Shown here: positions 1 through 64,000 of the stretch, piece after piece | How the letters are laid out: each line of letters begins with the position of its first letter | Position numbering within the stretch: position 1 is the stretch's first letter | NCBI GenBank assembly: GCA_040743155.1 | Contig: JBFLJU010000001.1 | Coordinates: 806,001-870,000 of the forward strand | Direction of reading: 5' to 3' | From: Cycloclasticus sp. | Lineage (GTDB): Bacteria > Pseudomonadota > Gammaproteobacteria > Methylococcales > Cycloclasticaceae | Length of the DNA: 64,000 bases | Program-made: the position numbers and the translations under genes | The notes under the pieces: generated by a model | The model's database searches: none | What the model saw: the letters and a program-made list of their open reading frames with translations, nothing else | Told to the model about the DNA's origin: nothing

Positions 1-367
1 CATCTGCACTTGTCCGATAAATTTCGAGTTTGTAATGAAGCGTCGTGTTTCGATCCAATGAATCACGGGTCCACTTTGCTTGTCGTTCAGCTTGGTTTTG
101 GTCGATAATAAAATTAAAACCAGATGAGGCAAAGTGATCATCCAATATATTCCAGCCAGCTTGTGGGGTAGGTAGTGCCAGTGAAATTTCAATCGGGCCG
201 CCAATAGGTTTGAAACTTATTTTTGACTCGACAGTCCAAACGGCCTGCTGTTGCCCAGGAGATAGAGGGAAGCCAAGCTCTAATCTTTTATACAGCGTTA
301 GGCCAAGGCCAAGAGTAATAAATACTCCTGCTACAAGAATAATTTGTAATCGTGGAGAGATGTTCAT
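1..367 (-). CDS. Inactive transglutaminase-type membrane protein, N-terminal part (gene cut by window edge)
   Basis: Read on the minus strand from an ATG at 367, the frame stays open to base 1, so only about 122 N-terminal residues are visible. It begins MNISPRLQIILVAG with one membrane segment at roughly residues 8-25, followed by a soluble region containing LPTPQAGWNILDDHF. This resembles the periplasmic part of the UUP1 family (inactive transglutaminase fused to 7 membrane helices). In many proteobacteria that family sits beside the zinc-protease-like gene found immediately upstream here, with a 9-base gap, and beside a RimK-type ligase that would lie outside the window. Family assignment is from motif memory and gene order; the C-terminal helices cannot be seen. 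Confidence 0.6.
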   Translation of the reverse strand, partial: MNISPRLQIILVAGVFITLGLGLTLYKRLELGFPLSPGQQQAVWTVESKISFKPIGGPIEISLALPTPQAGWNILDDHFASSGFNFIIDQNQAERQAKWTRDSLDRNTTLHYKLEIYRTSAD

Positions 368-376
368 GTATGCATG

Positions 377-979
377 TTACTTGACAGTGTACTTGCGACT
401 AACATCAACAATAGCGGTGTCGGTTAACAGGTTACGCCCGACCAGCAATTGGTAGTTGAAGTCAGTTCGGTCCGTTAGCGTAACATCGACAAGTTCTTTA
501 ATATTTCCCAATGATAGCCAAAGTTTAACAACATAACGCCGCTCAGGCTTTCCCCGTTTTTGTTTTATTAACACTTTACGATGGAGCTTTCGTTCTAATT
601 TGGTTAGTGTGTTAGTTGTTCGGTTTCTCAAAAAGAACGTAATGCGCTTTTCCCCATCGCGTTCAACCAATTGAATGTTCTCGGCATGAATGGATGACGA
701 ATTTGCGCCAGTATCAATACGTGCGTCATACCAAGTTCCTGTCGGGCTAATTTGTACTTTTTCCACCTCACCAATAATTGGGAGGTTCAATTCTCCCCCC
801 GTTTTAGCAGGAACGGGAACTTCTATGATTTTTTCTATAACTTTGGGTGAGGGACAAACTAGAGATTCATTAGTACGCTGAGAATTAAATGGAGGGTTTT
901 TAAGAAGCATGCCATTGCAACCCGTCATTAAAAACAATAGAGCAATGGTTAGGCTAGGCAGCTTGATTATTTTATACAC
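377..979 (-). CDS. Retropepsin-like 'ATP-dependent zinc protease' family lipoprotein
   Basis: The 200-residue protein starts with a lipoprotein signal, with lipobox LMTGC and the acylated cysteine at residue 21, so it should be membrane-anchored in the periplasm. The conserved domain covers about residues 68-200 and carries ARIDTGANSSSI with the DTG triad at 89-91, the hallmark of a retropepsin-like aspartic protease fold. The family (PF05618) is annotated as an ATP-dependent zinc protease, but the visible motif is that of an aspartic peptidase. It is probably co-transcribed with the transglutaminase-like gene 9 bases downstream. Members of this family are encoded with RimK-type ATP-grasp ligases, suggesting trimming or processing of a ligated peptide tag. 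The true substrate is unknown. Confidence 0.75.
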   Translation of the reverse strand: MYKIIKLPSLTIALLFLMTGCNGMLLKNPPFNSQRTNESLVCPSPKVIEKIIEVPVPAKTGGELNLPIIGEVEKVQISPTGTWYDARIDTGANSSSIHAENIQLVERDGEKRITFFLRNRTTNTLTKLERKLHRKVLIKQKRGKPERRYVVKLWLSLGNIKELVDVTLTDRTDFNYQLLVGRNLLTDTAIVDVSRKYTVK

Positions 980-1199
980 GCTTATTCACTATTTTCGCGA
1001 ATGATGCATCAAATTATACCTCAAAATGAATAATTCAAGAGAGGGCTCATCATTCTGCCTCAGCGGGGGACTCATGTGTAGGTTAATGGGTTTGTAAATG
1101 GACCGTTTTGTTAAATGGCTCTATACAGTGAAAGTAATTTCTCGTGACCAGGCGTTAATAAGGGTGTAATCTTAATCGATCACAGCGAGCAAAATTCAA

Positions 1200-2315
1200 G
1201 TGAAAATTCAGATTGAAACGATGAATTTACCCGGCGCTGATGTTAGGCATATTTTTAATCATGACATTGCGTCCTGTACCCATCCCGATGTAGTGGGTAA
1301 TTACCTGTATTCAGGGCGTGCGCTTGGGCTTAGCAGTCCGGCGGATATCGTTCAGCTTCATCCCTTCCTAAAAAAAGAATGGTCTTCAATTTCTCAGCAT
1401 TACCGGCGTATTGGCCTTAGCCATAGTGAAAATATTATTTGGGATATTTCGTTTGATGTCCTCAAAAAATACCAAGATTTGGATGCCAGCCTTTTTTATT
1501 TCGGTGAGAAGGAGAATCAGGCGCGCCGAGATCACGCATGGATGAAAGTAGTTGATTATATTAATTCAAAAAATAATTTTGTCGCACTTGCCTCTCATTT
1601 GCGAATAGCTATCCCGAAAACCCTCTGTTTTCGTGGCAAAGAATGGTTTGCTGGTATCGAATTATTTCCTTATCCTTGTTATCTCAAAGCGGCTATATCT
1701 GTGGCTGGTATGGGGATATTTCGTTGTGAAACGTCGCAATCAGTCATCAAGGCATTGGCGTATTTTAATGAAGGTGTACCACTTCAGGTGCAGGCAGAGG
1801 TAGACGCGAAGGTTTTCCTCAACATGCAGTATTACTCAGACGATAAGGGTTTGATGCGATGGTTGGTGACTGAACAGGTTCTGGACGGTTATAGTCACAA
1901 AGGAAATCGTTACCCGTCTGGACATCAACCGTGGTGGGTTGTAGAACCGATGGCAGAGTGGTTGCATAGTAAAGGAATGAAAGGCATTTTCGCCTTCGAT
2001 GTAGCAATAATCGAGACCCAAGACGAGCCCGAATATATGCCAATTGAATGCAACCCTCGCTACAACGGAGCCTCTTATCCATCAGGTATCGCCTGTAAAC
2101 TTGGGCTCAAGTCATGGCTAGCAAAAGAATGTCACACTCGGCATGAACGACTGGATGACATTAACCTCGAAGGTATCGAATATGATTCGATGACTAAAAT
2201 CGGTATAGTTATCGTTAATTGGGGTACTGTTTTGGCCGGTAAGCTTGGCGTACTAATTGCCGGCACACAAAGGCAACAAGCGGGTCTAGAAGCTGAATTG
2301 CTAACCCGGTTGTGA
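1200..2315 (+). CDS. ATP-grasp domain ligase, substrate unknown
   Basis: The protein has 371 residues from a GTG start; a later ATG at 1221 is an alternative. The C-terminal half is an ATP-grasp fold. It shows a nucleotide-binding lysine in CYLKAAISVAGMG (K163, glycine loop 170-172), an acidic metal ligand at D267 (FAFDVAII), and the metal-binding signature IECNPRYNGASYP at 282-294. The N-terminal 130 residues look like a pre-ATP-grasp domain. ATP-grasp enzymes join a carboxylate to an amine through an acyl phosphate. This one does not look like RimK, D-Ala-D-Ala ligase or a carbamoyl phosphate synthase. Its partner, 62 bases downstream, is an isoaspartyl peptidase, so an amide or isopeptide product is a reasonable inference. 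Confidence 0.65.
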   Translation: MKIQIETMNLPGADVRHIFNHDIASCTHPDVVGNYLYSGRALGLSSPADIVQLHPFLKKEWSSISQHYRRIGLSHSENIIWDISFDVLKKYQDLDASLFYFGEKENQARRDHAWMKVVDYINSKNNFVALASHLRIAIPKTLCFRGKEWFAGIELFPYPCYLKAAISVAGMGIFRCETSQSVIKALAYFNEGVPLQVQAEVDAKVFLNMQYYSDDKGLMRWLVTEQVLDGYSHKGNRYPSGHQPWWVVEPMAEWLHSKGMKGIFAFDVAIIETQDEPEYMPIECNPRYNGASYPSGIACKLGLKSWLAKECHTRHERLDDINLEGIEYDSMTKIGIVIVNWGTVLAGKLGVLIAGTQRQQAGLEAELLTRL

Positions 2316-2377
2316 TAGATCCTCCAATGAACAAACATACCATCAATATGAAAAATGGCGGTTAATGGAGAAGAACA

Positions 2378-3319
2378 TTGCATGATAAGTATTCTTTAAT
2401 GATTCACGGCGGTGCTGGTGCTCTCGATCATATAACCAACAGTAAGCAGGCCGTTCACTACTTAGAAAGTATGCGAGTCGTACTTGAGTATGGTCGTGAG
2501 GTAATGTCCCATGGTGGCAGCGCGCTTGAAGCGGCAGAATCGTGCTGTGCACTCCTTGAAGATGACCCTTTGTTTAATGCCGGTTGCGGCTCTGTGCTCA
2601 ATGAATTTGGTAGAATCGAAATGGATGCGGCGCTGATGGATGGCCGTGATCTTTCCGCAGGAGCAGTTGCTGGAATTCACAATATTGCTAATCCTATACT
2701 ACTGGCACGACTGGTGCTGGCACGTAGCGAGCACGTCATGCTCATCGGTAACGGCGCCATGAGATTTGCCGAGCATTGTGGGATGGGGAAAAAGGAAGAC
2801 AGTTATTTTTTAACAAAAGACCGCGTAAAACAGTTTGAGGAAGCGCGAGAAAAAGGTGAAATCATGCTAGATCATGATGAAGAAGGTACTCAGCAGGAAG
2901 AAAAATACGGTACCGTTGGTGCCATTGCCAGAGACAGGTTCGGCAACCTTGCTGCTGCAACATCTACCGGCGGTATCGTCAACAAACGTCATGGCCGTGT
3001 TGGTGATTCGCCTCTGATAGGTGCTGGGGTTTACGCGGATAATGAAACTTGCGCAGTGTCCATGACCGGTTACGGTGAAGACTTTATGCGCACGGTATTA
3101 GCAAAAAGAATTGCCGATACTATCGAATTGCAACAACTTGATGCCAAGCAAGCCGTCATTAGAGCCATCGAATATCTAATAAATAAAGTCGAAGGACGTG
3201 GCGGAATGATTGTCATTGACAAGGATGGCCGTTGCGCCAGTGGCTTTACCACCAAACGAATGATACATGGCTGGATTGAACAAAGTGGTGAGATTGTTTG
3301 TACTTTTAAGCGTGAATAG
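2378..3319 (+). CDS. Isoaspartyl peptidase/L-asparaginase, Ntn-hydrolase (type 2)
   Basis: The 313 residues match the usual length of plant-type asparaginases, which self-cleave into alpha and beta subunits. The N-terminal IHGGAGAL and NAGCGSVL (67-74) are family motifs. The cleavage site and nucleophile are the threonine of KYGTVGAIARD (T179, the same number as in E. coli IaaA), followed by AAATSTGG. The enzyme releases aspartate from beta-aspartyl dipeptides and has weak asparaginase activity. The start is a TTG at 2378 preceded by a good GGAG ribosome site at 2367; an ATG at 2348 runs into a stop at once. It follows the ATP-grasp gene in the same direction, so the two may be one operon. 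Confidence 0.85.
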   Translation: MHDKYSLMIHGGAGALDHITNSKQAVHYLESMRVVLEYGREVMSHGGSALEAAESCCALLEDDPLFNAGCGSVLNEFGRIEMDAALMDGRDLSAGAVAGIHNIANPILLARLVLARSEHVMLIGNGAMRFAEHCGMGKKEDSYFLTKDRVKQFEEAREKGEIMLDHDEEGTQQEEKYGTVGAIARDRFGNLAAATSTGGIVNKRHGRVGDSPLIGAGVYADNETCAVSMTGYGEDFMRTVLAKRIADTIELQQLDAKQAVIRAIEYLINKVEGRGGMIVIDKDGRCASGFTTKRMIHGWIEQSGEIVCTFKRE

Positions 3320-3347
3320 ACTTTCAGCGTGAACGCAATGAAGACCG

Positions 3348-4697
3348 TTACGTCATTGTCACCAATTCTTCAGCATTGGTCGGGTGAATAGCCACCGTGT
3401 CATCAAAGTCTTTCTTGGTTGCGCCCATCTTAATGGCTACGGCAAAGCCTTGAAGGATTTCATCTGAACTTTCACCAAACAGGTGGCAGCCAACTATTTT
3501 CTCTTCGCTTCCAACAGTAACAAGTTTCATGGTGGTGGGCTGTTTTGCTGTAGATAAGGCTTGAGTCATCGGATTAAAAGTGGAGGTGTATATTTTTACA
3601 CTATCGCCGTATTGCTCTTTAGCTTGCTGTTCGGTTATGCCAATAGTACCGATTGGAGGGTGTGAAAAAATAACGCTGGGTACTAGGTTGTAGTCTAATT
3701 TTCGCTCAGTTTGTGCGTTGAATAAACGGTCACTTAAACGGCGTGCAGCGGCGATTGCTACCGGTGTTAGGGCTATTTCGCCGGTTACATCGCCAACGGC
3801 AAAGATATGGTCTTGCGTTGTTTTTTGCCATTCGTCGGCTGGAATAAAGCCGCGTTGATTGGTTTCTAAGCCGGCGTTTTGTAGGTTTAAACCGTTTGTG
3901 TTGGCGTCGCGGCCTATGGCCCAAAGCACTTCATCAAATTCACCTTTTAATGCGCCATTGGCCGTTTGGATAATCAGTTTTCCATGGATGGTTTTATCTA
4001 TGGAGGTTGGTATGCTGTTTGTTTCCAGTTGCAGGCCTTGGTGCGCCATTGCTTTAGCGAGTTCTTCGCCGAGCATACTATCAAATTGCCTTAGTGCTTG
4101 TTGTTTACGAATAACAAGCGTGGTTTGTGTGCCAAGTGATTGAAAAACCCCGGCCAGTTCAACAGCAATAAAACCGGCGCCGATAACGGCTACTTTTTTT
4201 GGTTGCTGCTCTAGTTCAAAAAAATCGTCGGAGTTAATGCCGTACTCTGCGCCGGGAATATTTGGAATGGAGGGTTTGCCGCCGGTGGCGATAAGAAACC
4301 GCTCTGCGGTAATTTGTTGCTTTCCAACTTGAATAGTATGCGCGTCGATAAATGAAGCGCTGCCCTCAATATGATCAACGCCATTGTTGTTTAAATTCTT
4401 GGCATAAATGCCATTAAGGCGTTTGATGTAAGCATCTCTTTTTTGTTTAAGTTCGCTCCAATTAAAACCATTTAACGAAACATCAAAGCCATAATTTTTA
4501 GCGGCCCGAATTGTGTCGGCTGTTTCCGCTGCAAACCACATAACTTTTTTAGGTACGCAACCTACATTAACGCAGGTGCCGCCTAATCGTGCTTGTTCAA
4601 TAACGGCGCATTTGGCGCCATAAGAAGCCGCTCTGTTTGCACCAGCAATGCCACCGCTACCGCCGCCAATGGAAATTAAATCGTAATCATATTTCAT
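3348..4697 (-). CDS. gor: Glutathione reductase (NADPH)
   Basis: This FAD/NADPH disulfide oxidoreductase has about 449 residues. The FAD-binding GGGSGG lies at residues 11-16 and the redox disulfide is in GGTCVNVGCVPKK (C42, C47), the form typical of glutathione reductase. The NADPH-binding loop is VIGAGFIAVELAGV, and the C-terminal HPTNAEELVTM supplies the catalytic His and Glu. I place the start at the ATG at 4697 (MKYDYDLISIGGGSGG) rather than a TTG three codons earlier, by comparison with other Gor proteins. It lies 26 bases downstream of dapE in the same direction and may be transcribed with the dap genes. The enzyme keeps the cytoplasmic glutathione pool reduced. Confidence 0.92.
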   Translation of the reverse strand: MKYDYDLISIGGGSGGIAGANRAASYGAKCAVIEQARLGGTCVNVGCVPKKVMWFAAETADTIRAAKNYGFDVSLNGFNWSELKQKRDAYIKRLNGIYAKNLNNNGVDHIEGSASFIDAHTIQVGKQQITAERFLIATGGKPSIPNIPGAEYGINSDDFFELEQQPKKVAVIGAGFIAVELAGVFQSLGTQTTLVIRKQQALRQFDSMLGEELAKAMAHQGLQLETNSIPTSIDKTIHGKLIIQTANGALKGEFDEVLWAIGRDANTNGLNLQNAGLETNQRGFIPADEWQKTTQDHIFAVGDVTGEIALTPVAIAAARRLSDRLFNAQTERKLDYNLVPSVIFSHPPIGTIGITEQQAKEQYGDSVKIYTSTFNPMTQALSTAKQPTTMKLVTVGSEEKIVGCHLFGESSDEILQGFAVAIKMGATKKDFDDTVAIHPTNAEELVTMT

Positions 4698-4723
4698 AAA
4701 ATACAAGTGGTTACATTAGTTAG

Positions 4724-5851
4724 TTAAAGTAAAATATTTTCTAAAATTTTGCTGTAGGTTGATGAAAGTAACTCTAGATCATCAACACTAACGCATTCGT
4801 TAATTTTATGAATGGTTTCATTCACTGGGCCAAGCTCGATCAACTGCGCGCCAGTGGGTGCAATAAAGCGCCCATCAGAGGTGCCGCCAGCGGTAGATAA
4901 GATGGTTTTGATACCGGTTACGTCGAGGATGGCTTTTTCAACGGCGCTGGTTAGTGTTCCTTTTTCTGTAATAAAGGGCAGGCCAGATACCTTCCAAGTG
5001 AGTTCATAATTGTCTGATTGCTGGTCGACGATGTAGGTGACACGACGCTTAATTTCTTCCGGAGTGAGTTCGCTTGAAAAACGTAAATTGAAGATGAGTT
5101 CAAGCTGGCCGGGCACGACATTTTCTACCCCTGTACCGGAATTGATATTGGATATTTGAAAACTGGTGGGTGGGAAATAATCATTACCTTCGTCCCACTT
5201 TTCTGCCGTTAGCTTTGGCAAAATAGGTGATAAGGCATGAATAGGGTTGTTAACTAATTCAGGGTAAGCAACGTGACCTTGTTTACCGAATAAAGTTAAG
5301 TAGCCATTAATGGAACCGCGTCGGCCAACGCGTACCATGTCGCCAAGTTCTTTGTAACTTGATGGCTCGCCGACAATACAAAAATCAATTTTTTCATTTC
5401 GCTGATTAAGCGTGTCGATCACTTTTACAGTACCATCTAGCGCCGGCCCTTCTTCATCGCTGGTGATTAAAAATGAGATGGAGCCTTGATGATTTTCATG
5501 GCTATTAATGAAGCTGTCGCATGCCGTTAACATTGCGGCAAGGCTGCCTTTCATATCTGCCGCACCACGCCCATATAACAAGCCATCCTTAATGGTTGGT
5601 TCAAATGGCGGCGTGTTCCACTCGCTTAACGGCCCTGTTGGAACAACATCGGTGTGACCTGCAAAACAAAATAATGGCGCTTCGGTCCCTTTTCTTGCCC
5701 ACATGTTGCGGGTTTTGCCAAAGTTCATCCATTCAATATTGAACCCACGTTGCTGCAGATAACCAGCCATTAAATCCATGCAACATGCGTCGTCCGGCGT
5801 TAACGATGGTTTTTTAAGCAGTTCAATAGCAAGCTTTAGCGTGTCAGTCAT
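4724..5851 (-). CDS. dapE: Succinyl-diaminopimelate desuccinylase
   Basis: A 375-residue M20-family zinc peptidase. It shows the first metal motif FAGHTDVVP (H66, D68), the bridging aspartate in [10 protein letters not shown] (D99), the catalytic glutamates in [11 protein letters not shown] (133-134), and [13 protein letters not shown] near the C-terminus. It hydrolyses N-succinyl-LL-2,6-diaminopimelate to LL-diaminopimelate and succinate in lysine and peptidoglycan precursor synthesis. The start ATG overlaps the stop of the upstream ArsC-like gene by 4 bases, which indicates translational coupling. dapD and dapC lie further upstream, so three successive steps of the pathway are together. Confidence 0.95.
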
Positions 5852-6198
5852 ACCGAAAATATCTCTTGATAGTCGTTAGCAGAAAAACCAAGTTTAAGGG
5901 CTTCTCCGGTATCAAGGATAGGGCGCTTAATAATGGCGGGGTTGTCTAACATAAGCGAAACAGCACTTTGTTGGTTAATAGACTCTTTAACTGTGTCATC
6001 AAGCTTGCGCCAAGTAGTGCCGCGTTTGTTAACCATCTGTTCCCAACCGAGAGCACTTTCAAGTGTATTTAATAGTGACTCGGTTAGGCCGTCTTGCCGA
6101 TAGTCGTGGAAAACAAACTCGACACCATTATCATTAAGCCATTTTTTGGCTTTTTTAATGGTGTCGCAGTTTTTAATACCGTACATAACAACAGGCAT
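5848..6198 (-). CDS. ArsC/Spx-family reductase-like protein (YffB type)
   Basis: A small 116-residue thioredoxin-fold protein of the ArsC/Spx family, beginning [20 protein letters not shown] with a single conserved cysteine at residue 11. The C-terminal part has KRPILDTGE, the equivalent of the ArsC 'RP' active-site loop. The E. coli homologue YffB sits just upstream of dapE, and the same order is seen here: 1 base after dapD and overlapping dapE by 4 bases. YffB proteins have been proposed to be glutathione-dependent thiol reductases; the substrate is not established. There is no arsenic-resistance context here. Confidence 0.85.
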
Positions 6199-6199
6199 A

Positions 6200-7018
6200 T
6201 TAGTCTCTTAGTAATTCGTTTAAACCCGTTTTGCTACGTGTTTTTGCGTCTACTGTTTTGATGATAATCGCCGCGTATAAACTGTGTGTACCATCTTTAG
6301 ACGGTAAATTACCGGGAACAACAACAGAATAAGCGGGTACACGGCCATACGTGGTTTCACCGGTCATACGGTTGTAAATCTTGGTGCTTTGGCCAATGTA
6401 GACACCCATTGAAATAACAGAGCCTTCTTCGACGATAACGCCTTCTACGATTTCTGAACGCGCGCCGATGAAGCAGTTGTCTTCAATAATCGTTGGGCCG
6501 GCTTGAAGCGGTTCAAGTACGCCACCGATGCCAACACCGCCTGAAAGGTGAACGTTTTTACCAATTTGAGCACATGAGCCGACGGTTGCCCAACCATCTA
6601 CCATTGTGCCGCTGTCGACGTAAGCGCCAATATTAACAAAAGAAGGCATGAGAACTACGTTAGGGGCAATGAAGGAACCTGCGCGAACGACAGAACCTGG
6701 CACTGCGCGCATGCCACCTTTTTTGAAGTCATCTTCTGAATAGTTTGCGAATTTAGTTTCAACTTTGTCGTAGTAACCGTTTACATCGCCTTCCATGACG
6801 CGGTTATCGTTGATTTTAAACGACAGTAGAACAGCTTTCTTTAGCCATTGATTTACCACCCAATCGCCGTCTTTCTTCTCAGCAACACGTCCTTCACCAC
6901 TGTCTAGCAAGGCAAGAGATTGCTCAACGGCGTTACGAATTTCAGTTGAAACGGTTTTAGAGTCGAAATCAGCGCGGTTTTCGAAGGCCTCATTAATGAT
7001 GTTTTCTAGGTTTTGCAT
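6200..7018 (-). CDS. dapD: 2,3,4,5-tetrahydropyridine-2,6-dicarboxylate N-succinyltransferase
   Basis: A 272-residue acyltransferase of the left-handed beta-helix class. Hexapeptide repeats are visible across residues 105-205 (for example [20 protein letters not shown] and [18 protein letters not shown]). The N-terminal helical part ([11 protein letters not shown]) and the C-terminal [16 protein letters not shown] are typical of DapD. It transfers succinyl from succinyl-CoA to tetrahydrodipicolinate, the committed step of the succinylase branch. It lies between dapC and the ArsC-like gene with short gaps (27 and 1 bases). Confidence 0.95.
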
Positions 7019-7045
7019 GTGTTTATCCTGTTATGTTTAAGTTTT

Positions 7046-8242
7046 TTAAAGTGTTTGTATGAACTGTTTGATTCTTTGTGCGGCTTCTAGGCATTCGTCA
7101 ACCGGTGCTACAAGCGCCATGCGTACATGGTTTAAGCCAGGGTTGCCGCTTGCTGTGTCTCGTGCGAGGTATTGCCCAGGCAGTACCGTAATATGTTGCT
7201 GGGCGAATAGCTGCTGGGCAAAATCAATATCTGAAATAGGTGTTTTAGCCCATAAATAAAAGCCGGCATCGGGTGCTTTAACGTCTAAGCTGTTGCCAAG
7301 TATGTTCAAAACATCACGGAATTTTTGCGTATACAGCTGGCGGTTTTTTACAACATGCTCTTCATCAGCCCAAGCGGCAATACTGGCGTGTTGGGTCGGC
7401 GTTGGCATAGTGCAACCGTGGTAGGTACGATAGTTGAAGTAGTTTTTTAGAATGCTTGCATCGCCAGCAACAAAGCCAGAACGTAAGCCCGGTGCATTCG
7501 AGCGTTTAGACAGGCTGTGAAAAACCACGCAACGTGCAAAATCTGTGTTGCCCATTGCCTGACTAACCTCCAGTAAGCCTAAGGGTTTTGCCTGATCACT
7601 GGTGTAAATTTCTGAATAGCATTCATCGGCGGCAATAATGAAGTCATATTGATGTGCCAATTCGATGAGTTGTTTGAGCTGCTCTTTATTGTGTGTTGCA
7701 CCACTGGGGTTGCCTGGATTGCAAAGGTAGAGTAGCTGACAGTTTTCCCAAGTGTCGGCGCTAACGCTAGCGTAATCGGGTAAGTAATTATTCTCTTTAT
7801 CGCAATTGATAAAGTAAGGGGTTGCGCCAGCCAGTAGGGCGGCACCTTCGTAAATCTGATAAAAAGGGTTAGGCATTGCCACGATGGCGTGATTGCTTCG
7901 TTTAATAACGCACTGCGCAAATGAGAACAGTGCTTCACGCGTTCCACTGACGGGTAAAATATTTGTCTCAGGGTCGAGTGCATAATCGCTAAGGCCAAAG
8001 CGCTGAGTAAGCCAGTTGGCGATACCTTGACGTAATGAATCGAGTCCCCTTGTTGTGGGGTATTGCCCCAAAGTATGTAGGTGTTCTAACAAGGCCTCGG
8101 TGATTATTTGAGGCGTTGGGTGTTTGGGTTCACCTACCGATAATGCGATGTGCTCTAGATCGACAGGGGGCGTGATTCCCTGTTTTAGTTTAGCGAGCTT
8201 TTCAAAAGGGTAAGGCTGGAGGTGTGCCAAATCAGAGTTCAT
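7046..8242 (-). CDS. dapC: Succinyldiaminopimelate aminotransferase
   Basis: A 398-residue class I/II PLP aminotransferase. CNPGNPSGAT is at about 174-183, the cofactor aspartate is in AADECYSEIY, and the Schiff-base lysine is in FHSLSKRSNAPGLRSGF (K246). The specific wording (NSDLAHLQPYPFEKLAKL; CTMPTPTQHASIAAW) is that of the DapC subgroup. It makes N-succinyl-LL-2,6-diaminopimelate from the keto acid. It is the first gene of the dap cluster, with dapD 27 bases downstream. It is divergent from the DUF2064 gene, with an inverted repeat in the intervening 86 bases. Confidence 0.92.
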   Translation of the reverse strand: MNSDLAHLQPYPFEKLAKLKQGITPPVDLEHIALSVGEPKHPTPQIITEALLEHLHTLGQYPTTRGLDSLRQGIANWLTQRFGLSDYALDPETNILPVSGTREALFSFAQCVIKRSNHAIVAMPNPFYQIYEGAALLAGATPYFINCDKENNYLPDYASVSADTWENCQLLYLCNPGNPSGATHNKEQLKQLIELAHQYDFIIAADECYSEIYTSDQAKPLGLLEVSQAMGNTDFARCVVFHSLSKRSNAPGLRSGFVAGDASILKNYFNYRTYHGCTMPTPTQHASIAAWADEEHVVKNRQLYTQKFRDVLNILGNSLDVKAPDAGFYLWAKTPISDIDFAQQLFAQQHITVLPGQYLARDTASGNPGLNHVRMALVAPVDECLEAAQRIKQFIQTL

Positions 8243-8274
8243 AGCGAAAGGGTGTGTTTTGTAACCTGATAGTA

Positions 8275-8306
8275 TAGGCGATTAGTGATTAGGATAAAAT
8301 CGCCTA
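8275..8306. repeat. 9-bp perfect inverted repeat between divergent genes
   Basis: TAGGCGATT at 8275-8283 and its exact reverse complement AATCGCCTA at 8298-8306 are separated by 14 bases, midway between dapC and the divergent DUF2064 gene. It could be an operator for one or both promoters or a transcribed hairpin. No T-run follows on either strand, so a terminator is unlikely. Confidence 0.45.
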
Positions 8307-8328
8307 GCTAACAATAATATGTAAACAG

Positions 8329-8943
8329 ATGACAGATAAGCGACTACAAATTTTTGCTAAAGCACCGGTACAAGGTCAAGTTAAAACGCGCTTAATACCC
8401 GATCTTGGCGAGAAAGCGGCCTGTGATGTGTACCTTGATTTATTGGAACGGACCGTGAGTTTAGCCGCGCAAACCAGCTATAAAACCCAATTATGGTGTG
8501 CGCCAGATCAGCGACATGAATATTTTCAAGATCAAGCAAAAAACAATGTTGTTGAGTTGCATGATCAATATGGTTCTGGCTTGGGCGAACGAATGCACTG
8601 TGCACTTAAAGAGGGACTTGAAAGTGCTGAAAAGGTTGTACTGATAGGGTCTGACTGCCCGGTTTTTACGGTAAATTATTTGGCAAAAGCGTTTGATGCG
8701 CTAACGAGCTCAGATGTTGTTTTAGGCCCAGCTGAAGATGGGGGCTTCGTGCTAGTAGGGTGTCGGAAGGCACAGGCGGATATGTTTCACGGTGTTAATT
8801 GGGGAGATTCAGCTGTATTAGAGCAGACACTTGCTGCATTAGAGTCGGCAAAGTTAACTCATCATTTACTGCCCATACTGTGGGACGTTGATACTTTCGA
8901 TGACCTAAAGCGTTGGTGGGCTATTAAAGAAAATTGCGGTTAG
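8329..8943 (+). CDS. DUF2064/TIGR04282-family glycosyltransferase-like protein
   Basis: A 204-residue protein starting MTDKRLQIFAKAPVQGQVKT; the segment AKAPVQGQVKTRL is the signature of this family. The nucleotide-sugar transferase-like GSDCPVF is at about residues 105-111, followed by GPAEDGGFVLVG. Relatives (sometimes called arsenosugar biosynthesis glycosyltransferases) have a GT-A fold similar to CofC and MobA nucleotidyltransferases. No arsenic or F420 genes lie nearby, so the substrate cannot be inferred. It is a single gene, convergent with the thioredoxin-like gene. Confidence 0.8.
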   Translation: MTDKRLQIFAKAPVQGQVKTRLIPDLGEKAACDVYLDLLERTVSLAAQTSYKTQLWCAPDQRHEYFQDQAKNNVVELHDQYGSGLGERMHCALKEGLESAEKVVLIGSDCPVFTVNYLAKAFDALTSSDVVLGPAEDGGFVLVGCRKAQADMFHGVNWGDSAVLEQTLAALESAKLTHHLLPILWDVDTFDDLKRWWAIKENCG

Positions 8944-8986
8944 GGAGTGCCTCTGGTGGCAACTAATGTGGGCTTTGTCTTCATGT

Positions 8987-9370
8987 TTATGAAGGCTCAT
9001 GTTTGTTAATAAAATCAGCAATCAATTGAAGGGAGCCGGAGCCGAGTTCTACGTTGACCACCTTATTGTTTTCTACAAAAACAGTTGTCGGTATGGTTTT
9101 AATATTAAATTTCCGTGCGGTTTCTAAATCGCTCGATATATCAAAGGCGATAATTTGCTGATGCTGCCTAACGACAGGCGTTATATTTTTACACGCATCA
9201 CACTCAGGGCTGAAAAAATAATATATCTGCCAGCTGTCTGATTCGCCGACTCTATCACCCAAGAGAGGGTTTGTTTTCCCGATCAGTTTAAATTGGCTTA
9301 AATAAATCTGTCCAAAATAAAGGATTACTAAAACAATAATAGCGGCAACAAAAACGAGAGTGTAATTCAA
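8987..9370 (-). CDS. Membrane-anchored thioredoxin-like protein
   Basis: A 127-residue protein with one N-terminal membrane helix (about residues 4-22) and a thioredoxin fold. The redox motif is FFSPECDACKN (CxxC type) and the cis-proline loop is IKTIPTTVFV. The active site is probably outside the cytoplasm. The start codon is a TTG with no nearby ATG and no clear ribosome site. It begins 8 bases after the E2 stop codon, so translation probably depends on coupling with that gene. Co-transcription with a 2-oxoacid dehydrogenase is suggestive, but its role there is not known. Confidence 0.75.
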   Translation of the reverse strand: MNYTLVFVAAIIVLVILYFGQIYLSQFKLIGKTNPLLGDRVGESDSWQIYYFFSPECDACKNITPVVRQHQQIIAFDISSDLETARKFNIKTIPTTVFVENNKVVNVELGSGSLQLIADFINKHEPS

Positions 9371-9378
9371 TTTGCAGT

Positions 9379-10479
9379 TTAATTTGGTTTTTGGAGGTCA
9401 AGTATAAGCGCTTTTAAAAAACGTGTGGCTTCGCCGCCGGTAACGACTCGGTGATCAACGGTGATTGATAACGGTAATATGTTTTTTATAACGATCTCCC
9501 CATCGACCACAACGGCTTCTTCACGTGCCTTACCCGCACCAACAATAGCAACAGTTGGCGGTAATACGACGGGCATTGCGTAACGACCTGCGATGCTGCC
9601 GTAATTTGATAAGGTAATGGTGTAGCCGCGTAACTCATCGGCTGAAAAGCTCCGTTGTTCAATTTTGGTTTTTAATTCGCTTAGCTTGGCTTGAATGCTA
9701 CTGAGGTCTTCCTGTTCAATATCACGTAGAACGGCAACAAATAAGCCTTGGGGTGCGTCTATTGCGAGCCCGAGATGGATGGCTTTTAAAACACGCCTTC
9801 CTATAGCGTGCGAGTCAAACCAAGCATTTAAAGCGGGTTCTGCCTGACAAGCAACAATGAGTGCTCGAATTAGCCTCGGTGTGATATCAGCCGTGCGTTG
9901 AATGAGGCTTATATCGGCATCATCGACCACGGTAGCAGGCGCTACCTGTGTGTGTGATTGACTCATATTGCGTGCCATTGCTCGGCGTACACCTCTGAGC
10001 GGTTCCATTGGGCCGACCTTGGCTAAAATTTTAGCGACACGCCTAACGTCATCTGATTGAATTAAACCATCATGACCGCTAGGGGTGACGACCGATAGGT
10101 CAACGTCTAAGCGGTGAGCGAGTGCCCTGACGGCGGGCGTGGCTTTGGCGATAAACGTTTGGCCCGTTTTTGTTGAAGGATTTTCTATAATGATGCTGTC
10201 ACTGGTTTCCACTTCACCGACGACGGTGCCCGCATCTTGTTGGTTGTCACCTTCAAATTCCACTAGTGGGTCACCCGTTTTTATGACGTCGTTGATGGCA
10301 CCGTACAAGTGGGTAACGGTGCCAGAAACAGGCGAGGGGATCTCAATGATTGCTTTCGCGGTCTCAACTGAGACTAAGGGATCGCTGGCTGATATGGTGT
10401 CGCCAACGTTGACGTGCCATTCGACGATCTCAGCATCGGGCAGGCCTTCTCCTAAGTCAGGTAAATGAAAGATATTCAT
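9379..10479 (-). CDS. 2-oxoacid dehydrogenase E2 (dihydrolipoyl acyltransferase)
   Basis: A 366-residue enzyme with the full E2 layout: one lipoyl domain (residues 1-78, lipoyl lysine in SVETAKAIIEI), a short linker, a peripheral subunit-binding domain (KATPAVRALAHRLDVDLSVV, about 112-150), and a catalytic domain ending in ITVDHRVVTGGEATRFLKAL. The usual catalytic DHRxxDG is changed at the aspartate position (DHRVVTGG), while the catalytic histidine is kept. It transfers the acyl group from E1 to CoA. Pyruvate or branched-chain 2-oxoacids are both possible; no E3 gene is adjacent. Its start overlaps the E1 beta stop by 4 bases. Confidence 0.88.
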   Translation of the reverse strand: MNIFHLPDLGEGLPDAEIVEWHVNVGDTISASDPLVSVETAKAIIEIPSPVSGTVTHLYGAINDVIKTGDPLVEFEGDNQQDAGTVVGEVETSDSIIIENPSTKTGQTFIAKATPAVRALAHRLDVDLSVVTPSGHDGLIQSDDVRRVAKILAKVGPMEPLRGVRRAMARNMSQSHTQVAPATVVDDADISLIQRTADITPRLIRALIVACQAEPALNAWFDSHAIGRRVLKAIHLGLAIDAPQGLFVAVLRDIEQEDLSSIQAKLSELKTKIEQRSFSADELRGYTITLSNYGSIAGRYAMPVVLPPTVAIVGAGKAREEAVVVDGEIVIKNILPLSITVDHRVVTGGEATRFLKALILDLQKPN

Positions 10480-11456
10480 TGGTACTCCATTGTTTTAAGA
10501 GCTGAGCCAATAATACGCTCGGTGCTTGGCATGTAAAAGTGCTCGTTTTGAAACATGGGCATGACCGTGTCGTATCCGGTAACGCGAAGAATGGGAGCGA
10601 GTAGAGAGGTAATATTTTTTTCAGCCAGTTGCGCCGCTATTTCTGCACCGACACCACCCGTTTTGGCGGCCTCGTGAATGATGACGCAGCGTCCTGTTTT
10701 ATTAACAGAGTCGATAATAGTGTTGATGTCGAGGGGTTTTATCGTTGCGACATCTATCACTTCTGCATCGATACCCTGTTGGGCCAATTGTTTAGCGGCT
10801 TGCAATGTTTCTTTAAGCATAGCGCCCCAACTGACGAGTGTTAAATCAATGCCTTCACGAAGTATAAAACAAGTATCTAAGGGTAGGGGGTGAGCATTGT
10901 CTTCAATGGCTTGTTTACCATCACGGTAAATGCGCTTGGGTTCAAGAAAAATAACGGGGTCTGGGTCTTGTATGGCTGCAATCAAAAGCCCGTATGCGCG
11001 AGCGGGTGATGAGGGTATAACGACGCGTAATCCGGGGATGTGGGCGAAAATGGCTTCGGTACTTTCCGAATGGTGCTCTGGTGCGTGAATGCCGCCGCCA
11101 AACGGTACTCGTATGACCATAGGGCAACTTAAACGCCCGCGTGTCCGATTTCGTAGTCGAGCGGCGTGGTTTAAAATTTGATCAATGGCGGGGTAGATAA
11201 AGCCCATAAACTGAATTTCCACGATAGGAATCAAGCCTTGACTCGCCATCCCAATGGACATACCCACGATAGCCGATTCAGCCAGCGGTGTATCAACAAC
11301 ACGTTGCTCTCCAAATTCTTGTTGTAATTTGTCGGTAGCGCGGAAAACGCCACCATTGGTACCGACATCTTCACCCAACACGACGATATGTTCGTTTGCC
11401 CGCATTTGATTAGCGAGTGCATTATTTATCGCTTCAACCATTGTCCATTCATTCAT
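10476..11456 (-). CDS. 2-oxoacid dehydrogenase E1 component, beta subunit
   Basis: A 326-residue transketolase-like beta subunit: VLGEDVGTNGGVFRAT near residue 25, VEIQFMGFIYPAIDQI, and RVPFGGGIHAPEHHSES, where the HH pair belongs to the active site. It pairs with the alpha subunit encoded just upstream, whose end it overlaps by 8 bases, to decarboxylate a 2-oxoacid with thiamine diphosphate. The sequence style is that of the heterotetrameric pyruvate or branched-chain 2-oxoacid dehydrogenases rather than the homodimeric AceE. Confidence 0.88.
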   Translation of the reverse strand: MNEWTMVEAINNALANQMRANEHIVVLGEDVGTNGGVFRATDKLQQEFGEQRVVDTPLAESAIVGMSIGMASQGLIPIVEIQFMGFIYPAIDQILNHAARLRNRTRGRLSCPMVIRVPFGGGIHAPEHHSESTEAIFAHIPGLRVVIPSSPARAYGLLIAAIQDPDPVIFLEPKRIYRDGKQAIEDNAHPLPLDTCFILREGIDLTLVSWGAMLKETLQAAKQLAQQGIDAEVIDVATIKPLDINTIIDSVNKTGRCVIIHEAAKTGGVGAEIAAQLAEKNITSLLAPILRVTGYDTVMPMFQNEHFYMPSTERIIGSALKTMEYQ

Positions 11457-12525
11457 GATGTTTGAGTTCCTCTAGAAACGCTTGCTTCTGTTCGGCAAGG
11501 CTGTCTGGTAATTGCTGGTACATATAGTCGAAGAATTCACTGGGTTGTTGAGGAGGAAGGTTTTTATAGGTTTCAACGGCAGCATCAACCCGTTGTTGGC
11601 ACAGTTCGTATAAATCCTGATCTTCAGTTTTACTCCAAGAAAAGGTATTAGTTAAGAAACGTTTGTAGCGTATTAATGGTTCCTTTTGACGGGCATTATC
11701 TAGCTCTGTTGGATTCATATAACGAGATGAATCATCGGCTGTGGTATGGTCACAAATTCGATAGGTAACAGCCTCTATAAAAAAAGGTTTATTGTTTAGG
11801 CGAATTTTTTCGAGGGCATTTTGAATGCTTAACAATAAGCCCAAGACGTCATTACCGTCTACTCGTATGGCATCTATGCCCGCAGAAGTCGCCTTGTGGG
11901 CGATAGTTTCTGAAGCTGTTTGATGCTGTAACGGAACGGATATAGCCCATTGGTTATTGTTAACAATGAATAGCGTTGGTAACGACATGGCGCCGGCAAT
12001 GTTTAATGATTCATAGAAATCGCCCTTGGAGGTTGCGCCGTCGCCACAGGTGACAACGGCAACATTTTGTTTTTTCTGATACTTTAAGGCGAATGCGATA
12101 CCTATCGCGTGACATAGCTGGGTCGCAATTGGAACACACAGTGGGAAGTCTTTTGCTTGATGTGAAAAGTTGCTGCCCCGCTCATCGCCACCCCAGTATT
12201 GCAGGATTTCTTCTAGCAGCACGCCGCGCTGTATTTGTGCGGCTATATCACGGTAATAAGGAATTAATACATCGTCTGCCAACACGGCTTTGCCAATGGC
12301 CGTGCCGATGGCTTCTTGTCCTCTAGTTGAGGCGTAGGTGCCAATGGAGCCGGTCCTTTGTAAATTAATGGCGGTTTCGTCGAAAAGCCTTGTGGTGACG
12401 AGAGTCCGATAAAGGTCGATCAGTAGCTCTTTTTTATTGAGCGAATCGGGCAGAGGGTGCAATAAAACACCATCCTCATCTAAGGATCTAAAACATTCAA
12501 TTGTGAACCCATTTTTATTATTCAT
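11449..12525 (-). CDS. 2-oxoacid dehydrogenase E1 component, alpha subunit
   Basis: A 358-residue alpha subunit containing the thiamine diphosphate and magnesium motif GDGATSKGDFYESLNIAG (with NNNQWAISVP closing it), STRGQEAIGTA near residue 64, and the phosphorylation-loop-like YRICDHTTADDSSRY. It is the first gene of a four-gene unit (E1 alpha, E1 beta, E2, thioredoxin-like) with overlapping ends. Its substrate is most likely pyruvate or a branched-chain 2-oxoacid; sequence alone does not decide. Confidence 0.87.
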   Translation of the reverse strand: MNNKNGFTIECFRSLDEDGVLLHPLPDSLNKKELLIDLYRTLVTTRLFDETAINLQRTGSIGTYASTRGQEAIGTAIGKAVLADDVLIPYYRDIAAQIQRGVLLEEILQYWGGDERGSNFSHQAKDFPLCVPIATQLCHAIGIAFALKYQKKQNVAVVTCGDGATSKGDFYESLNIAGAMSLPTLFIVNNNQWAISVPLQHQTASETIAHKATSAGIDAIRVDGNDVLGLLLSIQNALEKIRLNNKPFFIEAVTYRICDHTTADDSSRYMNPTELDNARQKEPLIRYKRFLTNTFSWSKTEDQDLYELCQQRVDAAVETYKNLPPQQPSEFFDYMYQQLPDSLAEQKQAFLEELKHHE

Positions 12526-12630
12526 TGGTGGTCCTCTACATGGATGTAGTCGGCTCGTTAGGCAACTTACGCGTTTAAAAGTTCAGCTGTTTTGGCATTA
12601 AACGTTAAGCTTAATGACGTTGTAAATAAT

Positions 12631-12659
12631 CTTAATGTTTATAGTTGGCGAGTTATAAT
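12631..12659 (+). promoter_or_regulatory. Possible sigma-70 promoter for the NodI/NodJ-type operon
   Basis: A perfect TATAAT at 12654-12659 lies 42 bases before the ABC ATPase start, with a poor -35 (CTTAAT, 12631-12636) at 17 bases. The -10 element is good but the -35 match is weak, so this is tentative. Confidence 0.35.
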
Positions 12660-12701
12660 GCGCGACTAATAAAAGGTTGCCATTCATAAATCATATCACT
12701 A

Positions 12702-13634
12702 ATGAACGCTGTTAATTCTCCATTGCAAATCGTAACCTCAAATAAGCTTACTAAGTTATACGGCGGCAAAAAGGTCGTTAATGAGCTGGATCTCATTATT
12801 GATACGGGTTGTTTTTGCGGAATTTTGGGTCCGAACGGAGCTGGTAAAACGACGACATTAAGAATGTTGATTGGGCATTGTCCTATGGATAGTGGTGAAT
12901 TATCTATTTTTGGTTTAGCCATGCCGCAAAACGCATCCCTAATTAGGGAGTCCGTGGGTGTGGTTCCTCAAATGGATAATTTGGATCCAGATTTTACTGT
13001 TAAAGAAAACCTATACGTGTACGGTCGGTTTTTTGGCATTGATTCGGTGACGTTAAAGGAACGGACTAAGGAATTACTCGAATTTGCCTCGTTAGAAGAA
13101 AAGGCGGATTGTAAAATATCGGAATTATCAGGCGGTATGCGGCGTCGTTTAACCTTGGCGAGAGCGTTAATTAATAAACCTAAAATGTTGATTTTGGATG
13201 AGCCAACAACAGGCTTAGACCCACAAGCTCGACAGGCTATTTGGCAAAAGCTACGCGAATTAAAGAAACAAGGTTTAACGCTTATTTTAACGACCCACTA
13301 TATGGAAGAAGCAGAACGCTTGTGTGACCGTGTGATTGTTATGGATCATGGCGAGGTCATGGCTGATGCGCCACCAAAACAATTGATAAGAGGTGAAATT
13401 GAGGCGCATGTGCTTGAAGTTCATGCGGCACCAGATGATTTAGTCGACAAGCTAAAACAAGATAAATCTATAGCGCGTTTTGAAAAGTCCGGTGATATCT
13501 GTTTTTTCTACGGTGAAAAATTGACCTATGCACTAGAGGTGCTGGAGCAGGATTTGCATGATGATTATTTATTTCGTCCGGCAAACTTAGAGGACGTTTT
13601 TATCAAATTAACCGGGCGAGATCTTCGTGAATAA
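12702..13634 (+). CDS. ABC transporter ATP-binding protein, NodI/DrrA type
   Basis: A 310-residue ABC ATPase: Walker A GPNGAGKTTT at about 43-52, Q-loop VVPQMDN, signature LSGGMRRRLTLARAL, Walker B MLILDEPTTGLDP, and switch histidine in TTHYMEEAE. The C-terminal 80 residues match the NodI/CcmA-like regulatory extension. It pairs with the permease that overlaps its end by 8 bases. The family exports lipids, lipo-oligosaccharides or drugs; the substrate here is unknown and no nodulation genes are near. Confidence 0.88.
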   Translation: MNAVNSPLQIVTSNKLTKLYGGKKVVNELDLIIDTGCFCGILGPNGAGKTTTLRMLIGHCPMDSGELSIFGLAMPQNASLIRESVGVVPQMDNLDPDFTVKENLYVYGRFFGIDSVTLKERTKELLEFASLEEKADCKISELSGGMRRRLTLARALINKPKMLILDEPTTGLDPQARQAIWQKLRELKKQGLTLILTTHYMEEAERLCDRVIVMDHGEVMADAPPKQLIRGEIEAHVLEVHAAPDDLVDKLKQDKSIARFEKSGDICFFYGEKLTYALEVLEQDLHDDYLFRPANLEDVFIKLTGRDLRE

Positions 13635-14409
13635 GTTGGCTAATATGGTGCTTTTTTTATCGAGAAGCCTATCAATCTGGTCGAGAAATATTCGTGTTTG
13701 GGGCAAGCTTGCTGGTCCTTCACTAATGGGTAATTTTGGTGAGCCACTACTGTATCTACTGGTGTTAGGTTATGGCCTAGGTAAATTTGTGGGTGAAATT
13801 GAAGGCTTGTCGTACATGGCCTTTTTGGCCTCCGGTGTTATTTGCACGAGTGCCGTTAATTCAGCTAGTTTTGAAGGAATGTACTCTGCTTATACGCGAA
13901 TGGATGTACAGCAAACATGGATCGGAATGTTGGCCACGCCGATTAATGTTGGTGAAGTGGTTTTTGGCGAGATACTTTGGGCGGCCACTAAAAGCCTTAT
14001 TAGTGTTGTTGCTATTTTGATTGTTGCGACAGGCTTGGGCTTGGTTGAAAATGGCTGGGCGATATTTATTTTGCCGGTCGCTTTTTTAACGGGGCTGTGC
14101 TTTGCATCATTAGCGTTACTGGTGACCTCCAGCGCCAAAAGCTATGATTTTTTCCTGTATTACACAACACTGTTTATTACACCTATGGTGTTGTTAAGTG
14201 GCGTTTTCTTTCCAATCGATACATTACCTGATACGGTGCAGTGGTTAGCCAAGGTGTTGCCTCTGTATCACGCGATTTCTTTGGTGCGACCGCTGATGAC
14301 TGGCGGTGAGGTTTCGTCAGTGTTTTTACACGTGTTTGTGTTGGCGACGTTTGGAACGACTGCTGCGATGTTAGCCTCTTTCCGGATAAGGAAAAGGCTC
14401 ATAAAATGA
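13627..14409 (+). CDS. ABC-2 type permease, NodJ type
   Basis: A 260-residue protein with about six membrane helices, starting at a GTG inside the end of the ATPase gene. It resembles NodJ: FGEPLLYLLVLGYGLG near residue 37, SGVFFPIDTLPDTVQWLAKVLPLYHA near residue 200, and a conserved helix with LARYFG-like spacing. Together with the upstream ATPase it forms an exporter. The stop codon is inside a strong terminator hairpin. Confidence 0.86.
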   Translation: MNKLANMVLFLSRSLSIWSRNIRVWGKLAGPSLMGNFGEPLLYLLVLGYGLGKFVGEIEGLSYMAFLASGVICTSAVNSASFEGMYSAYTRMDVQQTWIGMLATPINVGEVVFGEILWAATKSLISVVAILIVATGLGLVENGWAIFILPVAFLTGLCFASLALLVTSSAKSYDFFLYYTTLFITPMVLLSGVFFPIDTLPDTVQWLAKVLPLYHAISLVRPLMTGGEVSSVFLHVFVLATFGTTAAMLASFRIRKRLIK

Positions 14410-14418
14410 GCCTTTTTT
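14392..14418 (+). terminator. Rho-independent terminator of the ABC exporter operon
   Basis: An 11-bp perfect stem (AAAAGGCTCAT at 14392-14402 with ATGAGCCTTTT at 14406-14416) has a 3-base loop and ends in a T-run. The permease stop codon lies in the loop and the 3' arm. Confidence 0.85.
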
Positions 14419-14443
14419 ATCAATATAAAAAGCTCTAGATAGT

Positions 14444-15463
14444 TTATTCCGATACGATAATTTTATTTCGTCCGGTCTCTTTTGCTTCGTACAAAGCATT
14501 ATCTGCACGTTCTATAAAAGAGTCTACGCTGTCATCATTTATGAGAATTGCAATACCAGCAGAAACCGTGACTTTGCCGATGGTTTCTCCCCTATCTTTG
14601 CGTTGAAGTTTGCTATTACACATAGCTGTGCGTATTTTTTCGGCTAATTGTTTTACGTCAGCTATTGCTAAACCGGTTAAAAGGATTGCAAATTCTTCGC
14701 CGCCATACCTAGCGATGTGGTGATCTGAGCCAATTATCTGGGTTATAAGGGCTGAGACATAACGAATAATACGATCGCCTACAAGGTGACCAAAGTTGTC
14801 GTTAACGCGCTTAAAGTGATCGATATCGAGCATGATTAACGTAGTATTCGCTTTTTTCTGACCGTAAACGGCAGTGTCCATGGCTTTGTCAAAAGCGCCT
14901 CGATTTTTGAGTCCTGTTAAAGAGTCTTTTTCTGCACTAGCTCTTACAGCCTCAAGCTCTGCTTTCATCTTGCTGATTTCAGCGCTCGTTTCTTGCATGC
15001 GAGCTTGAGTTGTTTGATTTTCCTTAACCATTTTGCGAGTATCTTGCATTATTTGTTGCAGGATAAGCGCAGTCGTTTGTGGGTCATTGGTGGACGATAA
15101 AGTGGCTGCGTGTTTGTTAATAACGTTGTCGTATTCGCCGGCCCCATTGTTAACGTGTTGTACCTCTTCTGAAGCCTCAAACATGACTTTTTCCAAAGAC
15201 TGCTGGATTTTCTCTTGTTGTTCTAGAGGAGCGCCACCGTTGATGTATTTCTCATACAGCTCAAGCATGATGACAATGCTAAAGGGCTTTTTCTCGCTAA
15301 TGAGGGTATCGACTACTTCATTAAGAGCTTGTGAGGAACCTGATAGGTAACAATAAAATATAGAGTAATTGATGGGTGTGGGTGCTAGCTTATGCTGGGA
15401 TAGCATAGGGATAACTTGTCTAAGGTACTCGGCGGCTTGTCTGAGTTCGTCTTGTTGTAACAT
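14444..15463 (-). CDS. Diguanylate cyclase (GGDEF domain)
   Basis: A 339-residue protein. The N-terminal 165 residues are helical (coiled-coil-like around 120-165, with no membrane helix). The C-terminal GGDEF domain starts at DSLTGLKNRGAFD, and the active loop RYGGEEF is at residues 252-258, an intact catalytic form. The product-inhibition site (RxxD five residues before GGEEF) is absent; GSDH stands in its place. It should make cyclic di-GMP from GTP in the cytoplasm. A PilZ protein at 27.5 kb is a possible receptor, but that link is only inferred. Confidence 0.9.
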   Translation of the reverse strand: MLQQDELRQAAEYLRQVIPMLSQHKLAPTPINYSIFYCYLSGSSQALNEVVDTLISEKKPFSIVIMLELYEKYINGGAPLEQQEKIQQSLEKVMFEASEEVQHVNNGAGEYDNVINKHAATLSSTNDPQTTALILQQIMQDTRKMVKENQTTQARMQETSAEISKMKAELEAVRASAEKDSLTGLKNRGAFDKAMDTAVYGQKKANTTLIMLDIDHFKRVNDNFGHLVGDRIIRYVSALITQIIGSDHHIARYGGEEFAILLTGLAIADVKQLAEKIRTAMCNSKLQRKDRGETIGKVTVSAGIAILINDDSVDSFIERADNALYEAKETGRNKIIVSE

Positions 15464-15542
15464 TGAGTTTCCTAGCGTTATGGCGGATTATAAAATTCTT
15501 TTTCTGTCGGTAATAATAATACAAAACGGTATGTTTGTTGCA

Positions 15543-15559
15543 ATAAAGCGCCGCTTTAT
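15543..15559. repeat. Short palindrome in the gap between diguanylate cyclase and transglycosylase genes
   Basis: ATAAAGC and GCTTTAT (7 bp, 3-base spacer) form a perfect palindrome in the 257-base divergent intergenic region. It may be an operator. Nothing else in this gap was recognised beyond AT-rich promoter-like sequence near 15680. Confidence 0.3.
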
Positions 15560-15720
15560 GGGGTTGGTTTGCAAGAATTCCTGAGTTTTGCTCGCGGTTG
15601 TGACGTAGTTCAATAATTTAGTGGCTGTATGTGGACGCTGTATTCTAGCAATTCAGAGTCAGCACGAAGTTTGCCTATGTTATAACAATGTCTTCCTTTA
15701 TATAGTTCTTGATAAATTAT

Positions 15721-16314
15721 ATGTTTTCTATTTATCGTATTGTATTATTTACATTTTTAATGCTGCCTAGCGCACAGGCGGATTTGTATAAAAAAACGGA
15801 TGAGCATGGCCGTGTATTTTTTACAGATAGGCCTGTGGGTGGTGGCTATCGGCTGGTTATGCAAACGCCTAGAAAAGGCACGATTAAATATAAAAATTTT
15901 CAGCAAAACCGCCGTAAATTAACTCCCTTAATTCGACAGAAAGCAAGAAAGCATAAAGTGGATCCGGCGCTTGTCATGGCAGTAATTCATGCTGAGTCCG
16001 CTTATGATAAAAATGCATTATCAATGGCTGGAGCAGTGGGCTTGATGCAGTTGATGCCAGCAACTGCTCGGCGATTTGGGGTTAGTAACCGTAACGATGC
16101 GGCGCAAAATGTTACTGGTGGTGTTCGCTATTTGCGGCATTTGTTAGAAAGGTATAAATTTGATATTAGGTTGGCGTTGGCCGCATACAACGCGGGTGAA
16201 TCAGCTGTTTCAAAGTATGGGAACAAGGTGCCGCCATATCCAGAAACGCAAAATTATGTTAAAAAAGTTGTGGCTTATTACCAAAATTATTTAAGTGGGA
16301 ATAAGGACTTTTAG
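15721..16314 (+). CDS. Lytic transglycosylase with SLT domain and N-terminal DUF4124
   Basis: The 197-residue precursor has a signal peptide cut after AQA (residue 20). A short DUF4124 segment follows (DLYKKTDEHGRVFFTDRP), then an SLT domain with the catalytic glutamate in AVIHAESAYDKNALS (E92), GLMQLMPATARRFGV, and ALAAYNAGESAV. It cleaves peptidoglycan between MurNAc and GlcNAc in the periplasm. I use the ATG at 15721; a TTG four codons earlier is less likely because it would lengthen the start of the signal peptide. Confidence 0.88.
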   Translation: MFSIYRIVLFTFLMLPSAQADLYKKTDEHGRVFFTDRPVGGGYRLVMQTPRKGTIKYKNFQQNRRKLTPLIRQKARKHKVDPALVMAVIHAESAYDKNALSMAGAVGLMQLMPATARRFGVSNRNDAAQNVTGGVRYLRHLLERYKFDIRLALAAYNAGESAVSKYGNKVPPYPETQNYVKKVVAYYQNYLSGNKDF

Positions 16315-16340
16315 TAACGAAAATTTAATAGAAGGTTAAT

Positions 16341-16718
16341 ATGCGTTTATTACACACGATGTTACGTGTAGCTGATTTAGATCGTTCAATTCAGTTTTAT
16401 ACTGAGGTGCTTGGAATGACATTGCTGAGAAAGCGGGATTTCAAAGAGGCTCGGTTCACGCTGGCGTTTGTTGGGTTTAAAGCAGAAAGTGAAGAAGCGG
16501 TTATTGAATTAACGCATAATTGGGATGTTGGAGAATACGATCAAGGGAATGCGTTTGGACATATTGCTATACAGGTTGATGATGTATACGAAGCCTGTGA
16601 ATTGATACGACAAAAAGGTGGTGAAATAACACGAGAAGCCGGTCCAATGAAGGGTACTGACAGCATTTTAGCGTTTGTTAAAGACCCTGATGGGTACTCG
16701 ATAGAGCTATTGAATTAG
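16341..16718 (+). CDS. gloA: Lactoylglutathione lyase (glyoxalase I)
   Basis: A 125-residue metalloenzyme with the pattern of Glo[21 protein letters not shown] at the start (metal ligand H5), [24 protein letters not shown] (second metal histidine), and [11 protein letters not shown] at the C-terminus (metal glutamate). It converts the hemithioacetal of methylglyoxal and glutathione to S-lactoylglutathione. It starts 26 bases after the transglycosylase. The gor gene in the same window fits a glutathione-using organism. Confidence 0.93.
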
Positions 16719-16721
16719 CAT

Positions 16722-17309
16722 TTAAAGAACCTTGATGCCCATTGTATTTAGTATATTCGCCAACTTAATTAATGGTAGGCCGACAAGGGCATTTGGGTCG
16801 TCACCTTCAATTTTTTCAAACAAGGCAATGCCTAAGCCCTCTGACTTAAAAGCAGCAGCGCAACCATATGGTTTATCGCGTTTGACGTAGTTTGTTATTT
16901 CTTCTAAAGATAGGTTTTTCATGTGAACGCTACAAATGTCTGTATCGATGATTGTTTCGTTAGTTTTAGAATTTAGAACACATAGGCTGGTGTAGAAGGT
17001 AATAGTGTTCCCAGAAGAAAGCGTTAGTTGTTGAATGGATTTCTCGAATGAGCCGGGTTTGGTTAATTGTCTGTCGCCGAGCATGGCGACTTGATCGGAA
17101 CCAATAATGAGGTGGTCTGGAAAATTTATGGCTAGAGCGCTCGCTTTTTCAGTAGCAAGTCGTTTTGACAGTGTTAGCGGTGTTTCGTTTGGTTTGCTTG
17201 ACTCATCTATATCCGGCGATGCGGTGTCAAAAGTTGCGTAAATTTTTTCCAGCAGCTCTTTTCGGAAAGGAGAGCTAGAAGCTAATACTAATTTTGGATT
17301 TTTTTTCAT
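16722..17309 (-). CDS. Maf-family nucleotide pyrophosphatase (YceF type)
   Basis: A 195-residue Maf/HAM1-like protein: LVLASSSPFRKELL at residues 7-20 binds the nucleotide phosphate, DIDESSKPNETP follows, IIGSDQVAM holds a catalytic aspartate, and GCAAAFKSEGLG is typical of the YceF subgroup, which hydrolyses 7-methyl-GTP. It is convergent with gloA (3 bases) and divergent from yceD, as in E. coli where yceF adjoins yceD-rpmF. Confidence 0.9.
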   Translation of the reverse strand: MKKNPKLVLASSSPFRKELLEKIYATFDTASPDIDESSKPNETPLTLSKRLATEKASALAINFPDHLIIGSDQVAMLGDRQLTKPGSFEKSIQQLTLSSGNTITFYTSLCVLNSKTNETIIDTDICSVHMKNLSLEEITNYVKRDKPYGCAAAFKSEGLGIALFEKIEGDDPNALVGLPLIKLANILNTMGIKVL

Positions 17310-17347
17310 ATAATATACCGATCTAAATTAATGCTATTTTACCTAAT

Positions 17348-17860
17348 ATGAGCAAATCATTACAGATAGAAGTTGATCCGTTACTGTGCGCAAGTCAGGA
17401 GCGAGTTATCACAGGTGCGCTACCTTACGAGGAATTGAAACAGATTCAAGGTGATATCGAGTCATCTAGTTTACCCATAAAGGTGGATTTAATGTTTTCG
17501 AGAGCTGGTAAATTTGTTGTTTTGACGGGTCGGATTTCAGCTAATCTCGTGTTACAATGCGCCGCCTGCTTGGAATCAATGGATTTTTCAGTAGAAATAG
17601 ACGTTAAATTGGCGATTATTAATGATGAGGCGCTGATGACTTTGGTGCCGGATGGTTATGAGCCCTATTTGTATGAAGGGGATCGATTGCTGATGAGTGA
17701 TGTTGTTGAAGCTGAAGTCGTTTTAATACTTCCAAGCATCGGCAGACACGAAGTTTGTCCGGTAGAACTACCAAAAAGTAGTGCAAGTAAAGATTTCGTG
17801 CATGAAACGGAAAAGAAGAAAAATCCGTTTGAGGCGCTAGAAAAGTTAAAGTTGAATTGA
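17348..17860 (+). CDS. yceD: YceD/DUF177 family protein
   Basis: A 170-residue member of the DUF177 family, which is almost always encoded directly before rpmF and is linked to 23S rRNA accumulation in E. coli and plants. The conserved core GRISANLVLQCAACLESMDF holds a CxxC pair near residues 72-75, with CPVELPK near the C-terminus. It lies 142 bases before rpmF. Confidence 0.88.
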   Translation: MSKSLQIEVDPLLCASQERVITGALPYEELKQIQGDIESSSLPIKVDLMFSRAGKFVVLTGRISANLVLQCAACLESMDFSVEIDVKLAIINDEALMTLVPDGYEPYLYEGDRLLMSDVVEAEVVLILPSIGRHEVCPVELPKSSASKDFVHETEKKKNPFEALEKLKLN

Positions 17861-18002
17861 TTCAGAAGGTATCACACCTGTTTCAATGACGCTTATTCCC
17901 TATGGGTATAAAACAAAATTCAGTAAAGCGTAAAGCGCTTTGCTTCAAGAACACTTGTGGTTGAAGACCATGAGGAAATATTAATTCTCTGGAGAATTTG
18001 AG
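17861..18002 (+). promoter_or_regulatory. Leader region of rpmF
   Basis: A 142-base gap between yceD and rpmF. It contains a short self-complementary stretch (AAAGCG near 17934 facing CGCTTT near 17945) and a good ribosome site (CTGGAGA) ending just before the rpmF ATG. I cannot assign a defined regulatory element. Confidence 0.3.
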
Positions 18003-18179
18003 ATGGCAGTACAAAAAAGTAAAAAATCACGTTCAAAACGCGGCATGCGTCGTTCACACGATGCGCTAACAGCAGAAACATTGTCTGTTGAGCCAACAAC
18101 GGGCGAAGTCCACTTACGTCATCACGTAAGTGCTGACGGTTTCTACCGTGGCGAACAAGTCGTAGCTGATAAAGACTAG
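18003..18179 (+). CDS. rpmF: 50S ribosomal protein L32
   Basis: The 58-residue small basic protein starts [20 protein letters not shown], which is the L32 signature, and ends GEQVVADKD. It is the standard partner of yceD and the fab cluster. The gene normally following it, plsX, is missing here; fabH begins 63 bases later. Confidence 0.96.
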
Positions 18180-18188
18180 TCTCGTTTT

Positions 18189-18207
18189 GGCCTTAGTTTA
18201 TAAGGCC
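18189..18207 (+). repeat. Intergenic hairpin between rpmF and fabH
   Basis: A perfect 7-bp stem (GGCCTTA at 18189-18195 with TAAGGCC at 18201-18207) and 5-base loop, followed by an AT-rich stretch but not a clean T-run. It may act as a weak attenuator or RNA-processing site that lets rpmF be made in excess over the fab genes. Confidence 0.45.
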
Positions 18208-18242
18208 ATTAAATTCCGTATTTATAAGCAGGACCTTGTGTG

Positions 18243-19205
18243 ATGTTTAATGCGAAAATAACGGGTACAGGTAGTTACCTACCTGAAAAAATAGTTACAA
18301 ATAAAGACTTTGAATCCATTCTAGATACGTCTGATGAATGGATTTATGCGCGAACGGGTATAAGGCAACGACACGTCATCGCTGAGGATGAGTCTACCTC
18401 TAGCATGGCGGAAATTGCAGCTAATAATGCGCTAGAGGCAGCAGGTGTTAACGCTTCTGAAATTGACTTGATTATAGTTGGCACAAGTTCGCCCGATAGG
18501 GTCTTTCCAAGTACAGCATGTATTTTGCAAAACAGGTTAGGGGTGGGTGATTGTGCCGCCTTTGATGTTCAGGCAGCTTGCTCAGGCTTTATTTATGCAT
18601 TGGGGATTGCAAACCAGTTTATAAAATCGGGCGGCGCTAGGAAAGCGCTAGTTATTGGTGCGGAAGCAAATTCAAGAATTCTAGATTATGCTGATCGCAG
18701 TACATGCGTCATCTTTGGCGATGGTGCTGGTGCAGTGGTGGTTGAAGCAACTGAAGAGCTTGGCATATTATCAACGCATCTGCATTCAGACGGTCAATAT
18801 AAAGACCTTCTATACATAAATAATCCGATTAAAGACCAAAAGCAAGATGGTGATCAAGCCTACATGACAATGCACGGTAATGACGTGTATAAAGTGGCGG
18901 TTAAAACCTTAAGTCGCATCGTTGATGAAACGCTTGCGGCCAATAATATGCTTAAATCAGATATTGATTGGCTAATACCGCATCAAGCTAACATCAGGAT
19001 TATATCGTCGGTTGCTAAGAAGCTTGGTATGCCGATGGAAAAGGTTGTCCTAACAATCGAAGAGCAAGGTAATACCTCGGCAGCATCAGTTCCTTTAGCA
19101 CTTGATAAAGCCGTCAGAGATGGCAGAATTAAAAAAGGTGAAACGGTATTGATGGAGGCGTTTGGTGGGGGCTTCGTTTGGGGGTCCGCCTTAGTAATAA
19201 TATAA
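18243..19205 (+). CDS. fabH: 3-oxoacyl-ACP synthase III (KAS III)
   Basis: The 320-residue enzyme starts fatty-acid synthesis by condensing acetyl-CoA with malonyl-ACP. The catalytic triad is complete: cysteine in [10 protein letters not shown] (C113), histidine in IPHQANIRI (H247), and asparagine in [12 protein letters not shown] (N277). A GTG immediately before the chosen ATG is an alternative start. It is followed after 32 bases by fabD. Confidence 0.96.
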
Positions 19206-19237
19206 GTGTTAACAGACAATTAGAACTAATAATAATT

Positions 19238-20179
19238 ATGTCAGCAAATAAAATAGCAATAGTATTTCCAGGTCAAGGTTCTCAAGCCGTCGGTATGCTG
19301 GGTGATCTTGCAGTTAATTATAGCCAGATTCAAGAAACATTTGATGAGGCGTCAGAGTCATTAGGTAGAGATTTATGGGCGCTAGCTCAAAATGGTCCTG
19401 CTGAAAAACTCAATCAAACACAGAATACGCAACCGCTGGTTCTTACAGCCAGTGTAGCGATGTGGCGTGTACTGCAGTCTCAATTGGATATTAAGCCAGT
19501 TTTGATGGCCGGTCATAGCTTGGGTGAATATACGGCGCTCGTTTGTGCAGGCAGTTTAAACTTTGTCGATGCGGTCAAGTTGGTTGAGCAGCGTGCAATG
19601 TTTATGCAACAGGCAGTTCCAGAAGGTGAAGGTGCAATGGCTGCAATATTAGGTCTTGAGGTTGCGGATTTAATCGCTATTTGTGATAAGGCGGCAGAGG
19701 GTGAAATAGTATCTGCGGTTAACTTTAATGCGCCAGGGCAGGTTGTTATTGCTGGTAATACTGCGGCCGTTAACCGAGCCATTGACCTTGCTAAAGAACA
19801 AGGTGCAAAACGCGCATTATCGTTACCAGTTAGCGTTCCATCACATTGTGCGTTGATGCTTCCAGCAGCAGAAAAATTATTGGATGCGATGTCTAGAGTT
19901 GACTTTGTTTCTCCCAATGTCCCAGTGTTACACAATACCAACGTGGCTGAACACAGCAATGTAGCTGATATTCAGCAGGCATTAGGACAGCAACTGCATA
20001 CACCCGTTCGTTGGGTCGAAACTGTTGAAACAATGGCTAATGCTGGTGTCAATGTATTGATTGAATGTGGTCCAGGAAAGGTGCTTAGCGGGCTGAATAA
20101 ACGAATTGATAAATCATTAGAGTTATATTCGTCAGGTGACGAACGCTCCTTTAATAAGATAGTAGAGGGATTATTATGA
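19238..20179 (+). CDS. fabD: Malonyl-CoA:ACP transacylase
   Basis: A 313-residue transacylase beginning MSANKIAIVFPGQGSQAVGM. The nucleophile serine is in AGHSLGEYTA (S94), with the partner histidine in VPSHCALM and a conserved arginine in KLVEQRAMFMQ. It loads malonyl groups on ACP for FabH and FabF. The ATG at 19238 fits the family; the frame is open further upstream but that part overlaps fabH. The stop overlaps the fabG start (ATGA). Confidence 0.96.
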   Translation: MSANKIAIVFPGQGSQAVGMLGDLAVNYSQIQETFDEASESLGRDLWALAQNGPAEKLNQTQNTQPLVLTASVAMWRVLQSQLDIKPVLMAGHSLGEYTALVCAGSLNFVDAVKLVEQRAMFMQQAVPEGEGAMAAILGLEVADLIAICDKAAEGEIVSAVNFNAPGQVVIAGNTAAVNRAIDLAKEQGAKRALSLPVSVPSHCALMLPAAEKLLDAMSRVDFVSPNVPVLHNTNVAEHSNVADIQQALGQQLHTPVRWVETVETMANAGVNVLIECGPGKVLSGLNKRIDKSLELYSSGDERSFNKIVEGLL

Positions 20180-20907
20180 ATGATAAAACAATAGCGCTGG
20201 TTACCGGCGCAAGTCGTGGAATTGGTAAGGCGATTGCACTGCAATTAGTCGCAGATGGCTTTTACGTAATAGGGACGGCAACATCTGAAGGCGGCGCGGC
20301 TGCAATATCTGCCTACTTGGCGGATTCGGGTAAAGGTATGGAGTTAAATGTAACCAATGCAGAGTCTATCCAATCGGTGCTGAAGGATATTAGCGTGAGT
20401 GTTGGCGCTCCAACGGTATTAGTGAACAACGCGGGTATTACTCGAGACAATCTCATGCTCAGAATGAAAGATGATGAATGGGATGATATTATTTCAACCA
20501 ATTTAAGTTCAATCTTTCGTGTGAGTAAAGGCTGTTTACGCGGCATGATGAAAAATAAAAAAGGACGGATTGTTAGCATAGCGTCCGTCGTTGGTGTCAC
20601 AGGTAATGCCGGTCAAGCCAACTACGCAGCAGCTAAGGCCGGTATTATTGGTTTTAGTAAGTCCCTAGCAAAAGAAGTAGGCTCAAGAAATATTACAGTC
20701 AATACGGTAGCGCCAGGCTTTATTGATACTGATATGACAAAAGCTTTGAGCGAAGACCAAAGGACCACTTTATTATCAGGGGTACCTCTTGGGCGCCTTG
20801 GTGATGCGGAAGAAATTGCAAACGCTGTGTCTTTCTTATGTTCAGACAAGGCAGCTTATATAACAGGTGAGACATTACATGTTAATGGTGGCATGTACAT
20901 GTGCTAG
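20176..20907 (+). CDS. fabG: 3-oxoacyl-ACP reductase
   Basis: A 243-residue short-chain dehydrogenase. The NADPH motif TGASRGIGKAIA is near the N-terminus, with NNAG at about 84-87. The catalytic Ser-Tyr-Lys set is in SIASVVG and QANYAAAKAG (S137, Y150, K154). The ending AYITGETLHVNGGMYM is typical of FabG. It reduces 3-oxoacyl-ACP in each elongation cycle. Confidence 0.96.
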   Translation: MNDKTIALVTGASRGIGKAIALQLVADGFYVIGTATSEGGAAAISAYLADSGKGMELNVTNAESIQSVLKDISVSVGAPTVLVNNAGITRDNLMLRMKDDEWDDIISTNLSSIFRVSKGCLRGMMKNKKGRIVSIASVVGVTGNAGQANYAAAKAGIIGFSKSLAKEVGSRNITVNTVAPGFIDTDMTKALSEDQRTTLLSGVPLGRLGDAEEIANAVSFLCSDKAAYITGETLHVNGGMYMC

Positions 20908-21012
20908 CTTTAATAAATGAGTAGTTTATTTTTAATGCTATAAAATATAAACATTAAATCAAATTTATTATTGGAATTTACAAAACGAACATTAGTTACA
21001 TAAACAGAAATG

Positions 21013-21041
21013 TTTAAACTTTGTCGATTTACCAATATAAT
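21013..21041 (+). promoter_or_regulatory. Likely sigma-70 promoter of acpP
   Basis: TTTAAA (21013-21018), a 17-base spacer and a perfect TATAAT (21036-21041) lie 55 bases before acpP, in an AT-rich 188-base gap. A dedicated promoter fits the high demand for ACP. Confidence 0.5.
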
Positions 21042-21095
21042 ACGACTTCCACAGATTGATCCTGTGGTTCCAAAAAATATAGAGGACATAGAAAA

Positions 21096-21332
21096 ATGAG
21101 TAATATTGAAGAACGCGTCAAAAAGATCGTTGCAGAACAGCTTGGTGTTAAAGAAGAAGAAGTAACAAACGAAGCTTCATTCATCGATGACCTAGGTGCA
21201 GATTCATTAGACACTGTTGAATTAGTCATGGCTCTTGAAGAAGAGTTTGATTGCGAAATTCCAGATGAGCAAGCAGAAGGTATTACAACTGTTCAACAAG
21301 CAATTGACTACGTTACTAATAACGCAGAATAA
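21096..21332 (+). CDS. acpP: Acyl carrier protein
   Basis: A 78-residue acidic protein with the classic ACP sequence: [18 protein letters not shown] at the start and the phosphopantetheine serine in [13 protein letters not shown] (S37). It carries growing acyl chains. The gene is flanked by its own promoter candidate and a strong hairpin, suggesting expression apart from fabG and fabF. Confidence 0.98.
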
Positions 21333-21348
21333 TTCAATTTCTTTTTTC

Positions 21349-21386
21349 AAGCACGGCTGCTTTTGCTAGCCGTGCTTGTTTTATTT
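21349..21386 (+). terminator. Terminator or attenuator between acpP and fabF
   Basis: A 10-bp perfect stem (AAGCACGGCT at 21349-21358 with AGCCGTGCTT at 21368-21377) is followed by GTTTTATTTT. It would end most acpP transcripts before fabF and so help make ACP more abundant. Confidence 0.8.
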
Positions 21387-21401
21387 TAGAGAGTCAATGT
21401 C

Positions 21402-22640
21402 GTGTCTAAACGTAGAGTAGTAGTAACAGGGTTAGGTTTGTTATCACCCGTTGGTGGTAATGTTTCGGATTCTTGGGAAAATATCTTAAAAGGCAAAAGT
21501 GGCATTGGCCCGATTACTCGGTTTGATACGAGTGACTTCCCGTCAAAATTTGCAGGAGCAGTTAAAGATTTTGACGTCAATGATTACTTGTCCCGCAAAG
21601 ATGCTAAAAAAATGGATCCTTTTATCCATTATGGTGTTGCTGCAGGGATGCAGGCATTAGATGATTCAGGAATTGAAGTCACGGATGAAAATGCTGAACG
21701 AATTGGTGTCGCAATTGGCGCTGGTATCGGTGGTATTTCAGGTATAGAACAAGGATTCGAAGGTTTCCAGAAAGGTGGCCCAAGAAAAATTTCTCCTTTC
21801 TTTGTGCCATCAAATATCATCAATATGATCTCTGGCAACCTGTCTATACTGCGTGGGTTAAAAGGTCCAAACTTTGCTATTGTGACGGCCTGTACAACAG
21901 GCGCGCATAATATTGGTGATGCAATGCGCATTATTCAATACGGTGATGCAGATGTAATGGTGGCTGGTGGTGCTGAAATGGCAACATCGGTTACTTCATA
22001 TGGTGGTTTTTCTTCAGCACGTGCCCTTTCTCGTCGAAATGATTCTCCTGAAACTGCGAGTCGGCCTTGGGATAAAGACCGTGATGGTTTTGTCTTGAGT
22101 GATGGTGCAGGTGTGTTGGTACTGGAAGAATACGAACACGCTAAGAAACGTGGCGCAAAAATTTATGCTGAACTAGCCGGTTATGGGATGAGTTCCGATG
22201 CTTTTCATATGACGATGCCGTCTAAAAATGGAGACGGTGCTTATCGTTGCATGAGAAACGCACTAAAGGATGCCTCTTTAAACCCTGAGCAAGTGAGTTA
22301 TATCAATGCCCATGGGACATCTACGCCAGCTGGTGATCTCGCTGAAACGCATGCAGCAAAAACATTGTTAGGTGATAAAGCTTATAAAGTTCCTATGAGT
22401 TCAACTAAATCAATGACAGGTCATATGCTTGGTGCGGCCGGTGGAGCTGAAGCGGTATTTTCTGTGTTGGCACTATGCGATCAAGTAGCCCCACCGACAA
22501 TTAATCAATTTACCCCTGATCCAGAATGTGATTTGGATTATGTGCCGAATGAAGCACGTAATATGGATATAGATGTTGTTGTGTCAAATTCATTTGGATT
22601 TGGTGGTACAAACGGCACACTTGTATTCAAAAAACTTTAG
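21402..22640 (+). CDS. fabF: 3-oxoacyl-ACP synthase II (KAS II)
   Basis: The 412-residue condensing enzyme starts at GTG after an AGAGAG ribosome site. The Cys-His-His set is present: [11 protein letters not shown] (C164), [11 protein letters not shown] and [11 protein letters not shown]. It elongates acyl-ACP with malonyl-ACP. pabB follows after 15 bases. Confidence 0.97.
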
Positions 22641-22655
22641 TCAATAAAGCCTCTG

Positions 22656-24005
22656 GTGACACTGGTTATAGAGGATTGCGGGCATTTCGCAAAAGCAAAA
22701 GTTCCGTTCGGTATTGACCTTCTCGACTGCCATGCAGTTGATTCTAAGCGGTATCCTTTTCTATTAGAAAGCCATGGTGTCAGCCGTTCAAATGATAGCT
22801 TCGATATACTATTCGCCTTTCCGGGCGAGACAATAGAGTTAAGCAATCCTAAAGATGTTAGTTTTTTTTCAAGGTTTGATCAAGCTTTTAATCAAGATAA
22901 GCAGCAAAACAAAACTAATGTATTGCCATTTACGGGTGGCTGGTTTGTCTTTTTAAGTTATGAACTGGTTGGGTTAATTGAGCAAAAACTCTCAGGTATT
23001 CGTAAGGATGGTAGTTTACCTCTTGCTAGTGCGGTTCGAATTCCTGCCGCAATTATAAAAAGCCACAAAGATCAAACCTGTTGGATTGTTTGCGAGTCTG
23101 GGCAAGAGGCTTTAATTGAACAAACTTGGGCGGATATTCAACGACTTATTAAACACGAAATAAGTTTGCCGTTAGTCACTCTTGAGGAAGATAATCCTAA
23201 GCTGTTTCTTGATGGGGTAAAAAAGATTAAGTCCTACTTATTAGAAGGCGATACTCTGCAAGTAAATTTATCCAGACAGTGGAAAGGGAGTATCACAGAT
23301 GACAGCCGTTATTTAGACGTTTACCGCTCTTTAAGAATGCATAACCCATCACCGTTTGCAGGCCTTGCTTGCTATGGCGATAGTGTCATCTGTTCGTCAT
23401 CACCTGAGCGGTTAGTGAAGTGTACGGAAGATACGGTAGAAATGCGGCCAATTGCTGGTACGCGGCCTAGAGATGATGATGCTGCGGTTGATAAAAGTTC
23501 TGCTGAGGAATTATTGCTTAATTCTAAAGAAAATGCCGAACATATTATGTTGATTGACCTTATTCGTAATGACTTAGGGCGAATTTGTAAAACAGGTACG
23601 GTAACGGTTGATGAAAAAATGGCGATAGAATCTTACGCCGCTGTTCACCACCTTGTTTCAAACGTATCGGGAAAGTTGATCGATAATACGACGCCATCGG
23701 ACGTTATTAAAGCGGTTTTCCCTGGTGGTACTATTACGGGTTGTCCTAAAGTTCGTTGCATGGAGATTATTCATGAACTGGAGGATTCTCCACGAGGTGC
23801 GTATACAGGATCGATGGGGTACATTAATCGCAACGGTGACCTTGATCTAAACATATTGATTCGAACGTTTACGGTTAAAGGCCAAGAGCTTAGCTTGCGC
23901 ACAGGAGCTGGAATTGTGGCTGATTCAATAGCTGAAAGAGAATTAGAAGAAACTCGACATAAAGCAAAAGCATTATTAGCTGCGTTAAATATTTATGAAG
24001 CCTAG
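22656..24005 (+). CDS. pabB: Aminodeoxychorismate synthase component I
   Basis: A 449-residue chorismate-using enzyme of the PabB/TrpE family, starting at GTG. The C-terminal catalytic region has ASCS-type motif variants (SSSPERLVKC), PIAGTRPRD, LIDLIRNDLGRI, and FPGGTITGCPKVRCMEII, whose lysine marks PabB. With a glutamine amidotransferase subunit (not in this window) it makes 4-amino-4-deoxychorismate for folate. The end overlaps pabC by 11 bases. Confidence 0.92.
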   Translation: MTLVIEDCGHFAKAKVPFGIDLLDCHAVDSKRYPFLLESHGVSRSNDSFDILFAFPGETIELSNPKDVSFFSRFDQAFNQDKQQNKTNVLPFTGGWFVFLSYELVGLIEQKLSGIRKDGSLPLASAVRIPAAIIKSHKDQTCWIVCESGQEALIEQTWADIQRLIKHEISLPLVTLEEDNPKLFLDGVKKIKSYLLEGDTLQVNLSRQWKGSITDDSRYLDVYRSLRMHNPSPFAGLACYGDSVICSSSPERLVKCTEDTVEMRPIAGTRPRDDDAAVDKSSAEELLLNSKENAEHIMLIDLIRNDLGRICKTGTVTVDEKMAIESYAAVHHLVSNVSGKLIDNTTPSDVIKAVFPGGTITGCPKVRCMEIIHELEDSPRGAYTGSMGYINRNGDLDLNILIRTFTVKGQELSLRTGAGIVADSIAERELEETRHKAKALLAALNIYEA

Positions 24006-24858
24006 GATTTTAATTAATGGTGAATTTGGGCAATTCATCGACCCGCTTGATAGAGGCTTTCAATATGGTGATGGGCTTTTTGAAACCATTTTGGTTGAGC
24101 AGGGTTGTCCATGTTTCTTAGAAGAGCACCTTCAGCGTCTACAAAGAGGTTGTGAGGTACTTGGGTTTCCTCCAGCCGATGAGGATACTATTGAAAGAGA
24201 AATTTTACAGCTAATAAACTTGAGGCAGAGTGGTGTTGTAAAAATTTTACTCTCAAGAGGGGTTGGAGACAGGGGCTTTTTGCCCCCAGAAAACCCAGAA
24301 ATAACACGGCTTATTTCATTTTCTGCTGCTGATCTTGCTATCAGTAAATTGCTAACTAGTTTTGACTTAGTGTTATGTGATACCCAACTTAGCCGCCAGC
24401 CATTGTTAGCGGGTATTAAACACCTCAATCAATTAGAACGTGTGTTGGCGCGTAGTGAATTGAAAGAGAGGGTGACACCTTGCGAAGGCTTGATGCTTGA
24501 CGTTGAAGGCGTTGTGATTGAAGGTACGATGAGTAATGTATTCATTGTTCGCAAGGGTATTTTATTAACACCTAAGTTAAACAATGCAGGTGTGTCGGGT
24601 ATTATTCGTAATTACCTGATTAACCAAGCGGATAGAGAGGGAATAGATTGTAGGGTGGTAGAATTAACTCTTGACGATATGAAAAATGCGGATGAAATAT
24701 TTATGACCAATAGCTTAATGCCGGTGCGTACCGTTAGAAAATTTAGCATTGACGATACTGATTTCTCGAAAGATGATGAAACGTATGCGCAGTGGGCGTT
24801 GAACAGTGTTTTAGTAGCAACCCATAACCAAATAGCGGAACATTCGAATAACAAATGA
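23995..24858 (+). CDS. pabC: 4-amino-4-deoxychorismate lyase
   Basis: A 287-residue fold-type IV PLP enzyme: DRGFQYGDGLFETI at 19-32, the Schiff-base lysine in GIKHLNQLERVLAR (about K142), and VIEGTMSNVFIV and TNSLMPVR. It releases pyruvate to give p-aminobenzoate. It lies between pabB and mltG with overlaps at both ends, as in E. coli, where pabC adjoins mltG (yceG). Confidence 0.93.
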   Translation: MKPRILINGEFGQFIDPLDRGFQYGDGLFETILVEQGCPCFLEEHLQRLQRGCEVLGFPPADEDTIEREILQLINLRQSGVVKILLSRGVGDRGFLPPENPEITRLISFSAADLAISKLLTSFDLVLCDTQLSRQPLLAGIKHLNQLERVLARSELKERVTPCEGLMLDVEGVVIEGTMSNVFIVRKGILLTPKLNNAGVSGIIRNYLINQADREGIDCRVVELTLDDMKNADEIFMTNSLMPVRTVRKFSIDDTDFSKDDETYAQWALNSVLVATHNQIAEHSNNK

Positions 24859-25856
24859 TGAGGCGCTTAATTGCTATAGCTATTATTGTTTTTAGCTTAA
24901 CAGCTGGATGGTTTTGGATGCTTTACGAAGATTCGATTAATGGCTCATATATTTCTGACGAAATGGGTTCGGTCGTTGTTAGTATCGAAAGAGGGCAAAA
25001 CCTAAACCAAATTATTTCAACACTTAATAAAAAAGGTGTAGTTGATGGTCGTTGGTTTAAATGGCTTGTTCGATTCGAAGGTGCGGCAAATAAAATACAG
25101 GCGGGTGAATACGAGTTTTCTCCGGGCTTAACACCTAAGCAGATATTAGGCTTTTTAGTTATCGGCAAGGTCAATCAATACGCAATTTCTATTATTGAAG
25201 GGCAGACCTTTAAAGAAGTATTGAGCGATATTCAAGAACACAGCGCGATTAAAAAGACTCTGCCGGTTGGCGCTGATATGGCTAGTTATTTAGAATTACT
25301 TAATATCCCGGAACACCATTTAGAGGGGATGTTATTGCCTGAAACGTATTTTTTCATTAAAAATACTACTGATGCAGAGGTGATTACACGTGCGTATCGT
25401 TCGATGCAAGTCTTCGTTAATTCAGCGTGGCCTAATAGGGATAAGAAAAAGGTGATTGGCAATGTTTACGACGCACTTATTTTGGCCTCTATCGTTGAGA
25501 AGGAAACAGGTGTGGCGTCTGAACGTAAGAAAATAGCCGGATTGTTTATTCGCAGACTTGAAATAGGCATGAAATTACAAACTGATCCAACGGTTATTTA
25601 TGGCATGGGCAATCGTTATAAAGGTGACATAAGGTATCGGGATTTACGCGAAGATACGCCTTACAATACATATACGCGTTTTGGCTTACCACCAACACCC
25701 ATTGCGATGCCTAGCAAAGCAGCTATTGAGGCTGTTTTACATTCGGAAAAAACAAAGAGTTTATATTTTGTGGCGAGTGGAGGTGGTCGACATACTTTTT
25801 CGGAAAACCTCAAACAGCATAATGCAGCAGTCGATAAATACCAGCGGAAAAAATAG
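24855..25856 (+). CDS. mltG: Endolytic murein transglycosylase
   Basis: A 333-residue inner-membrane protein with one N-terminal helix (about residues 4-24) and a LysM-like region (SIERGQNLNQIISTL). The YceG catalytic domain has ASIVEKETGVASERKKIAGLF with the essential glutamate, LQTDPTVIYG and YNTYTRFGLPPTPIAMP. It cuts nascent glycan strands and is thought to set their length. It overlaps pabC by 4 bases and is followed by tmk. Confidence 0.95.
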   Translation: MMRRLIAIAIIVFSLTAGWFWMLYEDSINGSYISDEMGSVVVSIERGQNLNQIISTLNKKGVVDGRWFKWLVRFEGAANKIQAGEYEFSPGLTPKQILGFLVIGKVNQYAISIIEGQTFKEVLSDIQEHSAIKKTLPVGADMASYLELLNIPEHHLEGMLLPETYFFIKNTTDAEVITRAYRSMQVFVNSAWPNRDKKKVIGNVYDALILASIVEKETGVASERKKIAGLFIRRLEIGMKLQTDPTVIYGMGNRYKGDIRYRDLREDTPYNTYTRFGLPPTPIAMPSKAAIEAVLHSEKTKSLYFVASGGGRHTFSENLKQHNAAVDKYQRKK

Positions 25857-25858
25857 CA

Positions 25859-26488
25859 ATGGTGATGGGAAAATTTTTAACTCTTGAAGGTGTAGAGGGC
25901 GTTGGTAAAACAACTAACCTTAATTTCATCGCGAATTATTTGGAAACGGCAGGTAAAGAGGTCGTTATCACAAGAGAACCGGGTGGAACGAGTATAGCCG
26001 AAAAAATTAGGGGGCTACTGTTGGATCATAATGAGGAAACATTATGTAATGAGTCAGAGCTTTTATTGATGTTTGCGGCACGCGCTCAACACATCAATAA
26101 AGTAATTAAGCCGGCTTTAAATACTGGAAAGTGGGTTGTTTGTGATCGTTTTACTGACGCAACGTATGCCTATCAGGGCGGTGGTCGCCATTTTAAAATG
26201 GATGATATCAGCTGGATAGAAAACTTCGTTCAAAAGGGCTTATCACCGGATAAAACGGTGCTGTTAGATTTATCCGTTGAAATTGGTTTAAAGCGGGCGG
26301 CGAGTAGAAGTGCCCCAGATCGTTTTGAGACAGAGAAACAGTCTTTTTTTGAGAACGTGCGGGAGGTGTATTTAGATAGAGCAAACGCCGAACCCAAAAG
26401 GTTTTTTGTTGTCGATGCCTCTCAAACAATTGAACAAGTACAGAAAAATATAACCACCTGTCTAGATGAAATGTTGATGAATGAATAG
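25859..26488 (+). CDS. tmk: Thymidylate kinase
   Basis: The 209-residue kinase shows the P-loop LEGVEGVGKTTN at 8-19, REPGGTSIAEKIR, the DRF motif in VCDRFTDATYAYQGGGR, and a short arginine-bearing lid (RSAPDRFE). It phosphorylates dTMP to dTDP. The third codon is a second ATG that could also be the start. It overlaps holB by 8 bases. Confidence 0.95.
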   Translation: MVMGKFLTLEGVEGVGKTTNLNFIANYLETAGKEVVITREPGGTSIAEKIRGLLLDHNEETLCNESELLLMFAARAQHINKVIKPALNTGKWVVCDRFTDATYAYQGGGRHFKMDDISWIENFVQKGLSPDKTVLLDLSVEIGLKRAASRSAPDRFETEKQSFFENVREVYLDRANAEPKRFFVVDASQTIEQVQKNITTCLDEMLMNE

Positions 26489-27470
26489 TAGCCCAAACCT
26501 CATTTACCCATGGCTTCAGCTTTATTGGGACCAGTTATCTCGCTACTTACAGCAGGATAGACTACCCAGTGCGCTAATGTTGGTTGGTGGTGAAGGTTTA
26601 GGCTTATCGCATTTAGCTAAGTCTTTTGCTAACCGTAGTCTTTGTATCTCGCCAAACGAAGCTGCTCAAGCGTGTGGTGTATGTGAGTCTTGCGTGTTAT
26701 TCAATGCTGGAAATTACCCAGACTTTTTTCACCTAGAGCCAGAAGAAGGTAAAACGAGCATTAAAATAGATGCAATACGTCAGCTCAGCGCGTCGTTAGC
26801 ACTGAGTGCTCAATACACAAAAACACGGGTAGTGATTATTGATCCAGCAGACGCAATGCTACATCAGGCCTCCAATAGCTTACTGAAAACCTTAGAAGAA
26901 CCTAGTGAAAACACCTGCTTAATTTTAATAGCACATAAACCATCAAAGATACCCGTCACGATACGTAGCCGCTGCCAGCTTGTGACGGTGAAAAATATCG
27001 ATTTATTACAAGCGCAATCATGGCTCCGTGAACTAGGCTGCCCATCGTCTGAACAATACCTTAATTTGGCCAGTGGTTTACCTCTGTTAGCTTATGATTT
27101 ATGGAAAAAAGAAGCGCTAGATATTAGAGCTGCTTTATTTAAGGATTTTCTCGCGTTAATAGCAGGAAGGTTAGATCCGTTATTGTTCGCTGAAAAATGT
27201 ATTAGCTTAAAAGGTATGCCTGTTTTAAAATGGATGATGTCATGGTTAACAGATGCGATTAAATATACACATAGTTCTAGCGGTTTAGAATTAATAAACA
27301 CTGATCTGGTGGCGGGCTTGAAAGTTCTAGTAGGGAAGCTACACTTAAAAAGCATACATAATTTATTGGATGGATTAGTTCGGTTGTCGGCGTTAGAATC
27401 TAGCCAAGTAAATCAACAATTAATGTTAGAAGAGTTTGCGATACAGTGTTACTCACTAACGGTTAAATAA
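26481..27470 (+). CDS. holB: DNA polymerase III subunit delta prime
   Basis: The 329-residue clamp-loader subunit has a zinc-binding cysteine set (CGVCESC near residue 65 plus an earlier cysteine), FHLEPEEGKTSIKIDAIRQL, VVIIDPADAMLHQASNSLLK, LEEPSENTCLILI and SRC near residue 172. The P-loop is degenerate, as expected for delta prime. It sits between tmk and a PilZ gene, a conserved gammaproteobacterial order. Confidence 0.92.
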   Translation: MNSSPNLIYPWLQLYWDQLSRYLQQDRLPSALMLVGGEGLGLSHLAKSFANRSLCISPNEAAQACGVCESCVLFNAGNYPDFFHLEPEEGKTSIKIDAIRQLSASLALSAQYTKTRVVIIDPADAMLHQASNSLLKTLEEPSENTCLILIAHKPSKIPVTIRSRCQLVTVKNIDLLQAQSWLRELGCPSSEQYLNLASGLPLLAYDLWKKEALDIRAALFKDFLALIAGRLDPLLFAEKCISLKGMPVLKWMMSWLTDAIKYTHSSSGLELINTDLVAGLKVLVGKLHLKSIHNLLDGLVRLSALESSQVNQQLMLEEFAIQCYSLTVK

Positions 27471-27481
27471 AGGTTATAGAA

Positions 27482-27838
27482 ATGGCTACTAATAGGAATG
27501 AATCGCGCCAAGGAATTTTATCTTTAACGATTAAAGATAAAAATGCCTTATATGCCGCATTTATGGATTATGTGGACGGCGGTGGTTTGTTTATTCCTAC
27601 GCATAAAAAATATAGTCTCGGTGACGAGGTTTTTATGCTGTTGAGTTTAATGGGTGAGGTAGAGCGTATACCAGTTGCTGGAAAGATTATATGGATTACG
27701 CCAATGGGCGCTGAAGGCTCACGCTCTAATGGAGTAGGCGTACAATTTAATGATCAAGACGGTGGCGCTGCTCGTGCAAAGATAGAGACCTATTTAGCAG
27801 GGACTTCTGGAACAGGCCGGCCCACACATACTATGTAG
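27482..27838 (+). CDS. PilZ domain protein
   Basis: A 118-residue single-domain protein matching the PilZ protein of the tmk-holB-pilZ-tatD order: GILSLTIKDKNALYAAFMDY, GGLFIPTHKKYSLGDEVFMLL and KIIWITPMGAEG. The RxxxR and D/NxSxxG c-di-GMP-binding motifs are not clearly present, as in Pseudomonas PilZ itself, which acts in type IV pilus assembly without binding c-di-GMP. Confidence 0.85.
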   Translation: MATNRNESRQGILSLTIKDKNALYAAFMDYVDGGGLFIPTHKKYSLGDEVFMLLSLMGEVERIPVAGKIIWITPMGAEGSRSNGVGVQFNDQDGGAARAKIETYLAGTSGTGRPTHTM

Positions 27839-27860
27839 CCATAATGCGCTATTGATTGTA

Positions 27861-27890
27861 AAGCGGCCTTATTGGCCGTTTTTTATTTTA
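27861..27890 (+). terminator. Terminator after the pilZ gene
   Basis: The stem AAGCGGCC/GGCCGTTT, with a 5-base loop around 27869-27873, is followed by TTTTATTTTA, 22 bases after the PilZ stop and 14 bases before tatD. Confidence 0.75.
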
Positions 27891-27903
27891 ATGGAAAATA
27901 ATA

Positions 27904-28680
27904 ATGTTTATAGATTCACATTGCCACCTAGACCGGGTTGACCTAGAACCCTATTCAAATAATGTAGCTGACTATTTAGAAGCGACAAAAGCTGATTTAC
28001 TGGATCATATGTTATGCGTGTCTATTAATTGGGAAGATTATCCAGCGATGCGTGACTTAGTCGCTCATCATGCGAAAATTTCATTGTCGGTAGGGGTTCA
28101 CCCAAATGAACTAGATGGTCATAACCCAAGTGTTGAAGAGTTAGTTGAGGTGGCGCTGGCTGATAATGCCGTTGCTATTGGAGAAACGGGTTTAGATTAT
28201 TACCGACTTGAAAATGAGTCCGATGTGGGAAGTCAACAACAGCGTTTTCGCAATCATATTACAGCGGCAAAACAAACCAATAAGCCTATTATTATCCATA
28301 CGCGTGATGCTAGAGAAGATACGATTAGGATCATGCAGGAAGAAGGTGCTGGCGAAACAGGCGGTGTTTTGCACTGTTTTACGGAAGATTGGGATATGGC
28401 GAAAAAAGCCTTAGACCTGAATTTTTATATCTCTTTTTCAGGTATTGTGACGTTTAAAAATGCTAAGCAAGTTCACGAAGTAGCAAAAAAAGTCCCAAAT
28501 GACCGTTTTTTGATAGAAACTGATTCGCCTTATCTTGCTCCAGTCCCTAAGCGTGGAAAGCCGAATTACCCTAATTATGTTAAGTATGTGGCGGAGAGAA
28601 TGGCCGAGTTAAGAGGCCTACCGTTAGCTAGCGTCGCTAATATCACTTCTAAGAATTACGATACACTGTTCAATCGTTGA
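27904..28680 (+). CDS. TatD-family metal-dependent hydrolase
   Basis: A 258-residue amidohydrolase-fold protein with all family ligands: FIDSHCHLDRVD at 2-13, AIGETGLDYYR, IIHTRDAREDT, GVLHCFTEDW and LIETDSPYLAP. Relatives act as 3'-5' exonucleases or D-aminoacyl hydrolases. By position after holB and pilZ it corresponds to the YcfH branch. Confidence 0.9.
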   Translation: MFIDSHCHLDRVDLEPYSNNVADYLEATKADLLDHMLCVSINWEDYPAMRDLVAHHAKISLSVGVHPNELDGHNPSVEELVEVALADNAVAIGETGLDYYRLENESDVGSQQQRFRNHITAAKQTNKPIIIHTRDAREDTIRIMQEEGAGETGGVLHCFTEDWDMAKKALDLNFYISFSGIVTFKNAKQVHEVAKKVPNDRFLIETDSPYLAPVPKRGKPNYPNYVKYVAERMAELRGLPLASVANITSKNYDTLFNR

Positions 28681-28701
28681 GGCAAATTTTTGCTAGCCTT
28701 T

Positions 28702-30321
28702 TTAAGAATTTGGTAACAGCTGTTGGATTTTTTTTAATAAGGCGTTTTTTTCCACTAGCGTGTTGTTTGCATTGCTGAGTTCTATTTTAAGAGCGTTCAG
28801 CTTTTCTTGTAATGCGGTAATTTCTTTTTCTGCCAGTTCTAAATCTTCGTCTGCTTTGGTTTTGTATGAATCGGAAAAGCGTTGCTGATAGGCAGTAAGT
28901 AACTGGTTGAGTGTTTTCTCGAATGCTTGCCGATCAAACTCGTCAGATGACGCTAACCCTTGAATGTGCTCAATAACGTCATAAAGGGGTTTATCGAATT
29001 GGCGTTGGAAACAATCCGATAACCGTTGATTCACAAAAAGTAAATCCTCTTCGGATCCGCTGAACTGTGAAAATAACTTTAGCGTGGTTGAGTCTAGGCT
29101 ACTTAAGCTTTGTCCATACTTTTCAAAATATACCTGTTCGAGAGTTGCGACGACTTCACGAATATCATCTTTAGGAAAAGAGTTTTGTTCTAAGTAATTA
29201 TAAAACTCACGTACAGACGAGGGTGTAATTTGGCTGCTTGGCTCGGGTTGCTCCTCTACTTGCTGGCTCTGGTACTGTTTGATAGTGTCACAAAAAGTGA
29301 TGGTTTCTTGTTCTGATAAACCACCACTGGATAATTCTTTAATGCAAAAGGCGGCGGCTTGTGCAAAATCAAGCGGGGGCGTAGGAGTCTGAGTAGTATG
29401 GTCTGTTTTTTTAGGCTCAAGGATGAATGTGTTTCTTGGGCTTTCTGATGGGGTTTCAATGCTAGCATTATCAAAGCCACCTTGTTGGCGCCAAAAGTCA
29501 CTGAATGAATCGATGGGGCTGCCATTGGTTTCCTCATCTAAACCTAAAGCTAGTTTTTTGAAACAAGCAGTGGCTTTGGAGTCGGGACTTAAAAGCACAG
29601 TGGGGCATTGGAGGCTAACGGATGAAATCATGGCTTCATCTACTTGGATATATCCTAAATATGAGATATCAACTTCAATGTATTTTTTGACGGCAGATTC
29701 GAATCGTTTATAAATGGATTGGCTATTGTCGAAATCCATTGCCATGTTAACTAAGATATATGATGTTCGATTGTAATTTGAGCGCTTTAAAACTTTGAGT
29801 AGTGAAAATGAATCAGTCAGAGACGTAGGTTCAGGTGTGATAATGATAATGGAAAACTGTGATGCTTTTATAAAATCTAAAACGTCATCAGCTATGCCGG
29901 CGGCGGTATCAATAATCAGATAATCAAATTCTTGCTGCAGCTTATCTAAAGCCGCCAACAAAATAGTTTTTTGCTCGTCTGATAGATGGGCATACTCTGC
30001 GATTCCTGTCGCACCGGGCACGATTTTTAAACCGCGAGGGCCATCAATAATGATGTCTTTTAAGCTTTTTTCACCTTTTAAAAGGTGTTGTAGCGTAAAT
30101 TTTGGTTGAATACCTAAGAGGATATTTATATTAGCTAAACTAGCGTCAGCATCAAACACGCAGACTTTTTTATTTAATGCTGCAAGAGAAAGGGCCAAGT
30201 TGGTTGCGGTGCTGGATTTACCAACGCCACCTTTACCACTGCTAATGGTAATGACCTTTGCTTTCGGTTTGTTCATTTTTTTAATACTTGTGTTACTGTA
30301 AGCTAATTCCATTAGACTCAT
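28702..30321 (-). CDS. MinD/ParA-type ATPase with long C-terminal coiled-coil extension
   Basis: A 539-residue protein. Residues 20-265 form a MinD/FlhG-like P-loop ATPase: deviant Walker A SSGKGGVGKSSTATNLALS, VFDADASLANINILLG and YLIIDTAAGIADDV. After a linker rich in Pro, Ser and Thr there is a 230-residue helical part with no family I recognise, ending in a coiled coil (about 480-535). No flagellar, chemotaxis or septum genes are near. A role in positioning a polar structure, for instance pili, is only a guess. A second ATG at codon 16 is an alternative start. Confidence 0.75.
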   Translation of the reverse strand: MSLMELAYSNTSIKKMNKPKAKVITISSGKGGVGKSSTATNLALSLAALNKKVCVFDADASLANINILLGIQPKFTLQHLLKGEKSLKDIIIDGPRGLKIVPGATGIAEYAHLSDEQKTILLAALDKLQQEFDYLIIDTAAGIADDVLDFIKASQFSIIIITPEPTSLTDSFSLLKVLKRSNYNRTSYILVNMAMDFDNSQSIYKRFESAVKKYIEVDISYLGYIQVDEAMISSVSLQCPTVLLSPDSKATACFKKLALGLDEETNGSPIDSFSDFWRQQGGFDNASIETPSESPRNTFILEPKKTDHTTQTPTPPLDFAQAAAFCIKELSSGGLSEQETITFCDTIKQYQSQQVEEQPEPSSQITPSSVREFYNYLEQNSFPKDDIREVVATLEQVYFEKYGQSLSSLDSTTLKLFSQFSGSEEDLLFVNQRLSDCFQRQFDKPLYDVIEHIQGLASSDEFDRQAFEKTLNQLLTAYQQRFSDSYKTKADEDLELAEKEITALQEKLNALKIELSNANNTLVEKNALLKKIQQLLPNS

Positions 30322-30445
30322 CCCCCATTTGATCCATCACTTCCATTTGATTTAGCACTAAAGAGTAGCTTAAAAAAACTACAAAATGTTGGATCAATTC
30401 TATCAAAATACCCCTCTTTTAAGTTGAATAATTTTACCTAATAGA

Positions 30446-31177
30446 ATGAATATCGAATCTCAATCTTTAACACACGGTATCCGTAGTTTTATCGCTGGAA
30501 TTAATTTAATACGCCTACCTGGTTTGAGGCGCTTTGTCATCATTCCATTGTTGGTTAATATTGCGTTGTTTAGTGTGGCCAGTTGGTTGTTATGGCACTA
30601 TCTCTCAACGGCTGTCGATTCAATGTTGCCTAGCTGGTTATCGTGGTTGGCTTGGCTCATTATTCCTATTTTCATGACGAGTGTTTTAGCCATCGTTTAT
30701 TATTGCTTTACACTTGTCGCGAACATTATTGCAGCGCCTTTTTATGGGCAGTTATCGAAAGGAGTTGAGGCGTATTTAAAAGGCGAGCCCTATGTGGATA
30801 TGAGGAGTGAACATTTCCTAAAAGAGGTGTTTCAGATGTTGGGCTCGGAATTGCGTAAGATCAGTTACTATTTAGTGAGAGCGCTTCCTTTGTTGGTGTT
30901 ATCAGTTATTCCTGGGGTGAATGTTATTAGCTTGCCTTTGTGGCTGTTATTTAGCGCGTGGTTTTTAACGTTTGAATATGCAGGGTATTCATTTGAAAAT
31001 CATAAAGTCCTTTTTAAGGAACAAAAAAGGATATTGAATCAATCACAAGTGAATGGAATGAGCTTTGGTGGCATGAGTTTACTGGCAACGGTGATTCCAG
31101 TTGTTAATTTATTTGCACCGGCTATCGCGGTGGCCGGTGCAACAAAAATGCTTTATGAACGGGGTGAGTTAGATTAG
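30446..31177 (+). CDS. cysZ: CysZ-like sulfate transporter (EI24 family)
   Basis: A 243-residue membrane protein with four hydrophobic segments. The conserved patches GIRSFIAGINLIRLPGLRRF, NIIAAPFYGQLSKGVEAYL and YAGYSFENHK match CysZ, which imports sulfate in E. coli. No cys genes lie beside it, so the sulfate role rests on homology. It is divergent from the MinD-like gene and overlaps the 3' end of mtaB by 9 bases. Confidence 0.85.
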   Translation: MNIESQSLTHGIRSFIAGINLIRLPGLRRFVIIPLLVNIALFSVASWLLWHYLSTAVDSMLPSWLSWLAWLIIPIFMTSVLAIVYYCFTLVANIIAAPFYGQLSKGVEAYLKGEPYVDMRSEHFLKEVFQMLGSELRKISYYLVRALPLLVLSVIPGVNVISLPLWLLFSAWFLTFEYAGYSFENHKVLFKEQKRILNQSQVNGMSFGGMSLLATVIPVVNLFAPAIAVAGATKMLYERGELD

Positions 31178-32455
31178 CTCAGCATTAAAAACGTTACCTT
31201 CAATGGATGTTATTTTGCAGGCGGCGAGGTGGTTAGTCAGTTTCTCGGGTTCTAAGCTGGTTATTTTTACTCGGAGGTAGTTGGGCGTATAACCAAATAA
31301 TGTTGTTGAGCCGTCGACATTGAGTTGATGGTTGTCTTCCCACAACACAGAAACCGTTGAGCCAACTAAGCTGTTCATTTGTGATTGCTTTGCTAATTCA
31401 GCAAGCCCATGCAGTGTTTTACTTCGAGCTTTCTTTATGTCACCGTTTACTTGTTGAGGCATTGAGGCGGCTTTTGTGCCTTCCCGCGTTGAGTAGGTGA
31501 AAATATGTAGGTCGCCAAACTTCATTTCTTTAACAAAATCGAGAGTTTGTTGCCATTCTTCGTCTGTCTCGCCGGGGAAGCCAACAATGATGTCGGAAGT
31601 AATATTGATATTCGGAACAATATCACGTGCTTTAGCAACCAGTGTGCGAAATTCGTCTGTTTTACAGCGCCTTGCCATTCTTCTTAACACAGTGTCCGAA
31701 CCACTTTGTATTGGCAAGTGCATATGGGGCATTAACCGGGGGTTTTTGAAGAGTTCAAAAAAACCGTCAGGTAAATCCCAAGGCTCTAACGAGCCCATTC
31801 GTATTCTTGGAATCTTTGTTTGTTCTAACAATGATTTCACTAATGTGTACAAGTCGCCATCAATATCGCTGCCATACCCTCCGAGGTGTACACCGGTAAT
31901 GACAACTTCGGAAATGCCTTGTTGGTGAATGCTATTTACTTCAGCGACGATCTGTTCGGTAGGTTTACTTTTTTCATCGCCCCTAGCGATGGTCACTATG
32001 CAAAAGCTACAACGGTACCTACAGCCATCCTGCACTTTAATAAAAGCGCGTTGACGCCCCCTAGAAAATAAAGCGACTTCGCTGGGCTCAGTGGCAATAC
32101 TGGGCATTGTTTCTTCGCTAAGCTGTTCAAGGGTTAACTTAACAAGTTGCTCTTTTTGTTGATTGTTTATGAGTAAATCAACACCTTCTAGCGCAACGGT
32201 TTCTTGTTCATTTAATGTGGCGTAACAGCCGCTCACGACAAGTTTCGCTTTGGGGTTTTTTTTATGTGTTTTACGTATTAGTTGACGAGATTTTCGAACA
32301 GCACCTTGGGTGACCGCACAGGTATTTAGTACTAAAATATCTGGTGTCTCATCTTCGTCAACAAGGGTGTGGCCGTGGGCGCTAAAATCGTTTGCCCATG
32401 ACTCTGTTTCTGCTTCATTAAGTCGACAGCCTAATGTTTTAAGGTGAACGCGCAT
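31169..32455 (-). CDS. mtaB: tRNA t6A37 methylthiotransferase
   Basis: A 428-residue radical SAM methylthiotransferase. The N-terminal cluster cysteines are C10, C46 and C77 (LKTLGCRLNEAE, NTCAVT, VVSGCYA); the radical SAM cluster is CRYRCSFCIV (C144, C148, C151); and a TRAM-like C-terminus follows. The segment LKTLGCRLNEAE is characteristic of MtaB rather than MiaB or RimO. It makes ms2t6A at position 37 of certain tRNAs. Confidence 0.9.
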   Translation of the reverse strand: MRVHLKTLGCRLNEAETESWANDFSAHGHTLVDEDETPDILVLNTCAVTQGAVRKSRQLIRKTHKKNPKAKLVVSGCYATLNEQETVALEGVDLLINNQQKEQLVKLTLEQLSEETMPSIATEPSEVALFSRGRQRAFIKVQDGCRYRCSFCIVTIARGDEKSKPTEQIVAEVNSIHQQGISEVVITGVHLGGYGSDIDGDLYTLVKSLLEQTKIPRIRMGSLEPWDLPDGFFELFKNPRLMPHMHLPIQSGSDTVLRRMARRCKTDEFRTLVAKARDIVPNINITSDIIVGFPGETDEEWQQTLDFVKEMKFGDLHIFTYSTREGTKAASMPQQVNGDIKKARSKTLHGLAELAKQSQMNSLVGSTVSVLWEDNHQLNVDGSTTLFGYTPNYLRVKITSLEPEKLTNHLAACKITSIEGNVFNAELI

Positions 32456-32494
32456 TGAAAAGCTCGAATGATTTGAATAGGCGCGTATTTTACG

Positions 32495-34792
32495 CTATTT
32501 GTCTTGTTTACAGATAAAGTCGAGGACTTTTTGTTGGCAATCGTCGCTATTCTCGTGCAAGATCCCGTGTCGACTGGAACTGATCCATTGGTAGGATAAT
32601 AATTGGCTGGGTATGCGCTTAATAAGTGTTGCCATGCTCATGGAATCAACGACAGGGTCATTATCGCCCTGAAGTAAAAAAACTGGGCAACGTAGCTTCT
32701 TTAATCGGACAGTCGTTTTATCAATTAATATCAATAGTTGGTTAATTGCTGCGACAGGGGTGCTGTGATAATTAATATGCGGGTGCTCGGGTGAGTTTTC
32801 TGTAAAGGGTAAAATGCCTTCAGACCCACTGATCTTTTTTATGATTTTATTTGCCGTATCGGCCACTTTCACGAATTGAATCAAAGGGTCTTTAAGCATA
32901 ATAGGCGTAGAGCACGCCGTTACCGATGAGATATTAAGGCGACTGTTTGCTGCGGTTATCAGTGCTAATAAACTACCGCTAGAGAAACCGATGAGGTGCA
33001 CTTGTTTGCTGTAACAGTGTGCTATTTTTATACTTTGGCGGACCGATTGACGCCAGTCTTGCCACGTTCTTTCGTGTAAATCCCAAGGCGATGTACCGTG
33101 TCCCTTGAGCCGGCAGCCAACAACGATGTAGCCTAGTTTGAAGAACTTCTCAGCTAATTCTCTAAGCTCGGCCGGAGTGGATAGCAGGCCGTGGATGAGT
33201 ACAATGCATTGGCCATTATTTTTTGTTGGCTTTAATAGGTAGGGGAGCGCGGCTTGTTCGTTAATGTGCTGTTGTTGGTTGATTTCTTGGTGCTTTGTGT
33301 CGGTAAATTGTGCAAGATCCCATTGATATTCAAGTAGTTCGTCTTCAAAGAGCATCTGTGCAAACTCATCTAATTGCTTCTTGAAATTAAAAGTTAGGCT
33401 GCGTTTGATGGATTGATTTATTTGAGGAATGGCCGAAACTTCATTGGCATTAACAACCATTGGGTTTTTATAACGAATACTGTCAAAGTCGTGTTCCGAT
33501 GATAGTTGCTCGGTAAAGTTATAGTAGGCTCCGGATGCTTCAAGTATGTTCGCCTTATAGGCACTTCTTAAAAACTGATTAAATGTTTCGCTTTTTGTCA
33601 TTAACAAATTACGATAAATAGAGGGGTTTTTAAGTGTTTTATGGAAACTTAACGAGCGATCTCCTTGTAATACCTTAATGGTGTGGTAAATCAGTTCATG
33701 CAGCTTTTTTTTGTTGACGTGAGTTTTTCCCTTATCAATGAAATGCATAATAAATGTAGCGGCAATATGAGCAATATTAATGGTGACATTGCTATAAATT
33801 GCATGCATATAATCATCGCGAATTTTATGTGCATTGCGCTGATAGCTGAGCCGAAACAATAAGTTACTCCATGTATTGTCATTTTCAGCTTTATTTAATA
33901 TTTGCTTCAGTGTTAAATCTGAATTTTTGATAAAAGCGGTTGTAATAGTGGACTCAAGCCGCGTCCAATAGTTTTCTGCAATGATGGGTTTGCCCAACCG
34001 GATATCCATATCGGTATCTTTAAATAAAAAATTACCTTCTATTAATAGCTCTTCAGATAAGCGCTTATGTAAGTTATCAACAAAGAATTGAACGCTGTTG
34101 TTGAGTGCGTTATCACCGATACGTAAGGGATAAAAGGTAATGTTGCATGGGATAATAACGGTGGGCTTCTCACAGGTTTCTAATAACTTCTGCTCGTTAT
34201 CAAAACCTAACTCTTGGGCCCATAAAGATAATATATCGCTGTTTTCTTGTTGCCTAATATCACGAACCGCTTGTTTGAAAATAGCAATGGCTAACGCGAT
34301 AACGGCTGGCCCAGTGTGTAATTTTCGGCGTTCATCGCCTGATCGTGAATAAATACGATAACGGCCTTTATCATCAAGGATTCGGCGGTCTTTTACTATG
34401 CCGCCCTCTGGAAAGGCGACCAGTTTTTGGTTTGATAAAACGCCTTTTGCCGTAAGGTACATAAGGGCGTCTGCATCGTTAGGTATGCCGCCTAGTTCTA
34501 TTAAATAACGCCCGAAAATATTATCAGAAAATAATTCTTTTGACGCTATCGATCTAGAATATAAGTTGGTTTTTTCGTAGATGAGATACTGTGGAATGAA
34601 TGCCTCAAAGCGAGCAAAGTGATTGAATAGAAAGATATCGCCCTCTAACCAAGATGATGTGTTTCCATGTGTCCGTATGGTAAGGCTGAAAACCTTGAAT
34701 AAGGTTTTCATTGCGTGATATGTCCAGTGGTAGGTGTCTGGATTTATCTCATATTGCTCAGGTTCGATTTTATTTTTTGAGTCGTTGCTCAT
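32495..34792 (-). CDS. Acyltransferase / alpha-beta hydrolase fusion protein
   Basis: The 765-residue protein has two parts. The N-terminal half resembles glycerol-phosphate acyltransferases of the PlsB/PlsC superfamily: FLFNHFARFEAF is the HxxxxD box with Glu in place of Asp (H58, E63), and VAFPEGGIVKDRR (about 127-139) matches the FPEG box. The last 230 residues are an alpha/beta hydrolase: oxyanion-region IHGLLSTP, nucleophile in IGFSSGS (S604), acid in QGDNDPVVD, and histidine in SSRHGILHEN (H742). It has no signal peptide. Divergent by 49 bases are a phosphopantetheinyl transferase and an acyl-AMP ligase with a carrier domain. Moving an acyl group from that carrier to an unknown acceptor, with the hydrolase editing or releasing, is inference. 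Confidence 0.75.
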   Translation of the reverse strand: MSNDSKNKIEPEQYEINPDTYHWTYHAMKTLFKVFSLTIRTHGNTSSWLEGDIFLFNHFARFEAFIPQYLIYEKTNLYSRSIASKELFSDNIFGRYLIELGGIPNDADALMYLTAKGVLSNQKLVAFPEGGIVKDRRILDDKGRYRIYSRSGDERRKLHTGPAVIALAIAIFKQAVRDIRQQENSDILSLWAQELGFDNEQKLLETCEKPTVIIPCNITFYPLRIGDNALNNSVQFFVDNLHKRLSEELLIEGNFLFKDTDMDIRLGKPIIAENYWTRLESTITTAFIKNSDLTLKQILNKAENDNTWSNLLFRLSYQRNAHKIRDDYMHAIYSNVTINIAHIAATFIMHFIDKGKTHVNKKKLHELIYHTIKVLQGDRSLSFHKTLKNPSIYRNLLMTKSETFNQFLRSAYKANILEASGAYYNFTEQLSSEHDFDSIRYKNPMVVNANEVSAIPQINQSIKRSLTFNFKKQLDEFAQMLFEDELLEYQWDLAQFTDTKHQEINQQQHINEQAALPYLLKPTKNNGQCIVLIHGLLSTPAELRELAEKFFKLGYIVVGCRLKGHGTSPWDLHERTWQDWRQSVRQSIKIAHCYSKQVHLIGFSSGSLLALITAANSRLNISSVTACSTPIMLKDPLIQFVKVADTANKIIKKISGSEGILPFTENSPEHPHINYHSTPVAAINQLLILIDKTTVRLKKLRCPVFLLQGDNDPVVDSMSMATLIKRIPSQLLSYQWISSSRHGILHENSDDCQQKVLDFICKQDK

Positions 34793-34841
34793 GCTCGTGT
34801 TTTAATTAAAATCTAAGCGTTTAAAAATATAGTAGTTCATT

Positions 34842-35582
34842 ATGGTGAGTTTTACTCAAAAAATTACACATCAAATACCGGGTTTAAAAAAGGGTGACGT
34901 TCATGTGTGGCGGCTTGCTTTAAACGGTTCAATAGGACAAGGTCAGCAAGCTATATTAAGTAGTAATGAAATTGACAAGATAAACCGGTTAAGAAACCAA
35001 CAACATAGAGCGCACGCTCTATTGATGAGGGTTCAGCTAAGGCAGTTACTATCGCGGTATTTAGACTTAAACTCCAACGAGATAAAGTTTTCATATCGAG
35101 AGTATGGAAAACCTTACCTTGCTGATGCTAGCTTGTCATTCAATGTCTCAGATTCAGGCTCGCAAGCGTTAGTGGCCGTGAGTTTGACTGATGAACTTGG
35201 TGTGGATATTGAAAATTGGCGGACTATGGCTAACTTAGCGGGCATGGTAAGACGAAATTTTTCCGCTAATGAGCAACAACAATGGTTAGATGTTCTTGAT
35301 AAGGATCAAGAAGCGACATTTTTTGATCTTTGGACGCGTAAAGAAGCCTTTATTAAAGCAACAGGAAGGGGGCTTGGAATGGGAGTGGCGCGTTGTGGGT
35401 TTAGTTTATTGAAGCCTAACGATCTGTTGGAATGCCCAGTTGAATACGGTAACCCATCTGAATGGTCGTGTGTATCGTTAGATGTAGGCGAGAGGGTGAG
35501 TGCATCCCTTGTTATTAGAGCGCAACATTGTCAACCAACTCTCTATACATTTGAGCCTGAAAATCTCCCCACAATTATCTAA
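34842..35582 (+). CDS. 4'-phosphopantetheinyl transferase, Sfp type
   Basis: A 246-residue enzyme. Magnesium and catalytic motifs are ELGVDIENWR (D122, E124) and FFDLWTRKEAFIKATGRGL (W164, K167, E168), with LSFNVSDSG earlier. Sfp-type enzymes move phosphopantetheine from CoA to carrier domains of polyketide, peptide or fatty-acid systems. The next gene ends in such a carrier domain 62 bases downstream, which is its most likely partner. It is about twice the length of AcpS, so a different activity from the housekeeping enzyme is expected. Confidence 0.9.
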   Translation: MVSFTQKITHQIPGLKKGDVHVWRLALNGSIGQGQQAILSSNEIDKINRLRNQQHRAHALLMRVQLRQLLSRYLDLNSNEIKFSYREYGKPYLADASLSFNVSDSGSQALVAVSLTDELGVDIENWRTMANLAGMVRRNFSANEQQQWLDVLDKDQEATFFDLWTRKEAFIKATGRGLGMGVARCGFSLLKPNDLLECPVEYGNPSEWSCVSLDVGERVSASLVIRAQHCQPTLYTFEPENLPTII

Positions 35583-35644
35583 TAGCGATAAACTACGCCC
35601 CAGTATTAAGTTTGTACATTATTTAAATAAATTTTTCCTACACC

Positions 35645-37606
35645 ATGAATGAATTCCCTAACACCCTTGTCGACGCGCTGGATAGAAATAAAGATGCCAG
35701 TAAAAAGATCACCTATATCAATGGCAAAGACAGTGAACGGCAGGTCAGCTATCCAGATTTAAGGCAACGTGCGTTAGGGTTGCTGCACCATATTCAGCAA
35801 AAGGGCGCGTCTGAGGGTGATGAGCTTATTATTCATTTAGCCGAAAATGAGCAATTTATCGATACATTTTGGGCTTGTCAGTACGGTGGTATCGTTGCTG
35901 TGCCACTGGCGATTGGAACGAGTGATGGCCATCGTCAGAAGGTTTTCAATGTTTTTGAGAAATTAGATACGCCCTACATTGCAACGTCAAGAAAGGCGCT
36001 ACAACGCTTAAAAGTCTTCGCTGAAGAACAGGGTAAAGAGTCTATTTACGATGAGATTCAACAAAAAGCAGTGATGCTTGATCGAATTGAAGAATTTGAT
36101 ACGTTGGGGGAAATCGCAAATATTGAGCCAGAACAGACCGCTTTTATACAGTTTTCCTCAGGTTCAACGGGTGATCCAAAAGGCGTTGTACTGACCCATA
36201 AAAATCTTATAACTAATTTGTATGGCATTATTGAATGCAGTGCATTTGACGAGAAGGATAGCTTTTTTAGTTGGATGCCGTTGACGCATGATTTGGGTAT
36301 TATTGGTTTTCACTTAACACCACTGTTTGTCAATATCGATCAATTTATGATGCCAACCGAATTATTTGTTCGGCGTCCAAGTCTTTGGCTTGAGAAAGCA
36401 AGCGAAAAGAAAGCGACGATTCTTTCGTCACCCAATTTTGGTTATAAGCATGTCTTAAAACGCTTTAAACCAGAAAGTCAACAAGCGCTTGACCTAAGCC
36501 ATGTTCGTTTGTTGTTTAATGGTGCGGAGCCTATTTCAGCTGATTTATGTAGAGAATTTAATGCCGTTATGGAACCGTTTGGGTTATCACCGACCGCTAT
36601 GTTTACCGTGTACGGTTTGGCAGAAGCTTGTCTTGTCGTTAGTTTTCCAGCACTGGCTCAACCGCTTTCAACGATACATGTTTTAAGGCACTCGTTGATT
36701 GAAGGGCAGCCAGGTGAGCTTGTTTCTCAAGCGACTAATCAAAGTGTTGAATTGGTTCGTTTGGGCTACGCTATCACTGGTACGGAGATGACGATTGTGG
36801 ATGCTAATGGCAAACCTGTCGCTGAGAACGTCATTGGTCGTGTGTTAATAAAAGGCGATAATGTGACGAAGGGTTATTACCATCAAACTGCTTTGAATAA
36901 AGAGCTAATTTCTGCGGATGGTTGGCTAAATACGGGGGATCAAGGCTTAATAAATGACGGGCAACTGGTTATCACAGGCAGAACCAAAGATTTGATTATC
37001 GTTAATGGTCAGAATTATTACGCACCGGACCTCGAATCAGTTTGTGAACATGTGGCCGGAATTGAGCTGGGTAAAGTGATTGTCTGCGGTTTTCGCAATG
37101 AGGATGAGGGGACTGACGAGTTAGTTGTTTTTGTCTTATACCGCGGTGAATTAGAGGATTTTTATCAAACAACCATTGACGTTAGGCGGCAATTGAATGA
37201 AAAATCTGGCTTGGACGTTGCGCATGTTTTACCGATTAAAAAGGTGCCTAAAACCACCAGTGGAAAGGTTCAGCGTTTTGCGTTGGCAGAACAATTCATG
37301 CAAGGTGATTTCAATGAAATTATTGCTGCGTTAACGGAGCTGTCCGAAACGAGCGCAACAGAATTTGTTGCTGCCGGTAGTTCGGTAGAAAGAACGTTAT
37401 TAGAAGTTTGTCATTCCGTAGTGGCTGATCAAAAAATCAATTTGAATGATAATATTTTTGAAATGGGAACGAGCTCATTAAAGCTCGCGCAAATACATGA
37501 AAAGATAGACGAGGCTTATCCGGATGTTGTTGAGCTAACCGACTTTTTTGACTATCCAACCATTGAAGAATTAGCTGGTTTTATTGCTAAAAGATTGAGC
37601 GCTTGA
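35645..37606 (+). CDS. Fatty acyl-AMP ligase with C-terminal acyl carrier domain
   Basis: The 653-residue protein is an adenylate-forming enzyme: P-loop IQFSSGSTGDPKGVVLTH (about 168-185), FFSWMPLTHDLGIIGFHL (a stretch typical of fatty acyl-AMP ligases), LNTGDQGLINDGQLVITGRTKDL in the hinge region, and the catalytic lysine in PKTTSGKVQR (near 540). The last 75 residues are a carrier domain with its serine in FEMGTSSLKLAQIH (S611). It should activate a fatty or other carboxylic acid as AMP ester and load it on its own phosphopantetheine arm. No polyketide synthase or peptide synthetase module follows, so the acceptor is unknown. Confidence 0.88.
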   Translation: MNEFPNTLVDALDRNKDASKKITYINGKDSERQVSYPDLRQRALGLLHHIQQKGASEGDELIIHLAENEQFIDTFWACQYGGIVAVPLAIGTSDGHRQKVFNVFEKLDTPYIATSRKALQRLKVFAEEQGKESIYDEIQQKAVMLDRIEEFDTLGEIANIEPEQTAFIQFSSGSTGDPKGVVLTHKNLITNLYGIIECSAFDEKDSFFSWMPLTHDLGIIGFHLTPLFVNIDQFMMPTELFVRRPSLWLEKASEKKATILSSPNFGYKHVLKRFKPESQQALDLSHVRLLFNGAEPISADLCREFNAVMEPFGLSPTAMFTVYGLAEACLVVSFPALAQPLSTIHVLRHSLIEGQPGELVSQATNQSVELVRLGYAITGTEMTIVDANGKPVAENVIGRVLIKGDNVTKGYYHQTALNKELISADGWLNTGDQGLINDGQLVITGRTKDLIIVNGQNYYAPDLESVCEHVAGIELGKVIVCGFRNEDEGTDELVVFVLYRGELEDFYQTTIDVRRQLNEKSGLDVAHVLPIKKVPKTTSGKVQRFALAEQFMQGDFNEIIAALTELSETSATEFVAAGSSVERTLLEVCHSVVADQKINLNDNIFEMGTSSLKLAQIHEKIDEAYPDVVELTDFFDYPTIEELAGFIAKRLSA

Positions 37607-37613
37607 TTAACCG

Positions 37614-38492
37614 TTAGTCGTAAATACCGCGTTTTCGTTTCCATTTACGGTTAGACCACATCCAGTCTTCAGGCGCGTCAAGTATCATCTTTTCAGTTGC
37701 TCTGGCATATTTCTCGGTGATACCGTAGCCCTCTTTTTCGTACGGGGCTTGACCTAGTTCTTCAAAATAAACTTCATAGTGACCTAAGCTTAAACGTTTC
37801 ATACCAACAAAAATAACGGGGTATTTAGTCAGTTGGGCAATTTTTTGTGCGCCAACCGCAAAAGCACTGTCTTGATTTAAAAATTGAGTCCAGTACTTCT
37901 CTTCTTTCCTTACCGGTGACTGATCGGCAACCATAGCAAAGCCACGTACTTCTTTTCGCCGTTGCATAATTTCAATTAAGGCGTTTTTATTCGCTATTGG
38001 TCGAGCATTGAAACGCGAACGAGAGATTTTCATGTGTTCATCAACAACACGGTCGTGTAAGGGCTTGTATACAACGTCGATAGGAAAGGAGAGTTGTAAG
38101 CTGCAACCGGCTAGCATCCATTCCCAGTTGCAATGGTGAGCGGCCAACATCAGAACGGATTGGTTGTTGCTAGCAAACTTTTCAAGAAGCTCAGGGTTTC
38201 TTAACGTGACGCGCTGACGAATTTGATTTTCCGTCAGTGTGCCTGTTTTGATTGCTTCGATTATTACATAAGCTAGGTGTTTGAAATTCAATTTAGCCAG
38301 TTGTTGAAGCTCTTCTTTCGACATCTTTGGGAAAGAATTTTGTAAGTTGGAAAAAATAACATTGCGCTTTTTTTCAACGAAATAATAACCAAGAATATAA
38401 ACGGGGTATGCGAGGGCGTGGAGCACGCAAAGAGGCAGTTTTCCTAATAATGGGTACAACCTTGAGATAAAAGCTTGCCTATTTTTGGCCAT
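37614..38492 (-). CDS. LpxL/HtrB-like lysophospholipid or lipid A acyltransferase
   Basis: A 292-residue member of the LpxL/LpxM superfamily. The active site HxxxxE is in MLAAHHCNWEWMLAG (about residues 113-127), with MVADQSPVRKEEKYW, TKYPVIFVGMKRL, and the C-terminal PEDWMWSNRKWKRKRG (lipid A acyltransferases end in WxHxRWK-like motifs). An N-terminal hydrophobic segment places it at the inner membrane. Its stop is 7 bases from the acyl-AMP ligase stop (convergent), suggesting but not proving a shared lipid pathway. It could equally be an ordinary secondary lipid A acyltransferase. Confidence 0.82.
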   Translation of the reverse strand: MAKNRQAFISRLYPLLGKLPLCVLHALAYPVYILGYYFVEKKRNVIFSNLQNSFPKMSKEELQQLAKLNFKHLAYVIIEAIKTGTLTENQIRQRVTLRNPELLEKFASNNQSVLMLAAHHCNWEWMLAGCSLQLSFPIDVVYKPLHDRVVDEHMKISRSRFNARPIANKNALIEIMQRRKEVRGFAMVADQSPVRKEEKYWTQFLNQDSAFAVGAQKIAQLTKYPVIFVGMKRLSLGHYEVYFEELGQAPYEKEGYGITEKYARATEKMILDAPEDWMWSNRKWKRKRGIYD

Positions 38493-38554
38493 ATTGAGCG
38501 TGATTAACTAGAAATTAAAATAAGTTGTACATTCTATCAAAGCAATCGACCAAA

Positions 38555-39784
38555 TTAGGCAAAAAATAAGTAGCCGATAAGAATAGCGACGATGATGCCA
38601 ATTAAGTCTGCAAATAATCCACAAGCCACGGCGTGACGGGCTTTTTTAATGCCGACAGCGCCAAAATAAACTGCTAAAACATAAAAGGTGGTTTCTGTAC
38701 TGCCTTGTACGATGGACGCTAACCTGCCTGCAAAAGAATCGGCACCATGTATTTGCATGGTCTCGATCATCATGGCGCGAGCACCGCTGCCACTGAGTGG
38801 CTTCATGAATGCTGTTGGTAACGCATCAACAAAGCGGTTATCAATGGCGATGCTGGTTAAGAAAGAGCGTAAAAGATCTAACATTAACTCTAGTGCGCCG
38901 CTCGCTCTAAAAACCCCAATGGCAACGAGCATGGCGACGAGGTAGGGGATGATCATCACGGCGGTTTGAAAACCTTCTTTAGCGCCGTTGATAAACGTTT
39001 CGTACACATCAATGCGTTTTTTTAGTGCGCCAGCCATAAATAAGATAATCAGACTAAAAATAATGAAGTTACTGGCCAATGCGGATTGTTGTTGCATTGC
39101 TGTTTGATCAAGTTGAGAGAAGTACAACAAGATGGAGGCGATTAAAGCGCTAAACCCGATCAAATAGCTCAGCACAATAGGGTCAAAAAGTTTTATACGT
39201 TGCACGGTGGCGACGGCAATAAGCCCAGCAATAGTGGATGCGTAAGTGGCAATGAGAATGGGTATAAAAACATCGGTTGGGTCAGCAGCACCCAGTTGAG
39301 CTCTATAGGTAAAAATAGTGAGCGGAAATAAGGTGACGGCTGAGGTGTTAATAACTAAAAATAAAATTTGGGCGTTACTAGCGGTATCTTTAAGCGGGTT
39401 TAATGTCTGCAAATGTTGCATGGTCTTGATGCCCAGTGGCGTGGCGGCATTATCAAGGCCGAGCATGTTGGCAGAGAGGTTCATCACCATTGCGCCGAAG
39501 GCTGGGTGGTTATCAGGAACGTCAGGCATTAAACGCTTTAACAGCGGGTTTAAAAATCGGGTTAGGTGCTCAATAAAGCCACTTTTTTCTCCAATTTTCA
39601 TGATGCCCATCCAAAAGCACAAAATGCCTGTGAGTCCGAGTGATATTTCAAAAGCTGTTTTGGACAGGGTGAATGTGGCCAGAGTTATTTCATTAAATAC
39701 ACTGCTTTCGCCCAAGATAATCAAGCGATAAAGTCCGGTTAGAAAGGCAATGAAAAAAAAGCCGAGCCAAATAATGTTTAACAT
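38555..39784 (-). CDS. Fused SpmA/SpmB-type nucleoside-recognition (Gate domain) membrane protein
   Basis: A 409-residue membrane protein with about ten hydrophobic segments. The first half resembles spore maturation protein A (LSANMLGLDNAATPLGIKTM, NTSAVTLFPLTIF) and the second half SpmB (IPYLVAMLVAIGVFRASGA, PLSGSGARAMMIE, IVQGSTETTFYVLAVYFGAVG). In Bacillus these are two genes needed for spore core dehydration; single-chain fusions occur in non-sporulating Gram-negatives. Transport of small molecules is presumed but the substrate is unknown. Confidence 0.85.
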   Translation of the reverse strand: MLNIIWLGFFFIAFLTGLYRLIILGESSVFNEITLATFTLSKTAFEISLGLTGILCFWMGIMKIGEKSGFIEHLTRFLNPLLKRLMPDVPDNHPAFGAMVMNLSANMLGLDNAATPLGIKTMQHLQTLNPLKDTASNAQILFLVINTSAVTLFPLTIFTYRAQLGAADPTDVFIPILIATYASTIAGLIAVATVQRIKLFDPIVLSYLIGFSALIASILLYFSQLDQTAMQQQSALASNFIIFSLIILFMAGALKKRIDVYETFINGAKEGFQTAVMIIPYLVAMLVAIGVFRASGALELMLDLLRSFLTSIAIDNRFVDALPTAFMKPLSGSGARAMMIETMQIHGADSFAGRLASIVQGSTETTFYVLAVYFGAVGIKKARHAVACGLFADLIGIIVAILIGYLFFA

Positions 39785-40111
39785 AGAAATTAAGAATAAA
39801 ATTTAACGCATAACAATAATTTATGCCTGATTGTCGGCCACCCTTGAGGCGTTTATTGATTCATTGAATGCAAATTTAAACTCAAAGCTGATATGGTTTC
39901 ATGGGCACAGAAACTCTCCGCTCCAACTCTAACACATCAGCTTTTTATGCCTAGTCCCTTATCTCTGCGCTTTTTTAAAAGAAGGCGTAAAACAACGTGT
40001 CTTCTTTTGTGTTATTTGATCGTTGTAACTGTTTTTCCTGGGCACGTGTAGTTGAACTGCGTTGCATATCAGCGATAATGGCCGGTTCAACTATCAATGG
40101 AAAAACCCTGT
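39785..40111. other. Gap of about 330 bases between divergent genes
   Basis: No protein of normal size is encoded here. The plus strand holds a possible 34-codon frame (listed separately), and the sequence is otherwise AT-rich with no tRNA, no terminator-like hairpin and no recognisable riboswitch. It should contain the promoters of the SpmAB-type gene and the barrel protein. Confidence 0.5.
39947..40051 (+). CDS. Possible 34-residue membrane peptide (doubtful)
   Basis: An ATG at 39947 opens a 34-codon frame reading MPSPLSLRFFKRRRKTT, then a hydrophobic stretch (CLLLCYLIVVTVF) and a stop at 40051. The layout, a basic N-terminus followed by one membrane-length segment, is what a small membrane peptide would have. 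There is no convincing ribosome site and no homologue known to me, so chance is the more likely explanation. Confidence 0.15.
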   Translation: MPSPLSLRFFKRRRKTTCLLLCYLIVVTVFPGHV

Positions 40112-40888
40112 ATGAGCAAATATCGTAGCTTCACCATCTACAAGCTGAAGTCGTTTTCTAAAAATGCGCTGTTCTTTGTCACTTTGTTTTTAACGACATC
40201 CGCTTGGTCCGATGAAATAGTTGAGCCAATACAAGAAGCCTTTAAGTCTGATCTAGTGTTCTCACAAGAAGCTGGTGAATTTCAATTTTCATTTACGCCG
40301 CATTATGCTGAAGCGGATGAAGAAACGAGTTGGGCCCTCCCTGTTTCCCTAGAGTACGGTATTAGCGACAACCTTCAAGTAGAGTTAGAGTGGGTTAGCT
40401 ATGGGCAAAACAACCCTGATGACGAAAGTGCTAGTAGTGGTGTTGGTGATGTTAAAATAGGGTTGCAGTATAGTTGGATGGAGATAGGCGGAAGTAACGT
40501 TCACCTTGCTTTAGGTGTTGAGTTGGGCGTTCCGTTGGGTGATGATCAGAAAGAGCTTGGTGAGGCTGAGAAGTCGTTAGAAACGTACGTTGTTTTAGGC
40601 ACAAATATTTCAAAGGAACTGCACACTTTTTTGCAGTTAGGTGTTGAATACCCAGAACACGAAGCTAGAGAGCGCTTTGCTAACGTAGGCCTGATTAGCA
40701 AGTTGACTCATGATGTTGCCTTTACTCTTGAATATAATTGGGAAGAAGAAGAACGTTATGTTACGCCTGGATTGGTTTGGGAGCCTGCGGATGATTGGGA
40801 GCTTGGTATGGGGTTGCCATTTGGCATGGGTGGTGAATCTGACGACTATCAATTAATACTGCATGTTATTGTGGAATTAGATTCTTAA
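40112..40888 (+). CDS. Exported protein, probable outer-membrane beta-barrel
   Basis: About 258 residues from the ATG at 40112; an ATG five codons earlier is possible. A signal peptide ends near TTSAWSDE. The mature part alternates polar and hydrophobic residues in barrel-like strands (VSLEYGISDNLQVELEWVSY, DVKIGLQYSWMEIGGSNVHLALGVELGVPL, LHTFLQLGVEYPE, VAFTLEYNWEE) and ends in ILHVIVELDS rather than a terminal aromatic. It resembles transporter-like barrels of the 'MetA-pathway of phenol degradation' kind, but I cannot name the family firmly. It precedes the pterin dehydratase gene by 21 bases. Confidence 0.6.
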   Translation: MSKYRSFTIYKLKSFSKNALFFVTLFLTTSAWSDEIVEPIQEAFKSDLVFSQEAGEFQFSFTPHYAEADEETSWALPVSLEYGISDNLQVELEWVSYGQNNPDDESASSGVGDVKIGLQYSWMEIGGSNVHLALGVELGVPLGDDQKELGEAEKSLETYVVLGTNISKELHTFLQLGVEYPEHEARERFANVGLISKLTHDVAFTLEYNWEEEERYVTPGLVWEPADDWELGMGLPFGMGGESDDYQLILHVIVELDS

Positions 40889-40909
40889 AAAATAGTTTAC
40901 GGAGGCCGT

Positions 40910-41209
40910 ATGATAGAAAAATATTCAGAGGTTGAAGTTGAGTCTGAGCTTAAAGCGCTAAACGAATTAACAGCTGTTGCCTGGGAAATTAAAGCTCAAA
41001 AATTGAGTAAGGTATTTATCTTCTCTAATTTTGTTGAAGCGTTTGGGTTTATGACGAAGGTGGCCATTCATGCAGAAAAGCAAAACCATCATCCTGAATG
41101 GTCTAACGTGTATAAAACCGTAGAGGTTCACTTGACTACACACGAAGCAGGTGGGATTTCTGCAAGAGACTTTAAGTTAGCCGCTACAATGGATAAGTTG
41201 GCTGTTTAG
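40910..41209 (+). CDS. Pterin-4a-carbinolamine dehydratase
   Basis: A 99-residue protein with the complete active-site pattern of this family: [24 protein letters not shown], with the histidine pair and Trp near residues 59-63, and [21 protein letters not shown]. It dehydrates 4a-hydroxytetrahydropterin, usually to recycle cofactor for phenylalanine hydroxylase (PhhA). No phhA lies in the window. It begins after a GGAGG-like ribosome site. Confidence 0.9.
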
Positions 41210-41210
41210 A

Positions 41211-41921
41211 ATGTCAAGTTATTGGCCGTTAAGGCTCTGCATGATGATGGCGCTGACCTTATTAGTTGCTTGCGCCGGTACGCCAAAAGTTGAAAAACCG
41301 ATATCAGACGGCATCAACACGGAAACACGCCAGCGAGTTGCAGTATGGAAACAGCTCATTGAGAATGGCACAAAATGGTCAGATATTCAGAAGTTAAATT
41401 CGGTCAACGACTTTGTAAATGAGGTTGAATTTGTTGATGATATTTACCATTGGAAAAAACAAGATTATTGGGCCACACCTTTGCAAACGTTAGTTAGCAA
41501 AGCAGGGGATTGTGAAGATTTGTCGATAGCAAAATATTTCACTTTGAAGGCCATGGGCCTAGAGGAAAATAAACTTCGTCTCACCTACGTTAAGGCCCTA
41601 AAAATAAACAAAGCGCATATGGTGGTGAGTTATTTTGCACGGCCGGGTGTTGAACCGTTGGTTCTCGATAATCTAAATAAAACGATTTTGCCAGCGTCAA
41701 AAAGATTAGATTTACTACCCGTTTATAGTTTTAACGTTGATGGTTTATGGCTAGCTAAACGTGGTGCAAACAGCCGATACACAGGGAGTTCAGAACGAAT
41801 GAGCTTGTGGCAAGGGTTGCTACGTAGCATGGACGTTGAAGCGTCAAATGAGGCTGCAATGATCTGCCTGTACCAGTATTATGATTTATCCGATGAAAAA
41901 GCAAAAACATTTTGCCCTTGA
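41211..41921 (+). CDS. Transglutaminase-like cysteine peptidase (LapG-like), lipoprotein
   Basis: The 236-residue protein has an N-terminal lipoprotein signal with lipobox LLVACAG. The core has the catalytic cysteine in KAGDCEDLSIAKYFTLKAMG, the histidine in INKAHMVVSYF, and the aspartate in LVLDNLNKTILP, the pattern of bacterial transglutaminase-like cysteine peptidases (BTLCP, including LapG). LapG releases a surface adhesin under c-di-GMP control, but no LapD or LapA is nearby, so that role is only possible. It begins 1 base after the dehydratase stop. Confidence 0.82.
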   Translation: MSSYWPLRLCMMMALTLLVACAGTPKVEKPISDGINTETRQRVAVWKQLIENGTKWSDIQKLNSVNDFVNEVEFVDDIYHWKKQDYWATPLQTLVSKAGDCEDLSIAKYFTLKAMGLEENKLRLTYVKALKINKAHMVVSYFARPGVEPLVLDNLNKTILPASKRLDLLPVYSFNVDGLWLAKRGANSRYTGSSERMSLWQGLLRSMDVEASNEAAMICLYQYYDLSDEKAKTFCP

Positions 41922-41938
41922 AGAAGTAAGTAATAGAT

Positions 41939-42160
41939 ATGATTGATGTTGAAATTCCTAAAGAACCCGTTGAACTCTATAAAATTTTAAAGTTTGAAGG
42001 CATGGTGCCCAGTGGTGGAGAAGCAAAACTAGTTATTAGCCGAGGGTTAGTGATGGTTAATGGTGAAATAGAAACAAGAAAGCGTAAAAAAATTGTTGCT
42101 GGGGACTTGATTGAATTTTCAGGTGAACAGTTGCGAGTTAAGTTAGCGCCTACGGAATAA
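41939..42160 (+). CDS. S4-domain RNA-binding protein (YbcJ type)
   Basis: A 73-residue protein that is almost entirely one S4 domain: EGMVPSGGEAKLVISRGLVMVNGEIETRKRKKIVAGDLIEF. YbcJ-like proteins bind RNA; their cellular role is not settled. It follows the cysteine peptidase gene by 17 bases and closes a short operon. Confidence 0.85.
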   Translation: MIDVEIPKEPVELYKILKFEGMVPSGGEAKLVISRGLVMVNGEIETRKRKKIVAGDLIEFSGEQLRVKLAPTE

Positions 42161-42239
42161 TTTTAAAGTTTGTGATGACGGGTGTTCGGCCCAATAAATG
42201 GAGCTCAAAACACCGTTAAGCGGCTAGCAAACAGCTTAT

Positions 42240-42291
42240 GATTGATAGCGTATTAAAGGGCCACGAAAGGAGTGCTCGCTTTTTATCAATC
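42240..42291. repeat. Long imperfect stem in the gap before the suf regulator
   Basis: GATTGATA (42240-42247) faces its reverse complement TATCAATC (42284-42291), with an inner GCG/CGC pair (42248-42250 and 42277-42279). The 280-base gap also has a small AAGCCC/GGGCTT hairpin at 42367-42382 that might end transcripts coming from upstream. Function unknown. Confidence 0.3.
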
Positions 42292-42403
42292 GCAACCAAT
42301 TAGCTAAGCTTCGTTTATTAATCGGCTCTAACATCATACATATTTGCGCTTGCTCTGATAGCTAGAAAGCCCTATCGGGCTTAATTTCTCTATACATAGA
42401 AAC

Positions 42404-42430
42404 TATATAGTACTAAAATAGTCCTATATA
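42404..42430 (+). promoter_or_regulatory. Rrf2-type operator upstream of the suf regulator gene
   Basis: A nearly perfect 27-base palindrome. Outer arms TATATAG (42404-42410) and CTATATA (42424-42430) are exact complements, as are inner ACT (42412-42414) and AGT (42420-42422). The centre, ACTAAAATAGTC, matches the core of the IscR type 1 consensus. It ends 10 bases before the regulator start codon and so covers the leader or -10 region. Autoregulation by the Rrf2 protein is the obvious reading. Confidence 0.75.
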
Positions 42431-42440
42431 CGAGGATACT

Positions 42441-42911
42441 ATGCTTAGAGTCAGTAAATTAACAGATTACGCGACCGTTATTTTAACGCACATCGCTCAT
42501 CAACCTGATGAGCTTCATACTGCGTCGGATATAACGAGTGAAACAGGTGTTGCATTGCCGACTGTTAGTAAGGTGTTAAAGCTCCTAGCAAAAAACAATA
42601 TTCTGATTTCACATCGTGGTTCAAAGGGCGGCTACGCATTAGCTAAAAACCCTAGCGAAACAAACGTAGCTGAGATCATTATTGCGATTGAAGGGCCTAT
42701 CAGTATGACTGAGTGTAGTACGAGTAGCGGTATATGCGAGCAAGAGCCATCGTGTGAAATCAAGGGTAATTGGCATTTGATTAATCGGGCAGTCTATACG
42801 GCGATAGAGGCGGTTAGCTTAGCAGATATGATTACGCCGGTTAAACAACAGGCGGTTAAGATTAGTTTGCCTCGCAATGCAAAATTAAACGATTTAAAAG
42901 TGGAGAGCTAG
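42441..42911 (+). CDS. Rrf2-family regulator of the SUF operon (iron-sulfur sensing)
   Basis: A 156-residue Rrf2 protein: MLRVSKLTDYATVILTHIA at the start, a winged-helix DNA-binding region (VALPTVSKVLKLLAKN) and a three-cysteine cluster site (C92, C99, C105 in ECSTSSGICEQEPSCEI) that can hold an iron-sulfur cluster. It is the first gene of the suf unit, with sufB starting directly after its stop, and matches the group of Suf-specific regulators seen in Xanthomonas and relatives. It probably represses the operon from the palindrome in front of it. Confidence 0.9.
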   Translation: MLRVSKLTDYATVILTHIAHQPDELHTASDITSETGVALPTVSKVLKLLAKNNILISHRGSKGGYALAKNPSETNVAEIIIAIEGPISMTECSTSSGICEQEPSCEIKGNWHLINRAVYTAIEAVSLADMITPVKQQAVKISLPRNAKLNDLKVES

Positions 42912-44360
42912 ATGTCAGCATCTAATGAAAATTTAAAAGACATGATCGGTCAACAGTACAAAGACGGCTTTGTCACTGATATTGAAAGTGATTCATTTCC
43001 GCCGGGTTTGAATGAAGACGTTATTCGAGCGATATCTGCAAAAAAAGATGAACCAGAGTTTTTGCTCGAATGGCGACTAGAGGCATATCGACATTGGTTG
43101 ACAATGGAGCACCCTGAGTGGGCGTTTGTTGAGTTTCCTAAAATCGATTTTCAAGAAATAAGCTATTACTCAGCGCCAAAAAGTATGGAAGATGGCCCGA
43201 AGAGTTTAGATGAGGTCGATCCTGAATTGATCAGCACCTACAATAAATTAGGTATCCCGTTAGAAGAGCAAATGCGTTTAGCGGGTGTAGCTGTGGACGC
43301 GGTGTTTGACAGTGTTTCTGTAGCGACGACATTTAAAGATAAACTATACGAAGCAGGTGTTATTTTCTGCTCATTTTCAGAAGCGGTTAAAGAGCACCCA
43401 GAGTTAATTAAACAGTATTTAGGAACTGTCGTTTCTCAATACGATAATTTCTATGCGGCGCTTAATGCGGCTGTGTTTAGTGATGGTTCGTTTGTTTATA
43501 TTCCTAAAGGCGTACGCTGCCCGATGGAGCTATCAACTTATTTTAGAATTAACGCGGCGAATACGGGGCAGTTTGAGCGTACCTTGATTATTGCCGATGA
43601 AGGCAGTCACGTGAGTTATTTAGAAGGTTGTACTGCTCCAATGCGTGACGAAAACCAATTGCACGCAGCGGTGGTTGAATTGGTTATTTTGAAAGACGCC
43701 GAGATTAAATACTCAACGGTACAAAACTGGTACCCAGGTGATGAAAACGGTGTTGGTGGCATTTATAACTTTGTGACTAAACGTGCAGAATGTCGCGAAC
43801 AAAATGCCAAAGTATCTTGGACGCAGGTGGAAACTGGCTCAGCTATCACGTGGAAATACCCGAGTGTTGTGTTGAAAGGCGATAACTCAGTAGGTGAGTT
43901 TTATTCTGTGGCGCTGACCAATAATTATCAGCAGGCAGATACTGGTACCAAGATGATCCATTACGGTAAAAACACCAGTAGCACGATTATTTCTAAAGGT
44001 ATTTCAGCGGGGCATGGCCAAAATACTTACCGCGGTCTCGTTAAAGTGGGACGTCATGCTGAAAACGCGCGTAATTACACACAGTGTGATTCTTTGTTAA
44101 TGGGTGATCAGTGTGGTGCTCATACTTTTCCCTATATAGAAGCGAAAAACCCAAGTGCGACAATTGAACACGAAGCATCGACGTCTAAAATCAGCGAAGA
44201 TCAATTGTTTTATTGCATGCAACGTGGCATTTCCGCGGAAGATGCTGTGTCGATGATTGTGAATGGCTTTTGTAAGGAAGTGTTCAAAGAATTACCCATG
44301 GAGTTTGCGGTTGAAGCGCAAGCGCTACTTGGCATTAGTCTTGAAGGCAGTGTCGGCTAA
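42912..44360 (+). CDS. sufB: Fe-S cluster assembly scaffold SufB
   Basis: The 482-residue SufB has [45 protein letters not shown] and [23 protein letters not shown], together with a long beta-helix core. SufB, with SufC and SufD, forms the SufBC2D complex where clusters are built. The start immediately follows the regulator stop. Confidence 0.97.
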
Positions 44361-44386
44361 CAAATCAATAGTTAAGGAACGAAGCA

Positions 44387-45139
44387 ATGTTAAAGGTTGA
44401 AAATTTACACGTCAGTGTTGACGGCAAAAAAATTCTTAAAGGTATTAACTTGGAAATTGGCGCGGGTGAAGTGCACGCCATCATGGGCCCAAATGGTTCA
44501 GGTAAAAGCACCTTGTCTTATATTCTTGCTGGTAGAGAGGGTTACGATATCACCGAAGGGCGAGTATTGTTTAATGGCAAAGATTTGTTTGAAATGAGCG
44601 TTGAGGAACGTGCTTGGGCAGGTGTCTTCTTAGCTTTTCAATACCCGGTTGAAGTGCCAGGTGTGAGCAATATTTATTTCCTCAAAGCGGCCCTTAATGG
44701 CATTCGTAAATTTAATGGTTTATCAGAACTAGATGCGATGGATTTTATTTCCATGGTGAAAGGTAAAATGAAAGACCTAGATATGGATGAAAAATTTCTT
44801 TACCGTGCAGTCAACGAAGGCTTCTCTGGTGGCGAGAAGAAACGTAACGAAATTTTACAAATGTCTGTATTAGAACCTTCTTTATGTCTACTGGATGAAA
44901 CAGATTCTGGCCTAGATATTGACGCGCTTCAAGTGGTGGCAGAAGGGGTGAATCGCCTGCGCGATCCTAAGCGTTCATTTGTTTTAGTGACGCATTACCA
45001 ACGTTTGTTGGACTACATTAAGCCAGACTATGTTCACGTGTTAGCGCATGGGCAAGTGGTTAAATCTGGTGGCCCTGAATTAGCACTTGAGCTGGAAGAG
45101 AAAGGCTATGCTTGGGTTGACGAAAAATTAGCGAGTTAG
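44387..45139 (+). CDS. sufC: Fe-S cluster assembly ATPase SufC
   Basis: A 250-residue ABC-type ATPase without membrane partner: Walker A GPNGSGKST at about 35-43, signature FSGGEKKRNEILQM, and Walker B LCLLDETDSGLDIDAL, where the DETDSGLD form is specific for SufC. ATP use drives changes in the SufBC2D scaffold. It lies 26 bases after sufB. Confidence 0.97.
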   Translation: MLKVENLHVSVDGKKILKGINLEIGAGEVHAIMGPNGSGKSTLSYILAGREGYDITEGRVLFNGKDLFEMSVEERAWAGVFLAFQYPVEVPGVSNIYFLKAALNGIRKFNGLSELDAMDFISMVKGKMKDLDMDEKFLYRAVNEGFSGGEKKRNEILQMSVLEPSLCLLDETDSGLDIDALQVVAEGVNRLRDPKRSFVLVTHYQRLLDYIKPDYVHVLAHGQVVKSGGPELALELEEKGYAWVDEKLAS

Positions 45140-45141
45140 AC

Positions 45142-46473
45142 ATGTCTGTTAAGCACCTACCAAATACACATTACACGGGTTTGCTATCAACGCAAGAAAG
45201 TCATTTGATCGGCCAAGATTTGGACTGGTTAAATAACTTGCGTAAGACGGCATCAGAAGAATTCTCAGGTAGCGGTTTTCCAACGTTTCGTGAAGAAGAG
45301 TGGCGTTATACCAATATCTCCCCGATTGAAAATAAGCAATTTACCCCCTCTGATAAAGCGGGTGAGGTCGATGCGGACTTTATCAACGGTGTCTTATTAG
45401 AAGGTTGTCATCACCTGATATTTATCGATGGCTTTTATCAGTCCGAATTATCATCAATAGGTGACTTGGCTGAAGGTGTGGTTGTTTCTGCGTTAAGCGG
45501 GGGTTTGCCAGAGCACGAAGAACTCGTTAAGTCTTTATTGGGTTCGACAGTTGAAACGACGGCGCTTGGGTTTGTTCATTTTAATACAGCACTATTTACC
45601 GATGGTGCGGTGATTTCAATAGCTGAAAATACCGTGGTAGAAAAACCTATTCAGCTGGCTTTTATTTCATCTAAAGAGGCGACTCTAAAGCTAAGTAATA
45701 CGCGGAATTTAGTGTTGGCAAAAGCCTCATCAAAGGCCAATATTATAGAAACTTATCATGCAACTGACGATTCGTGTTATCACACAAATGCAATCACTGA
45801 GGTTGTTGTAGAGCGAAATGCGAATTTATCGCATAATCGTTTACAAGCGGAATCTTTAAATGCATATCACATTGGCGGCGTGTATTCTCGAATAGAAAAT
45901 AACGCAACTTTTAGTCAGTATAACTATACTTTTGGCGCGAGCCTTTCACGTTCTGAAATTCATGCGACACTGGGTGAAGCGTCTGACTGCACCCTAGATG
46001 GTTTATACGTTGGGCAAAATCGTCAACATATGGATAACCATACGCGCGTTAACCACGCACAACCGCACGCTATCAGTAACGAGTCCTACAAAGGCGTTTT
46101 AGCTGATCATTCACGCGGTGTATTTCAAGGGCGAATTGTCGTGGCGCAGGATGCTCAAAAAACCGATGCGAAAATGAGTAACCGTAATTTACTGTTATCT
46201 GATCGGGCTGAGGCAGATACGAAACCACAGTTAGAAATTTATGCAGATGACGTTAAATGTGCACACGGTGTAACAGTTGGCCAGCTTGATGATACAGCCG
46301 TTTTCTACCTGCGTTCACGTGGTGTCGATGAGCAAACAGCGAAGAATATGCTGACCTTTGCTTTTGCTAATGAAATGATTGAGCGAATTAGTTTTGAGCC
46401 GCTACGCATGGTTGTGCTGGATGAATTACTTAAACGTTTCCCTCAAGTAGGTATGGAAAAAGAATGGCTATGA
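45142..46473 (+). CDS. sufD: Fe-S cluster assembly protein SufD
   Basis: The 443-residue beta-helix protein is paralogous to SufB: FREEEWRYTNISPI near residue 50, LDGLYVGQNRQHMDNHTRVNH, GVLADHSRGVFQGRIVVAQDAQ, LLLSDRAEADTKPQLEIYADDVKCAHG and FYLRSRGVDEQTAKNMLTFAFA. It is the SufD half of the scaffold. It starts 2 bases after sufC and overlaps sufS. Confidence 0.96.
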   Translation: MSVKHLPNTHYTGLLSTQESHLIGQDLDWLNNLRKTASEEFSGSGFPTFREEEWRYTNISPIENKQFTPSDKAGEVDADFINGVLLEGCHHLIFIDGFYQSELSSIGDLAEGVVVSALSGGLPEHEELVKSLLGSTVETTALGFVHFNTALFTDGAVISIAENTVVEKPIQLAFISSKEATLKLSNTRNLVLAKASSKANIIETYHATDDSCYHTNAITEVVVERNANLSHNRLQAESLNAYHIGGVYSRIENNATFSQYNYTFGASLSRSEIHATLGEASDCTLDGLYVGQNRQHMDNHTRVNHAQPHAISNESYKGVLADHSRGVFQGRIVVAQDAQKTDAKMSNRNLLLSDRAEADTKPQLEIYADDVKCAHGVTVGQLDDTAVFYLRSRGVDEQTAKNMLTFAFANEMIERISFEPLRMVVLDELLKRFPQVGMEKEWL

Positions 46474-47711
46474 ACCAAATGGTAGAAAATATAGCGGCTT
46501 ATGACGTAGAGAAAATTCGTCAAGACTTCCCTGTGCTAAATCAGCAGATTCGTGGCAAGCAGTTGGTTTACCTCGATAATGCCGCCACTAGCCAAAAGCC
46601 TACATCGGTCATTAATAGTATTGTTGACTATTATCAAAATGATAACGCCAATATTCACCGTGGTGTGCATACGCTTAGCGAAAGGGCGACCTTATCGTAC
46701 GAAAATGCGCGTAAAACAGTGCAAGCATTTTTAAATGCGGAGTCGGAAAAAGAGATCGTCTTTACACGCGGCGCAACAGAAGCTATTAATTTAGTGGCTA
46801 ATGCATTTGCAGAAAAAATTTCCGCTGGAGACGAAGTGCTCATTACCGCTATGGAGCACCATTCTAATATTGTGCCTTGGCAAATGTTGTGTAAAAAAAC
46901 GGGAGCTGAGTTAAAAGTAGCGCCCATTAATGATAAAGGCGAGTTAATCCTTGAGCAATTCGAAGCGCTGATTAGCAAAAAGACAAAGTTCGCCGCTATT
47001 TCACATATGTCTAACGCCTTGGGGACGATTAACCCTATTAAGCAAATGATTGATCTGCTGCATCAATATGACGTTCCTGTTTTAGTGGATGGTGCGCAAG
47101 CGATTCCACATATTAGCGTGGATGTTCAAGCGCTAGATTGCGAGTTTTATGTTTTTTCAGGCCATAAATTGTATGCGCCAACGGGCATCGGCGCGCTATA
47201 TGGGAAAATGGAACAGCTTCAACAAATGGCGCCCTATCAAGGTGGTGGTGACATGATTAGTGTTGTGACCTTTGATAAAACGGTTTACAACAAAGTGCCG
47301 TATAAATTTGAAGCAGGCACCCCTAATATTGCTGGAACGATCGGCTTAGGAGCGGCCATCGATTATGTAAACAGTATTGGCGTTGATGCTATTGCGGCAC
47401 ACGAAAATAGTTTGTTGGATTATGCTACAGAGCAGTCTAAGCAAATTGAAAAGCTAAGAATTATTGGGACTGCAAAAAATAAAGGCGCGATCATGTCGTT
47501 TGTCTTAGATGGCATTCATCCGCACGATATAGGCACGATGATGGATCACCAAGGAATTGCAGTACGAGCTGGGCACCACTGCGCAATGCCCGTGATGGAC
47601 TTTTTTGGCGTGCCAGCGACTGCCAGAGCGTCTTTCGCGATGTATAATACGCACCAAGAAGTGGATGCTTTAATGGCAGGAATTAAAAACTTAATTGAGA
47701 TGTTTGGCTAA
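46464..47711 (+). CDS. sufS: Cysteine desulfurase SufS
   Basis: A 415-residue PLP enzyme: VYLDNAATSQKP near residue 32, MEHHSNIVPWQ, the Schiff-base lysine in FSGHKLYAPTG, and the sulfur-carrying cysteine in RAGHHCAMPVM near 370. It supplies persulfide sulfur to the partner SufU. A second ATG at 46470 forms an ATGA overlap with the sufD stop and could be the true start. Confidence 0.95.
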   Translation: MAMNQMVENIAAYDVEKIRQDFPVLNQQIRGKQLVYLDNAATSQKPTSVINSIVDYYQNDNANIHRGVHTLSERATLSYENARKTVQAFLNAESEKEIVFTRGATEAINLVANAFAEKISAGDEVLITAMEHHSNIVPWQMLCKKTGAELKVAPINDKGELILEQFEALISKKTKFAAISHMSNALGTINPIKQMIDLLHQYDVPVLVDGAQAIPHISVDVQALDCEFYVFSGHKLYAPTGIGALYGKMEQLQQMAPYQGGGDMISVVTFDKTVYNKVPYKFEAGTPNIAGTIGLGAAIDYVNSIGVDAIAAHENSLLDYATEQSKQIEKLRIIGTAKNKGAIMSFVLDGIHPHDIGTMMDHQGIAVRAGHHCAMPVMDFFGVPATARASFAMYNTHQEVDALMAGIKNLIEMFG

Positions 47712-48157
47712 TGTTGGATGATTTAAGAGACTTGTATCAAGAGGTTATTTTTGATCACAATAGAAACCCAAGGAACTTCCGTGAAATGGAAGATGCGGAT
47801 CGTCAGATAGACGGTTTTAATCCATTATGTGGGGATCGTTTAACATTATTTATCAAATTTGCAGATGGCAAAATTGCGGATGCCAGTTTTCAAGGACAAG
47901 GCTGTGCAATCTCAACGGCATCTGCATCGTTGATGACGGACATTGTTAAAGGTCAAACGGAAGCAGAAGCACAAAAACTATTCACCCTGTTCCATAAAAT
48001 GGCGACTGGTGAAGATGTTGAAATGGACGACCTGGGTAAATTAGCTGTTTTAGCTGGGGTGTGTGAATATCCCGCTCGTGTCAAATGTGCCACATTACCA
48101 TGGCATACCTTAGATGCGCTGTTACAAGGCTCTGAAGACTCTGTAACAACCGAATAA
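47711..48157 (+). CDS. sufU: SufU-type Fe-S assembly protein
   Basis: A 148-residue NifU/IscU-like protein with the SufU pattern: YQEVIFDHNRNPRN, FNPLCGDRLTLF, GQGCAISTASASLMTD, the insert VKGQTEAEAQ, and CEYPARVKCATLPWHTL. SufU takes sulfur from SufS through zinc-ligand exchange in Gram-positives. Here it stands where enterobacteria have SufE and SufA, neither of which is visible. It overlaps the sufS stop by 1 base. Confidence 0.93.
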   Translation: MLDDLRDLYQEVIFDHNRNPRNFREMEDADRQIDGFNPLCGDRLTLFIKFADGKIADASFQGQGCAISTASASLMTDIVKGQTEAEAQKLFTLFHKMATGEDVEMDDLGKLAVLAGVCEYPARVKCATLPWHTLDALLQGSEDSVTTE

Positions 48158-48185
48158 TCACCACCAGTTGCCCCAAGTGTCTATC

Positions 48186-49284
48186 ATGCGCGAGTTAAAC
48201 CCGATCACCAATAAAATTGTAGATTTAAAGCAGCGTACAGTATCGCTTCGGGGGTATCTTTGACTTTGAAACAAAGCACGAACGTTTAGTAGAAGTTTTA
48301 CGTGAATTAGAAGATCCAGCCGCTTGGGATAACCCTGCGCATGCGCAAGCACTGGGTAAAGAGCGTGGGCAATTAGAGCTCGTTGTCGACACCATTATCG
48401 AATTAAGCAGTGGTTTAGATGATGCTGGTGATTTGTTAGAAATGGCCGTTGAAGAAGATGACGACGAGACTGTTGGTACGATTGAGGATGATTTAGAGGG
48501 CTTTGAACAGAAAGTTGCGTGGCTTGAATTTCAGCGTATGTTTTCAGGCCAAATGGACGCCAATAGTGCTTTCCTTGATATTCAATCTGGCTCAGGCGGA
48601 ACAGAAGCGCAAGATTGGGCGGAAATGATTTTGCGAATGTACCTTCGGTGGTCAGAACAACACGATTTTAAAACAGAAATTATTGAATTATCCTCGGGTG
48701 ATGTGGCGGGTATTAAAAGTGCGACTATCTCAATTCAAGGTGATTACGTTTATGGTTGGCTAAGAACAGAAATTGGTGTGCATCGTTTAGTACGCAAATC
48801 CCCGTTTGATTCGGGCAATAGGCGTCATACCTCATTTGCAGCTGTTTTTGTTTCCCCCGAAGTTGAAGACGATATAGACATAGAGATTAATCCAGCCGAT
48901 TTGCGTATTGACGTATACCGTGCCAGCGGAGCAGGTGGCCAGCACGTAAATAAAACTGAATCAGCCGTTCGTATTACGCACATGCCTACAAATGCCGTCG
49001 TGCAGTGTCAAAATGACCGGTCGCAGCACAAAAACAAAGCCACAGCGATGAAGCAGTTGAAAGCTAAGTTGTACGAATTAGAAATGCAAAAGAAGATGGT
49101 AGACCAACAAAAACAAGAAGAGAATAAATCTGATATTGGCTGGGGAAGCCAAATCCGCTCTTATGTTTTAGACCAATCAAGAATTAAAGATTTACGCACC
49201 GGGGTTGAAACCGGTAATACACAGGCCGTGCTTGATGGAGCATTGGACCAATTTATAGAAGCCAGTTTAAAAAGTGGAATTTAA
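48186..49284 (+). CDS. prfB: Peptide chain release factor 2, with programmed +1 frameshift
   Basis: Twenty-five codons from ATG 48186 ([16 protein letters not shown] ... SLRGYL) end at an in-frame TGA at 48261-48263. Slipping +1 at CTT continues with [13 protein letters not shown] and runs to 49284, about 365 residues in all. The shift site is the classic one: AGGGGG-like internal ribosome site (CGGGGG), spacer, CTT TGA C. The rest has the SPF-type anticodon region (SPFDSG) and the peptidyl-hydrolysis motif [21 protein letters not shown]2 reads UGA and UAA; low RF2 promotes the frameshift, giving autoregulation. It is the coding partner of lysS, which follows after 3 bases. Confidence 0.95.
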
Positions 49285-49287
49285 GTT

Positions 49288-50790
49288 ATGAGTGAACAAA
49301 AACAACAAGCGTTGGATGAAAATAAATTAATTGCGGTACGCCGTGAAAAATTAGCTGAAATTAAAAAAGCAGGTAACGCTTATCCAAATGACTTTAGACG
49401 GGAACACTACGCGGAATCATTACACGCCGAATTTAACCAGTTCGATAAAGAGACACTGGCAGAAAAAGACATCAGCGTGTCAATTGCTGGACGCTTAATG
49501 GCTAAACGCGTTATGGGCAAAGCGAGTTTTGCACACGTACAAGATATGTCTGGCCGTATGCAGCTTTTTGTACAACGCGACAGCCTACCTGAAGGGCTCT
49601 ACCAAACATTTAAAGGCTGGGATATTGGTGACATTATCGCGGTTGAAGGGGTTTTATTTAAAACAAAGACCGATGAGTTATCAGTACGTGTTTCATCCAT
49701 TCGCTTATTAACGAAATCTTTACAGCCGTTACCAGAAAAATTTCACGGTCTTACCGATCAAGAACAGCGTTATCGCCAACGTTACGTTGATTTAATTATG
49801 AATGAGACGTCTCGCGAAGTTTTTAAAACGCGTAGCAAAGTGGTTAGTTATATTCGTCAATACCTTGTCGATAATAACTTTATGGAAGTGGAAACGCCGA
49901 TGATGCACGTCATCCCTGGTGGCGCAACAGCAAAGCCATTTGCTACACACCATAATGCTTTGGATATGGAATTGTTTTTGCGTATCGCACCAGAATTGTA
50001 TTTGAAACGGCTTGTGGTCGGTGGTTTTGAGAGGGTATTTGAGATTAACCGAAGTTTCAGAAACGAAGGTTTATCAACGCGTCATAACCCAGAATTCACT
50101 ATGCTTGAATTTTATCAAGCATTTGCTGATTACAAAGACCTTATGGATTTAACCGAAGACATGTTGCGCAAACTTGCCGTGAGTGTGCTTGGAAGCAGTA
50201 TCGTTGAATATCAAGGTGAACGTTATGATTTAGGAAAAGCGTTCAGGCGTATGACGATAATTGAATCCATTCTTCACTACAACAGCGATATTAGCGAAGA
50301 GGATCTTGCAACAAAAGAAGCCGCTTTAGAAATTACTGAACGTTTAAGGATTCCAGTAGAAGACAGTTACGGTTTGGGCAAGATCCAAATTGAAATATTT
50401 GAAAAAACGGTTGAAGAGAAATTACAAGAGCCAACCTTTATTACTGAATACCCAACTGAAGTGTCGCCATTAGCTCGTCGAAGCGATAATAATCCTTTTG
50501 TTACGGATCGTTTTGAATTCTTCGTGGGTGGTCGAGAAGTGGCTAATGGGTTTTCTGAGCTTAATGATTCAGAAGACCAAGCAGAGCGCTTCAGGCAGCA
50601 GGTCGAAGATAAAGATGCGGGTGATGATGAAGCAATGCATTACGATGCTGACTACATTCGCGCCTTAGAAATAGGCATGCCACCAACGGCTGGGGAAGGG
50701 ATTGGTATTGATCGTTTAGTGATGTTTCTAACAAATAGTGCCTCTATTAAAGACGTGATTTTATTCCCGCATATGCGACCAGAAAGCTAA
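49288..50790 (+). CDS. lysS: Lysyl-tRNA synthetase, class II
   Basis: The 500-residue class II synthetase has an N-terminal OB-fold anticodon-binding domain (about 60-145) and a catalytic domain with motif 1 around [20 protein letters not shown], motif 2 [30 protein letters not shown], and motif 3 [17 protein letters not shown] near the C-terminus. The prfB-lysS pairing is common in gammaproteobacteria. Confidence 0.97.
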
Positions 50791-50806
50791 TTGCTTTCTG
50801 GTTCTT
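50778..50806 (+). terminator. Terminator at the end of prfB-lysS
   Basis: The 10-bp perfect stem (ACCAGAAAGC at 50778-50787 with GCTTTCTGGT at 50793-50802) has a TAATT loop and is followed by TCTTTG. The lysS stop codon lies at the loop. Confidence 0.7.
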
Positions 50807-50823
50807 TGATATGTAAGCATTCG

Positions 50824-51420
50824 CTAAGCATGAATGGGGGCTAAGCCCATAGCCCAAAAAATGACTGTAGACACTAAAACCCCAACGATAGTAACTAAGC
50901 CAATAGTGAGTACAGCGCTAGCGAATAGAAACCCTTTCTCTTGGTTGATACCCATAACAATTGGTAGGCCGGTGTATAAAAGATAAACGCCGTAGGCAAG
51001 GGCAATAAGCCCCGTTAGGAAAATAACCCATGGAATGGGGGTGCTTGCAAAAATTCCGCTAATGAATAAAGGAGAGAGAGTAGTGATAGCCAGCAACATG
51101 CATGTGGATAAGTCTTTGTTCGTACCATACGTGGCTGCCATCCAATGAATTGCTTTGCCAATAATTGCAACACCAATAATGCATGCTAAGTAAAAACCAA
51201 TAACCAATGGAATTGTGCTTTCAATAGTAAATTTGAAGCTCCTATCCCCAATGTCCCAACCGATAACAGCAGCCCCAATGAAAGCAGATATTGCCGGAAT
51301 TGCAGCTAAGGTAAGTATGTATTTATAAAAGCATTCTGCGACACTAATTTTTTTATCACGGATTTGAATCCATTCTTTATCTGACCGTATAAAATTGCCT
51401 GTTAAGTGTTCAAGTATCAT
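50824..51420 (-). CDS. Yip1-family membrane protein
   Basis: A 198-residue protein with about five membrane helices and the YIP1-like N-terminus ILEHLTGNFIRSDKEWIQIRDKK, followed by YILTLAAIPAISAFIGAAVIGW. Bacterial members have no defined function. It is a single gene, convergent with lysS and divergent from ctaG. Confidence 0.8.
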   Translation of the reverse strand: MILEHLTGNFIRSDKEWIQIRDKKISVAECFYKYILTLAAIPAISAFIGAAVIGWDIGDRSFKFTIESTIPLVIGFYLACIIGVAIIGKAIHWMAATYGTNKDLSTCMLLAITTLSPLFISGIFASTPIPWVIFLTGLIALAYGVYLLYTGLPIVMGINQEKGFLFASAVLTIGLVTIVGVLVSTVIFWAMGLAPIHA

Positions 51421-51573
51421 CTGAATTCCTTCGGTTTTAATAAATCATTGGTTAGTAGTTCGACAATAATTATGAACTAACTGGAGCGGATCTCACTAGA
51501 ACATTAACATTTTTTTGATCTATATCATTATTTTAAATTGATTTGTTAGGATTATTTAATTTGTGATTGAACA

Positions 51574-52455
51574 GTGTCGGCTAGCTGGTTTGTTATAATT
51601 TTGCTTTTTATAAACTCGCTGTATATGCATTTGCAAAGTTATCTTAAACCTTGGGAGTTTTCACCACTTTTTGTGGTGTCATTCTTATTGCTTGCTTGGT
51701 TTTATACACGTGGTCTTATGGCTATCAAAAAAGCGGATAGGGACAGTAAGACCTATTGGCAAGCGTCTAGTTTTTATATTGGATTGATCTCTATTTATAT
51801 TGTTTCCCATACTTACGTAGATTACCTCTCACAATATATGTTCTGGGTGCACCGTTTTCAACACCTTGTTCTTCACCACCTTGCTCCATTATTAATAGTG
51901 TTAGGTGCTGTTGAAATTGTTAGTAAAGGTGTGCCTAATGGCTGGCCGCGATGGTCCAAGGTGCCGGTTTTTATTAAGTGGCCTAGCGAATGGTTGTATC
52001 GCTTTATTCAGCACCCTGTTGTTGCACCTGTTTTATTTGTTGGCTTAATTTATTTATGGTTAATACCTGACATTCATTTTGCAGCGATGTTGAGTAAAAA
52101 TCTGTATTACATAATGAATTGGTCCATGTTGCTTGATGGTCTGTTGTTTTGGTGGTTGGTCTTAGGTCCAGACTGGAAAGGTGAGGGCAAAGGTTTCAAG
52201 ACGCGTATTATGATGATGCTAGTTGTCGTTATTCCGCAGCAGTTATTAGGCGCTTACCTAACGCTAAGCAATACGGTTATTTACGATGTGTATGATGTGT
52301 GCGGCCGCGCATGGCCTATTAGCCCTATGGCAGATCAAATTTATGGCGGTGTTATTACTTGGATACCTGCCAGCATGATGAGCGTTTTAGGGTTGATTTT
52401 AGTGCTCCGCCGACGTTTAAATTATCAAAAGATTAAAGAAGATGAAAAAAGTTAA
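51574..52455 (+). CDS. CtaG-type cytochrome c oxidase assembly protein (caa3 group)
   Basis: A 293-residue membrane protein with about seven helices, starting at GTG. The conserved stretches HRFQHLVLHHLAPLLIVLGA, HPVVAPVLFVGLIYLWLIPD and a second histidine- and tryptophan-rich helix match the caa3_CtaG family (PF09678), thought to help deliver copper to cytochrome c oxidase. It overlaps the SCO gene by 14 bases; the pair is a copper-centre assembly unit. No oxidase subunit genes are in the window. Confidence 0.85.
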   Translation: MSASWFVIILLFINSLYMHLQSYLKPWEFSPLFVVSFLLLAWFYTRGLMAIKKADRDSKTYWQASSFYIGLISIYIVSHTYVDYLSQYMFWVHRFQHLVLHHLAPLLIVLGAVEIVSKGVPNGWPRWSKVPVFIKWPSEWLYRFIQHPVVAPVLFVGLIYLWLIPDIHFAAMLSKNLYYIMNWSMLLDGLLFWWLVLGPDWKGEGKGFKTRIMMMLVVVIPQQLLGAYLTLSNTVIYDVYDVCGRAWPISPMADQIYGGVITWIPASMMSVLGLILVLRRRLNYQKIKEDEKS

Positions 52456-53023
52456 ATTTGGCCTCTCAATTATTGTATTACTACTACTGACTGCGTGCAC
52501 TAAAAGTGAACCTACACGGTTAACCAACGTTAGTGGGCTTGTTCAAGATTTAAGTTTTGAGTTAACCGATGAGAATAATAATTCTGTAACAGCAAAAGAC
52601 TATCTGGGCCATACAGTTGCCCTTTTCTTCGGTTTTACCAGTTGTCCTGCAGTATGTCCTACAACAATGCATCAGTTATCAGGAATATTAAAAGAAATTG
52701 ACCCGGAAGGAGACTTAGTTAAGGTTTTATTTGTATCCGTTGACCCGAAGCGTGACTCGATAGAGAAGCTTAAAAAATATACAGCTATTTTTGGTCCTGC
52801 ATTTATTGGGCTTCGAGGTGATGAGGCTACGATAAAAGAAATGACCAAGAAGTATCGTGTGACATTCGGTTACGGTGATGCTGATGATGGCGGTAATTAC
52901 GAAGTTTCACACAGTGGAGCGGTATTTATTTTTGACACTAACGGTGAGGCGCGTTTATTGGCAACGCAATCCTCCAGCGCTAAAGACATGCTTTATGATA
53001 TGGAAATGCTTGTTAATCAATAA
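52442..53023 (+). CDS. SCO1/SenC-family copper chaperone, lipoprotein
   Basis: A 193-residue protein with a lipoprotein signal (LLLLTAC, cysteine 19) and a thioredoxin-like SCO domain. The copper ligands are in FTSCPAVCPTTMHQL (CxxxC) and VSHSGAVFIFD (histidine), with FVSVDPKRDS between them. It helps build the CuA site of cytochrome oxidase from the periplasmic face. It is convergent with the HDOD gene. Confidence 0.92.
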   Translation: MKKVKFGLSIIVLLLLTACTKSEPTRLTNVSGLVQDLSFELTDENNNSVTAKDYLGHTVALFFGFTSCPAVCPTTMHQLSGILKEIDPEGDLVKVLFVSVDPKRDSIEKLKKYTAIFGPAFIGLRGDEATIKEMTKKYRVTFGYGDADDGGNYEVSHSGAVFIFDTNGEARLLATQSSSAKDMLYDMEMLVNQ

Positions 53024-53032
53024 AATTCACGT

Positions 53033-53881
53033 CTATGCCGTAATAAAAATCTCTTCAACTTCTTCAATTTTTTCAGGCACGCCTTCGATTTCAATAACGT
53101 CTACATCGTGATCAAGCCTGAGTTTTTTAAAGGCAGGGATTAAAGACCAGTCGTCTTGGTTGTTTTTATGGTTTTCTCTAGAGGGTGTTTGTAAATTCGC
53201 GACGAGCACAATGTCAGAATAATCGGCTTCTGCTTGCGGGTCCCTAAACAAGTTTTCATGTTCCCATACAACTTCAGTAAGACTTTCAGGGAAGTCCCAG
53301 TGTTCAACAATTAATCTTCCAACATCGGTATGCAGTTCATCGATGATCTTATCTAAAGCGCGTGGGTTGCCTATAAAATAGTCATGTTTTTCAGCTTCTA
53401 ATAGTATTGGGAGTACGCCTATGTCGTGAATTAAGCCTGCTAACATGGCTTGTTCAGGGTCTAGGTGTGGTGAGGATATGGCTAATACTCTACTAAATGC
53501 GGCAACGTGAATGCTGTGTTCCCAAGCTTTTTTGAAGCGTTCTGCCATTACCTGTGATCTTGCTTTAAACATTTGCTCAACGGTAATGCTCATAATCAAA
53601 TTCCTCACGACTCGATTACCCATTCGAGTAATTGCAATTTGAATATTCTCAATTTTGTTTCGAGCTCTAAATAGAGGTGAGTTGGCTACTTTTAATAAGC
53701 GTGCTGATAAGGCCGTGTCCGTATTGATGATTTTTGCTAGTTCTACGGCGGTAGTGTTTTCATTGTCGGCGGCTTCACGTGCTTTAATGGCAACATCCGG
53801 AAAAGTTGGAAGGACGAGAGTTTCGTTGTCTAAATCATGTTTAAGTAATTGTAAAAACTCTTCTTTGTTGGGTATGTTCAT
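53033..53881 (-). CDS. HDOD-domain protein
   Basis: A 282-residue protein occupied by an HDOD domain (about 20-215): LPTFPDVAIKAREAADNENTTAVELAKIINTD, LSARLLKVANSP, ITRMGNRVVRNLIMSI and AGLIHDIGVLPILLEAE. HDOD proteins are HD-related but usually lack metal ligands and act in signalling. No output domain follows. Partner unknown. Confidence 0.85.
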   Translation of the reverse strand: MNIPNKEEFLQLLKHDLDNETLVLPTFPDVAIKAREAADNENTTAVELAKIINTDTALSARLLKVANSPLFRARNKIENIQIAITRMGNRVVRNLIMSITVEQMFKARSQVMAERFKKAWEHSIHVAAFSRVLAISSPHLDPEQAMLAGLIHDIGVLPILLEAEKHDYFIGNPRALDKIIDELHTDVGRLIVEHWDFPESLTEVVWEHENLFRDPQAEADYSDIVLVANLQTPSRENHKNNQDDWSLIPAFKKLRLDHDVDVIEIEGVPEKIEEVEEIFITA

Positions 53882-53908
53882 CTGATTCCTTTCGAATAAT
53901 GATTAACT

Positions 53909-54790
53909 TTAGTCTAGATTGTATTTTGGAGTTCGTACGGTTAATTTGCTGTTATTTTTTAACAATAGTTCAGCGTTTTTAATTGAGGCTGTTTTTAGCA
54001 CAATTAAGCCAATATATTCATTATTCGTTGAGGGGATGCAATTTAGTACCGTACCCATACTATTAGTGTCATCAATGGAATATATGCTTTCACCTGAAGA
54101 ATATTGGTTATTAGAATTAAAGCTGACTAAGCGCCTTTTAACCGTCCCCTTGTAATGCATGCGAGCAATTACTTCCTGCCCGGTATAGCAACCTTTTTCA
54201 AAACTAATGCCGCTTAATAAGTCAAGATTTAGCATTTGCGGGATAAATAACTCGCTAGTGTCTTCTGTGATTTCGGGGATGCCGGCATCGATGAGAAGTG
54301 CTTGCCAATCGTTGAACTGAGTATTTATGCTTGCTAATGAGTTGTCACTATTCAAGATAGGGTAAGAATCAGCGGGAACGACCAGTAAGGCTAAATTATC
54401 GACAAAACCTTGTTTAATATGGGTTAATGGTTTTAATGATAATTGTGTTGAATTACTAATAAGCTCATTTATCCCCAGAACAATAAAATTCTCTGTTACA
54501 TCATTAATCTGCACGTCAGAGCGAAAAACAAACATCTTTAAGCGCTTAACAATGGATGGGAATAGGCCAGCCGGTAGGACCATGTAATAAGTTTCTTCAC
54601 GTTTAAAAAGGTGGAAGAGGCTGATGGCTCGGCCCTTAGGGTTGCAAAGAGCACCAAATGCACTGTCGGTATCGTTTAAGCTAAGAACATCGCAGGTTGT
54701 TTGCCCTTGTAGAAAGGCCCCTGCATCCGCTCCTGATAGGGTGAGGATTTTTTTATTATCCGAAAGGTCGAACAAAGTAGGTGTGTTCAT
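53909..54790 (-). CDS. ygfZ: Folate-binding tRNA-modifying protein YgfZ
   Basis: A 293-residue GcvT-like protein with the YgfZ signature ISFEKGCYTGQEVIARMHYKGTVKRRL near residues 194-220 and LSGADAGAFLQGQTTCDV at the N-terminus. YgfZ uses tetrahydrofolate in the upkeep of some iron-sulfur enzymes, including MiaB-type ones. In E. coli it also lies near sdhE and ygfX, which are about 4 kb away here. Confidence 0.9.
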   Translation of the reverse strand: MNTPTLFDLSDNKKILTLSGADAGAFLQGQTTCDVLSLNDTDSAFGALCNPKGRAISLFHLFKREETYYMVLPAGLFPSIVKRLKMFVFRSDVQINDVTENFIVLGINELISNSTQLSLKPLTHIKQGFVDNLALLVVPADSYPILNSDNSLASINTQFNDWQALLIDAGIPEITEDTSELFIPQMLNLDLLSGISFEKGCYTGQEVIARMHYKGTVKRRLVSFNSNNQYSSGESIYSIDDTNSMGTVLNCIPSTNNEYIGLIVLKTASIKNAELLLKNNSKLTVRTPKYNLD

Positions 54791-54870
54791 ATGCTTTTGC
54801 CTAGTGAGTAGATGTATATTGTATCGTTAAAAAGTAGTATGTTGCGGCACAAAAAAATATCGGGATAGCC

Positions 54871-54899
54871 TTGAATATCAATGGCTGATGTTTTAATCT
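54871..54899 (+). promoter_or_regulatory. Possible promoter of the succinate dehydrogenase operon
   Basis: TTGAAT (54871-54876), a 17-base spacer and TAATCT (54894-54899) lie 30 bases ahead of the first small gene of the unit. Each hexamer matches four of six consensus bases. Confidence 0.4.
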
Positions 54900-54928
54900 A
54901 ACGAGCTTCGATCTTTAGGGGTTTTTTT

Positions 54929-55090
54929 ATGAGTAAAAAAGTAGATCCAATTGACGTTTCTAAAAAAGATGACGTTAAAAAAGATAACAAAACAGCCCCT
55001 AAATCAACAAAAGAAATTAATGGACGCCCTGGCCCTGAACCTACACGTTATGGTGATTGGGAAAAAAATGGTCGATGCATTGATTTTTAA
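54929..55090 (+). CDS. SDHAF4-like succinate dehydrogenase assembly factor (DUF1674)
   Basis: A 53-residue gene with a lysine-rich N-terminus and the C-terminal core GRPGPEPTRYGDWEKNGRC followed by IDF. That core is the signature of DUF1674, the family of mitochondrial SDHAF4, which binds flavinylated SdhA and promotes complex assembly. It lies 30 bases before sdhC in the same direction, which supports the assignment. It is shorter than most gene-finding cut-offs and easily missed. Confidence 0.88.
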   Translation: MSKKVDPIDVSKKDDVKKDNKTAPKSTKEINGRPGPEPTRYGDWEKNGRCIDF

Positions 55091-55120
55091 TATTATTTTA
55101 CGTCATCAAGAGGTTTTTTT

Positions 55121-55516
55121 ATGAGTAGTAGTAACAGGCCACTTTCGCCGCATTTAGATGTTTATAAGCTCCCTTTGTCAGCTTTATTGTCTATCGTACA
55201 CCGTGGCACAGGTGCTTTCCTAACGATTGGGACTTTCGTTCTAGTATGGTGGTTAATGGCTTTAGCGGGTGGTGAGGAAGCATTTAACGCGGCCCAAGAA
55301 TTCATGGGTAGCTTTTTCGGACGCTTAATCTTGTTTGGCTGGTCTTTTGCCGTGTTTTTTCATTTGGCAAACGGAATTAGGCACTTAGTTTGGGATGCGG
55401 GCTATTTTTTTGAAAAAGACGAAGTTGAGAAGTCTTCATTTATCGTTTTAGCTACGTCGGGATTTTTAACAATTCTTATTTGGGTTGTTGCGTTTTCATT
55501 TGGTGGAGGAGCATAA
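55121..55516 (+). CDS. sdhC: Succinate dehydrogenase cytochrome b556 subunit
   Basis: A 131-residue membrane subunit with three helices. Typical motifs are RPLSPHLDVYKLPLSALLSIVHRGTG (quinone-site Ser and Arg) and FHLANGIRHLVWDAG (haem b histidine). It anchors the complex II catalytic pair and passes electrons to quinone. sdhD begins just after its stop. Confidence 0.95.
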   Translation: MSSSNRPLSPHLDVYKLPLSALLSIVHRGTGAFLTIGTFVLVWWLMALAGGEEAFNAAQEFMGSFFGRLILFGWSFAVFFHLANGIRHLVWDAGYFFEKDEVEKSSFIVLATSGFLTILIWVVAFSFGGGA

Positions 55517-55517
55517 A

Positions 55518-55898
55518 ATGAGTTTAAGATCACCTCTGGGACAGGCTAAGGGCCTTGGTTCCGCAAAAGAAGGCTTGCATCACTGGTGGGCCCAACGCGT
55601 CACAGCTGTTGCGCTTATCCCATTAACAATATGGTTTGCTTTTAAAGTTGCTGTATTAAGCATGAGCGATTATCAAACAGTATTAGAGTGCATAGGATCG
55701 CCTTGGTCAGCTGCCTTAATCGTTTCGCTTATCGTTGCCGCTTTCTACCATGCTGCTCTAGGTATGCAAGTTATTTACGAAGATTATGTTTCTCATAAAG
55801 CAGTTCGCATTGGCGCAATTATGGGTACTAATCTGTTGCTATTTTTATTGGGTGCGGCGGGTGTTATCGCTGTACTGCGTATTGCCGTTGGAGGCTAG
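55518..55898 (+). CDS. sdhD: Succinate dehydrogenase hydrophobic membrane anchor
   Basis: A 126-residue membrane anchor with three helices. It begins MSLRSPLGQAKGLGSAKEGL, with WWAQRVTAVALIPL in the first helix and AAFYHAALGMQVIYEDYV carrying the haem-ligand histidine and quinone-site Asp-Tyr. I use the ATG at 55518, one base after the sdhC stop; the frame is open further upstream but inside sdhC. Confidence 0.95.
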   Translation: MSLRSPLGQAKGLGSAKEGLHHWWAQRVTAVALIPLTIWFAFKVAVLSMSDYQTVLECIGSPWSAALIVSLIVAAFYHAALGMQVIYEDYVSHKAVRIGAIMGTNLLLFLLGAAGVIAVLRIAVGG

Positions 55899-55904
55899 AG
55901 TTTC

Positions 55905-57698
55905 ATGAGTATTGAAGGGTATAAAATAACAGAACATAAATACGACGTTGTTGTCGTTGGTGCAGGTGGTGCTGGCTTACGTGCAACGTTCGGTATGGCG
56001 CAAAAAGGCTTGAAAACAGCTTGTATCACTAAAGTGTTCCCAACACGTAGCCATACAGTCGCTGCTCAGGGTGGTATTAGTGCTGCCTTAGGAAATATGG
56101 GTAAAGATGATTGGCGTTGGCATATGTATGACACTGTCAAAGGTTCAGACTGGTTGGGTGACCAAGACGCGATTGAATACATGTGTCGTGAAGCGATTCC
56201 TGCGATTGTTGAACTTGAGCACTACGGTGTACCATTTTCACGTACTGAAGAAGGTAAAATCTACCAACGTCCATTCGGTGGTATGACCACTAATTACGGT
56301 GAAGGTACTGCGCAACGTACTTGTGCGGCTGCCGATAGAACCGGTCATGCGATTCTTCATACGCTTTACCAGCAATCTTTAAAGCATGACGCGGAATTCT
56401 TTATTGAGTATTTTGCGCTTGATCTAATTATGGATGACGACGGCGTTTGTCGTGGTGTTCTTGCGCTTAAAATGGATGACGGTACATTGCATTTGTTCCG
56501 TTCGCATATGGCTGTGATGGCAACAGGTGGATATGGTCGTTCATTCTTCTCTTGTACCTCTGCACACACTTGCACAGGTGACGGTAACGCGATGGCACTT
56601 CGTGCTGGCTTGCCGCTTCAGGATATGGAGTTTGTTCAATTCCATCCAACGGGTATTTACGGTTCAGGTTGCCTTATTACTGAAGGCGTACGAGGTGAGG
56701 GTGGTTACCTAACAAACTCTAAAGGTGAACGCTTTATGGAACGTTATGCACCGAATGCTAAAGATTTAGCATCGCGTGACGTTGTCAGTCGTTCAATGAC
56801 GATTGAAATCAATGAGGGTCGCGGTGTGGGTCCAGATGGTGATCACATTCACCTTCATTTAGAACATCTTGGCCCCGAAGTGATTGAAGAGCGCTTACCA
56901 GGTATTGCGGAAAGTGCAAAAATCTTTGCCGGCGTTGATGTTAGCAAAGAGCCAATCCCAGTTTTACCAACAGTTCACTACAATATGGGTGGTATTCCAA
57001 CTAACTATAAAGGTGAAGTGGTTACCTTAAAAGGTGAAGACCCAGACACCATCGTTGAAGGCTTAATGGCTATCGGCGAGGCTGCTTGTGTATCTGTTCA
57101 CGGTGCGAATAGATTGGGTTCTAACTCATTGCTTGATTTGGTTGTGTTTGGGCGTTCAGCTGCTATTAGGGCCGCTGAAGTTGTTGAGGCGGGCGCATCT
57201 CACCCAGACTTGGCGGAAACAGCTTGTGATAAAGCGTTAACTCGTTTAGACAAATTCAGAAATGCTGATGGTTCTAAAAAGACATCTGAAATTCGTTTAG
57301 AGATGCAAAAAACGATGCAAACACACGCTGCGGTATTTAGAACCGGCGACTCAATGACCGAAGGCGTCGAAAAGCTAAGGAACGTTATTGATTCATTTGA
57401 GGACGTCTCAGTATCAGACCGTTCACTCATTTGGAATACGGATTTGATCGAAACACTCGAGCTAGATAATTTACTGTCTCAAGCAGCCGTTACTATTGAA
57501 GGTGCGTTAAACAGAGAAGAAAGTCGTGGTGGTCATGCTCGCGAAGATTTCCCTGATCGTGACGATGATAATTGGCATAAGCATTCTATTATGTGGTTCG
57601 ATGAGAAGAATAAAGTAGAAATTAAGTACCGACCTGTGCACATGTATACATTGTCGGATGATGTGGACGTTGTTCCGCCTAAGAAGCGTGTCTACTAG
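55905..57698 (+). CDS. sdhA: Succinate dehydrogenase flavoprotein subunit
   Basis: The 597-residue flavoprotein has the FAD motif [13 protein letters not shown], the covalent flavin histidine in [13 protein letters not shown], the substrate-site [36 protein letters not shown], and [19 protein letters not shown] near 400. The covalent histidine is the target of SdhE, encoded in the same unit. It oxidises succinate to fumarate in the TCA cycle. Confidence 0.98.
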
Positions 57699-57717
57699 AC
57701 TTAACGAGGATATATAA

Positions 57718-58503
57718 ATGGCTGAATTTACTCTCCCAAAGAACTCTGTTGTCCAAGAAGGAAAAACCTATCCTGCACCTAAAGGTGCAACGAATGTGCA
57801 AGAAGTACAGGTTTATCGCTGGGATCCTGACAGTGGTGAAAACCCACGTGTTGATATCTATAACATCGATTTAGATACCTGCGGTCCAATGGTGTTGGAT
57901 GCAATCATTAAAATTAAAGATGAAATTGATCCGACTTTAACGTTTCGTCGTTCATGCCGCGAAGGTATCTGTGGTTCATGTTCAATGAACATTAATGGCA
58001 GAAATACGTTGGCGTGTACGAAGGATATCGGCGATATCGAAGGCCCAATTAAAATCTATCCATTGCCTCACATGCCAGTGGTTAAAGATATTGTGCCCGA
58101 TTTAACGCACTTTTATGCACAATATGCATCGATTAAACCTTGGATTCAATCAACAACACCGCCGCCGCCAGATAGAGAGCGTTTACAGACTAAAGAAGAC
58201 CGTGCGCAGTTAGACGGCCTGTATGAATGTATTCTTTGTGCCTGTTGTTCTACATCATGCCCAAGTTATTGGTGGAATGGTGATCGTTACCTAGGCCCAG
58301 CTATTTTGTTGCAGGCTTATCGTTGGTTAGCTGACTCGCGTGATGAAAATGCTGGTGAGCGTCTAGATGAGCTTGAAGATCCGTTTAAATTGTACCGTTG
58401 CCATACGATTATGAACTGTACAGAAACGTGTCCTAAAGGTTTGAACCCAGCGAAAGCGATTGCTGAAATCAAGAAATTGTTAGTTGAACGTAAGATAGCT
58501 TAA
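57718..58503 (+). CDS. sdhB: Succinate dehydrogenase iron-sulfur subunit
   Basis: A 261-residue protein with the [2Fe-2S] cysteines in [22 protein letters not shown] and two further cluster-binding sets, [16 protein letters not shown] and [17 protein letters not shown], for the [4Fe-4S] and [3Fe-4S] centres. It carries electrons from SdhA to the membrane subunits. It is 19 bases after sdhA. Confidence 0.98.
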
Positions 58504-58739
58504 TGTCTGAAAAATCAAAGCTCCTTTGGCGTTGCCGACGCGGCGTAAAGGAGCTTGATGTTTTATTCACTCGTTTTGTTGAGTCAACCTATGACGATTT
58601 GTCTGAGTCTGATCAAGCGGCTTTTAACAAGCTACTTGAGATAGAGGATCCGGAAATATTGGCTTATATGCTCTACGATGACAACCCAACCGACCCAGAT
58701 GTAGCTGGTATCGTTGAAAAAATCCTTAGCCGAGTTTGA
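58503..58739 (+). CDS. sdhE: FAD assembly factor SdhE
   Basis: A 78-residue protein with the RGxxE motif in CRRGVKELDVLF, the conserved site that drives covalent flavin attachment to SdhA. It overlaps the sdhB stop by 1 base. It was formerly named CptB or YgfY as an antitoxin; the flavinylation role is the better supported one. Confidence 0.95.
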   Translation: MSEKSKLLWRCRRGVKELDVLFTRFVESTYDDLSESDQAAFNKLLEIEDPEILAYMLYDDNPTDPDVAGIVEKILSRV

Positions 58740-59160
58740 AATATACTTACAGCCATCGGTAAAGCTTAAGCTTGTTATCGTTTGTTCTTTTCTGCTGGCC
58801 TTAATATCGTGTTGGCTTAATCGCTTTAGCTTTGGTGTACAGTGTGTATTAGCAATAAGCGTCGTTTTTACATTCACTTATGCACTTCGTTCTGGTGTTT
58901 TTAGCTATCGAAACGTTTCAAAAATTCATTGCAAAACGGATGGTTATTGGGCGTTACTTGATAGAGATGGCCAGTCAGAGATTTATAAGCTAAAAGACAC
59001 GAGTGTTATTTTAGGCCCCTTTTTCTTTCTACATTTTGAATCGATAACAAGCACTATTAATTTAGTTGTCGTTAGTGATTCGATGACACTCGAAGAAGAA
59101 AGGCGATTACGGGTTGCTTTGCGGATATATAAAAATCAACTTTTATTGCCTAAGGCTTAA
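58714..59160 (+). CDS. YgfX-like membrane protein
   Basis: A 148-residue protein starting at TTG inside the end of sdhE. It has two membrane helices in the first 55 residues (LKLVIVCSFLLALISCWL and CVLAISVVFTFTYALRS) and a soluble tail ending TLEEERRLRVALRIYKNQL. Layout and position match YgfX (CptA), the usual neighbour of sdhE, described as a toxin that blocks cell division proteins, though that role is debated. The sequence match is weak and the assignment leans on context. The 3' end overlaps nadB by 11 bases. Confidence 0.65.
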   Translation: MKKSLAEFEIYLQPSVKLKLVIVCSFLLALISCWLNRFSFGVQCVLAISVVFTFTYALRSGVFSYRNVSKIHCKTDGYWALLDRDGQSEIYKLKDTSVILGPFFFLHFESITSTINLVVVSDSMTLEEERRLRVALRIYKNQLLLPKA

Positions 59161-60751
59161 GCACGGTATCTTTTTTAAAGTTTTTATCATCCAAGTCTGG
59201 AAAATCAAGTGTGTAATGTAAGCCCCTGCTTTCTTTTCGTAATAACGCGCTATCAATAATTAACTCAGCGGCAGTCACAAGATTTCTCAGTTCTAAAAAA
59301 TCGCTGGTAACGTGAAAGTTTCCGTAATAATCTTCAATTTCACGTTTTAGCAGAGTTATGCGGTGCTTCGCACGCTGTAATCGCTTTGTTGTGCGAACGA
59401 TCCCAACATAGTCCCACATGAATTGTCGTAGTTCAGCCCAGTTGTGGGACACTACAATTGCTTCATCTGAATCAATAACTTTCGAATTATCCCATGCTTT
59501 GATATTGGGCGACCTTGCTGAGTTTTTTAAAAACTTAGGAATATCAATGCTCGCTTGTTTTGCGAAGACCAAGCACTCAAGAATGGAATTGCTAGCCATT
59601 CTGTTTGCCCCATGCAGCCCGGTAAAAGCCACTTCACCAATGGCATATAATCCAGCAATATCTGTTGAACCATTTTTATCAGTTATGACACCGCCACACG
59701 TGTAATGTGCGGCAGGAACAACTGGTAAGGGGTCCTTAGTCATATCAAAACCAAAACTAAGACAGCGTTCATGGAGCATTGGAAAATGTGATTTTGTAAA
59801 TTTTGCAGTACGGTGACTGATATCTAAAAAAACAGAAGGGATACCAAGCCGCTTCATTTCATGATCAATGGCTCGTGCAACAATATCGCGCGGTGCTAAT
59901 TCTGCCCTTTTATCGAAATTAGGCATAAAGCGTGTTCCATCAGGTAATATCAGCAAGCCACCTTCGCCGCGAACAGCTTCGCTGATTAAAAACGATTTAG
60001 CCTCTGGGTGAAATAAACAGGTAGGGTGGAATTGCATGAATTCCATATTGGCTACTCTACATCCAGCGCGCCATGCCATTGCGATACCATCACCTGTCGA
60101 AACATCAGGATTACTTGTGTACAGGTATACTTTACTTGCGCCACCGGTTGCCAGCGTTACACAGGGCGCCTTCATGCTAAAGATGACATCCTTTTTAGTA
60201 TCTAAAACATAGCAGCCAGCAATTGCTGACTGACCAGATAATTTATCATCACTTGTGACTAGGTCGATGACATTATGGTGTTCAAAAATTTTTATATTAG
60301 GTTTGCTTACCACTAAGTCATTGAGGGCTGTTTGGATGGCTCGACCGGTTGAATCATTTGCGTGCACAACGCGCCTAAATGAATGGCCACCTTCTTTGGT
60401 TAAGTGAAGCTTGTTTTTTGAGTGTGTGTCTTTACTAGTAGAAAACTGGACATTATTTGCCATCAGCCAATCGATGCTGGCTTTGCCATGAGAAACAACA
60501 AGGTCAACAATATCATTGTGGCAAAGGCCAACACCGGCTTTAATTGTATCTACTTGGTGTGAATCAAGTGAATCCTCATCATCTAAAACTGCTGAGATTC
60601 CACCTTGAGCATAATTGGTGCTACCTTCAGACATGCTTGATTTTGATAAAATGGCAATTTCAAGGTGATCAGGTAGGGATAAAGCTAAGCCAAGTCCTGC
60701 AGCGCCGCTACCTACAATAATAACGTCATACGAAAGGGTATTATCTGACAT
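59150..60751 (-). CDS. nadB: L-aspartate oxidase
   Basis: A 533-residue flavoprotein of the fumarate reductase/succinate dehydrogenase fold: VIIVGSGAAGLGLALSL at the N-terminus, GSTNYAQGGISAVLDDEDS, VTLATGGASKVYLYTSNP, MEFMQFHPTCLFHPEAKSFL and GLHGANRMASNSILECLVF. Unlike SdhA it lacks a covalent flavin histidine. It oxidises L-aspartate to iminoaspartate for NAD synthesis. In E. coli nadB is next to rpoE in the same divergent arrangement. Confidence 0.96.
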   Translation of the reverse strand: MSDNTLSYDVIIVGSGAAGLGLALSLPDHLEIAILSKSSMSEGSTNYAQGGISAVLDDEDSLDSHQVDTIKAGVGLCHNDIVDLVVSHGKASIDWLMANNVQFSTSKDTHSKNKLHLTKEGGHSFRRVVHANDSTGRAIQTALNDLVVSKPNIKIFEHHNVIDLVTSDDKLSGQSAIAGCYVLDTKKDVIFSMKAPCVTLATGGASKVYLYTSNPDVSTGDGIAMAWRAGCRVANMEFMQFHPTCLFHPEAKSFLISEAVRGEGGLLILPDGTRFMPNFDKRAELAPRDIVARAIDHEMKRLGIPSVFLDISHRTAKFTKSHFPMLHERCLSFGFDMTKDPLPVVPAAHYTCGGVITDKNGSTDIAGLYAIGEVAFTGLHGANRMASNSILECLVFAKQASIDIPKFLKNSARSPNIKAWDNSKVIDSDEAIVVSHNWAELRQFMWDYVGIVRTTKRLQRAKHRITLLKREIEDYYGNFHVTSDFLELRNLVTAAELIIDSALLRKESRGLHYTLDFPDLDDKNFKKDTVLKP

Positions 60752-60852
60752 ATAAATTATTTGATTAGACTTACTCTAAAAGGTCATAATAGGAAAAAAA
60801 CAAACACTTTACACGGATTAATTAATAAATTGACTTTTTCTTTCCAACAATT

Positions 60853-60879
60853 GAACTCCTCATTAACAACACTGTCTCT
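60853..60879 (+). promoter_or_regulatory. Candidate sigma-E (AlgU-type) promoter of rpoE
   Basis: GAACTC (60853-60858), a 16-base spacer and TCTCT (60875-60879) resemble the extracytoplasmic stress consensus GAACTT-N16/17-TCTGA, 44 bases before the rpoE start. Autoregulation of rpoE/algU from such a promoter is well known. Confidence 0.6.
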
Positions 60880-60923
60880 AGGGCAGGAGTTAATGTTATT
60901 CGATCAGGTATGTCGGTTTAGAT

Positions 60924-61496
60924 ATGTCTGACCGTGAAGACCAACTTTTGATAGTGCTCGTTAAAGAGGGCGACAAGAAGGCATTTGATAAGTTAGTTAT
61001 TAAATACCAGCAACGAATTATTCAATTAGTTGCGAGGTATGTGCGAGATAGAAGCGAAGCGCAGGATGTAGCCCAAGAAGCGTTTATTAAAGCTTACAAG
61101 GCGCTACCGAGTTTTAGAGGAGAGAGCGCGTTTTATACATGGCTTTATCGCATAGCCGTTAATACGGCAAAGAATTACCTTGTTTCTAGGGCAAGAAGGT
61201 CGTCTGACCACGAGGTAGAAGTTAATGATGCGGAGAACTTTGAAGGTGCGTTTAGGCTTAAAGAAGGTGATACACCAGAACATTTGCTACTAAGTGAGGA
61301 AATTAGAGAAACGATACAGCGTGCAATAGAAGCGTTGCCAGAAGAATTGAAAAGAGCCATTAGATATCGAGAGCTTGATGGTATGAGCTATGAAGAAATT
61401 GCACAAAAAATGGGTTGTCCGGTTGGCACCGTTCGATCCCGCATCTTTCGGGCTAGAGAAGCAGTAGATAAAATTTTAGAACCATTACTCAATTAA
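60924..61496 (+). CDS. rpoE: RNA polymerase sigma factor RpoE (sigma-E/AlgU)
   Basis: The 190-residue ECF sigma factor starts MSDREDQLLIVLVKEGDKKAFDKLV. Region 2 has VRDRSEAQDVAQEAFIKAYKALPSFRGESAFYTWLYRIAVNTAKNYL and region 4 has DGMSYEEIAQKMGCPVGTVRSRIFRAREA. Strong resemblance to RpoE and AlgU. It directs the response to envelope stress and is held inactive by the anti-sigma factor encoded next. Confidence 0.97.
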   Translation: MSDREDQLLIVLVKEGDKKAFDKLVIKYQQRIIQLVARYVRDRSEAQDVAQEAFIKAYKALPSFRGESAFYTWLYRIAVNTAKNYLVSRARRSSDHEVEVNDAENFEGAFRLKEGDTPEHLLLSEEIRETIQRAIEALPEELKRAIRYRELDGMSYEEIAQKMGCPVGTVRSRIFRAREAVDKILEPLLN

Positions 61497-61516
61497 TATA
61501 TTGATGGAAATAAGCA

Positions 61517-61987
61517 ATGAATGATACACATAAAGTACAACTATCATCCTTACTCGATAGTGAACTAGGTTTACCCGAGACGCAGGAATTATTGAAAGCG
61601 ATTGAGACGGATCGCGCGCTTAACAAACAGTTTGACCGATATGCGCTTATTCGAGATGCGTTAAATGAGGATGTCGTTGTCTATCAAGAGTCATTTTTGA
61701 AGAGCGTTCAAGATGCGCTTGTGATTGAGCCTACGGTATTAGCACCGACTCATAAAAAACGTGAAAATAAAAGTTATGTGGCATTAGCGTTGGCCGCGTC
61801 GGTTGCCTTTTTTACAGTTGTTATTTTTAATATAGGGTTGTTTTCAACGCCATTACCAGCGTATCAGTCGGTTGCGTCAGTTGAAGCTGAGCAAGGTGAA
61901 GTACTAGCGCTTGAGGAACTTGTGAATGAAGGCGTGCGCAAGAATGAATCTAATCTGGACGCTCAATTAGTAACATTTGAGAAGTAA
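61517..61987 (+). CDS. rseA: Anti-sigma-E factor RseA (MucA)
   Basis: A 156-residue protein with the RseA N-terminal domain (LSSLLDSELGLPETQELLKAI, then FDRYALIRDAL) that holds sigma-E, one membrane helix at about 89-111 (YVALALAASVAFFTVVIF) and a periplasmic tail. The tail is the target of regulated proteolysis by DegS and RseP in E. coli. It is 20 bases after rpoE. Confidence 0.9.
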   Translation: MNDTHKVQLSSLLDSELGLPETQELLKAIETDRALNKQFDRYALIRDALNEDVVVYQESFLKSVQDALVIEPTVLAPTHKKRENKSYVALALAASVAFFTVVIFNIGLFSTPLPAYQSVASVEAEQGEVLALEELVNEGVRKNESNLDAQLVTFEK

Positions 61988-62032
61988 GCTTTAGCTTTAC
62001 AATTTTATTCTTTAAATTATTTAAAATAGTTG

Positions 62033-62998
62033 ATGTTGCATAAGAAATTCCTGTTTTCGTCTTTTTTTATTGTTCTCTCTTTTTTTTGCTTTCCAAGCGT
62101 TGCCCTGGCAGTACAGGAAACGTCAGAAAGTCTCTTAAGCAAAGTAATTAGCAGTTTTTCACAACACTCATACAGAGCAAGTGCGGTTTATATCCGGCCG
62201 TCGGGTATGCAGTCAATAGATATCGAGCACGAAGAAAAGCTGGAGCGTATCACTTACAGTGCTGGCGAAGAAGCTCTAATGACTCACACGTTATTAAAAG
62301 ACATGCAGCTTCTTCATACCAAAGAAAAAGTGACAGCTTATTTTAATAAGCCTCAGTTTAAGCCGCTAAAGTATTTACATGAAAATTTATCGAAAGCGAC
62401 GCAGTCATATGAGTTAGCGATCAGCAAGAACTATGACTATGTTGCAGGCAGGCAGGCGGTTAGATTATCTGTTATTTCAAAAAGCAAAGATCGGTATAGC
62501 TATGTTTATTGGTTCGATTCTGACGACCATATTATCTTGCGAACAGATACCCTAAATGGGCAAGGTGAATTGATTGAGCGATTCGTACTAACGTCGTTGA
62601 CATTAAAACAGCCTGCTGAATACAGCATTGAAAATACGATTAACCTAGCAAGTATTGAGTCTGTTCTATATCACAATGAAAGTAATGAAGGCGTCAAGCA
62701 AGCTAAAATAGACTGGTTACCAGCTAATTTCTGGATTTTTTCAATACAATCCGTTTATGATAAAAGCCAAACTTTGTTATATAAGCATCTGTTGTTAACA
62801 GATGGCTTTGCTTCGGTAGATATTTATCTCGGTCAGAGTGGGCGTGAGGCAAAATTAACGAGAGGGCAGCAATTAGACGCCTTTCATGTATTTAAACACG
62901 TGCTCGGTGAGAAAAAAGTAAGTGTCGAAGGTCGGTTGCCATATGAGACGCTGAAAAAAATAGGATTAAATATAGTGCTCAAAAACAGTCATGATTGA
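62033..62998 (+). CDS. rseB: Sigma-E regulatory protein RseB (MucB)
   Basis: The 321-residue periplasmic protein has a signal peptide ending near VALAVQE and a MucB/RseB domain (SSFSQHSYRASAVYIRPSGMQSIDIEHE; DDHIILRTDTLNGQGELIERFV; WLPANFWI). RseB protects RseA from cleavage and senses mislocalised lipoprotein or LPS. I use the ATG at 62033; the TTG one codon before is unlikely. Confidence 0.9.
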   Translation: MLHKKFLFSSFFIVLSFFCFPSVALAVQETSESLLSKVISSFSQHSYRASAVYIRPSGMQSIDIEHEEKLERITYSAGEEALMTHTLLKDMQLLHTKEKVTAYFNKPQFKPLKYLHENLSKATQSYELAISKNYDYVAGRQAVRLSVISKSKDRYSYVYWFDSDDHIILRTDTLNGQGELIERFVLTSLTLKQPAEYSIENTINLASIESVLYHNESNEGVKQAKIDWLPANFWIFSIQSVYDKSQTLLYKHLLLTDGFASVDIYLGQSGREAKLTRGQQLDAFHVFKHVLGEKKVSVEGRLPYETLKKIGLNIVLKNSHD

Positions 62999-63434
62999 AG
63001 AAACGGCTATTGTGAAATCGGTACGAAACCATTGGGTTAGTGTGTTAACGACTCAAAGTTCAAGTTGCCACCAATGTGGTGAAGCTCAGTCGTGTTCTAC
63101 ATCGGTATTATCGAAGTTCTTCGGGGCTAAAGATATTGAGTTGAAAATGCATTCAACTATTCCGCTTAAAATAGGCGACCAAGTCACTATTGGCATCGAT
63201 GAAAATGTATTCATGGGGCTGACGTGTTTAATTTATTTTGTACCTTTGTGTGCGCTACTTTTATTTGCCGTGTTAGGGCAATATCTGGGACATCAGTTTA
63301 ATATTGATAATGAATTACCGATTTTAGGCCTTGCCATAACTGGATTTGCAGGCTGTTATTATTTGGTAAAAGTATTTATTCAACATTATTTCGAACCACA
63401 AAGAATTAACCCGATTATTTTGAAAAAGCTTTAA
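62991..63434 (+). CDS. rseC: Sigma-E regulatory protein RseC (MucC)
   Basis: A 147-residue membrane protein: an N-terminal soluble part with a cysteine cluster (SSCHQCGEAQSCS) and two membrane helices around 78-122, the layout of RseC/MucC. Its role is minor and not fully known; related proteins occur in electron-transfer (Rnf/Rsx) contexts. It overlaps rseB by 8 bases. Confidence 0.9.
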   Translation: MIEETAIVKSVRNHWVSVLTTQSSSCHQCGEAQSCSTSVLSKFFGAKDIELKMHSTIPLKIGDQVTIGIDENVFMGLTCLIYFVPLCALLLFAVLGQYLGHQFNIDNELPILGLAITGFAGCYYLVKVFIQHYFEPQRINPIILKKL

Positions 63435-63477
63435 TGAGCCCCATCTATATTGGAGATAATTGTAAAAGGATTCTTGT

Positions 63478-64000
63478 ATGAATATGAGTGTTAGCCGACA
63501 TGTTGTTTTTTTAATTTTAATATCGCTGGTATTTAGCAGTGTTACAGCAAGTAACTTGCCTGATTTCACTTCTCTTGTGGAGGAAAATAGTAATGCTGTC
63601 GTTAATATCAGTACCACACAAAAAACCCAGCAACTTAGCGGCTTACCTGAAGGTTTTGAGTTTCCTGAAAACCAACCGTACGGTGACTTATTAAAGCACT
63701 TCTTTGGTGCTCCAAGGCAAACACCAAGACAACGAGAGGTGCGCTCATTAGGTTCTGGCTTTATCATTTCGCATGATGGTTATGTGCTAACGAATCATCA
63801 TGTTATTAAAAATGCTGATGAGATTTTTGTACGATTACAAGACCGTAGAGAGCTGAAAGCTAGCTTGATCGGTAGTGATGAACGCACGGATGTTGCTTTA
63901 TTGAAAGTAGATGCAAAAAACCTTCCGATAGTTAAGCTCGGTTCCTCTAAAGCTCTAAAGGTTGGTGAGTGGGTATTCGCTATTGGCTCACCATTTGGTT
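63478..64000 (+). CDS. DegP/MucD-type periplasmic serine protease, 5' part (cut by window edge)
   Basis: An ATG at 63478, after an AAAAGGA ribosome site, opens a frame running off the right end; about 174 residues are visible. A signal peptide ends near SSVTASNLPD. The protease domain starts with VRSLGSGFIISHDGYVLTNHHV (catalytic histidine) and contains SDERTDVALLKVD (catalytic aspartate). The serine and PDZ domains lie beyond the window. Position after rseC marks it as MucD, the periplasmic protease and chaperone of the sigma-E system. Confidence 0.93.
   Translation, partial: MNMSVSRHVVFLILISLVFSSVTASNLPDFTSLVEENSNAVVNISTTQKTQQLSGLPEGFEFPENQPYGDLLKHFFGAPRQTPRQREVRSLGSGFIISHDGYVLTNHHVIKNADEIFVRLQDRRELKASLIGSDERTDVALLKVDAKNLPIVKLGSSKALKVGEWVFAIGSPFG

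Follow-up and report, generated by a model that had tools for sequence, protein, structure and literature searches.

The known role of fatty acyl-AMP ligases (FAALs) is to start the assembly lines that make polyketides and lipopeptides. In lipid A synthesis, known LpxJ, LpxL and LpxM enzymes use ordinary acyl-ACP. In the rhizobial route, AcpXL is a special carrier, fed by its own elongation enzymes, and LpxXL is a special lipid A acyltransferase. The Aas acyl-ACP synthetase/lysophospholipid acyltransferase carries out acyl activation and transfer on a single polypeptide, with an activating domain of the CoA-ligase type. HapA, NocH and AmbG have been described as FAAL-ACP didomains of natural product pathways (PMC11837247), and an eLife study states that PKS or PKS/NRPS genes invariably accompany typical FAALs of bacteria (PMC8460268). 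In Rickettsia, DUF374 proteins were shown to act as late acyltransferases of lipid A (LpxJ), replacing LpxM (PMC6148475).

A FAAL fused to a carrier, next to a gene for an LpxL-like acyltransferase, lies in a four-gene block in the genome of Cycloclasticus, an oil-degrading marine bacterium. We analyzed this block within a window of 64,000 nucleotides and compared it with related loci in other genomes.

Gene content of the Cycloclasticus block

Four ORFs make up the block, and each is open throughout in our reading of the window; no tRNA was found in the window by a tRNA scan. The first (32495-34792, minus strand) encodes a 765-aa fusion of a GPAT/PlsC-type domain with a monoacylglycerol-lipase-type domain (Pfam Hydrolase_4). 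Divergent from it, with 49 bp between, is the gene for a phosphopantetheinyl transferase (PPTase) of the Sfp/HetI type (34842-35582, plus strand; 246 aa; Pfam ACPS and AASDHPPT_N), located 62 bp upstream of the gene for the FAAL-carrier didomain (35645-37606, plus strand; 653 aa). The fourth gene (37614-38492, minus strand; 292 aa) encodes the LpxL-like late acyltransferase. It is convergent with the FAAL gene, with 7 bp between, and the two do not form one operon. The same four genes had been named in a first-pass annotation of this DNA, and the ORFs, Pfam matches and conserved sites confirm them.

The didomain matches PF00501 (AMP-binding) and PF00550 (PP-binding) and has no AMP-binding_C domain (PF13193). 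Residues 1 to about 560 are the ligase. The phosphopantetheine carrier at the C-terminus spans residues 577-653 (37373-37603, plus strand; start set by eye, PF00550 match 593-647), and its attachment serine, Ser611 in the motif GTSSL (37475-37477, plus strand), is invariant in 10 alignment rows. The best solved relatives are the McyG adenylation-domain protein (6ulw), EcFAAL (3pbk) and a Legionella protein (3kxw), with FadD32 lower in the list. The region after YGLAE contains the FAAL-specific insertion: it runs almost colinear with both EcFAAL 3pbk and the Legionella FAAL 3kxw, with gaps of 1-2 residues, and is 21 residues longer than that of McyG, given what we take to be the borders of the insertion in the N-domain. 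The top NCBIfam match is PRK09192, fatty acyl-AMP ligase, at 370 bits, below its 600-bit cut-off. With this model on top and PF13193 not matched, the didomain appears closer to the FAAL than to the CoA-ligase models.

The LpxL-like protein combines a match to PF03279 (Lip_A_acyltrans, 110 bits) with the HX4(D/E) motif of that family, here H119xxxxE124, and it weakly matches the solved lipid A acyltransferase 5kn7. Of the curated LpxL/LpxM models listed, it reaches the cut-off of none, the best score being 134 bits against 248 for PRK08419; for TIGR02207 it reaches 100 against 298. A second PF03279 gene is located elsewhere in this genome.

Partners of the ligase in related genomes

A search of 369 genomes of the class gave matches in 50, of which 26 were taken by eye to hold didomain orthologs (best piece at least 493 bits, some split over contigs); G176, with a 2523-aa frame, and 23 genomes at 325 bits or less were excluded. 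Among 398 genomes drawn from across the phylum, the class included, the matches were this genome and a frame of 1938 aa in one other case. Twenty-four of the 26 ortholog genomes, together with three of the same order, provided 27 FAAL loci outside Cycloclasticus.

By marker profiles built from the proteins at these loci (those behind the LpxL tree and the fusion-neighbour counts were built likewise), a gene of a lipid A late-acyltransferase family occurs no more than 4 kb from the FAAL at 22 of the 27 loci, and at 22 of 23 when contig-end cases are set aside (L196, L197 and L198, where the FAAL is cut, and L180, which ends 261 bp past it). Four of the five loci lacking the acyltransferase are thus these contig-end cases; L142 has a P450 and a PPTase, with no DUF374 or LpxL-like match across its 18 kb. 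The acyltransferase profiles found nothing in a control set of 68 loci (1.09 Mb) around relatives of the fusion gene, where the FAAL profile gave 6 weak AMP-ligase matches. Cycloclasticus included, the pair of FAAL and late acyltransferase was seen in 15 gammaproteobacterial families, and the two genes likely form the unit.

The partner is a DUF374/LpxJ protein at 20 of the linked loci and an LpxL-like protein at 2 (L183 and L190, in two other families, where the gene has a position equivalent to that in Cycloclasticus); none has both. On the FAAL tree, from which L144 (G025) was left out because its FAAL is split over two frames, well-supported branches force at least three switches of partner type, which indicates exchange between two families whose known role is the same. 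In 20 DUF374 proteins from 18 of the loci, the residues whose mutation inactivated R. typhi LpxJ were located by motif rather than by alignment with the Rickettsia protein: W60, H61, D132 and W172 are present in all 20, D173 in 19, and D86 in 18, with Glu in the other 2. PF04028 was confirmed in all three of the FAAL-linked DUF374 proteins scanned.

PKS or NRPS genes, the typical context of a FAAL, are not seen here; the family is defined by the enzyme and not by its context. Pfam scans gave no PKS/NRPS match in ten window proteins, nor in any of the 20 large ORFs scanned out of 29 listed at the FAAL loci; of these 20, 15 belong to another family and 5 had no match at E 1e-8. The first-pass annotation had argued from the ligase's own carrier, and from the absence of such synthetases, that the chain goes directly to an acceptor, and had offered the LpxL-like enzyme as an acceptor step. 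Both proposals gain support: with none of these genes seen nearby, it is probable that an acceptor enzyme receives the chain directly, and because a late-acyltransferase gene accompanies this FAAL family so regularly, in 14 families besides that of Cycloclasticus, that enzyme is likely the product of the LpxL-like gene. It is very improbable that the didomain is instead a general fatty-acid scavenger feeding ordinary phospholipid synthesis beside an incidental acyltransferase. Acyl-ACP synthetases of the AasS type do recycle exogenous fatty acids (PMC11271967), but linkage of this frequency and repeated exchange of the partner would not be expected of an incidental neighbour.

A cytochrome P450 is encoded directly upstream of the FAAL in 18 of the 27 loci. 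At L180 the 8 kb upstream contain no P450 match, and at five loci (L143, L144, L184, L186, L187) the acyltransferase is present and the P450 absent, suggesting that the chain may differ between lineages. PF00067 has no match in this genome (the control search found it in 7 of 14 genomes), and there is none nearby in 12 named Cycloclasticus loci. A P450 encoded elsewhere in this genome was considered and set aside on the PF00067 result.

A PPTase is encoded no more than 4 kb from the FAAL at 11 of the 27 loci. The Cycloclasticus PPTase is the only PF01648 match in this genome (control, 10 of 14 genomes) and the sole one in 17 of 18 genomes of the genus, and the AcpS model TIGR00516 is not matched in this genome (control, 8 of 14). 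These results speak against the dedicated PPTase of the first-pass annotation, and a secondary-metabolism enzyme working beside a housekeeping AcpS is rejected. The PPTase looks like a housekeeping enzyme, and is probably the cell's only one.

The acceptor itself is less certain. We consider it somewhat better than an even chance that FAAL and LpxL-like enzyme form a two-gene acylation unit, with a free fatty acid loaded by the former and transferred by the latter, most likely to a lipid A precursor. The same pair of enzymes could act on another acylated lipid, such as an aminolipid or glycolipid, or make a small acylated metabolite, a reading that we regard as unlikely but worth keeping in view. 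The LPLAT family is reported to serve aminolipids too (PMC11631085), and lipid A may not be what the LpxL-like and DUF374 enzymes acylate. The distance of the LpxL-like protein from the curated LpxL/LpxM models favours this reading, as does its place in the LpxL tree (22 of 25 rows used, long frames trimmed to the last 330 residues): the FAAL-linked LpxL-like proteins and a copy in G325, which is on a different contig from the FAAL of that genome, form one clade (support 99/97), separate from the remaining PF03279 paralogs of the tree. The same clade also speaks for a FAAL-linked unit as such. Moreover, the second PF03279 gene can serve lipid A. On the other hand, the one slot is filled by either of two non-orthologous families, each with known members in lipid A synthesis, and neighbourhood clustering found no further gene cluster in more than 4 of the 27 loci.

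The fusion gene and its own neighbourhood

In the N-terminal half of the fusion the PF01553 match is weak (E 0.0044, below cut-off), and the homologue at L024 passes the cut-off. A Foldseek search with a model of this domain ranked GPAT1 first, followed by PlsC, plant GPAT and PatA; these are weak matches, one with E <0.001, at a TM-score of 0.42 by query. The HX4(D/E) and FPEG motifs that go with the PF01553 fold in PlsC/GPAT enzymes are present, as H58xxxxE63 and FPEGG (127-131); both are invariant in 20 alignment rows, as is the set S604/D712/H742. For the C-terminal half, the monoacylglycerol lipase bMGL is among the best sequence matches and is the best structure match. No paper on this fusion family was found in the open-licence literature searched.

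FAAL and fusion genes are adjacent in 16 of 18 genomes of the genus, this one included. They are on two contigs in G013, and G015 lacks both the FAAL and the LpxL-like gene while retaining PPTase and fusion; the joint loss speaks for the FAAL and LpxL-like gene as a unit, although it may reflect one deletion. Outside the genus, the 27 FAAL loci all lack the fusion gene, and genes for P450, PPTase and either acyltransferase type occur in none of the 68 fusion loci. The latter are those outside Cycloclasticus among the best 80 of 351 relatives, many of them on short contigs. Conservation of the neighbourhood, whose absence had been named beforehand as refuting, therefore holds for the FAAL with its acyltransferase and fails for the FAAL with the fusion. 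The first-pass view of the fusion as a member of the pathway is abandoned on these locus counts and because both genes occur in 1 of 367 gammaproteobacterial genomes outside Cycloclasticus, with 1.5 expected.

The fusion often adjoins acyl-CoA ligase and beta-oxidation genes elsewhere. An AMP-ligase-type gene lies within 3 kb in 19 of the 68 loci, although 7 of the 19 are weak matches (155-163 bits) at Sedimenticola-type loci, one of which, when scanned, was acetyl-CoA-synthetase-like; the four ligase/beta-oxidation markers are all absent from 45 of the 68 loci. At L110 and L135 the fusion and an acyl-CoA synthetase form a single polypeptide, and such neighbours and fusions tie acyl activation to the fusion enzyme. 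One might therefore picture an acyl-recycling box in Cycloclasticus, in which the fusion lipase frees fatty acids, the FAAL re-activates them, and the fusion acyltransferase or the LpxL-like enzyme re-attaches them. The divergent arrangement of fusion and PPTase genes, kept in the genus, is in keeping with this, and three genomes of the same order (G018, G021, G025) contain both fusion and FAAL, albeit at different places. Nevertheless, we judge the recycling scheme improbable: unlike the FAAL, the fusion-linked ligases scanned (L110, L135, L108, L075) carry PF13193, co-occurrence beyond the genus does not exceed chance, and the fusion persists in G015, which has no FAAL. The fusion probably represents a separate, widespread family, a lipid enzyme apart from the FAAL unit.

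A putative acylation route and its relation to known systems

For the two-gene unit that we favour, the following route can be proposed from gene identities and neighbourhoods. The cell's PPTase would modify the didomain carrier at Ser611, giving the holo form. The FAAL domain would then adenylate a free fatty acid and load its own carrier, bypassing CoA; at most related loci the upstream-encoded P450 may oxidise the chain before transfer. The LpxL-like enzyme would take the carrier-bound chain and use it to esterify a lipid, a lipid A precursor being the most likely acceptor, with the second PF03279 enzyme presumably acting alongside it. The fusion would be a separate lipid-turnover enzyme that has become fixed beside the unit in Cycloclasticus.

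The FAAL-acyltransferase pair suggests an unrecognised fatty-acid supply line for the outer membrane. More tentatively, at somewhat short of an even chance in our estimate, the didomain, often with a P450, could bypass both FAS II and CoA and pass free, possibly environmental or oxidised, fatty acids by way of a private carrier to lipid A through an enzyme of the LpxL/LpxJ families. If this were true, it would be the first FAAL pathway, within the open-licence literature searched, to serve lipopolysaccharide and not a natural product, and hydrocarbon degraders would gain a route for environmental fatty acids into the outer membrane. A FAAL family with a lipid A-type late acyltransferase as its usual partner would tie fatty-acid scavenging to envelope structure, and the unit could explain odd acyl chains in environmental lipid A. 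The fusion family, which also occurs naturally joined to an acyl-CoA synthetase, represents another, separate lipid enzyme.

The bMGL lipase resembles the C-terminal half of the fusion, which differs in its attached GPAT/PlsC-type domain and, at L110 and L135, in the added synthetase. Like Aas, the unit would couple acyl activation with transfer, but its activating domain is of the FAAL type with its own carrier, and the transferase is a separate protein of the LpxL/LpxJ families; Aas-type NCBIfam models score far below cut-off. LpxJ, LpxL and LpxM share Pfam family and conserved active residues with the acyltransferases described here, which are FAAL-linked; no FAAL partner of the known enzymes, and no paper on a FAAL-LpxL or FAAL-DUF374 link, was found in the open-licence literature searched. 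HapA, NocH and AmbG likewise have a FAAL fused to its cognate carrier (PMC11837247), but they start PKS/NRPS assembly lines, whereas at Cycloclasticus-type FAALs no such line was seen and the recurrent partner is a late acyltransferase. The AcpXL-LpxXL system, by which rhizobial lipid A receives very-long-chain fatty acids, likewise pairs a special carrier with a special lipid A acyltransferase (PMC5613085, PMC11901934); its carrier is supplied by elongation enzymes, whereas here the FAAL would supply the carrier from free fatty acids, often together with a P450.

The window genes and the fusion protein

Cycloclasticus is a marine, oil-degrading gammaproteobacterium, and the window occupies positions 806001-870000 of a 2.56-Mb genome. 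In the window DNA the four ORFs are uninterrupted and lie where the first-pass annotation had placed them: the 765-aa acyltransferase-hydrolase fusion (32495-34792, minus strand), the PPTase (34842-35582, plus), the fatty acyl-AMP ligase (FAAL)-carrier didomain (35645-37606, plus) and the LpxL-like gene (37614-38492, minus). Named Cycloclasticus records are among the same-genus genomes, the best showing 79 percent identity over the fusion. Elsewhere in the window, 28702-30321 encodes a 539-aa ATPase with a GKGGVGKS motif and a long C-terminal extension, MinD/ParA-like by eye, and 41211-41921, adjoining a pterin dehydratase gene, a LapG-type cysteine protease (230 bits versus a curated cut-off of 320).

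The fusion contains a Hydrolase_4 (S33) domain and a weak N-terminal PF01553 match. In an alignment of 20 sequences, the window copy included, H58xxxxE63 and FPEGG of the N-domain and S604, D712 and H742 of the C-domain are invariant. By sequence and AlphaFold model (mean pLDDT 82), the C-domain is nearest to Bacillus-type monoacylglycerol lipases. The N-domain model (mean pLDDT 72) matched human GPAT1 best (E 7e-5, TM 0.42 by query), followed by PlsC, plant GPAT and PatA, all at E > 0.001. The matches listed, with taxa as labelled in their records, span Gamma-, Beta- and Alphaproteobacteria, Acidobacteria and Nitrospinota and are mostly metagenome bins. One genome, G036, shows the fusion as two successive matches (C1:272544-274728; residues 26-396 and 404-760), a split gene or a frameshift.

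The tie between fusion and FAAL suggested by the first-pass annotation found no support beyond the genus. Among 369 genomes drawn class-wide, the fusion occurs in 25, the didomain in 26 and both in 3, of which two are Cycloclasticus (p = 0.40, Fisher test); with Cycloclasticus excluded (fusion 23/367, didomain 24/367), one genome shares them against 1.5 expected (p = 1). Within the same order, G018, G021 and G025 carry both at separate places. Around the fusion in 68 loci outside Cycloclasticus, taken from the best 80 of 351 relatives, an AMP-ligase-type gene lies within 3 kb in 19; anywhere in the locus, thiolase and FadB-like genes occur in 10 each and a FadE-like gene in 7; 45 have none of these. 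Two loci join the acyltransferase and the hydrolase to a PF13193-containing acyl-CoA synthetase in a single polypeptide of 1371 aa (L110:9956-14071) or 1355 aa (L135:9941-14008); thiolase, FadB-like and FadE-like matches come after it. Because of these neighbours and natural synthetase fusions, the enzyme is linked across part of its range to acyl activation and beta-oxidation, not to FAAL.

FAAL and its acyltransferase partners

The didomain combines an AMP-binding domain, whose FAAL insertion region is 21 residues longer than in McyG, with a phosphopantetheine site; the LpxL-like protein is a PF03279 member. Orthologs of each occur in all same-genus genomes but G015 (17 of 18), with contig ends truncating some of them. 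In this sponge symbiont (L072/L145) they are gone from between conserved flanks while PPTase and fusion are kept, a natural deletion. The LpxL-like gene of one draft genome (G003:C103:8342-9217) has one in-frame stop, possibly decay or error.

Outside Cycloclasticus, 27 FAAL loci span 17 families. Of these loci, 22, spanning 14 families, have a gene of the late-acyltransferase families no more than 4 kb away (20 DUF374, 2 LpxL-like); a P450 is on FAAL's strand in 18, its match ending 18 to 157 bp from FAAL, and a PPTase is nearby in 11. None of the three was found in the 68 control loci around the fusion gene. Pfam identity was verified for 3 P450, 3 DUF374 and 2 LpxL-like proteins. DUF374 is the LpxJ family, which was shown to replace LpxM in lipid A synthesis (PMC6148475); the FAAL-linked members retain nearly all mutation-sensitive residues of LpxJ. 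On a tree of 29 FAALs, partner type switches at least 3 times and P450 gain or loss requires at least 4 changes; the FAAL-linked LpxL-like proteins form one clade (support 99/97).

Several points count against the route proposed below: L142 is the sole uncut locus that has no late acyltransferase, P450 is missing from five uncut loci that do have one, the LpxL-like protein scores under curated LpxL cut-offs, and its gene is convergent with FAAL.

The gene directly downstream of FAAL in L142 (L142:6917-8695) has a 593-aa product carrying a GDSL lipase/acylhydrolase domain. At L189:3307-5886 a protein kinase with a caspase-like domain adjoins the DUF374 gene, with a type VI secretion IcmF gene on the opposite side; L191 has the same gene order.

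The PPTase

The window PPTase is the sole PF01648 match in its genome. TIGR00516 found no AcpS there, an absence that is not absolute, since this model gave a match in 8 of the 14 genomes used as controls; the PF01648 search recovered 127-aa frames, as short as an AcpS, in G023 and G029. Same-genus genomes have one PF01648 match in 17 of 18 cases, and G001 alone has a second (C1:142786-142977). In Pseudomonas a single Sfp-type PPTase also serves fatty acid synthesis, and the PPTase is retained in G015, which lacks FAAL. Three genomes of the order, belonging to two other families, have PPTase and FAAL at most 1.4 kb apart, with the fusion elsewhere.

A proposed route and comparison with typical FAALs

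The PPTase would arm carrier Ser611 and FAAL would load a free fatty acid; in most lineages the P450 would oxidise the chain. Solved relatives of the P450 include P450 BM-3, P450 4B1, CYP3A4 and plant carotenoid hydroxylases. Transfer of the chain by an LpxL- or LpxJ-type enzyme would follow, and the enzyme families make lipid A the most likely acceptor. The Cycloclasticus genome gave no P450 match and carries, at 533 kb, another PF03279 gene; the LpxL-like enzyme may therefore add an additional or conditional chain.

A scan confined to large ORFs at FAAL loci covered 20 of 29, some of the 29 being FAALs themselves. Fifteen of the 20 fall into other families, among them transporters, a helicase and kinases; the remaining 5 matched nothing at E 1e-8, and none was PKS or NRPS. 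The FAAL loci described here differ in this respect from those of typical bacterial FAALs which, according to PMC8460268, are always accompanied by PKS or PKS/NRPS genes.
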